From positions 3,947 through 39,095 of the forward strand of contig JAJQHZ010000005.1 of the NCBI GenBank assembly GCA_021199475.1: a DNA stretch of 35,149 bases, read 5' to 3'. The DNA comes from Lachnospiraceae bacterium (GTDB lineage: Bacteria > Bacillota > Clostridia > Lachnospirales > Lachnospiraceae). Shown here piece by piece: positions 1 to 35,149 of the stretch; the stretch's first letter is position 1; each line of letters opens with the position of its first letter. The notes under the pieces are model-generated. The model searched no databases and was not told where the DNA came from. It saw nothing but the letters and a program-made list of their open reading frames with translations. A program made the translations under genes and the position numbers.

Positions 1-207
1 GCCGAAGAGATTCCCGCCGCTTGCGGCAGGGAATCACAAGGCTCAACGAGCAGCTATGCTGCGAGTATAGCCGAAGGAATTCTCGCTGCTTGCAGCAGAG
101 AATCACAAGGCTCAGCGAGCAGCCGTGCTGCGAGTAAAGCCGAAGAGATTCCCGCCGCTTGCGGCAGGGAATCACAAGGCTCAACGAGCAGCTGTGCTGC
201 GAGTAAC
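1..207. repeat. 69-bp tandem repeat, three copies
   Basis: Three head-to-tail units start at 1, 70 and 139. Copies one and three are nearly identical and the middle copy is more diverged. Each unit holds two imperfect palindromes: one built on GATTCCC/GGGAATC around a CCGC-TTG-CGG core, and one built on GAGCAGC/GCTGCGAG. The array may begin before the window. It is not a CRISPR, because the whole 69-bp period repeats with no unique spacer. It ends 25 bp before the start codon of the next gene, so it may sit in that gene's leader. Confidence 0.9.
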
Positions 208-232
208 AATCATTCAGAAGGAGGGCTTCTTC

Positions 233-736
233 GTGCGTTCGTTTCAGATCCAGGACAATCTGGGATTTATGAAAAAACTTCTGACCGGAAATGATTTTGA
301 TGCATTTCTGCTCTCGGAGGCGTCCATTACTACATTCGCCACGTTTCAGATTGACGGGACCTTCCATGCGGAGTTTCTGCCCGCCGCGGAGGCAGAGACA
401 CTCACCGATGAAACGTCCGGCTATACGCTCTGGAAACGGGTGCGTCCCTTCTTTCTTGAACTGACGAGAGGAAAAAATACGCCGCTCCGGTTCCGTATTG
501 TTTTCCGCCTTGCCCCGCACAATGTCGAAAAGCTGATTGCGCAGAGCGGCCTGTCTGTTCGCTCAGAGCAAATCAACGGCCTGTTTCTGAACATCCACTT
601 CGATGGAGAGGCACTCACCTGCGTGAGCGGAACTTCGATGAATGTTTTCACGCTCGACAAGACGCTCGAGCACGCCTGGGACGAAATGCTGCAAAAGTTT
701 TTCCTGCAAAAACGGATTCCGTTCCTGCTCGATTAA
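233..736 (+). CDS. DUF5721-type protein of unknown function
   Basis: A 167-residue soluble protein with no signal peptide or membrane segment. The reading frame is open further upstream, but that part only translates the 69-bp repeats. The GTG at 233 has an AAGGAGGG ribosome site about 7 nt upstream, so it is the likely start. The protein has the features I associate with the DUF5721 family of Lachnospiraceae: an early LLSEAS motif, a central segment around FRIVFRLAPHNVE, and a C-terminal FTLDKTLEHAWDEM motif. The function of that family is not known to me. It is read toward htpG, but htpG has its own promoter, so the two are probably separate units. The family name rests on recollection of the motifs. 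Confidence 0.75.
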   Translation: MRSFQIQDNLGFMKKLLTGNDFDAFLLSEASITTFATFQIDGTFHAEFLPAAEAETLTDETSGYTLWKRVRPFFLELTRGKNTPLRFRIVFRLAPHNVEKLIAQSGLSVRSEQINGLFLNIHFDGEALTCVSGTSMNVFTLDKTLEHAWDEMLQKFFLQKRIPFLLD

Positions 737-832
737 AGCTGCCGCCATTTGTCGTCAGACCCGAAGCACATAGAACAAAGCCGCGAACATCCAAGACACG
801 TGGCAAACTGATTTTTGCAAATCAATCATTTG

Positions 833-859
833 TTAGCACTCACTAAAAATGAGTGCTAA
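833..859 (+). promoter_or_regulatory. CIRCE operator (HrcA binding site)
   Basis: A perfect match to the CIRCE consensus: TTAGCACTC, a 9-bp spacer, then GAGTGCTAA. It ends 7 bp before the -35 box of the htpG promoter. CIRCE is the operator of the heat-shock repressor HrcA and is classically found before groESL and the hrcA-grpE-dnaK operon. Its position here implies heat-inducible, HrcA-repressed htpG. Confidence 0.95.
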
Positions 860-866
860 TTTTTTC

Positions 867-895
867 TTGACATTTCCTGATTACGGTATTATTAT
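867..895 (+). promoter_or_regulatory. htpG promoter (sigma-A type)
   Basis: TTGACA at 867-872, a 17-bp spacer, then TATTAT at 890-895. Transcription would start near 902, leaving a leader of about 138 nt before the htpG ATG. I recognise no known riboswitch in that leader. Confidence 0.85.
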
Positions 896-1039
896 GTTCT
901 CAGTTTTGCAAAAGACTCCATCAACGGACGTTTCTACGGAACCATTTTGCACCCTGCGGCAGCTGCACGGATTGCCCAGGTTCAAAAGCAAAAGAACATA
1001 AAACCAATCATAAACAAACAAAAATAAGGAGTGATTCAA

Positions 1040-3382
1040 ATGAGCAAGAAAACCGGAAGTCTTTCCATCAACAGTGAGAACATTTTTCCTATTATTAAAA
1101 AGTGGCTGTATTCGGACCACGACATCTTTGTCCGTGAGATGATTTCGAACGGCTGCGATGCCATCACGAAGCTGGAGAAGCTGGAGGTCATGGGCGAGTA
1201 CACCTTCCCGGAGGACTACAAGAAACGCATTCAGGTCATCGTAAATCCGGAGGAGAAGACACTGAAGTTCATTGATTCCGGTCTCGGCATGACCGCGGAT
1301 GAGGTTGAGGAGTACATCACGCAGATCGCGTTCTCCGGAGCGACGGATTTCGTTGAGAAATATAAAGGCAAGACGACGGACGATGAGATCATCGGTCATT
1401 TCGGCCTGGGCTTCTATTCCGCGTTCATGGTGGCGGACGAGGTACACATTGATACGCTTTCCTATCAGAAGGACGCAAAGCCGGTTCACTGGGAATGCGA
1501 CGGCGGCACGGAGTATTCGATGGAGGAAGGCACCCGCGATGTGGTCGGCACCGAGATCACTCTGTTTCTCTCTGAGGACTGCCTGGAATTCGCGAATGAA
1601 TACCGGATGCGCGAGGTGATTGAGAAGTACTGCTCTTTCATGCCGGTGCAGATTTCCCTTTCAAAGGCAAATGCCGAGCAGGAATATGAGACCATTGATG
1701 AGAGTGAGCTGCGCGAGGACGATGTCATTGTGGAGCGCATCCATGAGGACGCAAAGACGGAGGAAAAAGAGAACGAGAACGGCGAGAAGGAAACCGTTGA
1801 GGTGTCTCCGGCCCGCGACCGCGTGAAGATCAACAAACGCCCGGTTTCCTTAAGTGACACGCATCCGCTCTGGACCAAGCATCCGAACGACTGCACTGCT
1901 GAAGAGTACAAGGAGTTCTACCGCAAGGTGTTCCAGGATTACAAGGAGCCGCTGTTCTGGATCCATCTGAATATGGATTATCCGTTCAACCTCAAGGGCA
2001 TCCTTTACTTCCCGAAGATCAATACGGAGTACGATTCCATCGAAGGTACGATTAAGCTGTACAACAATCAGGTGTTCATCGCCGACAATATCAAGGAAGT
2101 CATTCCGGAATTCCTGATGCTCCTGAAGGGCGTGATCGACTGCCCGGATCTGCCGCTGAATGTTTCCAGAAGCGCGCTGCAGAATGACGGCTTTGTGAAA
2201 AAGATTTCCGATTATATTACAAAGAAGGTTGCGGACAAGCTGACCGGTATGTGCAAGACCGACCGGGAAAGCTATGAGAAATACTGGGACGACATCAGCC
2301 CGTTCATCAAGTATGGCTGCATCAAGGACAGCAAGTTCGACGAGAAGGTCAGTGACTACATTCTCTACAAGGACATTGACGGCAAATACCAGAAGCTGGA
2401 AGATCTCTTAAAAGCCGCCGAGGATGCGAAGGCCGCAGCAGAAAACGGAGCAGATGAGACCGTAGAGACTGCGGAAACCGTCGAAAGCGAAGTCGTAGAG
2501 GGTGAGGTTGTAGAAGGCGAAGCTGCAGAGCAAGCCGAAGCCGCTGGCAGCGCAGACGAAGTTGTCGATGCGGCTCAGACCGTCGACAGCGCAAATACGG
2601 AAGCTAGCGTGGAAGCGGCGGAAGGCGCAGATGCCGAGGCTGCAGGTGAGTCAGCAGGCGATGCAGACGCAAATGCTTCCGGTGAAACTGCAGATGCGGC
2701 TGAGAAAACTGCGGATGAGACCGTAGAAGCAGCGGATGCTGAGACCGTGGATGATGAGGATGCGGAAGAAAAAGAACCGGAAAAGACGACCATCTACTAC
2801 GTAACGGATGATGTTCAGCAGAGCCAGTACATCAATCTGTTCCGTGAGTCCGGCCTGAACGCAGTCATCCTGAAGCACAACATTGACGCGCCGTTCATCT
2901 CTCATGTGGAGCAGAAGAATGAAAAGGTGAAATTTGAGCGCATTGATGCCGATGTGACGGATACCGTAAAGGAAGAGACCGATGCGGAATCCCTGAAGGA
3001 GACCACCGATGCGCTGACTGAGATATTCCGCAAAGCGCTTGGCAAGGAGAAGCTCGATGTCAAGGTAGAGAAGCTGAAGAATGAGAACATCTCTTCTATG
3101 ATCACGCTCTCTGAGGAAAGCCGCCGCATGCAGGATATGATGAAGATGTATAATATGTACGGCATGGATCCGTCGATGTTCGGAAACGATGAAACCCTCG
3201 TGCTGAACGCGAACAACAAGCTCGTCCAGTACATCCTTGAAAACAAGGATTCTGAAAATGTTCCGATGTTCTGCGAGCAGCTCTACGATCTGGCCATGAT
3301 CGCCCACAAGCCGCTGCAGCCGGAAGAGATGACAAAATTCATCGCGAGAAGCAATGAGATTCTGATGAAGCTGGCACAGTAA
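1040..3382 (+). CDS. htpG: Molecular chaperone HtpG (Hsp90) with acidic insertion
   Basis: Bacterial Hsp90, an ATP-driven cytosolic chaperone dimer. The ATG at 1040 is preceded by TAAGGAG with an 8-nt gap; a GTG three codons earlier overlaps this ribosome site. The N-terminal GHKL ATPase domain shows REMISNGCDA (E33, N37), FIDSGLGM (D79) and GHFGLGFYS (120-128). The middle domain carries the conserved PLNVSRSALQ, and the C-terminal dimerisation region ends at residue 780. E. coli HtpG is 624 residues. The excess is mainly an Ala/Glu/Asp-rich stretch at about residues 459-580, without aromatic residues, between the two halves of the middle domain; folded sequence resumes at TTIYYVTDD. A CIRCE operator and strong promoter precede it, and a bidirectional terminator follows. 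Confidence 0.97.
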   Translation: MSKKTGSLSINSENIFPIIKKWLYSDHDIFVREMISNGCDAITKLEKLEVMGEYTFPEDYKKRIQVIVNPEEKTLKFIDSGLGMTADEVEEYITQIAFSGATDFVEKYKGKTTDDEIIGHFGLGFYSAFMVADEVHIDTLSYQKDAKPVHWECDGGTEYSMEEGTRDVVGTEITLFLSEDCLEFANEYRMREVIEKYCSFMPVQISLSKANAEQEYETIDESELREDDVIVERIHEDAKTEEKENENGEKETVEVSPARDRVKINKRPVSLSDTHPLWTKHPNDCTAEEYKEFYRKVFQDYKEPLFWIHLNMDYPFNLKGILYFPKINTEYDSIEGTIKLYNNQVFIADNIKEVIPEFLMLLKGVIDCPDLPLNVSRSALQNDGFVKKISDYITKKVADKLTGMCKTDRESYEKYWDDISPFIKYGCIKDSKFDEKVSDYILYKDIDGKYQKLEDLLKAAEDAKAAAENGADETVETAETVESEVVEGEVVEGEAAEQAEAAGSADEVVDAAQTVDSANTEASVEAAEGADAEAAGESAGDADANASGETADAAEKTADETVEAADAETVDDEDAEEKEPEKTTIYYVTDDVQQSQYINLFRESGLNAVILKHNIDAPFISHVEQKNEKVKFERIDADVTDTVKEETDAESLKETTDALTEIFRKALGKEKLDVKVEKLKNENISSMITLSEESRRMQDMMKMYNMYGMDPSMFGNDETLVLNANNKLVQYILENKDSENVPMFCEQLYDLAMIAHKPLQPEEMTKFIARSNEILMKLAQ

Positions 3383-3387
3383 TGCGC

Positions 3388-3514
3388 GGGCTGCGTCCGG
3401 CTGCAGCCGGAAAACTCCTTACGCAGCCCTGTGCAATCGGATAGGGGGAGTTCTCTCACCCTATCCGCTGTGCCAGGCGCGAGCAGCGAAGCTGCTAATT
3501 TCCTCTCGCGCCTG
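3388..3514. other. Cluster of three intergenic hairpins
   Basis: Three separate inverted repeats lie between htpG and its terminator. At 3388-3429 GGGCTGCGT pairs with ACGCAGCCC around an inner CCGGCTGCAGCCGG. At 3438-3467 CGGATAGGG pairs with CCCTATCCG. At 3474-3514 CAGGCGCGAG pairs with CTCGCGCCTG around an inner AGCAGC/GCTGCT stem. None has a T-run. The core of the first (about 3396-3430) recurs at 11796-11832. Confidence 0.75.
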
Positions 3515-3520
3515 TGTACA

Positions 3521-3564
3521 TAAAAATGAGCCAGAAGGGCAAAACCTCCCGGCTCATTTTTTAT
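3521..3564. terminator. Bidirectional terminator between htpG and atpC
   Basis: AATGAGCC and GGCTCATT flank a G/C-rich loop segment. The + strand continues into a run of six Ts, and the complement also ends in five Ts. The hairpin therefore suits both htpG and the convergent atp operon. Confidence 0.85.
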
Positions 3565-3574
3565 TATTTTCCTT

Positions 3575-3976
3575 TTACTGCTTCACACTCAGACGCACGA
3601 GTGCCCGGTGCAGCTTTGCTGTCGCATTCGCGTATTCCTGATCCGTCAGGCCCTGCCGGGAGAGCCGCTCTTCGGCGCGTTTTTTCGCTTCCTCGGCGCG
3701 GTCTTTATCGATATCCTCTTTCCACTCCCAGGTGGTGGCAAGGACACGGCAGGTGCCATCCATGACGGAGAGCATGCCGCCGATGCAGGCCGCATAGCGC
3801 GTAGTGCCATCTTCAAATACGACGTGCGCCTCGCCCATGCCAATCGCGGTACAGAAATTGCAGTGTCCCGCAAGGACCGCCAGATCGCCCGTAATCGTCC
3901 GGCAGACCAGGCGCTCAGCGTCCCCCTCAAAGAGCAGGCCGTCCGGCGTTCCGATTCTCAGTGGAAAACTACTCAT
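3575..3976 (-). CDS. atpC: ATP synthase epsilon subunit
   Basis: Epsilon subunit of the F1 central stalk, 133 residues, the usual length. The chosen ATG (complement of 3974-3976) has AAAGGAG 7 nt upstream; the frame is open for 17 more codons but without a ribosome site. The N-terminal beta-sandwich shows the family features FEGDAERLVCRTITGDLAVL and a following GHCNF segment. The C-terminal helical hairpin, which in this family regulates ATPase activity, is present from about residue 85 and is rich in Glu/Lys/Arg. It is the last gene of the operon, about 170 bp after atpD and just before the shared terminator. Confidence 0.95.
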   Translation of the reverse strand: MSSFPLRIGTPDGLLFEGDAERLVCRTITGDLAVLAGHCNFCTAIGMGEAHVVFEDGTTRYAACIGGMLSVMDGTCRVLATTWEWKEDIDKDRAEEAKKRAEERLSRQGLTDQEYANATAKLHRALVRLSVKQ

Positions 3977-4145
3977 AAGTCGTCTCCTTTCTCCATATAC
4001 TTTCGATTGCGCATACGGTACGCCCATCCCGCCTCATTTTCTGATGCGGAATGCAAACCATACCCTTTTTGTCGGCTGACACGGGATGCTCTGTAAGAAA
4101 TGTGTCCCGAACCGCCAAATGGCTTCCATCGCGCAATATCCAAAG

Positions 4146-5540
<1,395 letters not shown>

Positions 5541-5573
5541 TTATACCTCCAATCCTGCCATTCATTACTGCTT

Positions 5574-5648
5574 TCCAATTCTGCATCCATCGCCGTTTTT
5601 CGATTCTGCATTCATCGGCATTTTCCAATTCCGCATTCATCGGCCGGA
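5574..5648. repeat. 25-bp tandem repeat in the atpG-atpD gap
   Basis: Three imperfect copies of a unit containing ATTCTGCATTCATCGGC occur at a 25-bp spacing; the ATTC(T/C)GCA core begins at 5578, 5603 and 5628. They lie inside the atp operon, between the atpG stop and the atpD start, and would be transcribed into the mRNA. Confidence 0.8.
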
Positions 5649-5738
5649 ACAGCTTCACTCCCTCGCAGCAATCAATGACATTGGCATTGTCCTGATGATT
5701 CTGATTATTCTGAAAATCAGCAGACAATGCTCCGGCTG

Positions 5739-6743
5739 TTATACGCCTTCCGCACCTGCGACAATCTCGGTGATCTCTGTCGTAATGCTTGCCTGACGCG
5801 CCCGGTTGTAGCTCAGATTCAGCTTCTCGATCATTTCCTCCGCGTTGCTCGTCGCAGCCTCCATCGCGTTGCGTCTGGCCGCCAGCTCACTGGCAACGGA
5901 ATCACAGACGCCGCCGTAAATGAATCCGCCCAGATATTCCGGAACGATCGCATCGAACACCTCCGAGCTGTCCGGCTCATACAGAATCAGGTTCCGGATG
6001 GGTTTCTTCGGGCTGTCCCCGGAAGATGCGTCTGCGGCAGCGGAACCTGCATCCGGGGCATCGGCCGATAACGATCCATGGCTTTCCAGATCGGTAAGCG
6101 GAAGCATCGGATAAATCTCAGCGCGCTGCGACAGCATAGAAACAAACTCGGTGTAGCACAATTCAATGTGCCCGAAACGTCCTTCGCGATATTCCTTGCA
6201 GAGCAGACGTGCGATCTCAAAGCAGTCCGCCACAGAAATGTCAGCGACTGTCGCGAAATCCTCGGTCAGAATCTCGACCCCCCGGCGTTTAAAATACTCC
6301 ACCGCCTTTTTCCCGACAGGAAGCACCACATAATTGCTGCCCGCTGACGCTCCGCCATTCGCGTCTGTCTGGCTGGCGGCATGCTCCGCGGCATCCGCTT
6401 CCAGCCGTTTAAAAATATTGGAATTATAGCCGCCGGCCAAACCCCGGTCTCCGGCAATCACCACGTAACAATACCGGTCAGTTGTCCCGGCCGCGGCGGA
6501 AGCGCTTCCCTTCGCGGATGAACCGGCAGCCGGTTTTGCGTACACAGAAGAAAAATCCGTATTTCCCTCCGCGATATCCACCAGTGTCTGATGAAGCTCT
6601 CTGAAATAAGGACGGCACTCATCGGACCGTTCCTTTGCCCGGCGCAGCTTGGAGGATGCTACAAGTTCCATCGCTTTGGTAATCTGCATCGTGCTCTGGA
6701 CACTCTTAATGCGCAGCTTTACCGCTTTCATATTTGCAGCCAT
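5739..6743 (-). CDS. atpG: ATP synthase gamma subunit with low-complexity insertions
   Basis: Gamma subunit, the rotating shaft of F1. The N-terminal helix (MKAVKLRIKSVQSTMQITKAM) and the C-terminal helix (RRNAMEAATSNAEEMIEKL and on) are well conserved. The start has GGGAGG 6 nt upstream. At 334 residues it is about 45 longer than the usual 285-290. The extra length lies in three Ala/Ser/Gly/Asp-rich stretches at about residues 67-90, 119-137 and 221-249, all in the globular domain between the two helices. They look like surface-loop expansions compatible with function, since the coiled coil is unaffected. Confidence 0.95.
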   Translation of the reverse strand: MAANMKAVKLRIKSVQSTMQITKAMELVASSKLRRAKERSDECRPYFRELHQTLVDIAEGNTDFSSVYAKPAAGSSAKGSASAAAGTTDRYCYVVIAGDRGLAGGYNSNIFKRLEADAAEHAASQTDANGGASAGSNYVVLPVGKKAVEYFKRRGVEILTEDFATVADISVADCFEIARLLCKEYREGRFGHIELCYTEFVSMLSQRAEIYPMLPLTDLESHGSLSADAPDAGSAAADASSGDSPKKPIRNLILYEPDSSEVFDAIVPEYLGGFIYGGVCDSVASELAARRNAMEAATSNAEEMIEKLNLSYNRARQASITTEITEIVAGAEGV

Positions 6744-6869
6744 GTCGTTCCTCCCTCTTTCTAACTTATATTTTGAAGTATCCTGATGCGGAGGTCAAAA
6801 ATCCCGGATATCGCGGGTTTCTCTTCGTGAAGCACGTTCGTATTCCTGGCTTTTGACCCTTGCATCCTG

Positions 6870-8411
6870 TCATTTACCGGTCCTTGTATTGAGGAACTGT
6901 TCGGTGTATTCCTGCAGCGCCTGCTTCAGATTCTCCTCGGTCTCGGCCTCAAACTTCCCGGTCTCACGGATGGCCTGCATCGCCGCCGCGCCCTGCGCGT
7001 TTGTATCCAGGAACGGATACAATCCGGCCTCATAATCGCGGACATCACTCGTCTTAACCGGAGCGAGGATTCCCTTATTCACCGCATACAAAATCGCTAC
7101 CTGCTTCTCCACCGGAATCGGTGAATTCTGGTTCTGCTTGAACACCTCTACCAGACGTTCGCCCTGATCCAGACGGGATTTCGTATCTGCGTCAAGGTCG
7201 GAGCCAAACTGCGCGAAGCTCTGCAGCTCGCGGTACTGAGAATAAATCAGCTTCAATGTACCGGCTACTTTTTTCATTGCCTTGATCTGCGCGTTGCCGC
7301 CGACACGGGATACGGAGATGCCAGGGTTCACCGCCGGCATGACACCGGAGTGGAACAGCTCGGTCTCCAGGAAAATCTGGCCGTCCGTGATGGAGATCAC
7401 GTTCGTCGGGATATAAGCGGATACGTCACCCGCCTGTGTCTCAATGATCGGCAATGCGGTCAGAGAACCGCCGCCATGCGCGTCATCCAGCTTCGCCGCG
7501 CGCTCCAGCAGTCTGGAGTGCAGATAGAACACGTCGCCCGGATATGCTTCACGTCCAGGCGGCCTGCGGATCAGAAGGGAAAGTGCACGGTACGCCACCG
7601 CATGCTTGCTCAGATCATCATAAATAATCAGCACATGTTTCCCCTGATGCATAAAATATTCGCCCATCGCACAGCCGGAATACGGTGCGATATACTGCAG
7701 CGGGCTCGCCTCCGATGCGGTCGCCGCCACAATAATGGTATAGTCCATCGCCCCATTTCTGGAAAGCGTCTCAGAGAGCGAAGCTACGGTCGAGCGCTTC
7801 TGGCCGATGGCCACATAAATACAGATAACATCCTTGCCCTTCTGGTTGATAATCGTGTCGGTCGCCACCGTCGTCTTGCCGGTCTGGCGGTCGCCGATGA
7901 TCAGCTCACGCTGTCCGCGTCCGATGGGGATCATAGAGTCAATCGCCTTGATACCGGTCTGCAGCGGCTCAAATACCGGCTGCCGGTCACAGATACCGGG
8001 AGCCTGGCTTTCAATCGGTCTGTATTCCTTCGCTGTGATCGGACCCGCGCCGTCGATCGGCTGACCGAGTGCATTGACCACCCGGCCGATCAGGGCCTCG
8101 CCCACCGGAACGGACACTACCTTCCCGGTGCGTTTTACGGTCTGCCCCTCCTGAATCTTTTCTCCGGATCCAAACAAAACGATGGAAACACTGTTCTCCT
8201 CCAGGTTCTGCGCCATGCCGAAGCTGCCGTCTTCAAACTCCAGCAGCTCACCGGCCATGCAGTTCACGAGACCGCTCGCCCGGGCGATCCCATCCCCGAC
8301 AATCAGAACTGTGCCGGTCTCGTCCTGCTGGATGGCGTTCTCGTAATATTTAATCTGGCTGCGGATGACCTTTGTGATTTCTTCAGGTTTTAATTGCATG
8401 GTCTCATCCAT
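6870..8411 (-). CDS. atpA: ATP synthase alpha subunit
   Basis: Regulatory alpha subunit of F1, 513 residues, normal length. The P-loop GDRQTGKT is at 173-180, and the arginine-finger region [10 protein letters not shown] is present. Two ATGs compete for the start. The upstream one is only 3 nt from AAGGA, and the second (giving [11 protein letters not shown]) lies 11 nt from it. The second gives the conventional N-terminus, so the first four residues may not be translated. The gene lies 26 bp after atpH and 126 bp before atpG. Confidence 0.97.
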
Positions 8412-8437
8412 CCTTAATTTGATGATTGTTTTAAAAA

Positions 8438-8977
8438 TTACAGTACGACTTCACTCAGCTTTCTGGAAATGCCGGAAATACGCCCCTGCACGGTACCGTC
8501 GAGCTGTTTACCCTCGATCTCCACGCGAAGCCCCGCCATCACAGAAGGATCAATCCTCTGTGACAGACAGATCGTTTTTCCGCTTTGCTTTTCCAGTTTT
8601 TCCTTCAAAGCCGCCGTCTGTGCGTCATCCAGCGGCACCGCGCTGATGACTACAGCCTCAGCTATGTTGTGGTCCGCGTTGTAACGCCGCGTAAATTCCT
8701 CACAGCATCCCGCATATTCCCGCAGAATGCCTTTTTCACACAACAGCTTTAAAAAGCTCACCAGATACCGCTCCGCCTGACTGCCAAACGCGGCCTCGAT
8801 CAGATCGATCCGTTCTTTTTTCGCAATCGACGGCTCGCACAGCAGAGCCAGGTAATCCGGATTCTGCGCGAATAACTCACGCACCTGGATCATCTGCTCC
8901 CGGATCGGTTCCGTAAGCGTCTCCTCGGCGGCGAGCTCATACAGGCTGCCGCCATACACTCTGGCAGTCTGTGTCAT
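8438..8977 (-). CDS. atpH: ATP synthase delta subunit
   Basis: Delta subunit (OSCP-type), 179 residues, joining the b-subunit stalk to the top of F1. Its helical N-terminal domain begins [15 protein letters not shown], and the C-terminal domain shows the conserved [19 protein letters not shown] pattern. The start codon overlaps the atpF stop as ATGA (8974-8977), so translation of the two is probably coupled. Confidence 0.95.
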
Positions 8978-9477
8978 GCTCCCTCACCTACACTCGCTAT
9001 AAATTCATCAATCAGCTTCGCGTGATCCTCTTCACTGATCTCCCGCTCAATCACCTTGCCGGCGATCTCCACGGCCATGCTTCCGATCTCATCCTTGATC
9101 TCGTTCACCGCTTTCCGCTTCTCCTGCGCAATGTCGCTCTCGGCTTTCACCTTCAGCGCAGCCGCCTGCTTTGAAGCCTCGCGGATCATCTCCTCACTCT
9201 GTACAGTCGCTGTTTTCTGCGCTGTCGTGAGGATCTCATTCGCTTTCGTCTTTGCCTCCAGCATATTCTGCTCATAATCGGCCTTCATGGCAAGCGCCTC
9301 TTCCTTCGCCTTCGTGGCTTCCGAAATCTCGGCGTCCGCCGCTGCCTTGCGCTTCTCAAGAATATTATTGATCGGCTTGAACAGAAAACGTTTGATCAGA
9401 TACATCTGGATAAAAAGGTTGCAAATCTGCGCTACGAAGGTCCACGGTATCAGGCCGACTAAGTTCTGTACATCCAT
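8974..9477 (-). CDS. atpF: ATP synthase b subunit
   Basis: Peripheral-stalk b subunit, 167 residues. One N-terminal membrane helix (about residues 10-32) is followed by FLFKPINNILEKRK and a long charged, Ala-rich helix that forms the dimeric stator coiled coil. GGAGG precedes the start. It overlaps atpH by 4 bp and follows atpE by 63 bp, the standard order. Confidence 0.95.
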   Translation of the reverse strand: MDVQNLVGLIPWTFVAQICNLFIQMYLIKRFLFKPINNILEKRKAAADAEISEATKAKEEALAMKADYEQNMLEAKTKANEILTTAQKTATVQSEEMIREASKQAAALKVKAESDIAQEKRKAVNEIKDEIGSMAVEIAGKVIEREISEEDHAKLIDEFIASVGEGA

Positions 9478-9540
9478 GTCAGGTACCTCCTGTCCTTCTT
9501 ATGCTGTGAAAACAGAACCTCACAGCGTCTTTTACCTGAA

Positions 9541-9849
<309 letters not shown>

Positions 9850-9878
9850 TCATCTTATTCTTTCACTGTCAACTGTCC

Positions 9879-9898
9879 GCAGTCAGAAAACTGACTGC
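9879..9898. other. Hairpin between atpB and atpE
   Basis: GCAGTCAG pairs perfectly with CTGACTGC across a 4-nt loop, in the 99-bp atpB-atpE gap and about 60 nt before the atpE start. There is no T-run, so it is unlikely to be a terminator. It could protect or process the mRNA to help make the many c subunits needed per complex. Confidence 0.75.
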
Positions 9899-9918
9899 CA
9901 GTCTCTGACCACTTGCTG

Positions 9919-10677
9919 CTATCCTTCCGCTGCGTTCGCGATATAAAGCGTCGTCAGCATACAGAAAATATAGGCCTGCATGACACCGGTAAACCAGTCA
10001 AAGTATACCGACAAAATCGCCGGTATTCCGACATCCAGAAATGGTATTCGCGCCAAAACATCGCCCACCAGACCCGGAATCAGGCCGAACAATGCGCTGC
10101 TTGCCACCGCCAGGGCGGCATAGATCAGGGAATTAATAACGATGCCCGACAGAATGTTGCCGAAATGACGGCAGGCCATACTGATCGGCGTCGCAATTTC
10201 TGACAGAATATTGAACGGCGTCAGAACCGCAATCGGCTGGGTAAAGCCCTTCAGATATCCGCCAATGCCTCCTGTCTTGATTTTCTGCCAGGTAATCATG
10301 ACAAAAACGACCACCGCCCACGCAGCCTCGGTCGACAGGTCAGCGGTCGGACTCCTCAGCCCCACCAGACTGATCAGGTTCGAGACCAGACTTGTTGAAA
10401 ACAGTGCTGCTACAAATGGAATCAGATAGCGGAATGTCTCTCCCATATTGCCGATCACGAATTTATTCGCCGTCTCTACAAGCATCTCCGCGACCGCCTG
10501 CCGCTTGGAAATATTTTCCACCTTCAGATCGTGGGTCAGCCAGATGCAAAGCCCTGTGATCAGAATCATTACCAGCCAGCTGACGACCAGTGTCTCACTG
10601 ATCTGCAAATCTCCCAGAATGGGAATATTCGTGTGTATGGTAAAAAAGACTCTTGCACCTGAAATATCAACTTCCAT
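9919..10677 (-). CDS. atpB: ATP synthase a subunit
   Basis: Membrane a subunit (stator ion channel), 252 residues from the chosen ATG, which has GGAG 7 nt upstream and AAGGAGG further back. The frame is open 23 codons earlier, but that stretch looks non-coding. Several membrane helices are visible. The essential arginine is R170 in MACRHFGNILSG, the counterpart of the usual LRLFGN motif, with Cys-Arg-His replacing the common Leu-Arg-Leu. The C-terminal helix contains AYIFCMLTTLYI. It works against the AtpE ring. Confidence 0.95.
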   Translation of the reverse strand: MEVDISGARVFFTIHTNIPILGDLQISETLVVSWLVMILITGLCIWLTHDLKVENISKRQAVAEMLVETANKFVIGNMGETFRYLIPFVAALFSTSLVSNLISLVGLRSPTADLSTEAAWAVVVFVMITWQKIKTGGIGGYLKGFTQPIAVLTPFNILSEIATPISMACRHFGNILSGIVINSLIYAALAVASSALFGLIPGLVGDVLARIPFLDVGIPAILSVYFDWFTGVMQAYIFCMLTTLYIANAAEG

Positions 10678-10748
10678 AACGTTTCTCCACCTCCTTGCCG
10701 GCTGAATTTTATAATTTGAACAGATTCGTGACTCAGCCGCGTTCACGT

Positions 10749-11165
10749 TTATACTTTCTTCATAAACCCAGTCAGCTTAATGCCGAAGCTGGGGAGAAAC
10801 AGTGGAACAATCCCTGCCGCAAACTGAAAGCAGGGAGCAACAATCGCGGCGATCACCCAGAGCATCTGGAGCAGAAGCCTCTGGGAATAGCTGGCTTTGA
10901 CCTTTGCCTTAGCCGCCTCATCATCGGCGGCTTCCGTCGCGCTCTGGACCATCAGGCCCATCAGGAAAAAATTCAGAACAGCAATCGCGCCGCCCGCCAG
11001 GCCTCCTAAAATAACGGTATAATCAAACGGAACCATATCCGGCCACACCGCGTGAAGAATCGCAAAGACGATCCACATCACCACAATACCGGCCGCGGTC
11101 ATTATCGTCACCCGGCGCGTCTCTTTTTTCACCGCCGGCTGCACCTTGTCAAGCAATCCGCCCAT
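10749..11165 (-). CDS. atpI: ATP synthase I-like membrane protein
   Basis: A 138-residue protein with about four hydrophobic segments, in the place of atpI upstream of atpB. GGAGG lies 6 nt before the chosen ATG (complement of 11163-11165); a further ATG two codons upstream overlaps the ribosome site, and the 28-codon upstream extension lacks support. AtpI proteins are thought to help assemble the c ring or supply Mg2+; they are not part of the final enzyme. Sequence conservation in this family is low, so the call rests largely on topology, size and position. Confidence 0.8.
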   Translation of the reverse strand: MGGLLDKVQPAVKKETRRVTIMTAAGIVVMWIVFAILHAVWPDMVPFDYTVILGGLAGGAIAVLNFFLMGLMVQSATEAADDEAAKAKVKASYSQRLLLQMLWVIAAIVAPCFQFAAGIVPLFLPSFGIKLTGFMKKV

Positions 11166-11316
11166 ATTCATCCTCCAAAGCAAAGCACTCTGTGAGCTTT
11201 TGTCCTTTTCGTAAATAAACTCACAATCATTTTTGCCGCCCCGCCACAATCAAAACAAATCCAAAGGAACTCCCTCCAGCCAAGGTCCGCCCGCTGGTAA
11301 TCAAAATCAAACAGAT

Positions 11317-11583
11317 TCAGCAATGCTCATTGAATGAAACCTTCTCTCTTTCATTTTTGGCTGCTTCGTCCTTTTTTATCACAGAAAGATAAAACTTATA
11401 CGCGAACATCCCGCTGCCGCCCAGTCCGAAAAAGAAACCGGGGATGTAAATCCAGCCTCCCAGCCCCATCCGCGCGCTCAGCCACCAGCAAAGCGCCAGA
11501 CACAGCAGGAGCGGGGTAATCAGCGAAAAACTGAACTGGCCGAGAAGCGTTAAATTCTTCAAAAAATCGGCGCCTTTTCTCAT
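11317..11583 (-). CDS. AtpZ/AtpI-family small membrane protein
   Basis: First gene of the atp operon, 88 residues, with two hydrophobic segments (about 10-32 and 42-62) separated by RMGLGGW. This is typical of the AtpZ/AtpI putative F0F1-ATPase subunits found ahead of atpI in Firmicutes. GGAGG lies 8 nt before the start. A promoter lies about 55 bp upstream. The role is probably accessory (assembly or Mg2+/Ca2+ handling); this is inferred from family and position. Confidence 0.75.
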   Translation of the reverse strand: MRKGADFLKNLTLLGQFSFSLITPLLLCLALCWWLSARMGLGGWIYIPGFFFGLGGSGMFAYKFYLSVIKKDEAAKNEREKVSFNEHC

Positions 11584-11637
11584 GCTGTCAGCTGCCTCCT
11601 GTATTTGCCTGCATCTTCTGAATCAAAATCCGCATTT

Positions 11638-11666
11638 ATTTTACCAATTTTTAACACTATCCGCAA
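11638..11666 (-). promoter_or_regulatory. Promoter of the atp operon
   Basis: Read on the - strand: TTGCGG (11661-11666), a 17-bp spacer, then TAAAAT (11638-11643). It gives a short leader of about 45 nt before the first atp gene. Confidence 0.7.
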
Positions 11667-11793
11667 GTACATTCTGATAATTAAAAAATTAACTTTCCGA
11701 ATTTTCAGTAATTCCAGGTCCGGTCACCGCAAACCGAAAAAACTCCGTATAAGTTCCCCATCCGACTACGAAACCGAAGCGAAGCGTAGATCC

Positions 11794-11835
11794 TCATCCG
11801 GCTTTAGCCGGAATAATTTCCTTACGCGCCCCTAC
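11794..11835. repeat. Second copy of the CCGGCT/AGCCGG palindromic element
   Basis: The stretch TCCGGCT-N2-AGCCGGAA followed by an A/T-rich gap and CCTTACGC-CCCT matches 3396-3430 after htpG with a few substitutions and one or two indels. In both places it sits in an intergenic region close to a terminator. It looks like a dispersed palindromic repeat. Confidence 0.65.
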
Positions 11836-11837
11836 GC

Positions 11838-11890
11838 ATAAAAAAACAGACGCATCCGCTGACCCCGAATGGAATCAGCCATGCGTCTGT
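11838..11890 (-). terminator. Terminator of the eutS-eutS-eutP operon
   Basis: ACAGACGCAT (11846-11855) pairs with ATGCGTCTGT (11881-11890), with an additional inner stem around GCTGA/TCAGC. On the - strand the hairpin runs into seven Ts. It lies 30 bp past the EutP stop codon. Confidence 0.9.
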
Positions 11891-11920
11891 AACAGGTTTT
11901 CAGCGAACTCTGCCGGTATT

Positions 11921-12421
11921 TCAGGTTCGGGGCTCCCAGTCGTTGTGCCCCAGTCTCTGGCGCGCCTTGGCCTCCTCCAGCGAAATCTGCTCCGGAGCGC
12001 CTTCTAGGTACTCCTGCAGCTCCTCCAGCCCTTCTCCAGTGACGTTATTAATACAGAAAATGCGCTCGCAGTTCGCATTCTCCAGCCACTGACGCACCAT
12101 CGGCACATTGGCGTACGGCGAATCTACTTTCGTGATAATCCCGATCAGCGGGCGGTTCAAAAATGCATTGCAATTGCACGTAAAAACCGTAAACGGCTCA
12201 TCCGCCGCGCACACGATCGCCACCACATCCGCCTCGAAGGAAAAGCACGCAAGCCCCACGCCCACCTGCTTCGACTCGGAATACTCCCCGGGCGTGTCAA
12301 TCATATCGTCGCCGGTATAGGTATACTGTGTCTTCTGGTAATGAAGCTTTTCCCCCTTCATCACCTGCGTCAGCGAGGTTTTCCCCGCCTCGCTTCTGCC
12401 CATCAGAAATAATTTTTTCAT
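11921..12421 (-). CDS. eutP: EutP/PduV-family P-loop GTPase
   Basis: A 166-residue Ras-like GTPase of the EutP/PduV family, which is linked to bacterial microcompartments. The G1 loop GRSEAGKT is at 8-15, DTPGEY at 42-47, TKVD at 97-100, and NVTGEG marks the G5 region. The domain is complete and about as long as EutP. The ribosome site is weak (GGATAAG). It is the last of three genes, 55 bp after an EutS-type gene. PduV is reported to bind the outside of the Pdu shell; the role of EutP is not settled. No ethanolamine or propanediol enzymes are in the window, so the substrate pathway cannot be told. Confidence 0.88.
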   Translation of the reverse strand: MKKLFLMGRSEAGKTSLTQVMKGEKLHYQKTQYTYTGDDMIDTPGEYSESKQVGVGLACFSFEADVVAIVCAADEPFTVFTCNCNAFLNRPLIGIITKVDSPYANVPMVRQWLENANCERIFCINNVTGEGLEELQEYLEGAPEQISLEEAKARQRLGHNDWEPRT

Positions 12422-12476
12422 TTCTTATCCGTCACTGTGCCTTTCGTGGAATATCTTCGTTCCGGCCTCCCGCGCA

Positions 12477-12908
12477 TCAGCTCTCTGTAATCGGGCATAC
12501 CGGGAAATGCAGCTCATCCCGGAAGAAGGCAACCACTCCCTCCATCGCCGAGCGAACCTCCGAATGCCGTCCGGTCAGAATCAGCGCGCCGCAGAACCGA
12601 TCCAGAAATCCGATCTCGACCGCTCCTCTTTTGATCGCGATATCCGCCGCGACGACCGTCGCTTCCCACGGCGTAAACTTCATCAGCCCAAGGGTATCAC
12701 CAGTATGATCCTCGCCTTCATGGACACCGATATGCAGGCCCAGCGTCTGATAAACCGCTGTCTGTGAAACGCCAATCAGATGCGCCAGACTGACCTCACA
12801 GCTGGGCACCCGGACGCGCACAAGCCGAAGCGGCTCGGTATTTCCTCTCGTATCGTAGTCCTGAAAAATCTCCCGAAGGAACTCATCCCTCGACATCTGC
12901 CTGCTCAT
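12477..12908 (-). CDS. EutS/PduU-type microcompartment shell protein, longer paralogue
   Basis: A 143-residue member of the circularly permuted BMC-domain family (EutS/PduU), which forms hexameric shell tiles with a beta-barrel over the pore. The BMC core runs from about residue 45 (GVSQTAVYQTLGLHIG) to the C-terminal ELHFPVCPITES, closely parallel to the neighbouring paralogue. It carries about 25 extra N-terminal residues, mostly charged, compared with the 120-residue neighbour. TAGGAGG lies 5 nt before the ATG, and only 9 bp separate it from the upstream gene, so the two are co-transcribed. Two different permuted hexamers could form separate tiles or a mixed one. Confidence 0.88.
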   Translation of the reverse strand: MSRQMSRDEFLREIFQDYDTRGNTEPLRLVRVRVPSCEVSLAHLIGVSQTAVYQTLGLHIGVHEGEDHTGDTLGLMKFTPWEATVVAADIAIKRGAVEIGFLDRFCGALILTGRHSEVRSAMEGVVAFFRDELHFPVCPITES

Positions 12909-12917
12909 AAAAGCCTC

Positions 12918-13280
12918 CTACCGCTTGGTCAGCGGGCAGACTACATAATGGAGCTCATTCTCAAAATAATCAAGCACCGCCGTCAGTGCGCTCGTCACGT
13001 CCGAGATATCCCCGGACACAATCAGCGTTCCGGTAAACCGGTCCGCAAATCCCAGATAGACATCTCCACTCTTCACCGCAATATCAGAAGCAATCACAGC
13101 AGACTCCGGCGGCGTCATATTCATAATACCGATCGCCGACGACCGGTAATCAATCGCCGGATTCATGCCAAGCTTCTGATAAATGATTGGAGCCGGTCCT
13201 CCCATCACATGCGCGAGCGTAATCTCCTTGCCGGCAACAGTCTCCTGAACAATGCGGATCTGGTCATTCCTGTTTTCCAT
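12918..13280 (-). CDS. eutS: EutS-type microcompartment shell protein
   Basis: A 120-residue permuted BMC-domain protein, close to EutS in size (about 111). It shows the family pattern of an N-terminal strand (KEITLAHVMGG), then YQKLGMN, GIMNMTPPESAVIASDIAVK, FADRFTGTLIVSGDISDV and a C-terminal ENELHYVVCPLTKR. It is the first gene of the three-gene unit, with its own promoter at 13331-13359. The ATG is preceded by GAGGG. EutS forms bent hexamers in the ethanolamine microcompartment; function here is inferred from family only. Confidence 0.9.
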   Translation of the reverse strand: MENRNDQIRIVQETVAGKEITLAHVMGGPAPIIYQKLGMNPAIDYRSSAIGIMNMTPPESAVIASDIAVKSGDVYLGFADRFTGTLIVSGDISDVTSALTAVLDYFENELHYVVCPLTKR

Positions 13281-13330
13281 GTCAATCCCTCATTCTCTGA
13301 TTTTCAGTTCTTCCGTTTTTACATGAGATA

Positions 13331-13359
13331 AGGATACCATGATACGCAGATTATTGCAA
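13331..13359 (-). promoter_or_regulatory. Promoter of the eutS-eutS-eutP operon
   Basis: Read on the - strand: TTGCAA (13354-13359), a 17-bp spacer, then TATCCT (13331-13336). The start site would be near 13324, giving a short leader of roughly 45 nt. No operator or antiterminator hairpin of the EutV type is obvious. Confidence 0.65.
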
Positions 13360-13465
13360 GAGGTTTTCTGTGATAAAATGAATTTTTTCCTGTTTTTTTG
13401 TCCGCTATATCGTTCTGTTTTTGTGGTTTTGTTGAAAATTAGTATTTTGTTTTTGTGGGTTTCTT

Positions 13466-14899
13466 TCATCCCCATCCATAAGCAGCGGAAAGTCCAAGAG
13501 AGTCTTCAATACGCAGCAGCTGGTTGTACTTCGCTACCCGTTCCTGATGGCAGGGCTCTCCTGCCTTGATCTGCCCGGCGCCCACTGCCACCGCCAGGTC
13601 GGCAATCAGCGTATCCTCCGTCTCGCCATAGCGGTGGGAAACCACAATCTGATACCCGTTCCTCTGTGCCAGCTCGATCGTCTGAAATGCCTCCGTGAGC
13701 GTACCAATCTGATTCACCTTGATCACGATGGCGTTTGCGGCGCCTTCCCGAATCCCTTTTTTCAGGCGTTTGGGATTCGTCGCGAACAGGTCGTCCCCAA
13801 GGATCTGCACCCGGTCTCCCAGCCGCTCCGTCAGTTTTTTCCAGCCTTCCCAGTCATTTTCTTCCAGTCCGTCTTCGATGGACGCGATCGGAAACGCGCG
13901 GCAGAGCTCCTCGAGATACGCAATCATTTCTTCCCTGGACCGCCGGATTTCCCTGCCCTTCCGTTTGCTTTCCGCCAAAAACCGGTAGGTCTGCGAATCC
14001 TTCTCGTAGAGCTTATCCGCCGCCACATCCAGAGCGAACACGATTTCCTCTCCCGGCCGGTACCCCGCCTTTTGCGTCGCCTCCGTTAATAAAGAAAGGA
14101 TCGTTTCCGTATCCGCAAACGCCGGCCAGATGGACTGTTTTGTGTCATCTCTCCCTGCCCGGATACGTTCTGTCAGAAGCGCTTTCAGCGCTTGGGAAAC
14201 CTCTACGCACATCTGCAGGCCATGTTCAAACCCGCAGGCCCCGACCGGCATAATCATAAAGCTCTGCAGATCGATGGGACTCTGCCGCCATTGCCGTGCG
14301 CCATTCACCGGCCATCCCCTGCGTTCCACACATTCCAGAGCGCTGTCCGGAAAAATGCCATTCGTCCGGTTCTGACCCGGATTTTCAGAGAAATCACCCG
14401 GGCAGGCACAGCCTGTCAGGTTCCTTGCGTGCACCCCTCCGCTCATAACATTCATCATCGGTACCGGCAGCCTGCGCGCACGCACCCCGCCCAGGTAGTG
14501 ATAGAGCGGAACACCCAGCGACTTTGCCGCTGTCACTGCAGCCGCCATAGAAACGCCGAGAATCGCGTTTGCTCCAAGGTTCTTTTTCTTCTCCGTCCCA
14601 TCCTCCCGGCACAAAATCCGGTCGATTGCGGCCTAGTCATACACATTCTCCCCAATCACCGCATCCGCCAGAATGGTATTGACAAAATGGCAGACCTTCA
14701 GGACGCCTCTTCCATGGTAGCGCTCTTCCCCATCGCGCAATTCCACTGCTTCATGGGTGCCGATCGAAGCGCCGGACGGAACCGCCGCTCTTCCGACGCT
14801 CCCATCCTCCGTCATCAGCTCCACCTCCACCGTCGGGTTCCCCCATGAATCCAGAATCTCTCTGGCATACACATCAGTCACTGGCATATAGCTGCACAT
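13466..14899 (-). pseudogene. eno: Decayed enolase gene
   Basis: Enolase (2-phosphoglycerate to phosphoenolpyruvate) is recognisable along the whole length but interrupted. The first part (complement of 14633-14899) has a good AGGAGGG site and ends at a TAG. The same frame then continues AAIDRIL and into the rest of the enzyme. The TAG is consistent with a C-to-T change of a CAG codon. A second lesion is an in-frame 144-bp insertion (14276-14419) after GGVHARN, in the active-site loop. Conserved residues are also changed: SRGNPT reads SWGNPT, GASTG reads GASIG, and HRSGETED reads HRYGETED. The barrel motifs SIEDGL, LGDDLFATNP and IKVNQIGTLTE remain. A working enolase is presumably elsewhere in the genome. 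Confidence 0.88.
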
Positions 14900-14927
14900 A
14901 CAATTTCCCTCCTGAATTTTTTCCCAT

Positions 14928-14957
14928 TTTATCGCATGGGCCCTGTTTTTCCGTCAA
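14928..14957 (-). promoter_or_regulatory. Possible remnant promoter of the enolase gene
   Basis: Read on the - strand: TTGACG (14952-14957), an 18-bp spacer, then GATAAA (14928-14933), followed by the intact ribosome site and ATG. The expression signals appear to have outlived the coding sequence. Confidence 0.5.
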
Positions 14958-15188
14958 ATATCCATCCGGGCGCATCCTGCGCTCCAGTGGTATTCACCCG
15001 CGCCGCAGGACTGCCGTCCGCTGCGATATGATCTATCATCCGTTCTTAAAGGGTAGTATGTCCATGGAGCCAGCATTTCACTCGAATTCACGCGTGCTAA
15101 ATTTTGTAAATAACGTCTGTTCCCGGCAGAAACCCGGCCATCCGTCTTTTCCGTTTGATACGACTCTGAACGGTTGAAAAAGTCTGCG
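14958..15188. other. Gene-free stretch between eno remnant and protease
   Basis: About 230 bp without a gene. It holds an inverted repeat TCCTGCG/CGCAGGA at 14975-15010 with further GC-rich complementarity around it. I recognise no riboswitch, rRNA or tRNA. Confidence 0.5.
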
Positions 15189-15220
15189 CAAAAAAACAGA
15201 CCCCAAAAAACGGGATCTGT
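15189..15220 (-). terminator. Terminator of the HtrA-like protease gene
   Basis: ACAGACCCC (15196-15204) pairs with GGGATCTGT (15212-15220), allowing one G-T pair; on the - strand the hairpin runs into seven Ts. Confidence 0.88.
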
Positions 15221-15280
15221 TTCGCCGAACACAATGCAGAATCCTTGATGCAGCCCATGTGATTCGCTTGCCTGGTTTCT

Positions 15281-17092
15281 TTAATTAAACTGACTGTTGT
15301 AATCCTCAAAGCCATCATCAAATCCGTCGTCGAAGGTGCCTGACTCGTCTGATCTGCCTCTATCGCCCCTGGAAGAATCATTTTGGTCACTGCCATCCTC
15401 GTCCGGAGATGTCTCGTCCTCTGCAAAGAAGTCCTCCTCCGGCAGCGCCTCTGTCTCTTCCTCTTCATCGGCATCCGTGCCGGAAGAACTTCCCGCCTGC
15501 AGCGTCACTTCCACCTCACGCGCCTCATAGGTACCGTTATTCGCGGTCTGAACCTCGATTGTCACAGTTTCACCCGGCTCGTAGTAGCTCATCTTCTCAA
15601 TCAGCTCATCCGAGCTGGAAACGCTCTCACCGGCAAATGCAGAGATAATGTCCCCGCTCTTGATGCCCGCCTCGTCCGCCGCGGAGCCTTCCGTTACCTC
15701 ATAGACAAATGCCCCTTCCGGCATATTATAGCTGCCCGCCGCTTCTTCCGAAACGGTAACGACGGTCGCCCCAATGTAGCCGCGCTCGTCATCGCTCAGC
15801 TTATCCCGGGTTTCCTTATTCACGAGCTGCTCCAGCACCGGAATCGCCGTATCGATCGGGATCGCGTATCCAATACCGTCCGCCGAAGCTCCGCTCTCAT
15901 CCGCCACACAGATGCCAACCACCTCGCCGGAGGCATTCAGCAGCGCGCCGCCGCTTCCGGCCCCGTCCGCCGCGTCCGTCAGGATCACATCCATGGAGGT
16001 ATCATTGATATCCACATTCACGTTCTGGGCACTGATGATCCCCACCGTCGCAGCCGTGCCATATCCATTGTTGCTGATCACAATCGCCGCCTGGCCGGTC
16101 TTCAGCTCGGAAGAGCTGCCCAGCGTGGCCACCTTCAGCTGGGAGAGCACAGACTCCTCGATATCGGAAAGCTCCACCGCCACAACCGCCAGATCATTGC
16201 CGGCATTCGAGCCTTTCACTCTGGCTGACACGGTCAGATCGTCCGCATCCTCTGTCTCCACAGAAAAGCCCACCGTCAGTTCATCCGCGCCATTGACCAC
16301 ATGATAGCTCGTCGCAATCAGCAGCTCCGTATCGCTCACCGCAATGATGATACCGGATGCCTCCGTCTCTTCCACAGAAGCCGTATCATCTGCCTCCTCC
16401 AGAACCAGCGACCCGTCCGTATCATAGTAGTAATAATACTCCGAATCGTCTTCCGTATCCTCCGCCGCAGCAGATTCCTTTGTAATCGAAACAATCGAAG
16501 GCAGGCAGTTCGCGATCATCTCGGAAACATCCGTTGTAACAATGATTCCGGAGGCCGTTTCCGTCGTCTCGATCCCGGAGCTTCCTCCGAGCTGTGTGTC
16601 CCCGTCCGAGCTGTCCGCAGCTTCCTGGTCATTTGCCGCATCCGAGTCCTCCGCAGCCTTCGTATCCGCAGATTCTGCATCCGCAGTTTCCGCCTCTGCG
16701 TCATCGGATGCTGCATCCGCGGCCAGCTCCGTCTCAGAAGAGTCTTCTGCGCCCTCCGAGTCCGATCCGTCATCCCCGGCCGAAGAACCCGATCCGCCGA
16801 TGTTCAGAGTCACACGCTCGGATTCCTCTGACTCTTCGGTGCTGACCGTCTCCGCGGCCGTCTCCGCCGTCTCTTCCGATTCCTCCGCGGAGGTCGCCTC
16901 GACAGCTTCTGCCCCATCATCTGCATCGGCATCCGTACTGTCATTCACAATGTTCAGAGTCACACGCTGTGTTTCTTCTGTTTCTTCCGCGCTCGCCGCA
17001 TTCTGTCCAATCAGCGAGCCGCCCTGTGCGATAACCCCTGCTGCAAGCACACCCGCCAGAACCGGTGCGCTATACTTCTTCCACCATTTCAT
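15281..17092 (-). CDS. HtrA/DegP-like serine protease with acidic linker
   Basis: Cell-surface quality-control protease of the HtrA family, 603 residues. An N-terminal signal or anchor helix (about 8-35) is followed by some 150 residues rich in Ala/Asp/Glu/Ser. The trypsin-like domain has H264 (TSYHVVNG), D300 (GNDLAVV) and S380 (GAGSGGALL; the usual motif is GNSGGPL, so the Asn before Ser is Gly). One PDZ domain follows (about 435-540), then an acidic tail. Within the linker, RVTLNI occurs twice exactly 50 residues apart (43-48 and 93-98), each after a Glu-rich run, so part of the linker is a duplication. AAAGGGG precedes the ATG by 10 nt. Substrates are unknown. Confidence 0.9.
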   Translation of the reverse strand: MKWWKKYSAPVLAGVLAAGVIAQGGSLIGQNAASAEETEETQRVTLNIVNDSTDADADDGAEAVEATSAEESEETAETAAETVSTEESEESERVTLNIGGSGSSAGDDGSDSEGAEDSSETELAADAASDDAEAETADAESADTKAAEDSDAANDQEAADSSDGDTQLGGSSGIETTETASGIIVTTDVSEMIANCLPSIVSITKESAAAEDTEDDSEYYYYYDTDGSLVLEEADDTASVEETEASGIIIAVSDTELLIATSYHVVNGADELTVGFSVETEDADDLTVSARVKGSNAGNDLAVVAVELSDIEESVLSQLKVATLGSSSELKTGQAAIVISNNGYGTAATVGIISAQNVNVDINDTSMDVILTDAADGAGSGGALLNASGEVVGICVADESGASADGIGYAIPIDTAIPVLEQLVNKETRDKLSDDERGYIGATVVTVSEEAAGSYNMPEGAFVYEVTEGSAADEAGIKSGDIISAFAGESVSSSDELIEKMSYYEPGETVTIEVQTANNGTYEAREVEVTLQAGSSSGTDADEEEETEALPEEDFFAEDETSPDEDGSDQNDSSRGDRGRSDESGTFDDGFDDGFEDYNSQFN

Positions 17093-17270
17093 AATGTAAG
17101 ATCCCCTTTCCTGCCGTAAAAACCAACAGATTTTGTAACGCTTTCAGCCTTTTGGAGCAGTTACTTTCATTTCACTTTCGTTCACTATAGCTTAAGAATG
17201 TGTTTGAAATGTGAAAACAAAATGACGATTCTTGTAAATCTCAAGTTATGGCAAAGACAGGGAATACCCA

Positions 17271-18779
17271 TCAGCGGTTCGTGCACACACCCTTCGCGTT
17301 CAGCTTATACTTCCCGATTTTCTTATTCTTCTGCATAACGCCCTTCTTTGAGAAGTAATAGTATTTCCCCTTGATCTTCTTCCATCCGGTCACCATCTTG
17401 CCGTTTGATCTCAGATAATACTTTTTGTTGTTGATGGTCAGCCAGCCGGTCTTGCGCACGCCCGTGTTCGGATCCAGATAGTACTTGCTGCTGCCGACCG
17501 TGATCCAGCCCGTCTGCATCACACCGGTCTTCTTATCAAAATAATAATACTTTCCGCTGATCTTCGTCCAGCCGCTCGCTCTCTGCCCCGCCGGATCGGT
17601 CTTTTTCCGCAGGTAATAGGTGTTATCGCCAATGGTCAGCCAGCCGGTCTTGCGCACAGCCGTCTCCGGATCCAGATAATAAACACTTCCGTTGACCGTG
17701 ATCCAACCCGTCTGACGGATTCCGGTGTCCCCGTCGAAGTAATATGTCTTTTTACTTATCGTGACCCAGCCGGTCCGCATCACACCGGTTGATTTATTGA
17801 AATAGTAATAATTCCCGTCAAGGTACTGCAGGCCGGTCAGGCGGTAGCCGTTTTCATCCACATAATACTTCTTATAATTCACGGTCAGCCAAGTGCTTGT
17901 CGCAGTCGTGCCATCTGCCTGTATATACCAGTAATTCTCGCCATCCGTCTGCCAGCCCTCCGTGGTCCGTCTCGCCACAGCGGTCGTTCTCGGCGTGATG
18001 ATCTGCGTATAGTCTTTGTAGCTGAGATCCAGATCAATTCTGGTCGTGATCCCCTTCACCGTCCCCGCATCTCCCACATTGTACTGCCACATGGAAAGCG
18101 GCGTCGTCGTCGGCATGGTATCACCGTGATTGCTCGTCCAGTACGCGACCCAGTAATCATACCCGGCCAGAGTAACCAGGTTCAGGTTCTTCTGAAAATA
18201 GGTATCGCTCGCGTAGATCATCGGATAGTATCCGGCATCTGCAATAACCTCCACAAACGCCTGAACCAGCTTTGTCCGCTTCGTCTTCGTCATACTGCTG
18301 TAGACCGAATCCTCGATATCAATCGCAATCGGATACGAAATCTCATAGCCATCCACCAGATTCAGCACATATTCCGCCGCGCCCTGCATATCAGATACGG
18401 TCGTTGCCGTCGCATAATGATACACACCGACCGAAATCCCCGCTGAAAGGGCGCCCTCAATATTGGTTTCAAACATACTGTCCGCCGTAGCCACTCCGTT
18501 CTTATACCGGCCGGTCCCGATCATGACAAACTCAATCCCGGACTTTTTCACCTTCGTCCAGTTGATGGTTCCCTGCCATTTCGAGACATCGATCCCATAA
18601 ATTTCCGCTGCCTGCGCCTGCCGCGGCTGCACAGACAGAGCCATCGCCAGAACCATCACCGTTAATAAAAACATATGTACCAGTCCTCCAAACCGCCGCT
18701 GCCGGGCATCGCGCAGATGCCCCTCCGATGCCTGATGCAAGGCGTTTTTATCGATTTGATCCCTTCCGCTTATCTCCAT
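17271..18779 (-). CDS. GH25 lysozyme with C-terminal wall-binding repeats
   Basis: Secreted N-acetylmuramidase that cuts peptidoglycan, 502 residues from the chosen ATG (complement of 18777-18779; GGGGAG nearby). A later ATG 35 codons on, with GGAGG 10 nt upstream, is an alternative. Signal peptide: RQRRF, a hydrophobic run, and a likely cut after AQA at about residue 57. The GH25 domain opens with YGIDVSKWQG and contains the acidic AIDIEDS motif expected at the active site. From about residue 290 to the end are roughly ten aromatic repeats of the TGW-x-T-I-x-x-K-x-YYL type, as in choline/glucan-binding modules. It may act in wall turnover or attack on neighbours. The leader carries a tandem repeat. 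Confidence 0.93.
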   Translation of the reverse strand: MEISGRDQIDKNALHQASEGHLRDARQRRFGGLVHMFLLTVMVLAMALSVQPRQAQAAEIYGIDVSKWQGTINWTKVKKSGIEFVMIGTGRYKNGVATADSMFETNIEGALSAGISVGVYHYATATTVSDMQGAAEYVLNLVDGYEISYPIAIDIEDSVYSSMTKTKRTKLVQAFVEVIADAGYYPMIYASDTYFQKNLNLVTLAGYDYWVAYWTSNHGDTMPTTTPLSMWQYNVGDAGTVKGITTRIDLDLSYKDYTQIITPRTTAVARRTTEGWQTDGENYWYIQADGTTATSTWLTVNYKKYYVDENGYRLTGLQYLDGNYYYFNKSTGVMRTGWVTISKKTYYFDGDTGIRQTGWITVNGSVYYLDPETAVRKTGWLTIGDNTYYLRKKTDPAGQRASGWTKISGKYYYFDKKTGVMQTGWITVGSSKYYLDPNTGVRKTGWLTINNKKYYLRSNGKMVTGWKKIKGKYYYFSKKGVMQKNKKIGKYKLNAKGVCTNR

Positions 18780-18834
18780 ATACTCCCCTGAACTCCTTTC
18801 TCCTATTGGTTCCTTGCATGTCCACGCCCGCACA

Positions 18835-18954
18835 GTTTCTTTCGCGCAGCGCTTTCCCTGCATACACGTGCTTACATTTTTCCTTAGCGTGGCTTTCCTT
18901 GCATGCACGTGCTTACAGGTTTTTCTTAGCGTGGCTTTCCTTACATGCACGTGC
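18835..18954. repeat. 41/42-bp tandem repeat with GCACGTGC palindrome, lysozyme leader
   Basis: On the - strand, two full units (42 and 41 bp) and a diverged third begin with GCACGTG, with CACGTG at 18948, 18906 and 18865. Each unit continues with an AAGGAAAGC-like purine segment. They lie between the lysozyme promoter and its start codon and so would be in the mRNA leader. Confidence 0.85.
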
Positions 18955-18981
18955 TAATATGGTTTCCTTTATGCAGCTTTC

Positions 18982-19010
18982 ATTGTAGCGAACATTTCGA
19001 AAATATACAA
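18982..19010 (-). promoter_or_regulatory. Promoter of the lysozyme gene
   Basis: Read on the - strand: TTGTAT (19005-19010), a 17-bp spacer, then TACAAT (18982-18987). The predicted leader of about 195 nt contains the tandem repeat. Confidence 0.7.
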
Positions 19011-19052
19011 GAACTTTTTTCAAATTTATTAATTCTTTTTTAACAAATAGTT

Positions 19053-19093
19053 ACGAAAAAGCCTCCGCATGCGTTTCTTCCGCATACGGAGGC
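19053..19093 (-). terminator. Terminator downstream of gpmI
   Basis: GCCTCCGCATGCG (19061-19073) pairs with CGCATACGGAGGC (19081-19093), one mismatch; on the - strand it runs into five Ts. It lies about 130 bp past the gpmI stop. Confidence 0.88.
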
Positions 19094-19219
19094 CTGTCTG
19101 TCTTCCCGCAGCCTGTTCGCTGCATTCATTTGAGCCATTCGATGTCATTCCATTGTCAATGGTTCTGTCACGATTCCCAGCGCTTCCAGCTTCGCCCTGA
19201 AGGCCTCACAGATGTGCTC

Positions 19220-20761
19220 TTACGCCTCGCGCGTCAGCAGGGAATGCCCGGTCATCTCAGCGGGCTGCTCCATCCCCATCAGGTCAATCAGGGTCGGCAC
19301 GATGTCTGCCAGACGGCCGCCCTCCTGCAGGCCGACGCCCTCACCGCAGTTGACGAGAATAAACGGTACTGGGTTCGTTGTATGAGCGGTAAACGGCTCG
19401 CCGGTCTCGTAATCAATGAGCTGCTCCGCGTTGCCATGGTCCGCACAGATGAAGAGCTTGCCGTCCATAGACTTTACCGCATCCACGACCTTACCCACGC
19501 ACGCATCCACGGTCTCGATGGCCTTGATAGCAGCGCTGAGCACGCCGGTGTGGCCGACCATATCCGGGTTCGCAAAATTCGTGATGACGACATCATATTT
19601 GCCAGAGGTCACCGCACCGACGATCTTCTCGCAGACCTCCGGAGCGCTCATTTCCGGCTGCAGATCATAGGTCGCCACCTTCGGAGACTTCACGAGGATG
19701 CGGTCCTCACCCGGGTTCGGCGCCTCAACGCCGCCGTTAAAGAAGAAGGTCACATGCGCGTATTTCTCCGTCTCAGCGATTCTCGCCTGCGTCATATTGT
19801 GTGCCGCGAGGTACTCGCCAAACGTATTTGTCACAGAAATCTTCGGGAACGCGACCGTCTTGTTCGGAATGGTCACATCGTAATCCGCGAAGCAGACATA
19901 GGTCACATGGATGCGCTCCTTGCGCTCAAATCCGGTAAAATCATCGCAGCAGAAGGTGCGCGTCAGCTCTCTTGCTCGGTCCGGGCGGAAGTTAAAGAAA
20001 ATCACAGAGTCCCCGTCCTTCACGGTCGTGACCGGTGCGCCGTCCTTCATTACGACGGTCGGCAGCACAAACTCGTCCGTGACGTCCTTTGCGTAAGACT
20101 GCTCAACCGCCTCCACACCGGAGGCAGCCGTCTCACCCTCGCCGTAAACCAGCGCACGGTATGCTTTTTCCACGCGGTCCCAGCGGTTGTCACGGTCCAT
20201 CGCGTAATAGCGGCCGGACACCACGCCGATCTCGCCCACGCCAATCTCCTGCATCTTGTCCTGAAGCTCCTGCACATACTCCTTACCTGAGGTCGGCGGT
20301 GTATCGCGGCCGTCGAGGAAGCAGTGTACATATACCTTCTTCAGCCCATAATTCTTTGCCATCTGAAGCAGCGCATACACATGTGTATTGTGGCTGTGCA
20401 CGCCGCCGTCGGAAAGCAGTCCCCACATATGCAGGCTGGAGTCGTTCTGCTTCGCGTTCTCCATCGCGCGCTTCAGCTCGGCGTTCTCAAAAAAGTCGCC
20501 GTCCTCAATCTCTTTCGTAATCCTTGTCAGATCCTGATAGACCACGCGGCCTGCTCCCATATTCATATGGCCGACCTCGGAGTTGCCCATCTGCCCGTCC
20601 GGCAGGCCGACCGAAAGGCCGCTCGCCGCGCCCTGTACAAAGGGGCAGGTCGCCATCAGGTGATCCATAACCGGGGTCGCGGCCTGTGCGATCGCATTGC
20701 CCTCCGTCTTCTCATTCAATCCATATCCGTCCAGAATCATCAAAACTGTTGGCTTCTTCAT
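19220..20761 (-). CDS. gpmI: 2,3-bisphosphoglycerate-independent phosphoglycerate mutase
   Basis: Cofactor-independent phosphoglycerate mutase, 513 residues, interconverting 3- and 2-phosphoglycerate in glycolysis; a Mn2+-dependent alkaline-phosphatase-fold enzyme. The metal-binding Asp is D11 (LILDG-type motif, here MILDGYG) and the nucleophile S61 is in MGNSEVGHMNMGAG. DGRDTPPTSG, FNFRPDRAREL, NPDMVGHTG and CADHGNAEQ are all present. The start is the ATG 8 nt after AGGAG; an ATG two codons upstream is too close to the site. It has its own promoter (20939-20967) with a leader of about 170 nt. Its product would feed enolase, whose local copy (13466-14899) is broken. Confidence 0.97.
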   Translation of the reverse strand: MKKPTVLMILDGYGLNEKTEGNAIAQAATPVMDHLMATCPFVQGAASGLSVGLPDGQMGNSEVGHMNMGAGRVVYQDLTRITKEIEDGDFFENAELKRAMENAKQNDSSLHMWGLLSDGGVHSHNTHVYALLQMAKNYGLKKVYVHCFLDGRDTPPTSGKEYVQELQDKMQEIGVGEIGVVSGRYYAMDRDNRWDRVEKAYRALVYGEGETAASGVEAVEQSYAKDVTDEFVLPTVVMKDGAPVTTVKDGDSVIFFNFRPDRARELTRTFCCDDFTGFERKERIHVTYVCFADYDVTIPNKTVAFPKISVTNTFGEYLAAHNMTQARIAETEKYAHVTFFFNGGVEAPNPGEDRILVKSPKVATYDLQPEMSAPEVCEKIVGAVTSGKYDVVITNFANPDMVGHTGVLSAAIKAIETVDACVGKVVDAVKSMDGKLFICADHGNAEQLIDYETGEPFTAHTTNPVPFILVNCGEGVGLQEGGRLADIVPTLIDLMGMEQPAEMTGHSLLTREA

Positions 20762-20938
20762 TCTCATTTCTCCTATCTGCCGTATTGACATGGTTGTTAC
20801 ATGGTTGTTCCTTCCATCGGTCAGCCGGCTCATTTTTTCAAATTATACTTTTCCTTCCCAGGCACATGGAATCATCTTCCGTGCCGAGACCCTTGCATCC
20901 GCAAAGAGCCCTCCTGTCGGACAAAGTTTTCCTATCCG

Positions 20939-20967
20939 AGTATAACACGCGTTTTTCAGAAATACAA
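20939..20967 (-). promoter_or_regulatory. Promoter of gpmI
   Basis: Read on the - strand: TTGTAT (20962-20967), a 17-bp spacer, then TATACT (20939-20944). Confidence 0.75.
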
Positions 20968-21082
20968 TAAAAAATGCTGAGATTCAAAACTCAAAAAAGC
21001 CAGAATTAAAAAATCATCTATTACTGAGATTCCCGAGCCGCCAAAATCTTTTCTCAGAACGAACCGGCATTGAAACCTGAAG

Positions 21083-21132
21083 CAGGGAAAGAACCGACCG
21101 GTCTTTTGAAACCGGCAGTAATTCTTTCCCTG
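21083..21132. other. Strong hairpin between the binding-protein gene and gpmI
   Basis: CAGGGAAAGAA (21083-21093) pairs perfectly with TTCTTTCCCTG (21122-21132), with an inner CCGGT/ACCGG stem. Neither strand runs directly into a T-tract. It lies about 150 bp past the binding-protein stop, so it could stabilise that mRNA's 3' end. The rest of 20968-21279 shows only a weaker CTGAGA/TCTCAG pair. Confidence 0.7.
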
Positions 21133-21279
21133 TCCATATCCTTTTTGATTTGTCAAAAAACAGCCGAAACCGCCTTTTTCTCCCGATATCTGATATCATT
21201 TTCTAATATCATTTTCCGATCTCATCATTCAATATCGATCTATGGGAAGGCCGTTGCCCGCTCCTGTGCTAACCGCGGA

Positions 21280-22068
21280 TTACTCCGTCACAGCCTCGGT
21301 CTCCACTTCGGTCTCTTCCTCGGTGTCTGCATCCATGTACTGTGCGGACAACTCTGCGATGGTGCCATCCTCAAGCATCTTCTCGATGGAGGCATTGATG
21401 GTCTCCAGCAGCTCATCGTTGTCCTTCGCGACCGCGATTGCATACTCTTCTGCGCCAAATGCGTCCTCGTCCTCGATAATCTTCAGTCCTTCGTTGTCGC
21501 CAACATACTTCTCTGCCGTCGCGGAGTCGATGACTACGACATCACATTTGCCGTTTACCAGCTCCATAATGGCTTCGCTGCCCTTCTTGAAGGACTCATA
21601 CTCATAGCCGAGCTCCTGCACACAGGTCTCTCCGGTGTAGCCCTGGATGACGCAGATGGTCTTGCCTTCCATGTCAGCCGCACAGGTAATCTCCGAATCC
21701 TCCGGCACGATCATAACCTGGGTCGCGGTGTAGTACGGCGTGGAGAAATTCACGGACTCCGCACGCTCCTCGGTAACGGTCATACCAGCGATGACTGCGT
21801 CTATCTGTCCATTCTGCAGCGCAATCAGAAGAGAGTCAAACTCATAGTTCGCGATCTCCACTTCCATATCATTGTCGTCACCGATCTGCTTTGCGATTGC
21901 GATATCAATGCCATCGTAGATGTCAATCACGCCCTCCGCTACTACATACTCAAACGGCGGGAATTCCGGGTTTGTTCCGAAAACAAGTGTGCCCTCCGCG
22001 GAAGCTCCGGCACCCACAAGCATCGTCAGACTCAGTGCAGCCGCAATTGCTTTTGTCATTTTTTTCAT
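21280..22068 (-). CDS. Amino-acid ABC transporter substrate-binding protein
   Basis: Extracellular binding protein of the polar amino-acid (SBP family 3) type, 262 residues. The start has GAGGAGG 9 nt upstream; 12 upstream in-frame codons are unlikely to be used. The signal peptide (MKKMTKAIAAALSLTMLVGAGASA) has no lipobox Cys, unusual for a Gram-positive binding protein, so retention at the membrane is unexplained. The mature protein begins EGTLVFGTNPEFPPFEY and has the family motifs GIDIAIAKQIG and QNGQIDAVIAGMTVTEERAE. The C-terminus is a Glu/Thr-rich tail. It is the third gene after permease and ATPase, separated by 270 bp that may hold its own weak promoter. The amino acid bound cannot be told. 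Confidence 0.93.
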   Translation of the reverse strand: MKKMTKAIAAALSLTMLVGAGASAEGTLVFGTNPEFPPFEYVVAEGVIDIYDGIDIAIAKQIGDDNDMEVEIANYEFDSLLIALQNGQIDAVIAGMTVTEERAESVNFSTPYYTATQVMIVPEDSEITCAADMEGKTICVIQGYTGETCVQELGYEYESFKKGSEAIMELVNGKCDVVVIDSATAEKYVGDNEGLKIIEDEDAFGAEEYAIAVAKDNDELLETINASIEKMLEDGTIAELSAQYMDADTEEETEVETEAVTE

Positions 22069-22337
22069 TTTAAATTTCCTCCTCTTTTTTATCCTTTTTC
22101 GCAACCATTCAGCGGCAGACCGCAGATCCGCGCCCCACCTCAGTCTGAACCGTCACTTCTATAATATGAAAGCCCTGTATACAAGGCTGCCATATCCTTC
22201 CTTTCCCGGCACCCCTATAAAATCCTGCAAAGGGGACGCATCCGGCCGCTGACCGCATCCATTCAGGCTCCATTCTTTCCAGAAAAACAGATGCGGCAGC
22301 GAAATTACGTCAGGCAGCATTTTATAAAATCGCTTCT

Positions 22338-23060
22338 TTACAGCACCTTGCTCAAAAACAGCTTCGTGCGCTCGTTCTGCGGATTGGTAAAAATCTGCGC
22401 CGGGGTGCCCTGCTCCATGATAATCCCCTGATCCATAAACAGCACCCGGGACGCCACCTCTCTCGCGAATCCCATCTCATGCGTGACAATCACCATCGTC
22501 ATCCCGGATTGGGCAAGCTGCTTCATGACCTCCAGCACCTCCCCGACCATCTCCGGGTCGAGCGCGCTCGTCGGCTCATCAAACAGCATAATCTCCGGCT
22601 CCATTGCCAGAGCCCGCGCGATGGCGACTCTCTGCTTCTGCCCGCCGGAAAGCTGTGCCGGATAGGCGTCCGCCTTTTCCTCCAGCCCGACCATTTTCAG
22701 CAGCCGCAGCGCCTCCGAAGCAGCTTCCTCCTTGCTCCGCTTCTTCGTCAGCACCGGCGCCAGCGTCACATTTTCCTGAATCGACAGATGCGGAAACAGG
22801 TTGAAATGCTGAAACACCATACCCATTTTCTGCCGGATGTGGTTCACGTTCACCTTCGGCGACGTAATCTCTTCCCCATCCACGTAAATATGGCCCTCCG
22901 TCACCTCCTCCAGCCGGTTCAGGCACCTCAGAAAAGTACTTTTTCCGGAACCGGATGGGCCGATGACCACAACCACCTCGCCCTTATCAATCTCCTCGCT
23001 GATCCCCTTCAGGACCTGAAGCTCGCCAAAGCTTTTATGTAAATTTTCTACTTTAATCAT
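22338..23060 (-). CDS. Polar amino-acid ABC transporter ATP-binding protein
   Basis: ATPase of the GlnQ/HisP class, 240 residues, full length. Walker [10 protein letters not shown] is at 34-42, the ABC signature reads [15 protein letters not shown], Walker B with the D-loop reads [12 protein letters not shown], and the switch His is in [16 protein letters not shown] precedes the ATG by 7 nt. It lies 85 bp after the permease gene; the gap contains a short imperfect repeat of AACCACGAATCAC. It drives import together with the adjacent permease and binding protein. Confidence 0.96.
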
Positions 23061-23145
23061 GCGCGTTTCCTCTTCTGATATGTCAGCTGCCAGCGATCAT
23101 TCACTAACCGCAAACCACGAATCACCAACCACTAACCACGAATCA

Positions 23146-23844
23146 CTACCTGACATCCGACCTTCTCAGCCGGTTCTCGATGCGCTTCAGCCCCAGATTC
23201 AGGATCTTGATCAGAACGTAATAAATGACAGCCACAGAAAGCAGCGGCAACCAGGGCTTGAACGTCGCGCTCTTGATGTAGTCGCCGGCCTTCTGGATAT
23301 CCACCAGTCCCACATAACCGACAATGGCGGTTTCCTTGATCAGAACAATAAACTCATTGCAGAGCGTCGGGAAAATATTTTTAATCGCCTGCGGCAGGAT
23401 AATCCGGGTCATGGTCTGGAAGGAAGAAAGCCCGAGTGAACGTCCGGCCTCTGTCTGTCCCTTGTCAATCGAGAGAATACCGGCCCGGAAGATCTCGGCC
23501 ACATAGGCACCGGAATTGATACCAAACGCAATCGCGGCAATGATCCATTTATCCCAGTAGATTTTCGCAAATACGCCAAAATAAATAATCATCAGCTGTG
23601 TCACCGACGGTGTACCCCGGATCACATCCGTATAAACACCGCCAATCAGCTTCAGCAGCCGGATTTTGGACAGATTGCACATAGCAATCAAAAAGCCAAT
23701 CAGGATACCCAGTATCGTCGCGGCAAACGCCACCTTAATCGTCACGCCAAAACCATCTATCAGCAGCTTATACCGGTCCTGTGTGATAAAACATGTCACA
23801 AAGTCCGCCTGAAAATTCGCCCACCATTCACTGATCCACGCCAT
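23146..23844 (-). CDS. Polar amino-acid ABC transporter permease
   Basis: HisM/GlnP-type permease, 232 residues, with about five hydrophobic segments. The EAA loop that docks onto the ATPase reads EAGRSLGLSSFQTMTRIILPQA. GAAAGGG lies 8 nt before the start. It is the first gene of the transporter unit, downstream of the promoter at 23995-24023 and a leader of about 145 nt that carries a 38-bp direct repeat. A single permease gene suggests a homodimeric channel. Confidence 0.95.
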   Translation of the reverse strand: MAWISEWWANFQADFVTCFITQDRYKLLIDGFGVTIKVAFAATILGILIGFLIAMCNLSKIRLLKLIGGVYTDVIRGTPSVTQLMIIYFGVFAKIYWDKWIIAAIAFGINSGAYVAEIFRAGILSIDKGQTEAGRSLGLSSFQTMTRIILPQAIKNIFPTLCNEFIVLIKETAIVGYVGLVDIQKAGDYIKSATFKPWLPLLSVAVIYYVLIKILNLGLKRIENRLRRSDVR

Positions 23845-23864
23845 AATTCATACCCTTTCCTCAA

Positions 23865-23944
23865 GAAAGCCGACCGTCTCCTTTGAAACGATTCCCGCTC
23901 TCTGCTGACAGCCGTCCGCTTCCTTCGAAACAAGCTCGGCTCTC
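23865..23944. repeat. 38-bp imperfect direct repeat in the transporter leader
   Basis: On the - strand, 23944-23907 and 23902-23865 align end to end with a 4-bp gap, sharing GAGAGC, GTTTC-AAGGA and CGG-CGGCT segments (roughly 70% identical). Both copies lie in the mRNA leader of the amino-acid transporter, just before the permease ribosome site. Confidence 0.65.
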
Positions 23945-23994
23945 CGCGATACCTGTATTTTTATAAATTTTCAATGAATTTTTATTCGTTTTTT

Positions 23995-24023
23995 ACAATA
24001 ACACCATTCGAAATAGGTGTCAA
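23995..24023 (-). promoter_or_regulatory. Promoter of the amino-acid transporter operon
   Basis: Read on the - strand: a perfect TTGACA (24018-24023), a 17-bp spacer, then TATTGT (23995-24000). The structured element at 24033-24210 and its duplicated ATTTTT border begin 4 bp upstream of the -35 box. Confidence 0.82.
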
Positions 24024-24032
24024 ATCATTTTT

Positions 24033-24210
24033 GGTAATAGTTCAGAACAGCATCGAAAAGAAAAGACAGACTGTGCAGGTTTACCTGCTAAAGGCTGTAT
24101 TTTCTTTTCGGGATGGGCGGAACGCCCATCAAGCCTCAGACATATGACGCGTAAGCGGCATATAGCCTTCGAAGAAGGCGGTCTGTGGCCTGCTGTTCTG
24201 AATAATTACC
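24033..24210. mobile_element. 178-bp MITE/BOX-like element with four internal hairpins
   Basis: The ends are 20-bp inverted repeats (24033-24052 and 24191-24210), matching at 18 of 20 positions, from GGTAAT to CAGAACAGCA. Directly outside both ends is the same hexamer ATTTTT (24027-24032 and 24211-24216), as expected of a target-site duplication. Inside are four hairpins: 24054-24110 (CGAAAAGAAAA/TTTTCTTTTCG with an inner GCAGGT/ACCTGC), 24112-24130 (GATGGGCG/CGCCCATC), 24141-24164 (CATATG with near-matching arms) and 24165-24179 (GCCTTC/GAAGGC). No coding frame of note. A fragment of its right end recurs at 26694-26716. The whole could fold as a multibranched cloverleaf. It could be a non-autonomous transposon or a structured RNA. 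Confidence 0.8.
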
Positions 24211-24321
24211 ATTTTTGAACGATACCGCAATTCCGGACCGATTGAACAGGAGGCGGCTTTCGCCGCAAACCCTCCCTGCCCGGCCCCGCGCATCAAACTG
24301 AACCGGCCAGGCTGCGCAAAA

Positions 24322-24837
24322 TTATCTGCTCAGGACAGCCGCAGCACACAATAATCCCCCTGCCACAAGTGCGTCCATCGTACTATTCGTCGTAAAATAC
24401 TGCTCCAGCCAAAAGCAGTAGCACCAAAACAAGACCGTCGCCAGAACAAACGCCGCCAGACGCCATATATAAGGAAGAAAACGGGACCGCCCCTGCCCGT
24501 CGCTTCCTTGCATGATCACACCGCCGTCTATTGCTCTTCCGTTTACTGTTCTGCCGTCTATCACTCCGCCGTTTATTGCTCTTCCGTCTATCGCTCTGCC
24601 TTCTATTGCTCTGCCGTCTATCGCTCCGCCGTTTTCCCGACCCGTCGGTGAAAAGTCAAACATAAGCATCAGAACGCTCAGCAAATCTGCCATCCCAAAC
24701 AGCAGAAAGCAGGTCGAGCGCACAGTTCCCAGTCCCGCTCTTACGATTGGCTGATATTCCAGGGAACAGGCCGCCAGCAATACAGCCAGCGCCGCCAGCC
24801 AGATTCTGTACACTGGCTTTGCTAATTTCATATTCAT
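24322..24837 (-). CDS. Unknown membrane protein with five-residue repeats
   Basis: A 171-residue protein I do not recognise. About four hydrophobic segments are visible (roughly 11-27, 40-60, 121-143 and 155-169). Between the second and third lies a run of eight five-residue units (70-109) of the form G-[R/G]-[A/V/T]-[I/V]-[D/E/N], encoded by a 15-bp tandem repeat. The flanking residues are hydrophilic, so the repeats form a loop between helices. This is not the A(D/N)LXX pentapeptide-repeat fold. The ribosome site is weak (GGGATG), which lowers confidence in the start. It lies 136 bp after the thiamine pyrophosphokinase gene, probably in the same transcript. Confidence 0.65.
   Translation of the reverse strand: MNMKLAKPVYRIWLAALAVLLAACSLEYQPIVRAGLGTVRSTCFLLFGMADLLSVLMLMFDFSPTGRENGGAIDGRAIEGRAIDGRAINGGVIDGRTVNGRAIDGGVIMQGSDGQGRSRFLPYIWRLAAFVLATVLFWCYCFWLEQYFTTNSTMDALVAGGLLCAAAVLSR
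24511..24630. repeat. 15-bp tandem repeat inside the membrane-protein gene
   Basis: Eight units of 15 bp; on the + strand each reads approximately GTCTATCGCTCTGCC with a few substitutions. Because the unit is a multiple of three, gain or loss of copies keeps the reading frame. Confidence 0.88.
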
Positions 24838-24973
24838 CAGTACATCCCACGCTTTCTTTTATTACGTAACAAGATTCCGGTCGGCTTTTCCCGGCACACG
24901 GATTTAATCATACCAGCCTTGGCGCTCCGGCGTCCGTGCCCGAATTCACCGCTTCCGCATTTGCCAAGTCCTT

Positions 24974-25720
24974 TCACATTCCGGTATCCGGATTTTTCCG
25001 TCTTTTGGGCAGGCCGTTTACCGTGTCCCACATAATCAGCAGCGTACCGGATTTCACACCAATACAGCTCTCCCTGCCGATAAATTCATTACTCACACCA
25101 AGCGCCCGGTCGCAGGTAAGCGCTGCATTGTCCAGTGTATATTTCAACCCACTCTCCGACACGCCTTCCGCACACTCCCCCATGCAGAATACGGAGACCA
25201 TACCGGTCGCATCGTCGGAAAAAGTAAGCGTCTCACCCACAATTGCCGTCATTATGTTGCCTTGCCCGATCAGATACGCCTCCAGCCCTTTTCGCGCCAT
25301 CCCGGTCAGCAGCTGCAGATTGGCAAGCGTGTGATCAAGCCGCTTTCCAAGCCCGCCGTACAGGAAAAAGGTTGTGCAGCCCTGTTCTTCCGCATAAGCG
25401 ACGGCCAGCGCCATATCCGTATCATCCTTAATCGGAGAATGGCGGATCAGATGCCGATGCTCCGGAACGACAGCAAGCGAATCAAAATCACCCAGCAGAA
25501 CATCCGGCTCCATGCCGAACTTCTTCAGGTATGTGTAACCGCCGTCCGCCGCGATCACCAGATCCTCCGGCTGCGGAACGGCGGAGCCGGTACCCGCGGT
25601 ACCCGATTGCAGGAGAAACTGCTTATTTGACGAATTCCGAACCTGAACAGCAGTATCCGCAAAGCCGTCAAATTCGCCCGCTCCGATAATAAAGCATCTC
25701 GACACCATTGTCGTTTTCAT
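24974..25720 (-). CDS. thiN: Thiamine pyrophosphokinase
   Basis: Converts thiamine and ATP to thiamine diphosphate, the cofactor of pyruvate:ferredoxin oxidoreductase, transketolase and others. It has 248 residues. The family motifs are in order: VIAADGGYTYL, VLLGDFDS, KDDTDMALAVAYA and GGLGKRLDHTLANLQLL, then a C-terminal beta domain. An unusual low-complexity segment of about 25 residues (around 30-55, Ser/Thr/Gly/Ala-rich) lies before the first motif. AAAGG is immediately before the first ATG and 11 nt before a second ATG four codons on, so the exact start is uncertain. An ATP-grasp or thiamine-transporter partner is not seen nearby. Confidence 0.92.
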   Translation of the reverse strand: MKTTMVSRCFIIGAGEFDGFADTAVQVRNSSNKQFLLQSGTAGTGSAVPQPEDLVIAADGGYTYLKKFGMEPDVLLGDFDSLAVVPEHRHLIRHSPIKDDTDMALAVAYAEEQGCTTFFLYGGLGKRLDHTLANLQLLTGMARKGLEAYLIGQGNIMTAIVGETLTFSDDATGMVSVFCMGECAEGVSESGLKYTLDNAALTCDRALGVSNEFIGRESCIGVKSGTLLIMWDTVNGLPKRRKNPDTGM

Positions 25721-25768
25721 CCTTTCTATCGTTCATGAATCGGCACGCTCTCCATTCATCTGCCTCAT

Positions 25769-25798
25769 AAAAAAGCAGCCTCAAACCACTTCCCTGCT
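25769..25798 (-). terminator. Weak terminator after the deacylase gene
   Basis: AGCAG (25774-25778) and CTGCT (25794-25798) form a short stem that on the - strand runs into six Ts. The stem is only 5 bp, so read-through into thiN is possible. Confidence 0.45.
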
Positions 25799-25804
25799 CT
25801 TGCT

Positions 25805-26338
25805 TTATAAATCCACAATCCGATAGCTGTGATGTACGCCCGGCAGGAATTTCTCCAACACATCGGAGGTGCGAAGCTTCAGACTGGAGGTGTTGACACA
25901 GGGGTGGCAGCCAAAATACGCCGGCTTTGTCACATCGCGGTCAATCAGCAGCTGCACCCGGTTCTCCTTATCATTCATCAGCCCCATGATGCTCACCGCA
26001 CCCGGATGGATATTCAGGAATTCAACCATATAAGATTCATCCGCAAAGGAAAGGCGCGGAGACTCAATCTGGTGTGACAGTTCCTTCGTGACGAACTTCT
26101 TTTTGCCCGGCATCAGCAGCAGATAAAAGGCCGTCTTCTGACGATTACAGAGAAAAAGATTTTTGCAAATCTCAATCTGAAATAACTCGTCAACCCCCTT
26201 GCAGTCGTCAATCGTCATCGCTGCCTCGTGATCCGCGCGCTCATATGGAATCTGCAATTCATCCAGAAGATCATAAACCGCAATCTCCCTCTCCTGACGG
26301 CCGCTCACATCCTCCGGTCTTCCATGATAAATCTCCAT
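25805..26338 (-). CDS. YbaK/ProX-type aminoacyl-tRNA deacylase
   Basis: A 177-residue single-domain protein of the YbaK/aminoacyl-tRNA editing family, nearest to the ProX/PrdX prolyl-tRNA deacylases that remove wrong amino acids (typically Ala) from tRNA-Pro. The start has TAAGGAG 7 nt upstream; an extra 60 in-frame codons upstream overlap the 6S-like RNA and are not coding. Recognisable family pieces are HEAAMTIDDC near residue 40, CKNLFLCNRQKTAFYLLLMPGKKK, and the ligand-site region around HPGAVSIMGLMND. It lies just downstream of the 6S-like RNA and may be transcribed partly from that promoter. Confidence 0.87.
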   Translation of the reverse strand: MEIYHGRPEDVSGRQEREIAVYDLLDELQIPYERADHEAAMTIDDCKGVDELFQIEICKNLFLCNRQKTAFYLLLMPGKKKFVTKELSHQIESPRLSFADESYMVEFLNIHPGAVSIMGLMNDKENRVQLLIDRDVTKPAYFGCHPCVNTSSLKLRTSDVLEKFLPGVHHSYRIVDL

Positions 26339-26377
26339 GCCTGTTCTCCTTACGAAATAACATGTATCGCTGCGCAT

Positions 26378-26414
26378 AAAACAAAAAGCAGAAAGCTCAG
26401 CCGAGCCTCTGCTT
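26378..26414 (-). terminator. Terminator of the 6S-like RNA
   Basis: AAGCAGA (26386-26392) pairs with TCTGCTT (26408-26414), with an inner AGCTC/GAGCC-like stem; on the - strand a T-rich run follows. It lies about 25 bp past the closing stem of the RNA. Confidence 0.75.
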
Positions 26415-26439
26415 CCTCGCAAAAAATTGATTTTAATCA

Positions 26440-26622
26440 TTCCCAGAGTGCCGTTTCCCACCATCTGACTCCTGGCAAGGCCAGGTGGGTAACCGCAGCA
26501 ACGGTGTCTGCCTTCCACTGCAAACGGAGGCCTGGCATCGACCGAAGCGATATAGGAATCCCATTTAAAGTAATTGCAGGTTCAACACAGCAGGAGTGTC
26601 GAACACCCCAGGAATTTATGTT
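26440..26622 (-). ncRNA. ssrS: 6S RNA-like regulatory RNA
   Basis: About 180 nt without a credible protein. It starts 7 nt downstream of a consensus promoter and is followed by a T-run terminator. The ends form a closing stem: TCCTGGGGTG (near the 5' end, complement of 26604-26613) pairs throughout with CACTCTGGGA (complement of 26441-26450) using G-U pairs. The interior resembles clostridial 6S RNA as I recall it: a GTTCGAC segment, CCTATATCG in the middle, then GGTTACCCACCTGG and GCCAGGAGTC. 6S RNA mimics an open promoter, binds sigma-A RNA polymerase and dampens transcription in stationary phase. The identity rests on pattern memory and structure; a search with the Rfam 6S model would decide. 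Confidence 0.8.
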
Positions 26623-26628
26623 GGAATA

Positions 26629-26657
26629 AGTATACCCCATTACGGGTTTTTTAGCAA
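26629..26657 (-). promoter_or_regulatory. Promoter of the 6S-like RNA
   Basis: Read on the - strand: TTGCTA (26652-26657), a 17-bp spacer, then TATACT (26629-26634). A small CGGGTT/AACCCG inverted repeat overlaps the -35 region. Confidence 0.82.
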
Positions 26658-26693
26658 CCCGATTTTTGGACTTTTCCCAAAACATTTTTGTAA

Positions 26694-26716
26694 CCGGTCT
26701 GTGGCCTTCTGTTCTA
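26694..26716. repeat. Fragment of the 24033-24210 element
   Basis: CGGTCTGTGGCC followed by CTGTTCT matches the right end of the 178-bp element (24179-24200) at about 20 of 21 positions. The similarity stops within the inverted-repeat arm. It lies between icd and the 6S-like RNA promoter. Confidence 0.65.
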
Positions 26717-26731
26717 AAAATACAAACAGCC

Positions 26732-27949
26732 TCACTCTGCCGCGCAGAGCTCCTCATAGCTCGCCCGGACTGCCTTGATGAAGTCCTCACTGTTCAGCAC
26801 CGTCACATGTTCCAGAGAGGTAATCAGCGCGAGATCCTTCGTCATCTTTCCGCTCTCGATGGTCCAAATGACAGCCTTTTCCAGACGGTCGGAAAACTGC
26901 ATGAGCTCCTCAATGCCGTCAAGCTCGCCGCGCTTGCGGAGCGCGCCGGTCCAGGCGAAAATGGTCGCTACCGAGTTCGTCGAGGTCTCCTCACCCTTCA
27001 GGTATTTATAATAGTGACGCTGCACCGTGCCGTGCGCCGCCTCGTACTCATATTTCCCGTCCGGAGAGACCAGTACGGAGGTCATCATCGCCAGCGAACC
27101 GAACGCGGAGGAAATCATGTCGCTCATGACATCGCCGTCGTAATTCTTGCAGGCCCAGATGAAACCGCCCTCCGATTTCATCACGCGGGCCACCGCGTCG
27201 TCAATCAGCGTATAAAAATAGGTAATTCCGGCCTTTTCAAAGCGGTCCTTGTACTCTGCCTCGAAAATCTCCTGGAAAATGTCCTTGAAGGTGTGGTCAT
27301 ACTTTTTGGAAATCGTATCCTTGGTCGCAAACCAGAGATCCTGCTTTGTATCGAGCGCATAGTTGAAACAGCTGCGGGCAAAGCTGGCAATGGACTTGTC
27401 CAGATTATGTACGCCCTGCAGTACGCCCGGTCCCTTGAAGTCAAACACCGTCTCGCGAAGCTCGGCTCCGTCCTCGCCGGTAAATACCAGCTCCGCCTTT
27501 CCCGGGCCCGGCACGTCGATCTCAACATTTTTGTAGACATCCCCGTATGCATGTCTCGCAATCGTAATCGGCTTCTTCCAGGTGCGCACATACGGTTCAA
27601 TGCCCTTGACGGTAATCGGCGCGCGGAACACGGTTCCGTCCAGAATCGCGCGGATGGTGCCGTTCGGGCTCTTCCACATCTCTTTCAGATCATACTCCGT
27701 CATGCGGGCCGCATTCGGGGTGATCGTCGCGCACTTCACCGCCACGCCGTATTTCTTCGTCGCATTCGCACTGTCAATCGTGATCTGATCATCCGTCGCG
27801 TTGCGTTTTTCCAGTCCCAGGTCATAATACTCACTCTTCAGATCAACGAACGGAAGAATCAGCTCATCCTTAATCATTTTCCAGAGGACTCGCGTCATCT
27901 CATCGCCGTCCATCTCGACAATCGGTGTCGTCATTTTGATTTTTTCCAT
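26732..27949 (-). CDS. icd: NADP-dependent isocitrate dehydrogenase, eukaryote-like type
   Basis: Oxidative decarboxylation of isocitrate to 2-oxoglutarate, 405 residues. In an anaerobe this mainly supplies 2-oxoglutarate for glutamate. The sequence is the homodimeric type shared with eukaryotic IDH1/2: [69 protein letters not shown], and [30 protein letters not shown]. It is complete in length. The start has GAGGAGG 6 nt upstream; an alternative start five codons earlier is inside the ribosome site. Its promoter (28024-28052) overlaps the end of the upstream pseudokinase region, so it is probably a one-gene unit. Confidence 0.97.
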
Positions 27950-28023
27950 AATGCTCCTCCTCATTCTGTCGTGCGCCGATATGCAATTCTTTTGCGCGGC
28001 TTTCTAACAGCTATCTATCTGAA

Positions 28024-28052
28024 ATTATAATGAATCCACGTAAATTACGCAA
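28024..28052 (-). promoter_or_regulatory. Promoter of icd
   Basis: Read on the - strand: TTGCGT (28047-28052), a 17-bp spacer, then a perfect TATAAT (28024-28029). The leader is about 70 nt. Confidence 0.82.
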
Positions 28053-28061
28053 GCACAATCT

Positions 28062-29480
28062 TCATGATCCTGCATCCAGCGCAAGTCCAATCATAAGCTC
28101 CGCGTGCGTTTCCCCCCGCTCCAGCTGCATCATCCCCTGATACTTTTTCAGATATGGCTTCATCCAGCCCGGCTTCCGGGGTCTTCGAAGCTTCTCTGTG
28201 CCTTTTACAGAAACACGAACGACCCAACGGCTGCTGATCTCTTTCATTTCTAGCGTAACCTCCGCCTTTGGCGCTGCTGATGCTTCTGAAACAGCTGATG
28301 CCTCCGGTGTTTCGTCTCCCCTGGGATTCTGCGCTGTCTCCGCCGCCCAGTCGAGAAGCTGCAGCAGGATCTGGAAACGGTCTTCCGCCTCAATCCGGCC
28401 TGTCGCGGCGTTCCGGTCTTCCGCCATGATTCTTTCTTCCGCCTTGCTTTTGCTTTCTGCTATGCTTCCGTCTTTCGTCTCATCTCGGCTTTTCACCCGT
28501 CCCTGCCGATGGCAGGAAAACGCAATCCCCTGTTTTTTCAACCGGTCCGCCTGATAGCAGAGCACTGCATCGGTCAGCGGATCATCACTGTATATCCCGG
28601 TCCGGATCGAGGCATATTCCTTTTTCAGATGAGTAAGATAACTCTTTATCCGCTCAGAGCTCTGTTCCGACTCCTCCATGCGGATCAATTGCTTCATCTG
28701 CTCGTCCATCTCATGGAGCATCCGGTCATAATCCCCGGATTCGTCCCGCTTCATCAGTGCATAGCGGGTTTCAATCAGGTTTTTCTGTACACACAGATAT
28801 TCCTTTTCCAGACAGGCCTGCCTCCTGATGTGCCAAAAAAAGAGCCCGGATGGGATGCCCACTGCAGCAATACAGATTCCCAGAAGGATGCAACACTGCA
28901 GCGTATACTGCGCCATACTCTTAAAATCCAACAAATAAGAATAGACGCACGTAATCAGATACATCGCTGCCAGAAATGCGAACAGATTTTTCTGCCACGT
29001 TTTGCACGCCTCAAATGCAACATGCCGGATCCGCAGGAGCCACGGTCTTACGCACAAATAGAAAACACCATAAGCCGCCAGACATAAGAAAACGGCAAAC
29101 CATGTCCGGCCGGGCATAATCATCGAAGCCAGACTCAATGCGGTAAAATAAATCAAAGCAGAGATCATTTCGGCGGCACTGAATACAAGCAGCCGTTTGA
29201 TGAAACTGCCTTTAAAAAACCAGAGTACAAGCACATACCCCAGAATTGGAAAAATCAGCGAGTTGAAGACTGCAAGGTATTCCGCTCCTGCCACCCTGTC
29301 TGTAATGGCAGTAGTAAATATCAATGTGTAAAACCCTTTCAAAAGGGAGAAGCAAACAAACTTCCAGATGGATCTTCGCGTTTCTAAGACCGTACACGCA
29401 ATCATAAAGACTCCTGCAAGTCCAATCACTGAATATAAAAACAGGACCCCATTCTCCCGCAGAGAAATCAGGAACTCCAT
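28062..29480 (-). CDS. Membrane sensor with degenerate GHKL kinase domain (pseudokinase)
   Basis: A 472-residue protein shaped like an AgrC-type histidine kinase: about six or seven membrane helices (12-225), a coiled region, and a GHKL-like C-terminus. The phosphoacceptor region still has H256 (LHEMDEQM) in place of the usual HD-x-x-NH, but the Asn is gone. The ATP-binding N-box reads QLLDWAAETAQN with both Asn residues lost, and the G-box has no GxG (KKYQGMMQLERG). ATP binding is therefore unlikely. A charged, Ala/Glu/Lys-rich expansion (about 329-368) precedes the N-box. The start (AAAGGAG 10 nt upstream) lies inside the end of the kinase gene, an overlap of 13 bp, so the two are translationally coupled. 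Confidence 0.82.
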   Translation of the reverse strand: MEFLISLRENGVLFLYSVIGLAGVFMIACTVLETRRSIWKFVCFSLLKGFYTLIFTTAITDRVAGAEYLAVFNSLIFPILGYVLVLWFFKGSFIKRLLVFSAAEMISALIYFTALSLASMIMPGRTWFAVFLCLAAYGVFYLCVRPWLLRIRHVAFEACKTWQKNLFAFLAAMYLITCVYSYLLDFKSMAQYTLQCCILLGICIAAVGIPSGLFFWHIRRQACLEKEYLCVQKNLIETRYALMKRDESGDYDRMLHEMDEQMKQLIRMEESEQSSERIKSYLTHLKKEYASIRTGIYSDDPLTDAVLCYQADRLKKQGIAFSCHRQGRVKSRDETKDGSIAESKSKAEERIMAEDRNAATGRIEAEDRFQILLQLLDWAAETAQNPRGDETPEASAVSEASAAPKAEVTLEMKEISSRWVVRVSVKGTEKLRRPRKPGWMKPYLKKYQGMMQLERGETHAELMIGLALDAGS

Positions 29481-30376
29481 GTCCGCATCTCTCCTTTCGG
29501 GATCGTCACGCGCTTCCTTAGAAGGCAGCATTCCGCATCAAAACTCACTTCCCGGGTTCCATGGTATTTTTCTATCACCGTATCAATAATACGAAGCCCG
29601 ATTCCATGCTCCGCCGGAACCGGTTTTTCACTCTGAAACGTGATTCTCTTTCCCTTCCTCACCTTATTTTTTACTTCAATCCACAGACTATCCTTCCGAT
29701 GCCCCGTAGAAAACCAGACCCCCTGGGATGTTTCATCCAGAATCTGCTCCTGTGCCTCGATCGCATTATCCAGCAGATTCAAAAGCAGCGCCGCCATATC
29801 CACATCCCAGGCCGTGTCCGCACCAGAAGCATCCTTTCCAATGCGCCCGCTCGTGTCTGTCTCAGAAACGTCCTTTCCGATGCGCCCGCTCGTGTCTGTC
29901 TCAGAAACGTCCTTTCCGATGCGCCCGCTCGTGTCTGTCTCAGAAACGTCCTTCTCAATCCTCCCGTCCGCCAGCTCCGGTTCTTCCAGGCGGATATCAA
30001 ACGGAATGTGCAGCCTCCGGCACTGCTCCTTTTTCGCAAACAGGATAGCGTCCATTACACCGCCCGTCTCTGTCTGAACTGCCGTCGGCTCTATCGCGTT
30101 TTCCATGCCTGCCACATGTTCCCCTGCGTCTTCATCGTCCTTCTGCCGTTCCATCATCGTCTCCAGGATCCGGATATGTTTCGATAAATCATGGTAATAT
30201 TTTCGCACAGACTCCCGTCGTGCGTCCATTCCCACACACAATTCCTCAACGGATTTCATATACTCTCTGATTTGTTCATTTGCCCAATCCGCTTCCCATA
30301 CGTTCAGACTTCCCTTTATCAGGAACCCAATGATAAGAAAACTTACTGCAGAAAGCACCAGCACCAAAGCAAACAT
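29468..30376 (-). CDS. GHKL histidine kinase without sensor domain, with 13-residue repeats
   Basis: A 302-residue kinase with a single N-terminal membrane helix (3-21) and no further sensor. The H-box is KYYHDLSKHI with H62, the N-box is LLNLLDNAIEAQ (N200, N204), and the G-box is EHGIGLRIIDTVIEKYHG, all intact, so it should be active. Between the H- and N-boxes are four tandem copies of a 13-residue unit of the GRIGKDVSETDTS type (138-189), encoded by a 39-bp repeat. It follows the response-regulator gene by 35 bp; GAGGATGG lies upstream of the ATG at a slightly long distance. It probably phosphorylates the LytTR regulator, perhaps under control of the downstream pseudokinase. Confidence 0.88.
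   Translation of the reverse strand: MFALVLVLSAVSFLIIGFLIKGSLNVWEADWANEQIREYMKSVEELCVGMDARRESVRKYYHDLSKHIRILETMMERQKDDEDAGEHVAGMENAIEPTAVQTETGGVMDAILFAKKEQCRRLHIPFDIRLEEPELADGRIEKDVSETDTSGRIGKDVSETDTSGRIGKDVSETDTSGRIGKDASGADTAWDVDMAALLLNLLDNAIEAQEQILDETSQGVWFSTGHRKDSLWIEVKNKVRKGKRITFQSEKPVPAEHGIGLRIIDTVIEKYHGTREVSFDAECCLLRKRVTIPKGEMRTWSS
29810..29965. repeat. 39-bp tandem repeat inside the kinase gene
   Basis: Four units of 39 bp. The middle ones are identical or nearly so and the last (29810-29848) is more diverged. The unit is a multiple of three, so copy-number change would lengthen or shorten the protein without a frameshift. The high identity suggests recent expansion. Confidence 0.93.
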
Positions 30377-30411
30377 GGATATTCAAACCATCCTCTCTCC
30401 TCAGCCTTTGG

Positions 30412-31137
30412 TCAGCCATCCATCTGCGTCCTTGCCCATCGCAAAAACGCATCCTGCACCTGCTTTCCATAGCTTCTGCTGATATCAACCCGGGTTCCAT
30501 CTTTCAGCTGGAAATAGTTTTTCTGGTAAACCTGTACAGCCGGAAAGAAAACAATAAAGCTGTTGTGGCATCGGACAAATTCATTCGCAGGAAGCCGTTT
30601 CATCAGATCCTGCAGGTTTTCATTCACCAGCCAGTCGCCGGATACGGTATGTATTTCTGTGAGCCGCATTTTCCGCTCAAAGCAGAAAATCTCCCGAGGG
30701 TAAAGATTCAGCGCACCTCCCTTATGCAGGGAAAACGACAGGCGCTGCCTGCCAGACTCCTGCTTACGCAGAATCTTCTGAAAAATCTCGCCAATCCGAT
30801 CCGCAAATTCATTTTTTACCATATAATACACATGGTCCGTCCGATAGGCATAAGTGGCGAACTCCAGATATTCCGTCAGGTAGACAATCTGACAATCCAC
30901 CCATCTCTCATTTACCTGTCCCGCAACCGTGATCCCATTCTTTTCCCCGTTGCCGCCGTCCAGCCGGATATCCAGGAACAGCACATCCGGGGAATGGCTC
31001 ATCCGCGCAAACATCTCCTCATCGCTTCCGAACGAATGCAGCTCAATATCAATCCCATTCTCTTTTGCAAATTCTGTTATAATAGTACCGGCCTGTTCCC
31101 GCCAGATCCCGTCATCATCGCAGATTGCTATCAGCAT
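30412..31137 (-). CDS. LytTR-family response regulator
   Basis: A 241-residue regulator of the AgrA/ComE type. The receiver domain has the acidic pocket D7-D9, phosphoacceptor D56 (VLFLDIRLDG), T88 and K108. A LytTR DNA-binding domain follows (about 130-235), with ICFERKMRLTEIHT and FVRCHNSFIV motifs. LytTR proteins bind direct repeats near target promoters, commonly for secreted peptides, bacteriocins or surface proteins. It is the first gene of the three-gene signalling unit. The start is poorly supported (GGGG only 2 nt away) and overlaps the end of a 29-codon gene remnant. No AgrD-like peptide gene was found beside it. Confidence 0.92.
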   Translation of the reverse strand: MLIAICDDDGIWREQAGTIITEFAKENGIDIELHSFGSDEEMFARMSHSPDVLFLDIRLDGGNGEKNGITVAGQVNERWVDCQIVYLTEYLEFATYAYRTDHVYYMVKNEFADRIGEIFQKILRKQESGRQRLSFSLHKGGALNLYPREIFCFERKMRLTEIHTVSGDWLVNENLQDLMKRLPANEFVRCHNSFIVFFPAVQVYQKNYFQLKDGTRVDISRSYGKQVQDAFLRWARTQMDG

Positions 31138-31220
31138 TTCCCCACACTCACTTCCACTATATACTGCTTCCCACGATAATCAATGATCAGATCCGTGCGC
31201 TCACTGTTTCTGGTCTGCAT
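31131..31220 (-). pseudogene. C-terminal fragment of an AAA-ATPase/PD-(D/E)XK-type protein
   Basis: A 29-codon frame whose product contains RTDLIIDYRGKQYIVEV, which resembles the RTD-x-x-I-x-Y-x-GKxYxxExK nuclease-like motif near the end of the abundant AAA-ATPase-like (DUF1703) proteins of Clostridia. The usual Lys-Ile/Leu-Trp continuation is missing and the frame stops in the first codons of the response regulator. Nothing upstream in this frame continues the protein, so this looks like a leftover after deletion. Confidence 0.5.
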
Positions 31221-31334
31221 ACTCCATTTACATTAAAATACCTTGCCATATGCGCTCCCTAATCCCCAGGAATCTAAATAGTTGGATATCTGTTTCTCAA
31301 ACAACCGCCAGCTTCACAAACAGAGCATAAAAGG

Positions 31335-31363
31335 ATTTTAGCACATCCTGTTCTCTAACACAA
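31335..31363 (-). promoter_or_regulatory. Probable promoter of the LytTR/GHKL operon
   Basis: Read on the - strand: TTGTGT (31358-31363), a 17-bp spacer, then TAAAAT (31335-31340). It lies about 190 bp before the regulator start, with the gene remnant in between. No clear LytTR direct repeat was seen. Confidence 0.55.
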
Positions 31364-31389
31364 GAAAACATCCGTGATTTTTCCATAAG

Positions 31390-31430
31390 AAAGCCCTGAT
31401 CCGGCATCCATTCTGCCAAACCAGGGCTTT
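31390..31430. other. Hairpin between RhuM gene and LytTR operon
   Basis: AAAGCCCTG (31390-31398) pairs perfectly with CAGGGCTTT (31422-31430), with an inner GGCA/TGCC stem. There is no clear T-run on either side. It may end the rhuM transcript. Further on, AATTAGTG/CACTAATT at 31557-31595 is another perfect 8-bp inverted repeat. Two related stretches around ATCTGTGAAAA lie between 31468 and 31530. No other gene is seen in 31221-31626. Confidence 0.6.
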
Positions 31431-31626
31431 GCTGTCACTCATCAGTCACTATCTCAGCCTGCTCTACTTTTCACAGATTCTGCGTTCTGCTTATTCATAG
31501 TTTCTCCGCTCTATTTTTTTCACAGATTCCCTGCTCTGCTATAATATCCCCACGCGAATTAGTGTAGTACCATCATTTTGGACACTTCACTAATTGAATC
31601 TCTGTTCTTAGACGCTGTTCCAAAGT

Positions 31627-32673
31627 CTAACCCTCATTATTTTTTGCGTTTTCCTCTAATTCCAGAATATACTTGTCAAAATCTGACATGAATAATCTAT
31701 CCTGAACGATTCTGTACTTTTCAAATTCCGTCTCTGCTTTAGCCTTTGCAATCTCTGCTGTGATTTTCCCTGCATCCTGCAGAAGATCTCTGTCGTCTGC
31801 CATCAAGAATAAATCCAGACGTTTCGACCAATCCTCCATCGTCATAGGTATATGTCGTTCCGCCCGGTCCTCTGCCAGATCCAGATACGCCGACACAATA
31901 CGTTCCAGTGAGCGCATCTCCTGCTCCGTAAGATAATTCTTTGCTATGCTTACATCGCTCCTGACGATTTTACCTTCCGGTGCAGCCGCCCATGTGGTAA
32001 GTCCCATATGCTCCTTTTCTGCGTCAGCACGCTCATAAATAAGTTCAGCCGCTGTATGTCCATGCACTGCATAATGCATCTTATTCTGAACTTTTGCAAA
32101 AAACTGCCTGGTTGTTTTAGCTGTGCGGTCATAATCAAGTGCTGTGGCATAGATATCTGTTATCTTCTGATAGAATCTACGCTCAGACAGACGGATTTCC
32201 CGTATCTGTTCAAGCAATCGGTCAAAGTACTCCGTTGTCAGCACGGAGCCTCCGTTTTTCAACCGCTCATCATCCAGCACCCAGCCTTTTATGGTATAAT
32301 CTTTGGCAATCTGATTCACCCATTTGCGAAACTGCACCGCACGCTCCGAATTCACTTTAAAGCCAACAGCAATAATCATTTCCAGCGAGTAATGATTCGT
32401 GTTGTAGTTTTTTCCGTCAGGGGCAGTTATTCGAAATTTTCGAATAACTGAATCCTCCTGCAACTCACTGTCTTCAAATACTTTCTTTACATGATAATTA
32501 ATGGTATTGGTGCCAACGTTGTATAAAGTAGCCATCATTTTCTGCGTCAGCCATATATTTTCATCCTCGTAGCGCATCTCAATGCTGTCCTGCTGGTCAC
32601 CAACGGAAGCAATATATGTCAGATATTCCGCCGCGCTTGAACGGATAGTTATTTCATCCTTTTTCCTTTTCAA
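31627..32673 (-). CDS. RhuM-family protein
   Basis: A 348-residue member of the RhuM family, named after a Salmonella pathogenicity-island gene and often found in genomic islands and beside restriction or toxin genes. The N-terminal part is diagnostic: IEMRYEDENIWLTQKMMATLYNV, then YHVKKVFEDSEL and NHYSLEMIIAVGFKVNSERAVQFRKW. The C-terminal half is helical and charged. The molecular function is not established. The start is probably a TTG 8 nt after GGGGG. It has its own promoter. The sequence is visibly more AT-rich than the metabolic genes around it, which fits horizontal acquisition. No integrase, restriction or toxin partner is in the window. Confidence 0.9.
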   Translation of the reverse strand: MKRKKDEITIRSSAAEYLTYIASVGDQQDSIEMRYEDENIWLTQKMMATLYNVGTNTINYHVKKVFEDSELQEDSVIRKFRITAPDGKNYNTNHYSLEMIIAVGFKVNSERAVQFRKWVNQIAKDYTIKGWVLDDERLKNGGSVLTTEYFDRLLEQIREIRLSERRFYQKITDIYATALDYDRTAKTTRQFFAKVQNKMHYAVHGHTAAELIYERADAEKEHMGLTTWAAAPEGKIVRSDVSIAKNYLTEQEMRSLERIVSAYLDLAEDRAERHIPMTMEDWSKRLDLFLMADDRDLLQDAGKITAEIAKAKAETEFEKYRIVQDRLFMSDFDKYILELEENAKNNEG

Positions 32674-32708
32674 GTCAGATTCCCCCTGCTACAAAAATCA
32701 GATAATTT

Positions 32709-32736
32709 ATTGTAGCATAAATCAGTTATTGCGCAA
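32709..32736 (-). promoter_or_regulatory. Promoter of the RhuM gene
   Basis: Read on the - strand: TTGCGC (32731-32736), a 16-bp spacer, then TACAAT (32709-32714). The leader is about 30 nt. Confidence 0.65.
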
Positions 32737-32744
32737 TCACTAAA

Positions 32745-32783
32745 ATCAGAAAATGGCATCCAATTCCGCTGAACCGAATGCCA
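32745..32783 (-). terminator. Terminator of the LRR surface-protein gene
   Basis: TGGCATCCAATT (32754-32765) pairs, with G-U pairs, with the AACCGAATGCCA arm ending at 32783. On the - strand it runs into TTTTCTGATTTT. It lies about 135 bp past the stop codon. Confidence 0.75.
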
Positions 32784-32917
32784 ATCTTGAGTATATTCTT
32801 CTATGCCCTGATCCCCGTACCGTCCCTAAACGTGGCTCAAATGTCTTTCGTGCTGTAAACCGTCACATAATCCGCCAGCGCAGGCCACAGAGCCTCTACT
32901 TTGTCCCTTGCATCATT

Positions 32918-35149
32918 TTAAGCCTTTTTCACCTTGATTTTGCTGCTGGCTCCTCTCGCCCTGAAAAGCTTCTTGTAAGCAGATACTTTTGAAGATGGTA
33001 CCTTAAACGTACAGGTGCTCTTAATCCCTTTGAACGCATTGGTCTTCACATTGGACTTTTTCAGCTTCTTCGTCTTCAAAGTGACCGATGCAAGCTTCTT
33101 ATCGCCATAAAAAGCCTTCTTTCCGATGCTCTTCAGCTTTGCAGATTTCGCAGTAAAGCTCTTCAGCGCGGTACAGCCCTGGAATGCAGACGCACCGATG
33201 CTGGTCAGTGCTTTTGATGTCAGGTTGACTTTTTTGATTGCTTTGCACCCGTAAAACGCACTCTTTCCGATCGTCTGAATACTCGCCAGCGTGACTGTGG
33301 ATGCTTTGCTTCCAATCGTCGTCAGCTTTTTGCAGTTATAAAATGCCTTGCTGCCGATTGTGGTCGCATTCTCCATGCCGTTCACGGTAGTCAGAGAGGT
33401 ACAGCCACTGAACGCACCGGCTCCGACTGACACCACAGTTGCGTCAATCGTCACTGTTTTCAGGCTTGTGCAGTCCGCAAACGCATTGTCTGCGACAGCC
33501 GTTACTGTATACGTTTTTTCATCGATTGTCACAGTCGCCGGAATCGTCACGCTGGTGATTGTCTTGCTTTCCGGAGCAGTCACTGTCACTGCCATCCCTG
33601 ACACACTCGACTCCGTCACGGTATAGGAAACCGCGTCAACAGAAAAGGATGTACCGACTTGGCCGGCACTGCTGTCATTGTTATCTGTGCCTGTTCCGGA
33701 ACCACTATCCGCAGCCGCAGTCACAGTAATGGCTACTGTCTTACTTGCAGAATTATAAGTATTCGTCTCTGCCGCGGTCACGGTAATGGTCGCCGTTCCT
33801 GCACTGACTCCGGTGACCAGCCCGCTGCTGCTTACAGTCGCGACAGAAGTATTGTCTGAAGAATAGGTGAGCGCACCGTCTCCGGTCGTGCTCGCCGTAA
33901 TCTGGGTTGTTTTCCCTGCTTCGATGGAGGATGCCTCCACACTCGCTGTTACTGTCTGAGCCGCCTTTGTAACGGTGATCGTAAGGCTTGTGGTCGCGGA
34001 ATTATAATTATCATCTCCTGCTGCGGTAATCGTAATGGTCGCAGTTCCGGCGCTGACGCCGGTGGCAAGACCGCTGCTGCTTATCGTCACCACAGATGTA
34101 TTATCGGAATCGTAAGTAATCGCACCTGTTCCGGATTGAGTTACTGTTATCTGGGTCGTGGAACCCACAGTAATCGTGGAAGAGGCCGATGCGCTGGCCG
34201 TCACCGTCTGGCTCGTCTTATTAATCGTAAAGTTCCTAACAAGCGTTCCCGTGTAGTTTCCAATACCGGTAATCGTGACCGTCGCCGTTCCGGCGTTACT
34301 ATTATTGCTGTAAGATACCGTGTAATCAACATTCTCCGTCAGCACAGTCGAATCATATTCCACCGTCACGGCAGGTTTTTTCTCCGTGCCGTCATAAACA
34401 AAACTACTGTCGGAGAGCGTCGCTGAAGCCTGGCTCAAATCGACAGAAGCACCAACAAGCATAAAGGTAAAATTATCATTCGTTTCTGCATAATTCTGAG
34501 CCGTAGAGCCTTCATAGCCAACTATTGTGAGTTCCACTGCATCGGAAATAGACGATCCTTCCCATTGGATAGAAAAGCTCCATCCTCCGTCCTCAGTGGC
34601 TGAACCTATGCTTCCGCAATATCCAAGCGCATATTGGCCAATAACAACCTCTGGATTTAAAATAGTTACTTGAGTAATAGAATCATCGTTAAGAAAAGCA
34701 TAATCCTCTATGGATGTCACAGAAGCCGGTATCGTAACACTTATCAATTTACTGCATCTGCAAAAAGCACCTTTTTCAATCGTAGTTACTGAATCAGGAA
34801 TATCAATTTCCGGTAAATCATAGCAGTCCATAAAAGCGCCCTCGCCTATGGAAACCACACTTGCCGGAATTGTTACGTTTTCCAGATTATAAAAATAATG
34901 GAATGCATGATTGCCTATATGAGTTATGCCATCATTGAAAACAATCGACTTGATCTCTTCGAAAAATGACCACCAGGGCGCATCAGAATGCCAGAATTCA
35001 GTAGTATATTCGCCCTCATAATCGTCCATCTCCCCGCTCCCACTGATGGTCAGGGTTCCTTCGACGGTATTTTCATTGAGCAACCGAATTCCACCCTTTT
35101 CAGCGCCTTCATAAAACACAGGGAACTTAAATTCTACCCGCTTAATGAT
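32918..35149 (-). CDS. BspA-like leucine-rich-repeat surface protein with Ig-like domains (5' end missing)
   Basis: The frame is open to the window edge, so the N-terminus and any signal peptide are missing; 743 codons are seen. Order of domains: BspA-type LRR_5 repeats (pattern I-x-x-x-AF-x-x-C-x-x-L-x-x-V-x-I-P); a bacterial Ig-like module around FVYDGTEKKPAVTVEY; two Big_2-type modules that are near-repeats of each other (both with SGL-[A/V]-TGVSAGTATIT); a Ser/Gly/Asp linker; then a second block of LRR_5 repeats becoming very Lys-rich at the end. No LPxTG or membrane anchor is visible, so the basic tail may bind the wall. Such proteins bind host or microbial surfaces. The first part (34500-35149) looks more AT-rich than the rest. 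Confidence 0.88.
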   Translation of the reverse strand: MIKRVEFKFPVFYEGAEKGGIRLLNENTVEGTLTISGSGEMDDYEGEYTTEFWHSDAPWWSFFEEIKSIVFNDGITHIGNHAFHYFYNLENVTIPASVVSIGEGAFMDCYDLPEIDIPDSVTTIEKGAFCRCSKLISVTIPASVTSIEDYAFLNDDSITQVTILNPEVVIGQYALGYCGSIGSATEDGGWSFSIQWEGSSISDAVELTIVGYEGSTAQNYAETNDNFTFMLVGASVDLSQASATLSDSSFVYDGTEKKPAVTVEYDSTVLTENVDYTVSYSNNSNAGTATVTITGIGNYTGTLVRNFTINKTSQTVTASASASSTITVGSTTQITVTQSGTGAITYDSDNTSVVTISSSGLATGVSAGTATITITAAGDDNYNSATTSLTITVTKAAQTVTASVEASSIEAGKTTQITASTTGDGALTYSSDNTSVATVSSSGLVTGVSAGTATITVTAAETNTYNSASKTVAITVTAAADSGSGTGTDNNDSSAGQVGTSFSVDAVSYTVTESSVSGMAVTVTAPESKTITSVTIPATVTIDEKTYTVTAVADNAFADCTSLKTVTIDATVVSVGAGAFSGCTSLTTVNGMENATTIGSKAFYNCKKLTTIGSKASTVTLASIQTIGKSAFYGCKAIKKVNLTSKALTSIGASAFQGCTALKSFTAKSAKLKSIGKKAFYGDKKLASVTLKTKKLKKSNVKTNAFKGIKSTCTFKVPSSKVSAYKKLFRARGASSKIKVKKA

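Follow-up and report, generated by a model that had tools for sequence, protein, structure and literature searches.

What is the hairpin-rich repeat that lies next to a promoter-like site in the window, that is, in the whole stretch of 35,149 nucleotides of Lachnospiraceae DNA analyzed here: a mobile element, a structured RNA or an ordinary part of the promoter region? The explanation that we consider rather probable as a whole is a MITE mobilized by an IS66-like transposase, with a fold under selection and with some copies used as RNA.

Structure of the Locus

The element occupies positions 24034–24209 of the plus strand (176 bp, GTAAT...ATTAC). As had been claimed in the initial annotation, it is gene-less, and no ORF of at least 80 aa overlaps it. 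It has matches in the genus and is bordered by a perfect 8-bp target-site duplication, CATTTTTG, at 24026–24033 on the left and 24210–24217 on the right. The ATTTTT hexamers initially reported at the flanks are the inner part of this repeat; thus, the duplication exists but is 8 bp long. The G+C content (47.2% vs. 51.9% in the window) makes the element only slightly AT-richer.

The predicted fold consists of an outer stem plus three arms, one of them branched, all described here on the plus strand. The terminal inverted repeats, GTAATAGTTCAGAACAGCA (24034–24052) and TGCTGTTCTGAATAATTAC (24191–24209), match at 17/19 positions and pair as the 5′ and 3′ strands of the outer stem P1, the latter assigned by the fold and by two-sided changes. 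The earlier figure of 18/20 holds for 24033–24052 with 24191–24210, which takes in one base of each duplication. Arm P2 (24054–24110) is a long hairpin with apical GCAGGTTTACCTGC. Arm P3 (24112–24130; GATGGGCGgaaCGCCCATC) contains in its loop, in other copies, a palindromic insert of ~51 bp. The branched arm P4 (24133–24189) carries hairpins P5 (24142–24163) and P6 (24165–24179). P2, P3, and P4 are defined by both fold and covariation, and the four internal hairpins initially proposed (P2, P3, P5, and P6) are present in this prediction.

The window copy lies antisense between two minus-strand genes. On its left is an ABC transporter operon (minus strand) with a permease, an ATPase and a family-3 solute-binding protein (Pfam), which we infer to be of the amino-acid type; on its right is an ORF of 171 codons (24322–24837, minus strand). 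The promoter-like site of the transporter (23995–24023, minus strand) was located by pattern search and comprises a −35-like TTGACA (24023–24018), a 17-base spacer and an extended TATTGT (24000–23995). It is 2 bp from the left duplication, and the element lies 10 bp upstream of the −35-like box, at the distance originally stated. All three relatives read at this locus (L325, L326, and L327) contain the motifs TGTCAA and ACAATA, and the site is also found in relatives without the element. Since one such pattern was found against 0.8 expected in shuffles, the site is to be taken as a pattern only. An effect of the window copy on the transporter operon is possible, yet putative only.

Other repeats and RNAs occur nearby. 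A different short dispersed repeat, with matches in many places of the genus, lies just right of the element (24250–24297), and a degenerate tandem repeat of CTATTGCTCTGCCGT-like units is found inside the 171-codon ORF (~24526–24635). The dispersed fragment mentioned in the initial annotation is real and is placed at 26696–26718 (plus strand); it is a degenerate 3′ end of the MITE family with 2/23 mismatches to the element, and shuffles gave none. It sits ~80 bp upstream of the 5′ end of a 6S RNA (26436–26617, minus strand; Rfam RF00013, 59.6 bits).

Copies and Distribution of the Family

The proposed search of the own genome and its relatives returned 24 match rows in the own genome, including the window copy, one antisense self-match and several half-copies that stem from copies with an insert. 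Matches were also obtained for 17 of the 21 genus members, the richest of which gave 54 rows. The 241 merged element intervals correspond to 209 distinct ones. Copies with duplications are 175–176 bp, 225–227 bp (with one insert) or 64 bp long. When named genomes were scanned for the arm-4 motif, at least 118 stretches matched, and all among the matches listed came from Lachnospiraceae or Clostridiales MAGs.

The fold model, built from 38 diverse copies, hit 14 family genomes, the own among them, out of 120 that each represented a genus. Of 295 genomes drawn from the order, it hit 3: the own genome, a second member of the family and a genome from a different family. Strict filters, by which weak matches are lost, were used in both searches. 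The sequences differ considerably in members from other genera, several of which are bordered by 8-bp duplications of their own. A single high-scoring copy was seen in another genus (G266:C18:72598-72773; 193 bits) and one copy in another family of the order (G313:C99:10625-10797; 79 bits); both may be due to either horizontal transfer or contamination.

No Rfam family reached its gathering score over the element, and the five hits obtained up to E 10 were all far below their own gathering scores. One exact end-plus-interior pattern had no hits in viral contigs. The literature searched, with most subscription journals outside its reach, contained no description of this MITE family.

Variants of the family were also observed. 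The end pattern matches at least 163 times in genome G049, where two or more interiors with different folds share the end GTAACAGTTCAGCC (L191 1746–1910), as if one mover spreads several structured elements. In G071, a near-perfect palindromic derivative of 95 bp (L184 1129–1223) consists of the outer stem and arm P2 alone.

Mobility of the Element

After length and flank filters and the removal of repeated contexts, 149 copies were tabulated. A perfect 8-bp duplication borders 31 of them (one being common to two orthologous copies), whereas shuffling of partners predicts 0.29; a further 7 have one mismatch and 111 have more. The target sites are rich in AT; on the element plus strand, T occupies position 4 in 23, position 5 in 20 and position 6 in 25 of the 31 cases.

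The search for empty sites with a single target, which had been suggested at the outset, gave two exact cases in sister genomes. L314 lacks the L061 copy, and L281 lacks the L314 copy; in both cases, the flanks are 97–99% identical and the target is present once. At the window locus, genome G151 (L325) has the single-copy target CATTTTTTG at the orthologous site and reads GTGTCAAATCATTTTTTGAACC where the window reads CATTTTTG, the element and CATTTTTGAACG. This case is less exact than the other two, because identity there is about 75–82%. In L326 and L327, the same promoter-like stretch is followed by no element. Three more candidates (L218, L100, and L259) were artifacts of nested units or diverged flanks and were not counted.

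The insertion at L314 4444–4619 falls in the first codons of a short ORF (MIKFEWDENKNQ...), presumably BrnT-like, that is uninterrupted in L281. In three other cases (L045/L074, L096/L100, and L057/L294), the element occupies the same intergenic region of two related species in opposite orientation. L057 and L294 carry different perfect duplications; therefore, at least there, the element was inserted independently into one gap.

The mobility of the family is close to certain, and the element is, with hardly any doubt, a non-autonomous DNA transposon (MITE) that duplicates 8 bp on insertion. The window copy appears relatively recent. The alternative, in which the repeat is a vertically inherited, non-mobile structure of the promoter region, is contradicted by the copy number, the 31/149 duplications and the empty sites, and is refuted; the initial view of a mobile repeat is thus upheld.

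A Conserved Branched Fold

Positions 24027–24216 fold with −96.3 kcal/mol on the plus and −91.8 on the minus strand. The means of shuffled sequences are −48.0 and −41.5, respectively (z −10.5 and −12.0), and none of the 200 shuffles was as stable on either strand.

Copies were then folded and examined for covariation, as the initial annotation had advised. In 38 diverse copies, 95.4% of the pair cells are standard, two-sided changes affect 39 of 63 pairs (shuffle mean 15.3; slid structures 9–14) and covariation is 0.240 versus 0.107. Two-sided changes are found in 9/12 pairs of the outer stem P1 and in 19/22 pairs of helices 2 and 3. The interior is thus a conserved branched fold, very probably selected as a structure and not only for its inverted ends. 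The covariation favors the reading of a putative structured RNA.

Persistence of the Fold in Old Copies

Copies located at the same site in two species were compared in 15 cases at 12 loci, with both flanks and orientation checked (L007/L223 included). The three opposite-orientation pairs mentioned above, the non-orthologous L080/L282 and L080/L219, and L099/L005, in which only one flank matches, were left out. In these comparisons, 27 pairs changed on both sides and are still Watson–Crick, whereas single changes led to 33 Watson–Crick/G-U, 8 Watson–Crick/A-C and 19 Watson–Crick/other mismatch combinations. Eighteen of the 27 compensated doubles sit at three loci (L003/L248, L004/L087, and L007/L223), and gene conversion may be their source. 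As the compensated doubles occur in old copies at shared loci, the fold seems to have been kept after insertion. Old copies with no recognizable duplications still keep it as well.

When 154 of 164 copies were compared with their nearest neighbors, G-U exceeded A-C (131 vs. 81). This asymmetry was considered as a proof of RNA-level selection and was downgraded after a control at unpaired sites, where A>G outnumbers T>C by an equal factor; the residual C>T versus G>A difference is 65 to 46 (p 0.09). Because much of the G-U excess follows the substitution bias, a function at the RNA level is plausible but unproven. Thus, the structure is either selected or corrected, and may act as RNA.

Nested Units and Tandem Half-Copies

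In the fetched DNA, 64 occurrences of the ~51-bp palindromic unit were counted, 54 of them with at least two element motifs nearby. According to a crude pattern, 32 units are placed in P3, 10 in the branched arm and 7 in P2, and 15 are unassigned. An element copy of 328 bp holds three of them (L110 674–1001). A further copy with the unit nested in its hairpins was noted at L111 750–1026, as were a few apparently free-standing units (L236 near 69, L252 near 7852). The unit is possibly a second mobile repeat.

Of 90 old copies, 28 have a direct self-match within 150 bases downstream; among 21 intermediate and 38 young copies, there is one such case each. Upstream, the numbers for old, intermediate and young copies are 0, 0, and 1. 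Inverted self-matches downstream are found in 2 old, 1 intermediate and 0 young copies, and none exist upstream. Among the 28 matches, L228 and L250 were rejected as artifacts that the nested unit produces, and L305 is a repeat of the element's 3′ portion. The other 25, from ~20 loci, derive from the 5′ half; most begin no more than ~10 bases from the element end, and they look like tandem copies that were truncated. The predicted fold of L012 shows an additional pairing between the 5′ strand of the element and a stretch further downstream. The downstream copy at L004/L087 and L007/L223 comprises an entire second arm with T-rich sequence behind it; between the relatives, this arm varies in the way that the arm inside the element varies.

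Gene Context of Old Copies

For 62 old copies, genes are near on both sides (30 copies had no near gene and 16 were skipped). In sense orientation, 21 are flush with the upstream stop codon, versus 6 in antisense (p 0.006, a value that overstates the difference because orthologous copies were counted apart). Orientation as a whole is even (++ 21, −− 22), and a ++ gene-orientation bias first seen in 71 copies (35 vs. 19) vanished in the larger set.

For example, in three genomes (L088, L092, and L009), the element is located between a class-I glutamine amidotransferase gene, the last codons of which fall inside the element, and a TrpD-like gene (Pfam, L092). In two genomes (L098 and L101), it separates PheS- and PheT-like genes (Pfam, L101). 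The amidotransferase gene before the element we take to be TrpG-like. The upkeep of the fold by matching mutations suggests that hosts tolerate old copies, or use them as folded RNA, beside their genes, and the family is probably in part domesticated.

The Putative Transposase

Among the genomes searched, no transposon with the exact MITE ends was found. A transposon of 2267 bp in G014 (L107) is bordered by a perfect 8-bp duplication (ACTATTTT); it has the ends GTTACTATTCAC and carries one gene of 102 codons and one of 520. The product of the 520-codon gene matches PF03050 DDE_Tnp_IS66 (E 1.9e-10) and scores 140 bits against NF033517, under the cut-off of 180. By its sequence, this transposon would be a divergent, IS66-like member of the IS66 family. 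A relative in G071 (L319) has ends GTTACTTTTCAC..., with 20/20 bases alike, and is without a duplication.

The ends of IS66 begin with GTAA. The window family combines GTAA ends with an 8-bp duplication, as for an IS66-derived MITE, and the subfamilies of G112 and G087 begin with GTTACTRTTCAC (GTTAC). In two of the three G087 copies printed, 14/14 end bases equal the right end of the G014 transposon. The window subfamily begins with GTAACNNTTCAG; its commonest right end agrees with GTTACTATTCAC in 10/12 bases, and the two ends of the window copy agree in 7/12 and 9/12.

Relatives of the G014 transposase were found at E 0.001 in 7 of 15 chosen genomes, several of them weak. Among 47 genus members, 5 gave matches, full-length in G014 only. 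At the same threshold, G000, G009, G012, G013, and G020 gave no match, and the window's own genome has none. The ordinary IS66 copies of G000, inspected as possible parents, had no convincing matching ends. A search by paired element ends for an autonomous parent in G009, G049, and G071 gave just further MITE copies among the matches listed. An end pair of 1.96 kb at G009:C2 turned out to be two separate mini-copies around host genes and not a parent transposon. The literature searched for IS66 paired with MITEs or for its ends contained no such family.

Mobilization in trans by an IS66-like transposase is the best guess, since the ends resemble, imperfectly, those of an IS66-like transposon in a relative. 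The mover is likely IS66-like, although unproven, and the similar ends and the duplication length make it moderately probable that the transposase belongs to a divergent IS66-family lineage. A less probable, still considerable alternative is that another transposase family (e.g., IS1595, IS256 or ISL3, which also give 8-bp duplications) moves the window subfamily. It would accommodate the lack of an IS66-like relative in G000, G009, G012, and G013 (G009 having at least 143 matches to the element end pattern all the same) and the differences between the G014 transposon ends and the window copy at 3/12 and 5/12 bases. The ends of L107 and L319 are, however, of the same type as those of the family, and the assemblies are fragmented. 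If the IS66-like mover is confirmed, gut bacteria would supply the IS66 family with many non-autonomous partners.

Proposed Mechanism and Alternative Explanations

According to the preferred reading, a transposase acting in trans would recognize GTAACNNTTCAG-type ends and insert the 176-bp element into AT-rich, T-tract sites, duplicating 8 bp. Insertions in sense just behind stop codons, some within operons, would be retained, and their fold may be transcribed as a 3′-UTR or intercistronic hairpin cluster. Such a cluster could protect or process the mRNA, or modulate read-through, as reported for BIME, ERIC or Correia elements. By analogy with those repeats, a transcribed role of this kind for the retained copies has slightly less than an even chance; the window copy by itself has no demonstrated effect. 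In a stronger and quite improbable version, the IS66-like transposase would spread a ready-made RNA regulatory module, a mobile switch, through Lachnospiraceae operons. A host factor would then recognize the four-armed fold in mRNA, copies behind stop codons would be domesticated as intercistronic control elements (trpG-trpD, pheS-pheT) and the tandem half-copy would add an alternative hairpin or terminator.

The fold might also matter only as DNA: transposition could be helped by hairpins or cruciforms that form on single-stranded DNA, or template switching could repeatedly correct one arm by the other. Such switching at imperfect palindromes would produce covariation with no RNA function, and quasi-palindrome mutation is known in yeast (PMC3820800). 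The small residual strand asymmetry, the short loops of most arms, the compensated doubles among copies close to their relatives (33 in 94 copies) and the seemingly perfected downstream hairpin of L012 agree with this. The outer stem, however, covaries in 9/12 pairs with strands more than 100 bases apart, old copies lacking recognizable duplications keep the fold, and the old copies show the sense stop-flush bias, so that a DNA-only role is in our view rather unlikely. Even less likely is a cis-regulatory RNA (riboswitch or attenuator) gone mobile, in which the downstream 5′ copy competes for the outer stem and forms a terminator. The one-sided self-matches (28/90 old copies downstream, 0/90 upstream; 25/28 from the 5′ half) and the second full arm before T-rich sequence at L004/L087 and L007/L223 would fit it. 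Against it, the downstream copies lie mostly within ~10 bases of the element end, like truncated tandem copies, there is no common downstream pathway (trp, pheST, and others), and the predicted fold of L087 keeps both hairpins with no exchange.

Comparison with Known Systems

The interiors of MITEs are usually regarded as filler between the ends. Here, the interior is a branched fold; compensated mutations preserve it across genera as well as in copies that are fixed at shared sites, and a second palindromic unit is nested in the hairpins of a MITE with a conserved fold. Selection on the inner structure of a transposon is now testable, be it for spread, for harmlessness in transcripts or for host use.

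The element belongs to a new MITE family that is analogous to pneumococcal BOX; kinship with BOX is not claimed, and the two are set apart by their descriptions. BOX consists of boxA-boxB-boxC modules with extensive base pairing and an optional inner boxB (PMC3049150). Both are multi-copy and heavily base-paired with an optional inner module, which here is the ~51-bp unit in 0–3 copies. In contrast to BOX as described there, the inner module is here placed in up to three hairpins and not in a tandem array and, by description alone, the ends (GTAAC), the hosts and the duplication length are different.

ERIC and Correia elements are similarly TIR-bordered MITEs, mostly intergenic, with transcripts that fold; those of ERIC contain an RNase E site and those of Correia are cut by RNase III (PMC10969869). 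By the description there alone, the present family differs in its four-armed fold, conserved inner arms, 8-bp duplication and occurrence in Lachnospiraceae. QMITE2 of Coxiella burnetii is of similar size, has a very stable predicted transcript fold and 7–9 bp direct repeats, and is located primarily in 3′ untranslated regions, as given in the same source (PMC10969869); on that description alone, the difference is that the fold is here backed by covariation across genera. Of the IS66 family, ISPpa5a and ISPpa7 have 8-bp repeats (PMC3281130), the duplication length found here, and an IS66-like transposon with similar ends is present in G014. Unlike these, the MITE carries no transposase and has only terminal bases in common with them, and the G014 transposon begins with GTTA.
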